From Chloroflexota bacterium (GTDB lineage: Bacteria > Chloroflexota > Limnocylindria > Limnocylindrales > CSP1-4), in NCBI GenBank assembly GCA_027346765.1, contig DAIERN010000064.1:1-7609 (forward strand): DNA of 7,609 bases, written 5' to 3'. A program made the translations under genes and the position numbers. The notes beneath the pieces are model-generated. The model was not told the origin of the DNA. It was given only the letters and a program-made list of their open reading frames with translations, and ran no database searches. Position 1 is the first letter of the stretch. Each line of letters starts with the position of its first letter. Below are positions 1 to 7,609 of the stretch, one piece after another.

Positions 1-925
1 GGGTCGCCGCCGACCACATCGCCGGGCGCCCCGTCCGGCCCCGGCCCGCCATCGGGACGGCGATCGTCAAGGTCTTCGACCTCACGGTCGCCGTGACCGG
101 GTGGAGCGAGAAGCGCCTGCGGGCCGCCGGGCGGCCGGCCCAGCCGCGCTGGCTGCGCGCGTGAAGGTAGACCGCGTAGATGAGCCACGTGACGAGGGCG
201 CTCGTCTCCTTGGGGTCCCAGCCCCAGTAGCGGCCCCAGGCGATGCTCGCCCACCACGAGCCCAGGATGATCAGCGTCGCGAAGATCGGGAAGCCGATGA
301 TGACCGCGCGGTACGCGACCTCATCGAGCACCTTGGCCGGCGGCAGCCATGAGACGCGGTTCTCGCGGCCCTGGACGAGGTAGCCCACGGCCGCGCCAAA
401 GCTCACCGCGAAGATGCCGTACGAGATCATCGCCATCGCGACGTGGATGGTGAGCAGTGGCGGGTTGTCGAGCGCCGGGACGAGCGGCGAGATGTCCTGG
501 GGCAGCGTGAAGGCGTAGCCCAGCAGGAAGGCCGCGACACCGATCGGCAGGAACGCGATGGCGCGAATGGGGTAGCGCCGCGCGAGATACAGGTAGCCGC
601 CGATGATCCCGAAAGCAAACGCGACGCTGAACTCGTACAGGTTGCCCCACGGGCCACGCCCGACGAGATAGGCGCGCACCAGCAGGCCGATCGCGAGCAT
701 CACGAAGGATGCCCAGACGAAGACCTGGCCGATCGACCCGGCGGGCGTGGCTTGCGGACCGCTGCTGCCGATCGTCACCGATGAGCTGCCCACGGTGGCT
801 GTTGCGAGCGACTGGCGCCGGCCCGCGGCGAGCAGGGTCGTGTGGACGACCAGCAGGATGAAGCCGATGAACAGCGTCACCGTGCCCACATCGAAGGCGT
901 AGTACGAGAGCTTGGCGAGTGTCAT
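1..925 (-). CDS. ccsB: Cytochrome c biogenesis protein CcsB (CcsA/ResC family), C-terminus lost at junction near 122-136
   Basis: This is the haem-handling membrane subunit of System II cytochrome c maturation, which with ResB/Ccs1 delivers haem to apocytochromes outside the membrane. The start is ATG 925-923 (MTLAKLSYYAF), 12 bp after the preceding stop, with a poorly spaced GGGGG upstream. The predicted protein has a membrane helix at residues 12-33 and further helices after it. His161 lies in the PLLTIHVAMAMISYG segment. The haem-binding tryptophan signature WGRYWGWDPKE is at residues 230-240, followed by ALVTWLIYAVYLHAR with His255. Homology runs to GWAGRPAA, about residue 268 (position 122). 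Family members continue there with one more membrane helix and a short tail of about 30-40 residues. Here the frame stays open to the window edge, but the sequence is hydrophilic and unrelated because it is the reverse strand of the flavoprotein fragment. It is the last gene of a unit with the two upstream minus-strand genes. No resB is visible. Confidence 0.85.
   Translation of the reverse strand, partial: MTLAKLSYYAFDVGTVTLFIGFILLVVHTTLLAAGRRQSLATATVGSSSVTIGSSGPQATPAGSIGQVFVWASFVMLAIGLLVRAYLVGRGPWGNLYEFSVAFAFGIIGGYLYLARRYPIRAIAFLPIGVAAFLLGYAFTLPQDISPLVPALDNPPLLTIHVAMAMISYGIFAVSFGAAVGYLVQGRENRVSWLPPAKVLDEVAYRAVIIGFPIFATLIILGSWWASIAWGRYWGWDPKETSALVTWLIYAVYLHARSQRGWAGRPAARRRFSLHPVTATVRSKTLTIAVPMAGRGRTGRPAMWSAAT
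3..164 (+). CDS. CoA-disulfide reductase / NADH oxidase-like flavoprotein, internal fragment, 3' end lost
   Basis: The open plus-strand frame enters from the left edge and stops at TGA 162-164. Its first 43 or so residues resemble the start of the C-terminal dimerisation region of class I pyridine nucleotide-disulfide oxidoreductases of the CoA-disulfide reductase/NADH oxidase group. The recognisable elements are DHIAGRP, the block GTAIVKVFDLTVAVTG, and SEKRLRAAG (ending about position 131). In the family, about 100 more residues follow this point and complete the dimer interface. Here the reading becomes low-complexity Arg/Pro/Ala/Trp and stops after ten residues. The gene is thus cut on the right by the ccsB junction and on the left by the window edge. 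Such enzymes use FAD and NAD(P)H to reduce CoA disulfides, sulfur species or oxygen; which substrate applies cannot be told from this piece. Family recognition is from memory of motifs, without a search. Confidence 0.62.
   Translation, partial: VAADHIAGRPVRPRPAIGTAIVKVFDLTVAVTGWSEKRLRAAGRPAQPRWLRA
122..136. repeat. Perfect 7-bp inverted repeat at the breakpoint between two truncated genes
   Basis: Arms GGCCGCC (122-128) and GGCGGCC (130-136) flank a single G. The flavoprotein residues LRAAG (117-131) and the CcsB residues GRPAA (136-122) both read through this palindrome on opposite strands, so it is the shared microhomology where the two genes meet. Confidence 0.8.
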
Positions 926-937
926 TTCCCCCGGGTC

Positions 938-1423
938 CTATGCGACCGCGGCGCCACCGGCGGGGGGAGCGCCGCCACGGCGTACGACGACAGGCGCCAG
1001 CGACGCGCCCAGCTGGTAGCGAGTTCCGCAGGTGCGGCACAGCTGCTGGCCGGCGGGTCGGACGGTGTCATCGACCGGGCAGCGCACGAGCAGGTCGCCG
1101 CGATCGATGTCGCACTCATGGGCAGTGGGCGGATAGAGCAGGTGATGCGTCGCGCAGTAGGGCACGTTGGCGGGATAGGTGTACGAGCCGTCGGCATTGG
1201 CCGCGACGGCAATCGGCTGGGGATCGTCGAGCCGCACCTTGCCGCGCTTCTCGTTGAGCCGGTTGTAGATCCAGTACAGCAGCAGCAGGCTCAGGCCCGG
1301 ACCCACGACGCCCAGGATGAGCAGGATGGGCAGCAGGCCGATCAGCCCGTTCCAGTCCGGAATCAGGATGGTCGAGAGCCATTGCAGGAACCCAGTCCAG
1401 GGATCGACGGGGGTGGGTGGCAT
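938..1423 (-). CDS. Small membrane-anchored cysteine-rich (zinc-ribbon-like) protein upstream of ccsB
   Basis: I do not recognise a named family. ATG 1423-1421 gives 161 residues. A longer in-frame start at 1537 would add 38 Arg/Pro-rich residues overlapping the nuclease gene and is unlikely. After MPPTPVDPWTG there is a hydrophobic region with a membrane segment at about residues 27-51 (LPILLILGVVGPGLSLLLLY), possibly preceded by a short amphipathic helix, then a basic stretch NRLNEKRGKV. The soluble part carries Cys90, His93, His94, Cys104, Cys115, and Cys129/Cys132 in a CRTCG knuckle, a spacing that could bind one or two zinc ions or form a redox or haem-handling site. The tail is Ala/Gly/Pro-rich. 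It lies 11 bp after the nuclease stop and 12 bp before ccsB, so co-transcription is expected. A role beside CcsB in cytochrome c maturation is inference from position only. Confidence 0.75.
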   Translation of the reverse strand: MPPTPVDPWTGFLQWLSTILIPDWNGLIGLLPILLILGVVGPGLSLLLLYWIYNRLNEKRGKVRLDDPQPIAVAANADGSYTYPANVPYCATHHLLYPPTAHECDIDRGDLLVRCPVDDTVRPAGQQLCRTCGTRYQLGASLAPVVVRRGGAPPAGGAAVA

Positions 1424-1434
1424 CAGGCCGAATT

Positions 1435-1896
1435 CTAGCCGCGGCCGCCCTGGGAGCGCGGGCGCCGATTGCCCAGGCCCACGCCGCCGCCCGGCGACGG
1501 CCGCGACACCGCCGGATCGAGGAGCTCTTCGAGCCACGCCAGGCGGACCGTGTGCGCGCCGAGGCTCATCGCCTTGTCGCGCAGCGCCCGGTCATCGCTC
1601 ACGAGGGTCGTGCCGCGCGGGCTATCGCGCACGAGGTTGAGCAGCGCCTCGTCCGCGGAAAGCGACCCGGCCTGGCGGATCTCTAGGCCGGCCCTGACCC
1701 GCTGGACGCGGCCGCTGCCCGGTGCCGCGTGACCGTCGAGCATCACGATCGTGTTGATGTGCGCCGGGATCACGACCGACAGTCGCGGCAGCAGCGCGCG
1801 CAATGCGCTCGGGTCGGCCCCGCCCGACCGGCGATGGAGCAGGTTGTTACCGTCGATCAGTAGTCGGTCGATCGCGGCGAACGGCTGGCGGTTCAT
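1435..1896 (-). CDS. NYN/YacP-like PIN-fold ribonuclease
   Basis: A 153-residue protein of the NYN superfamily, metal-dependent nucleases related to PIN domains. The YacP branch includes Bacillus Rae1, a ribosome-associated mRNA endonuclease. Seen: strand 1 with LLIDGNNLLHR (Asp15, Asn17, Asn18), strand IVMLDG with Asp54, a SLSADEAL segment with Asp82/Glu83, and TTLVSDDRALRDKA with Asp101/Asp102 followed by a GAHTVRL strand. Together these supply the acidic cluster expected of the fold. The start is ATG 1896-1894, directly before the core. The frame is open far upstream to 2682, but that part is antisense to the phosphatase gene and shows no domain. No Shine-Dalgarno is visible. The C-terminal 20 residues are Gly/Arg/Pro-rich. 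It heads the unit with the cysteine-rich protein and ccsB, and is divergent from the phosphatase gene with 18 bp between start codons. The cellular RNA target is unknown. Confidence 0.78.
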   Translation of the reverse strand: MNRQPFAAIDRLLIDGNNLLHRRSGGADPSALRALLPRLSVVIPAHINTIVMLDGHAAPGSGRVQRVRAGLEIRQAGSLSADEALLNLVRDSPRGTTLVSDDRALRDKAMSLGAHTVRLAWLEELLDPAVSRPSPGGGVGLGNRRPRSQGGRG

Positions 1897-1914
1897 TGCG
1901 CGACCATTGTCGGC
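1897..1914. promoter_or_regulatory. Minimal divergent start region of the nuclease operon and HAD gene
   Basis: Only 18 bp separate the two start codons. The centre holds GACCATTGTC (1902-1911), symmetric at 8 of 10 positions. Read leftward, AATGGT (1908-1903) sits 6 nt before the nuclease ATG and partly fits TANNNT. Rightward, CATTGT (1905-1910) also partly fits. There is no Shine-Dalgarno for either gene. Any promoter must lie in this gap or inside the opposite coding sequence. Confidence 0.35.
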
Positions 1915-2727
1915 GTGTTGCTGCTGGTTGATCTCGATGGCGTCGTGTACCGCGGCGCGGAGGCTGTCCCGGGAGTCGCCGGCGTGCTCACCCGGCGCGC
2001 CGCGAACGGCGACAAAGTGATGTACGTGACCAACAACTCGCGCTGGCATCGCTCGGACTATCGAACGCGGCTCGAGGGTCATGGTGTGCCACTGGGGGAG
2101 GGCTGGGACAGCATCGTGACCGCCGCGCGCGCGGCGGCGGTGCTGCTTGCTGAGCGCGACCCCAAGCCGCGCGTGGCGATGGTCTTTGGCGGCCCGGGCC
2201 TTGGACGCGAGCTGCGCGACGTGGGCATCCGCACCGTGCGGCCCACGCCCCTTGGGCTGGCTGCGGCGCCGGACGTGCTCGCGGTTGGCGTGGATTTCAG
2301 CCTCACGTACGCGCGGCTGACGACGGCGGTTGAGGCGGTCCGCCGCGGGGCGTTGTTCGTCGCCACGAACCGCGACCCAATCTATCCCGGCGCCGACGGG
2401 CAGCTGATGGCCGGCGCGGGCGCGATGGTCGCCGCGGTGGCGGCGGCGGCGATGACGGAACCCGACCTGGTGGTCGGTAAGCCCGAGCCGCGGCTCTTCG
2501 AGGCTGCCGCCGACGTGGCCGGCATGGCGCTGAAGGACGCGATCGTCATCGGCGACGGCCTCACGACGGACATCCGCGCCGCGAACCGGGTGGGGGCGCG
2601 GTCGATCCTGATGCTGACCGGGGTGACGACACAGGCCGACCTGGCGCGCTTTCCCGATATCAAACCGACCCGGATCGCCCACGACGCCAAGGAGCTGGAG
2701 AAAGCCTTGGCTGACCTCTCAGCCTAG
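1915..2727 (+). CDS. HAD-superfamily (HAD-IIA, NagD-type) phosphatase
   Basis: A 270-residue member of the NagD/p-nitrophenyl phosphatase group of HAD hydrolases, which cleave small phosphate esters such as nucleotides, sugar phosphates or 2-phosphoglycolate using Mg2+. Motif I is VDLDGVVYRG with the nucleophile Asp6 and acid/base Asp8. Motif II is VTNNS with Thr39. The C2-type cap lies roughly between residues 75 and 180. Motif III is VGKPEP with Lys189. Motif IV is IGDGLTTDI with Asp214 and Asp219. The C-terminal VGARSILMLTGVTT is typical of the family. All catalytic residues are present and the length is normal. The start is GTG 1915, immediately before the first strand; TTG 1918 is an alternative, and no start lies further upstream near the gene. 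The stop TAG (2725-2727) overlaps the stop of adenosine deaminase on the other strand. The substrate cannot be assigned. A role in nucleotide turnover beside the deaminase is possible, but the genes are convergent, so context is weak. Confidence 0.9.
   Translation: MLLLVDLDGVVYRGAEAVPGVAGVLTRRAANGDKVMYVTNNSRWHRSDYRTRLEGHGVPLGEGWDSIVTAARAAAVLLAERDPKPRVAMVFGGPGLGRELRDVGIRTVRPTPLGLAAAPDVLAVGVDFSLTYARLTTAVEAVRRGALFVATNRDPIYPGADGQLMAGAGAMVAAVAAAAMTEPDLVVGKPEPRLFEAAADVAGMALKDAIVIGDGLTTDIRAANRVGARSILMLTGVTTQADLARFPDIKPTRIAHDAKELEKALADLSA
2724..2727. other. Shared CTAG stop palindrome of two convergent genes
   Basis: The phosphatase gene ends with TAG 2725-2727 and the deaminase gene with TAG 2726-2724 on the other strand, so one CTAG supplies both stops. 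There is no intergenic space for a conventional terminator, so both transcripts must run into the opposite gene. Confidence 0.9.
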
Positions 2728-3800
2728 AGCGACGGCTCGCTCGCGGCGAAGGCCTCGAACTCGTTGATCAGGCGCGAGCGGGTCGCCTCGTCGTGCGCCA
2801 GGAAGGCGACGCGCAGCGCGTGCATGTTCATCGCCCATAGGTCGGCCACGCCCACGCCCATGAAGTCGATGGCGTTCTGGTATTCGCGCACCAGGGTCAG
2901 GTCGGAGACGGTGCGGTCGTCGGTTGAAAGCGTCAGCGGTACGCCGGCGTCGAGGAGAGTGCGCAGCGGGAAGTCCGCCAGGGAGGGAAAGTCGGCGGCC
3001 TGGACGTTGCTCGTGGGGCAGATATCAAGGGTCACGCCGCGCGCGGCGAGATCAGCCATCAGCGCCGGGTCCTCCGCGGCGGACGCGCCGTGGGCGATGC
3101 GCGCCGGCGACACCGCCTCGAGCGAGCGCCGCACCTGCGCGGCACCGCCCCATTCGCCGGCATGGATGGTGATGCCCAGGCCCGCCTCGCGCGCCACTTC
3201 AAAGGAACGCGCGTGGGCGAGCGGGTCGGGGTAGGCGGCCTCCAGTCCCGCGAGGTCGAAGCCCGTCAGCCCCTGGTCGATGAACTGGGCCGCAGTGCGC
3301 ACCATCACCACATTCGCGTCCGGCGGGTGCGAGCGCAGCGCCACGGCAACGAGGCGCGCCACCACTCCGGTCGCGGCCGCCGCGTCGCGCGTGCCCGCCG
3401 CCACCGCCGCGATGCCATCCGCCATGCCCAGGCCGCCTTGCACGTGGAGCAGCGGCCCCCACTTGATCTCGACGTAGCGTGTCCCGTCGCTCGCAATGTC
3501 CTCCACCAGCTCGTACGCAGCGCGGTAGAGCGCTTCCGCGTCCTGCAGGATCGCGATGGGCAGGTCGAACGCGGCGAGCAGCTCGGCCTGGTCCTTGCAC
3601 TGGGCGGGAGCCTGCAGCCGCGCGGCCATCGCCGCCAGATCCATGCCGGCATCGAGGCCGCGCTCACGCGCCAGCGCCAGCGCCGTCGCCGGCCGGAGCG
3701 AGCCGTCGAGATGCAGATGGAGCTCGGCCTTGGGCATTTGCGCGATCAGATCGCGCTTTTCGCGCTCCGCGGGCGCGGTAGACAGGTCATGACCACCCAT
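2724..3800 (-). CDS. add: Adenosine deaminase
   Basis: Zinc-dependent hydrolase of the amidohydrolase superfamily that converts adenosine or deoxyadenosine to inosine or deoxyinosine in purine salvage, in the cytoplasm. From ATG 3800 it has 358 residues, the usual length. Seen: ELHLHLDGS with zinc ligands His28 and His30 and substrate Asp32; TIHAGEWG with His213 and the proton-shuttling Glu216; RIAHG with His237; and LSTDDRTVSDLTL with the metal ligand Asp294 and Asp295. The catalytic set is complete. CPTSN is at 261-265. An upstream in-frame ATG at 3899 would add 33 residues running into the divergent gene and is rejected: ATG 3800 has a TACGAT box exactly 6 nt upstream, fitting a leaderless start. 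The RTVSD loop is like that of actinobacterial adenosine deaminases. Adenine or 6-aminodeoxyfutalosine deaminase activity cannot be excluded from sequence alone. Confidence 0.92.
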   Translation of the reverse strand: MGGHDLSTAPAEREKRDLIAQMPKAELHLHLDGSLRPATALALARERGLDAGMDLAAMAARLQAPAQCKDQAELLAAFDLPIAILQDAEALYRAAYELVEDIASDGTRYVEIKWGPLLHVQGGLGMADGIAAVAAGTRDAAAATGVVARLVAVALRSHPPDANVVMVRTAAQFIDQGLTGFDLAGLEAAYPDPLAHARSFEVAREAGLGITIHAGEWGGAAQVRRSLEAVSPARIAHGASAAEDPALMADLAARGVTLDICPTSNVQAADFPSLADFPLRTLLDAGVPLTLSTDDRTVSDLTLVREYQNAIDFMGVGVADLWAMNMHALRVAFLAHDEATRSRLINEFEAFAASEPSL

Positions 3801-3806
3801 AACCCG

Positions 3807-3812
3807 ATCGTA
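3807..3812 (-). promoter_or_regulatory. TANNNT -10 box of adenosine deaminase gene (leaderless-type)
   Basis: On the minus strand TACGAT is followed by CGGGTT and then the ATG at 3800. The 6-nt spacing puts the expected transcription start at or next to the A of the ATG. There is no Shine-Dalgarno and no clear -35 hexamer. Confidence 0.55.
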
Positions 3813-3839
3813 CGGCAGCGGACCGCCCCTGCAGCGACC

Positions 3840-3845
3840 TAGACT
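3840..3845 (+). promoter_or_regulatory. TANNNT -10 box of the 343-residue protein gene (leaderless-type)
   Basis: TAGACT lies 7 nt before ATG 3853, with no Shine-Dalgarno between. It is back-to-back with the deaminase box inside a 52-bp divergent gap. No convincing -35 is seen. Confidence 0.5.
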
Positions 3846-3852
3846 CGGGCTC

Positions 3853-4884
3853 ATGGCCGCCCCATTGTCCGTGTCCGCCAGCGACGGGCCGCCGCGCACG
3901 CTGCGGCTGCACCTGTGGTGGACGACGGTCCTCGTGCTCGCCGCGCTGGGCGGTGCCGGCCTCGCCGTGGCGGCCGACCGGCCGGGTAACCCGGTCCAGC
4001 GGCCCGAGCTGACCTATCGCGCCGACACTGCCGCGCAACCCTGGATCGACCACATGGCGGTCGACCTCGACGCGGCCACCAGCGACGCCACCGACCTGGC
4101 CGCCGACGGCCGGAACGTCCTGGACAGCCTGCAGGCCCTCGATCGCGCAGCCGCGGACCAGGCGCTCGCGGCCGGCGACCAGACGGCGGCCCATCTCAGC
4201 AACCTGGTCGCCAGCCTGCGCGACACCGAATCGCGCGCCCACACAGAGATCGAGCGCTGGCGACTGGGGCCGCAGGCGGTCAGCCTGTTCGACCAGATCG
4301 ACAAGGCCATCGCGGCCGCCCAGGACGTCGCTGCCGACTGGCAGGGGCTGGCAGCGGTGGGCCGCACGGTCGTGGCGCTGCTCGAGGGTTTCAACGATCA
4401 CGACCAGGCGGTCATCGGAGCGACCAGCGCCGGCCGCGCCAGCAACTGGAACGATGCCCTCGGCCTGCTCAATGGAGCCGCGGCTGATGGGCTAACTGTC
4501 GTCAGCGCGGCGCGCGACCAGCTCGCGCAGTCCGGGACGGTGGACACGCTCGATGACCTGCTCGGGCGGGAGCGGGCATACGACGCGGCTCTGGTCGCGC
4601 TGTACCAGTACCTCGCGAACGGCGGCGCGCAATCAGGCCCCAAGTTCCAGCACCTCAAGGATGCGGTCGACCAGGCGCAGGCCGCGCTCCCCGCGGACAA
4701 CAACGCGCTCGTGGTCATCGTCGGCGAATCGTCGGGTGTGCCCATCGCCGACGAGCTGCTCGCGATGGACACGGCACACGGCGTGATCAACGACGCGCTC
4801 GAGGCCATCACCGATGCCAAGACGGGCGGCCAGGGCACCGACCAGACGCCGCTCGAGACGCAGGCGCCGACGGCCGCGCCATGA
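3853..4884 (+). CDS. Unrecognised secreted or membrane-anchored helical protein, coupled to prepilin peptidase
   Basis: A 343-residue protein of no family I recognise. The N-terminus is a short polar stretch with Arg15, Arg18 and His20, then one hydrophobic segment at about residues 21-41 (LWWTTVLVLAALGGAGLAVA). It could be a membrane anchor or an uncleaved signal; an AVA-AD site could also be cleaved, but no lipobox Cys follows. The rest, about 300 residues, is acidic, Ala/Asp/Gln/Leu-rich and predicted mostly helical, suggesting helical bundles outside the membrane. It has no cysteine and no obvious catalytic motif. A short hydrophobic strand LVVIVGE is at about 286-292. The last 20 residues are Thr/Pro/Gln/Ala-rich and probably disordered. 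The start is ATG 3853, 7 nt after a TAGACT box. Its TGA overlaps the ATG of the A24 peptidase (ATGA, 4881-4884), so the pair is translationally coupled. No type III pilin-like processing motif (G-F/E) is seen. Confidence 0.8.
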   Translation: MAAPLSVSASDGPPRTLRLHLWWTTVLVLAALGGAGLAVAADRPGNPVQRPELTYRADTAAQPWIDHMAVDLDAATSDATDLAADGRNVLDSLQALDRAAADQALAAGDQTAAHLSNLVASLRDTESRAHTEIERWRLGPQAVSLFDQIDKAIAAAQDVAADWQGLAAVGRTVVALLEGFNDHDQAVIGATSAGRASNWNDALGLLNGAAADGLTVVSAARDQLAQSGTVDTLDDLLGRERAYDAALVALYQYLANGGAQSGPKFQHLKDAVDQAQAALPADNNALVVIVGESSGVPIADELLAMDTAHGVINDALEAITDAKTGGQGTDQTPLETQAPTAAP

Positions 4885-5522
4885 GCCTGATCGCTTTGAC
4901 CGCGGCGCTCGCCGGCGCGGTGCTGGGTTTCGCCGCCGACCGTCTCGCGACGCGTTGGCCCGATCACGAGGATGACTACTTGCCGCGCGGTCTTGATTGG
5001 CGGACGCTCGTGGTAGCGCTGACCGGCGCCGTCGTCGGCGCGGTGCTCGTCACGAGGTGGAGCGAGCCGCGCGACCTGGCCGTGCTGGGCATCTATTGCA
5101 TCGCGCTCGTACTCCTTTTCGCGACGGACCTCGACCAGAAGCTCCTGCCCGATCTGATCACGCTGCCGCTCATCGTCTTCTGTGCCGCAGCCCTGGCGCT
5201 GAACTGGGCGCCGGCGCTCGCGGACAAGTCGCTGGGCCAGGTCAGCGGAGTGATTGCCGCCATCGGCCTGCCCGCGTTCCTGTTCGTGTCGGATCGGCTG
5301 TTGCGGGGCGAGCTGGGCTGGGGTGATCTGAAGCTGGCCGTGTCGGTCGGGCTGATGTCGGGCGTCTCCAACGTGTTCGTCGGCATCCTCGCCGCAAGCA
5401 TCGGCTTCAGCGTGGTCCTGCTCGTACTCATCGCCGCGCGGCGGATCTCGCTCCGCTCGGCGGTGCCCTTTGGGCCGGTGCTGATCATCGCCGGCTTCAT
5501 CGCGGCGCTGATGTGGGGCTAG
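4881..5522 (+). CDS. A24-family prepilin peptidase without cysteine N-methylation domain
   Basis: A 213-residue polytopic membrane aspartic protease of peptidase family A24, the family that cleaves the leader of type IV pilins and pseudopilins at the inner membrane. About seven or eight hydrophobic segments span the whole chain. Active-site Asp83 is in ATDLDQKLLPD, matching the family pattern Asp-Leu-x-x-x-x-(I/L)-Pro-Asp. The second Asp is Asp149 in ELGWGDLKL, the GxGD motif. Classical bifunctional PilD enzymes carry an N-terminal cytoplasmic loop with two CxxC pairs for methylation. Here that loop is a short cysteine-free stretch (about residues 20-40, DRLATRWPDHEDDYLPRG), so it is probably a peptidase only. 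It overlaps the preceding gene by ATGA. No pilin, PilB/T or PilC gene is nearby, so its substrate is unknown. Confidence 0.85.
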   Translation: MSLIALTAALAGAVLGFAADRLATRWPDHEDDYLPRGLDWRTLVVALTGAVVGAVLVTRWSEPRDLAVLGIYCIALVLLFATDLDQKLLPDLITLPLIVFCAAALALNWAPALADKSLGQVSGVIAAIGLPAFLFVSDRLLRGELGWGDLKLAVSVGLMSGVSNVFVGILAASIGFSVVLLVLIAARRISLRSAVPFGPVLIIAGFIAALMWG

Positions 5523-5545
5523 CCCGTGGGTATGGACAGGTGCCT

Positions 5546-5551
5546 TACGAT
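5546..5551 (+). promoter_or_regulatory. Candidate -10 box upstream of the M23 peptidase gene
   Basis: TACGAT in the 75-bp gap after the A24 peptidase stop would start a transcript near 5557, giving a leader of about 40 nt with a GGGGGA ribosome site at 5587-5592. Read-through from the upstream pair is equally possible. Confidence 0.35.
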
Positions 5552-5586
5552 GCCTGATGCGAAGCAGGCCGACCCCAGTCGGCCTC

Positions 5587-5592
5587 GGGGGA
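5587..5592 (+). promoter_or_regulatory. Ribosome binding site deciding the M23 start
   Basis: GGGGGA followed by 5 nt and ATG 5598 is the best-placed purine-rich ribosome site seen before any start in this window. It supports ATG 5598 over the two upstream in-frame ATGs. Confidence 0.5.
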
Positions 5593-5597
5593 TCGCG

Positions 5598-6152
5598 ATG
5601 GAGAGGGCCGTGCGTTCCAGGTTTGGCCGTCTGACTATCAGCGCGCTGATCGTGCTGGGACTGCTGGTTGCAGTCAGTCCGCTGTCCGTGGTGACGGCGC
5701 GATCAGCGCCGTATATGGATTGGCCCACGGTGGGCCGCGAAACGCAGCCGTTCGGCTGCACCGGCTTCAAGATGGAGCCGCGCCGCGGTAGCTGCGCCCA
5801 TTTCCACGCCGGCATCGACATTGCCAATAGCCGCGGCACGCCCATCCGGGCCGTCGCCGACGGCACAATCTCGTACGTTGGCCGCGAGCCGTGGTACCAC
5901 GGCGCTGACCGCGCCTGGGTCGTCATCATCAGCCACGGCAATGGCATCAAGACGATCTACGTTCACCTCCAGGCAAAGCCCATGGCCGGTGTGCAGAAGG
6001 GCAAGCACGTGGTCCAGGGCCAGCTCATAGGGCTGATGGGCGCGAGCGGCCGCGCCACGGGGCCGCATCTTCACTTTGGGGTGTGGGTCAACCGCGTCGG
6101 CGTCGATCCCACCAAGTACCTGCCCAGCACCACGGCGCCCAGCCACTGGTGA
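5598..6152 (+). CDS. Secreted M23 (LytM-type) metallopeptidase
   Basis: A 184-residue exported zinc endopeptidase of family M23, expected to cut peptidoglycan cross-bridges or stem peptides in the cell envelope. A signal peptide is clear: basic n-region (MERAVRSRFGR), hydrophobic core at residues 12-33, likely cleavage after TARSA at 37. The catalytic core is complete. HAGID gives His70 and Asp74, YVHL gives His123, and HLH gives His157 and His159. Cys54 and Cys66 (FGCTGF and GSCAHFH) flank the first zinc motif and could form a disulfide once exported. There are no LysM, SH3 or coiled-coil domains, so it is a minimal enzyme. ATG 5598 is chosen because GGGGGA ends 5 nt before it and it begins exactly at the signal peptide. 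In-frame ATGs at 5526 and 5550 would put polar residues in front. It lies 75 bp after the A24 peptidase and may share its transcript. Confidence 0.88.
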   Translation: MERAVRSRFGRLTISALIVLGLLVAVSPLSVVTARSAPYMDWPTVGRETQPFGCTGFKMEPRRGSCAHFHAGIDIANSRGTPIRAVADGTISYVGREPWYHGADRAWVVIISHGNGIKTIYVHLQAKPMAGVQKGKHVVQGQLIGLMGASGRATGPHLHFGVWVNRVGVDPTKYLPSTTAPSHW

Positions 6153-6155
6153 TCA

Positions 6156-6173
6156 GGGCGGCCGGGGCCGCCC
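6156..6173 (+). terminator. GC-rich hairpin after the M23 gene, no T-tract
   Basis: GGGCGGCC (6156-6163) and GGCCGCCC (6166-6173) are perfect 8-bp inverted arms with only GG between them, starting 4 bp after the stop TGA. A folded form would use about 7 pairs and a 4-nt loop. No T-run follows, so it may stop or pause polymerase or protect the 3' end rather than act as a classic intrinsic terminator. Confidence 0.5.
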
Positions 6174-6197
6174 GCCATCGCCCGCCATCGCCCGCCA
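6171..6197. repeat. Tandem 10-bp repeats in the glgC promoter region
   Basis: CCCGCCATCG occurs twice in tandem (6171-6180 and 6181-6190), followed by a partial third copy CCCGCCA (6191-6197). The 10-bp period is about one helical turn. The array covers the expected -35 region of the glgC promoter and shares three bases with the right arm of the preceding hairpin. Confidence 0.85.
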
Positions 6198-6211
6198 GAT
6201 TGACTGCTGTG

Positions 6212-6217
6212 TAGCAT
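6212..6217 (+). promoter_or_regulatory. TANNNT -10 box of glgC (leaderless-type)
   Basis: TAGCAT lies 6 nt before GTG 6224, and there is no Shine-Dalgarno between. The spacing would place the transcription start at or near the G of the start codon. Confidence 0.5.
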
Positions 6218-6223
6218 CAGCGC

Positions 6224-7591
6224 GTGAAGCGCGTCACCGCGGTAGTGCTCGCCGGCGGCGAAGGCGAGCGCCTGTCGATCCTGAGCTCCGTTCGGGCCAA
6301 GCCCGCGGTGCCATTTGCGGGCAAGTACCGGGTCATCGACTTCACCCTGAGCAACTGCGTCAACTCGGACATCGACAACGTCCTGATCCTGACGCAGTAC
6401 AACCCGCGCTCACTCAACGACCACATCGGCGCGGGGCGGCCGTGGGACCTTGACCGCAACGCCGGCGGGGTCCGCATGCTGCAGCCGTACATCGCCCGCG
6501 GCCGCCCATCGGAGTGGTACCGCGGCACCGCCGACGCGGTGCTGCTCAACCTCGAGATGATCCGCCAGCAACCTGGCGACACGGTCCTGATCCTGGCCGG
6601 CGACCACATCTACAAGATGGATTACCAGCCCTACATCGCGTTCCACCGGCGCAACCGGGCCGACGTGACCGTCGCCGCGCAGCGCGTGCCGCTGGGTGAG
6701 GCGTCGCGCTTCGGCATCCTGGCGCTCGATGGCGACGGCCGCGTGACCGAGTGGCAGGAGAAGCCCCAGCAGCCCAAGAGCGACCTGGCGTCGCTGGGGA
6801 TCTACGTGTTCAGCAAGAAGGCGCTGCTCGCCTGGCTGGACGACTCGCGGACCGACTTTGGGCGCGACGTGATCCCGGCCATGCTCGACGGCGGCGCGCG
6901 CGTTTTCGGCTACCAGTTCGATGGTTACTGGCAGGACGTGGGCACCGTCGCGGGTTACTGGCAGGCGCACATGGATCTGCTCGAGGAGCATCCCGGGCTG
7001 GACCTGTACGACAACGAGTGGCTGATCCATACCCGTTCAGTAGAGCGCGCGCCCGCGCGCGTGGGACCCACGGCGTCAGTCCATCGATCGCTCATCAGCC
7101 ACGGCTGCCAGATCTGGGGCACGGTCGAGCGGAGCGTGCTGTCGCCCGGTGTGCGGGTTGACCCGGGCGCGGTCGTGCGCGACTCGATCGTGATGTTCGA
7201 CACGGTCATCCGCGCCGGGGCGGTGGTGGACCGGGCGATCATCGACAAGAACGTGTCGATCGGGCCCAACGCGATCGTCGGCCACGGGTCGGACATGGAG
7301 ACGGCCAACAAGCAGGAGCCGTCACGGCTCAACACCGGCATCACCGTGGTGGGCAAGCGGGCAGTTGTCCCGGCTGGGGTGAGGCTGGGGCGCAACGTGA
7401 AGATCAACGAGGGCGTCCGCCCGGCCGACTACGGCGGCAAGCGCACGGTCGCCTCCGGCGGAACGGTAGAGGTGCACCGACTACCCGCGGGTGCCGGGAA
7501 GAAGGGCGCGAAGACTGCGACGAAGGCGCGCATCGACGGCGAGCCCATGGCTGACCGCATGAGCGCGTCAGGCCGTGGAGGTTCGCGCTAG
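6224..7591 (+). CDS. glgC: Glucose-1-phosphate adenylyltransferase (ADP-glucose pyrophosphorylase)
   Basis: Makes ADP-glucose from glucose-1-phosphate and ATP, the committed step of bacterial glycogen synthesis in the cytoplasm. The N-terminal nucleotidyltransferase domain has VLAGGEGERLS (Gly11-Ser18), RAKPAVPF (24-31), GKYRVIDFTLSNC (33-45), WYRGTADAV (98-106), LAGDHIYKMD with catalytic Asp127, EWQEKP with Lys180 in the glucose-1-phosphate site, and YWQDVGTV. A left-handed beta-helix of hexapeptide repeats follows from about residue 275 to 400. The start is GTG 6224, 6 nt after TAGCAT and directly ahead of the first strand. At 455 residues it is longer than the usual 400-430. The excess is a basic, low-complexity tail from about residue 419 (GKKGAKTATKAR near 425-436). 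The loop sequence GEGERLSILS differs from the common GGxGxRLxPLT. The GlgA and GlgB genes are not in the window. Confidence 0.94.
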   Translation: MKRVTAVVLAGGEGERLSILSSVRAKPAVPFAGKYRVIDFTLSNCVNSDIDNVLILTQYNPRSLNDHIGAGRPWDLDRNAGGVRMLQPYIARGRPSEWYRGTADAVLLNLEMIRQQPGDTVLILAGDHIYKMDYQPYIAFHRRNRADVTVAAQRVPLGEASRFGILALDGDGRVTEWQEKPQQPKSDLASLGIYVFSKKALLAWLDDSRTDFGRDVIPAMLDGGARVFGYQFDGYWQDVGTVAGYWQAHMDLLEEHPGLDLYDNEWLIHTRSVERAPARVGPTASVHRSLISHGCQIWGTVERSVLSPGVRVDPGAVVRDSIVMFDTVIRAGAVVDRAIIDKNVSIGPNAIVGHGSDMETANKQEPSRLNTGITVVGKRAVVPAGVRLGRNVKINEGVRPADYGGKRTVASGGTVEVHRLPAGAGKKGAKTATKARIDGEPMADRMSASGRGGSR

Positions 7592-7609
7592 CCGTCCGCG
7601 GTCACGGTC
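7588..7609 (-). other. Possible 3' end of a convergent gene sharing glgC's CTAG stop
   Basis: The glgC TAG lies in CTAG (7588-7591), which gives a minus-strand TAG at 7590-7588. Reading back, the six complete minus-strand codons to the right edge are open (TVTADG). This repeats the overlapping-stop arrangement seen at 2724-2727, but six codons are too few to prove a gene. Confidence 0.25.

Follow-up and report, generated by a model that had tools for sequence, protein, structure and literature searches.

Graphs joined by common k-mers can yield contigs that mix genomes, as set out in the parts of a 2019 review of metagenome assembly that bear on this subject (PMC7299287). The 7,609-nt window analysed here resembles the chimeric contigs of short-read metagenomes described there, in that sequence from two genomes appears to be joined at a short common stretch, but it differs in the distance between the sources, which look far apart here, whereas those parts of the review attribute mixing to closely related species or to sequencing errors (PMC7299287).

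In the window, the sequence breaks at approximately positions 122-143, some 130 bp in from the end, where a ccsB gene on one side meets a flavoprotein gene on the other. The two parent genes lie on opposite strands and are both cut mid-domain at the join, and the junction is unbroken in the given sequence. Alignments of homologues on both strands bore out the coordinates and content of the original prediction, which had placed here two unrelated convergent genes truncated at one point, with the correction that the two similarities overlap at approximately 123-137 or 143. We are highly confident that the window represents the end of a Chloroflexota contig, the first ~122-143 bases of which derive from the flavoprotein gene of another organism through a chimeric join introduced in assembly or library.

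The ccsB gene occupies positions 122-925 on the minus strand, with an ATG at 925, and encodes residues 1-268 of approximately 298. Over these residues the product is an ordinary member of the CcsB family (TIGR03144, PF01578; cytochrome c biogenesis), and its conserved core is present and matched by close homologues, but the ~30 terminal residues are gone at the join. The alignment with homologues holds through residue 268 (codon 122-124) and then departs, and the CcsB frame of the window presents no stop at the break, remaining open through to the window start. In a search of a protein collection, 7999 candidates were scored and 5633 homologues were recovered at E ≤ 0.001; the best 120 of these all end their alignment at residue 268 and continue for 29-31 more residues, in agreement with the earlier claim that this CcsB end is abnormal. 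Among 11 aligned homologues the tail ends in HSYSGL, with HSYAGT in one. An intact CcsB encoded by a 994-bp ENA contig (P0002) shows a single difference from the window in 268 residues and scores 211.6 bits against TIGR03144 (profile positions 2-252), above the cut-off of 187.6, whereas the window CcsB scores 173.5 bits (positions 2-224 of 252) and falls under it.

The comparison of ccsB loci, some of which represent the same place twice (e.g. L002/L123 and L001/L130), revealed a tail of 27-48 residues in 124 of 128. An LHSY-like pattern is absent from 46 of the 128, and 42 of these 46 have an in-range tail with a variant (LHTYSG, KHTYSG or KHSYAG). The four loci outside the range comprise one with N at this point (L122), one in which the contig ends (L143), one with the tail in another frame (L023) and one in which the tail is absent (L005). 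Natural ends at the position of the break, which the original prediction had held to be incompatible with a truncation, were hence seen in none of the 120 best CcsB homologues and in one of the 128 loci. In that locus (L005:6760-6860), on a 51-kb contig of a Candidatus Aquidulcis MAG (Chloroflexota), CcsB breaks at the same residue as in the window, stopping after GRPA (GRPARLTM and a stop), and unrelated sequence follows, with a long frame that presumably encodes a B12-dependent ribonucleotide reductase. A search for the tail in the 12.8 kb of L005 examined did not find it; either a real deletion or a misjoin at this same GC-rich site could explain the break.

On the plus strand, an ORF spanning bases 3-164 (P0001; 53 residues) is open at the left end and has its stop at 162-164. 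Its residues 1-47 (3-143) constitute a CoA-disulfide-reductase-like FAD oxidoreductase fragment, foreign to the remaining window. This fragment is matched by TIGR03385 (E 1.7e-5, profile positions 308-347) and by the solved CoA-persulfide reductase PDB 8a56 (E 3e-6, residues 330-371), and five full-length proteins of 545-547 aa (P0122-P0126) present 93.6-95.7% identity to it over residues 1-47. The window contains 47 residues, at 94-96%, of a TIGR03385-like oxidoreductase with a C-terminal rhodanese domain, as a fragment and not as a whole protein. The FAD/NAD domain, the whole dimerisation domain and the rhodanese domain are not complete in the window ORF, and the family match is lost after residue 47. 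Full-length P0122, whose rhodanese domain covers 450-535 of its 545 residues, itself lies below the TIGR03385 cut-off (440.2 vs 578.8 bits). The best nine flavoprotein relatives, at 93.6-95.7% over residues 1-47, continue with AIHTHPSSHAGYYPGA, and the window reads instead PRWLRA and a stop. Among the 120 best of 2807 flavoprotein relatives, the sequence continues past the aligned part by a median of 200 residues (fewer than 60 in two, at least 60 in 118). The family originally proposed for the fragment was thus recovered, but the accompanying estimate of ~100 missing residues falls short for this subfamily, given that median of 200 and the rhodanese domain of P0122, and should be approximately 200.

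At its end (residues 38-53), the plus-strand ORF corresponds to ccsB read backwards, which corrects the earlier reading, and positions 144-164 (plus strand) are accordingly the antisense of ccsB and not flavoprotein coding, as indicated by their match to the strand opposite ccsB in relatives. In genomes of the class of L002, presumably Limnocylindria, this part of the ORF (residues 36/38-53) is matched antisense to ccsB; 19 of 28 match rows cover only residues 36/37/38-53, and all 19, as judged from coordinates compared by eye, are antisense at the ccsB match. Used alone as a protein query, the 53-residue ORF returned no homologue from what were probably only candidates of similar length.

At the DNA level the similarity changes sharply, being flavoprotein-like up to position ~137, perhaps 143, and ccsB-like from ~123. 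Compared in register with the window, five flavoprotein genes present identities of 0.62-0.70 over 9-107 and of 0.32-0.37 over 138-200, and the ccsB loci (n=107, including some places represented twice) present mean identities of 0.25 over 60-107 and 0.73 over 138-200. Across a larger group of 42 flavoprotein loci, identity averages 0.67 over 3-122 and 0.29 over 144-200. The GC content is 0.762 in 1-122 vs 0.675 in the ccsB portion (144-925), a contrast that constitutes weak evidence because the left piece is short. A frameshift in ccsB was considered and ruled out, since past the join the DNA resembles a flavoprotein gene on the opposite strand and is unlike the ccsB of 107 relatives (the mean of 0.25 over 60-107). 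A consensus scan of bases 1-1000 did not find promoter-like or terminator-like sites.

The overlap of the two similarities defines a stretch common to both parents, located at 123-137 (GCCGCCGGGCGGCCG). Exact, in-register copies of this 15-mer are present in L092, a flavoprotein gene, and in L004, a ccsB gene, and are thus documented for relatives of the two parents, not for the parents themselves. The 21-mer at 123-143 is present, among the loci compared, in L004 (ccsB) only and in no flavoprotein locus. P0122, P0123, P0124 and P0126, four of the five best flavoprotein matches, nevertheless read AAGRPAQ, as does the window, and their DNA may therefore carry all 21 bp. On this protein and codon reasoning, the stretch common to the parents would comprise at least 15 bp (123-137) and could reach 21 bp (to 143). 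Among short-read assemblers, 21 is a common smallest k-mer.

The two sides of the join point to different taxonomic sources. On the right, the order ccsB, small protein, PIN/NYN-like protein (a designation we assume, no Pfam match having been found for it), HAD hydrolase and adenosine deaminase is repeated in L001 and L002, two MAGs with Chloroflexi titles, and parts of it also occur in other loci. Four of the best 120 CcsB homologues listed carry an organism name, and these are all Chloroflexota, one of them Limnocylindrales. On the left, ten of the best 120 flavoprotein relatives listed are named, encompassing nine Actinomycetota (to which we assign Propioniciclava and Aestuariimicrobium), one Acidobacteria and no Chloroflexota. 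Three of the nine Actinomycetota are Acidimicrobiales, two of them among the nearest nine relatives, and the nearest organism-named relatives thus belong to a phylum other than Chloroflexota. The fragment hence probably comes from another bacterial phylum than the ccsB side, with the donor phylum being a best guess because only 10 of the 120 relatives listed carry an organism name. Searches with P0122 in overlapping sets of 394, 197, 396 and 345 genomes (Actinomycetota-MAG classes or phylum), with 3 to 7 candidates scored per genome, listed no match above 69% identity and thus did not recover the source gene.

The two genes were not found together in any of the loci compared: matches to P0122 (E ≤ 1e-20) were detected in 47 loci and ccsB in 128, with none containing both, in a comparison where 125 of the 128 ccsB loci span at least 400 bases beyond ccsB and many extend only ~1.5 kb to each side. 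Of 177 genomes of the class of L002, five carry a clear relative (64-73% identity) of the fragment, and in those five it lies on a different contig from every listed ccsB match.

The original prediction had left a chimera and a rearrangement as alternatives. The evidence favours the former, because the window apparently combines two taxonomic sources across a common stretch of at least 15 bp close to the window end (~130 bp), and because the databases contain an intact, near-identical CcsB and the two genes do not occur together in any of the loci compared. The join is therefore most likely an assembly or library artefact, and not a biological rearrangement that destroyed two genes. In such an artefact, ccsB and the unrelated CoA-disulfide-reductase-like gene, on opposite strands, would have in common a 15- to 21-bp GC-rich stretch, through which an assembler (by overlap collision) or a chimeric read would cross from ccsB into the flavoprotein gene, and the chimeric extension would halt within about one short-read length. 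Such a join would presumably have been formed in the library or in silico. A genuine rearrangement or transfer, with the flavoprotein gene joined to ccsB via 15-21 bp of microhomology and both 3' ends lost, is consistent with the continuous junction and with the second CcsB broken at the same residue in L005, and microhomology could equally serve real illegitimate recombination. It is nonetheless unlikely, as it requires a donor probably from another phylum, a conserved cytochrome c maturation protein deprived of its C-terminus, and a break that by chance falls ~130 bp from the edge of the window, and it sits poorly with the intact P0002 and with the lack of both genes together in any locus compared.

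We give very little credence to the GRPA end of CcsB being a real recombination-prone spot in Chloroflexota, with the window and L005 as two independent natural truncations. It is equally hard to credit that CcsB is naturally short in this lineage and that the plus strand encodes a real short gene. Such an interpretation could invoke the GRPARLTM end of L005 and the ORF running from the window start to the stop at 162-164, but the tail is present in all 120 best homologues listed, including one with a single difference in 268 residues, the window frame reads on to the window start without a stop at the break, and the plus-strand ORF terminates in antisense ccsB.

With a chimeric join as the favoured explanation, annotation should not assign bases 1 to ~143 to the source organism, label this ccsB a pseudogene or present the flavoprotein fragment as a transferred gene. 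Were the join genuine, it would represent a two-phylum gene fusion in which a cytochrome c maturation protein loses its end.

Several further features were observed in the window and in the loci compared. At the join there is an imperfect inverted repeat (119-139), with arms of 10 nt each (119-128 and 130-139), a 1-nt spacer and 90% complementarity, which might favour the formation of an inverted chimeric read. The tail of ccsB in a Pseudopropionibacterium record (L023:6500-6660) is in a different reading frame, an apparent frameshift. Two locus titles look doubtful: L006, titled Thermoflexus hugenholtzii, has a CcsB tail like those of the class of L002, and L026, titled Bifidobacterium breve, has one like those of MAGs titled Nanopelagicales or other Actinomycetota. 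Beyond ccsB, the small protein that neighbours it in relatives is encoded at 938-1417 (minus strand); it has no Pfam or NCBIfam match, and we take it to be zinc-ribbon-like. The HAD-IIA family hydrolase at 1915-2727 (plus strand) scores 113.6 bits against TIGR01460 (cut-off 100.15) and keeps the same order in L001 and L002. Positions 3853-4881 encode a 343-residue protein with no Pfam or NCBIfam match and, by eye, a hydrophobic stretch near its N-terminus, a weak relative of which (27% identity) adjoins the same genes in L001.
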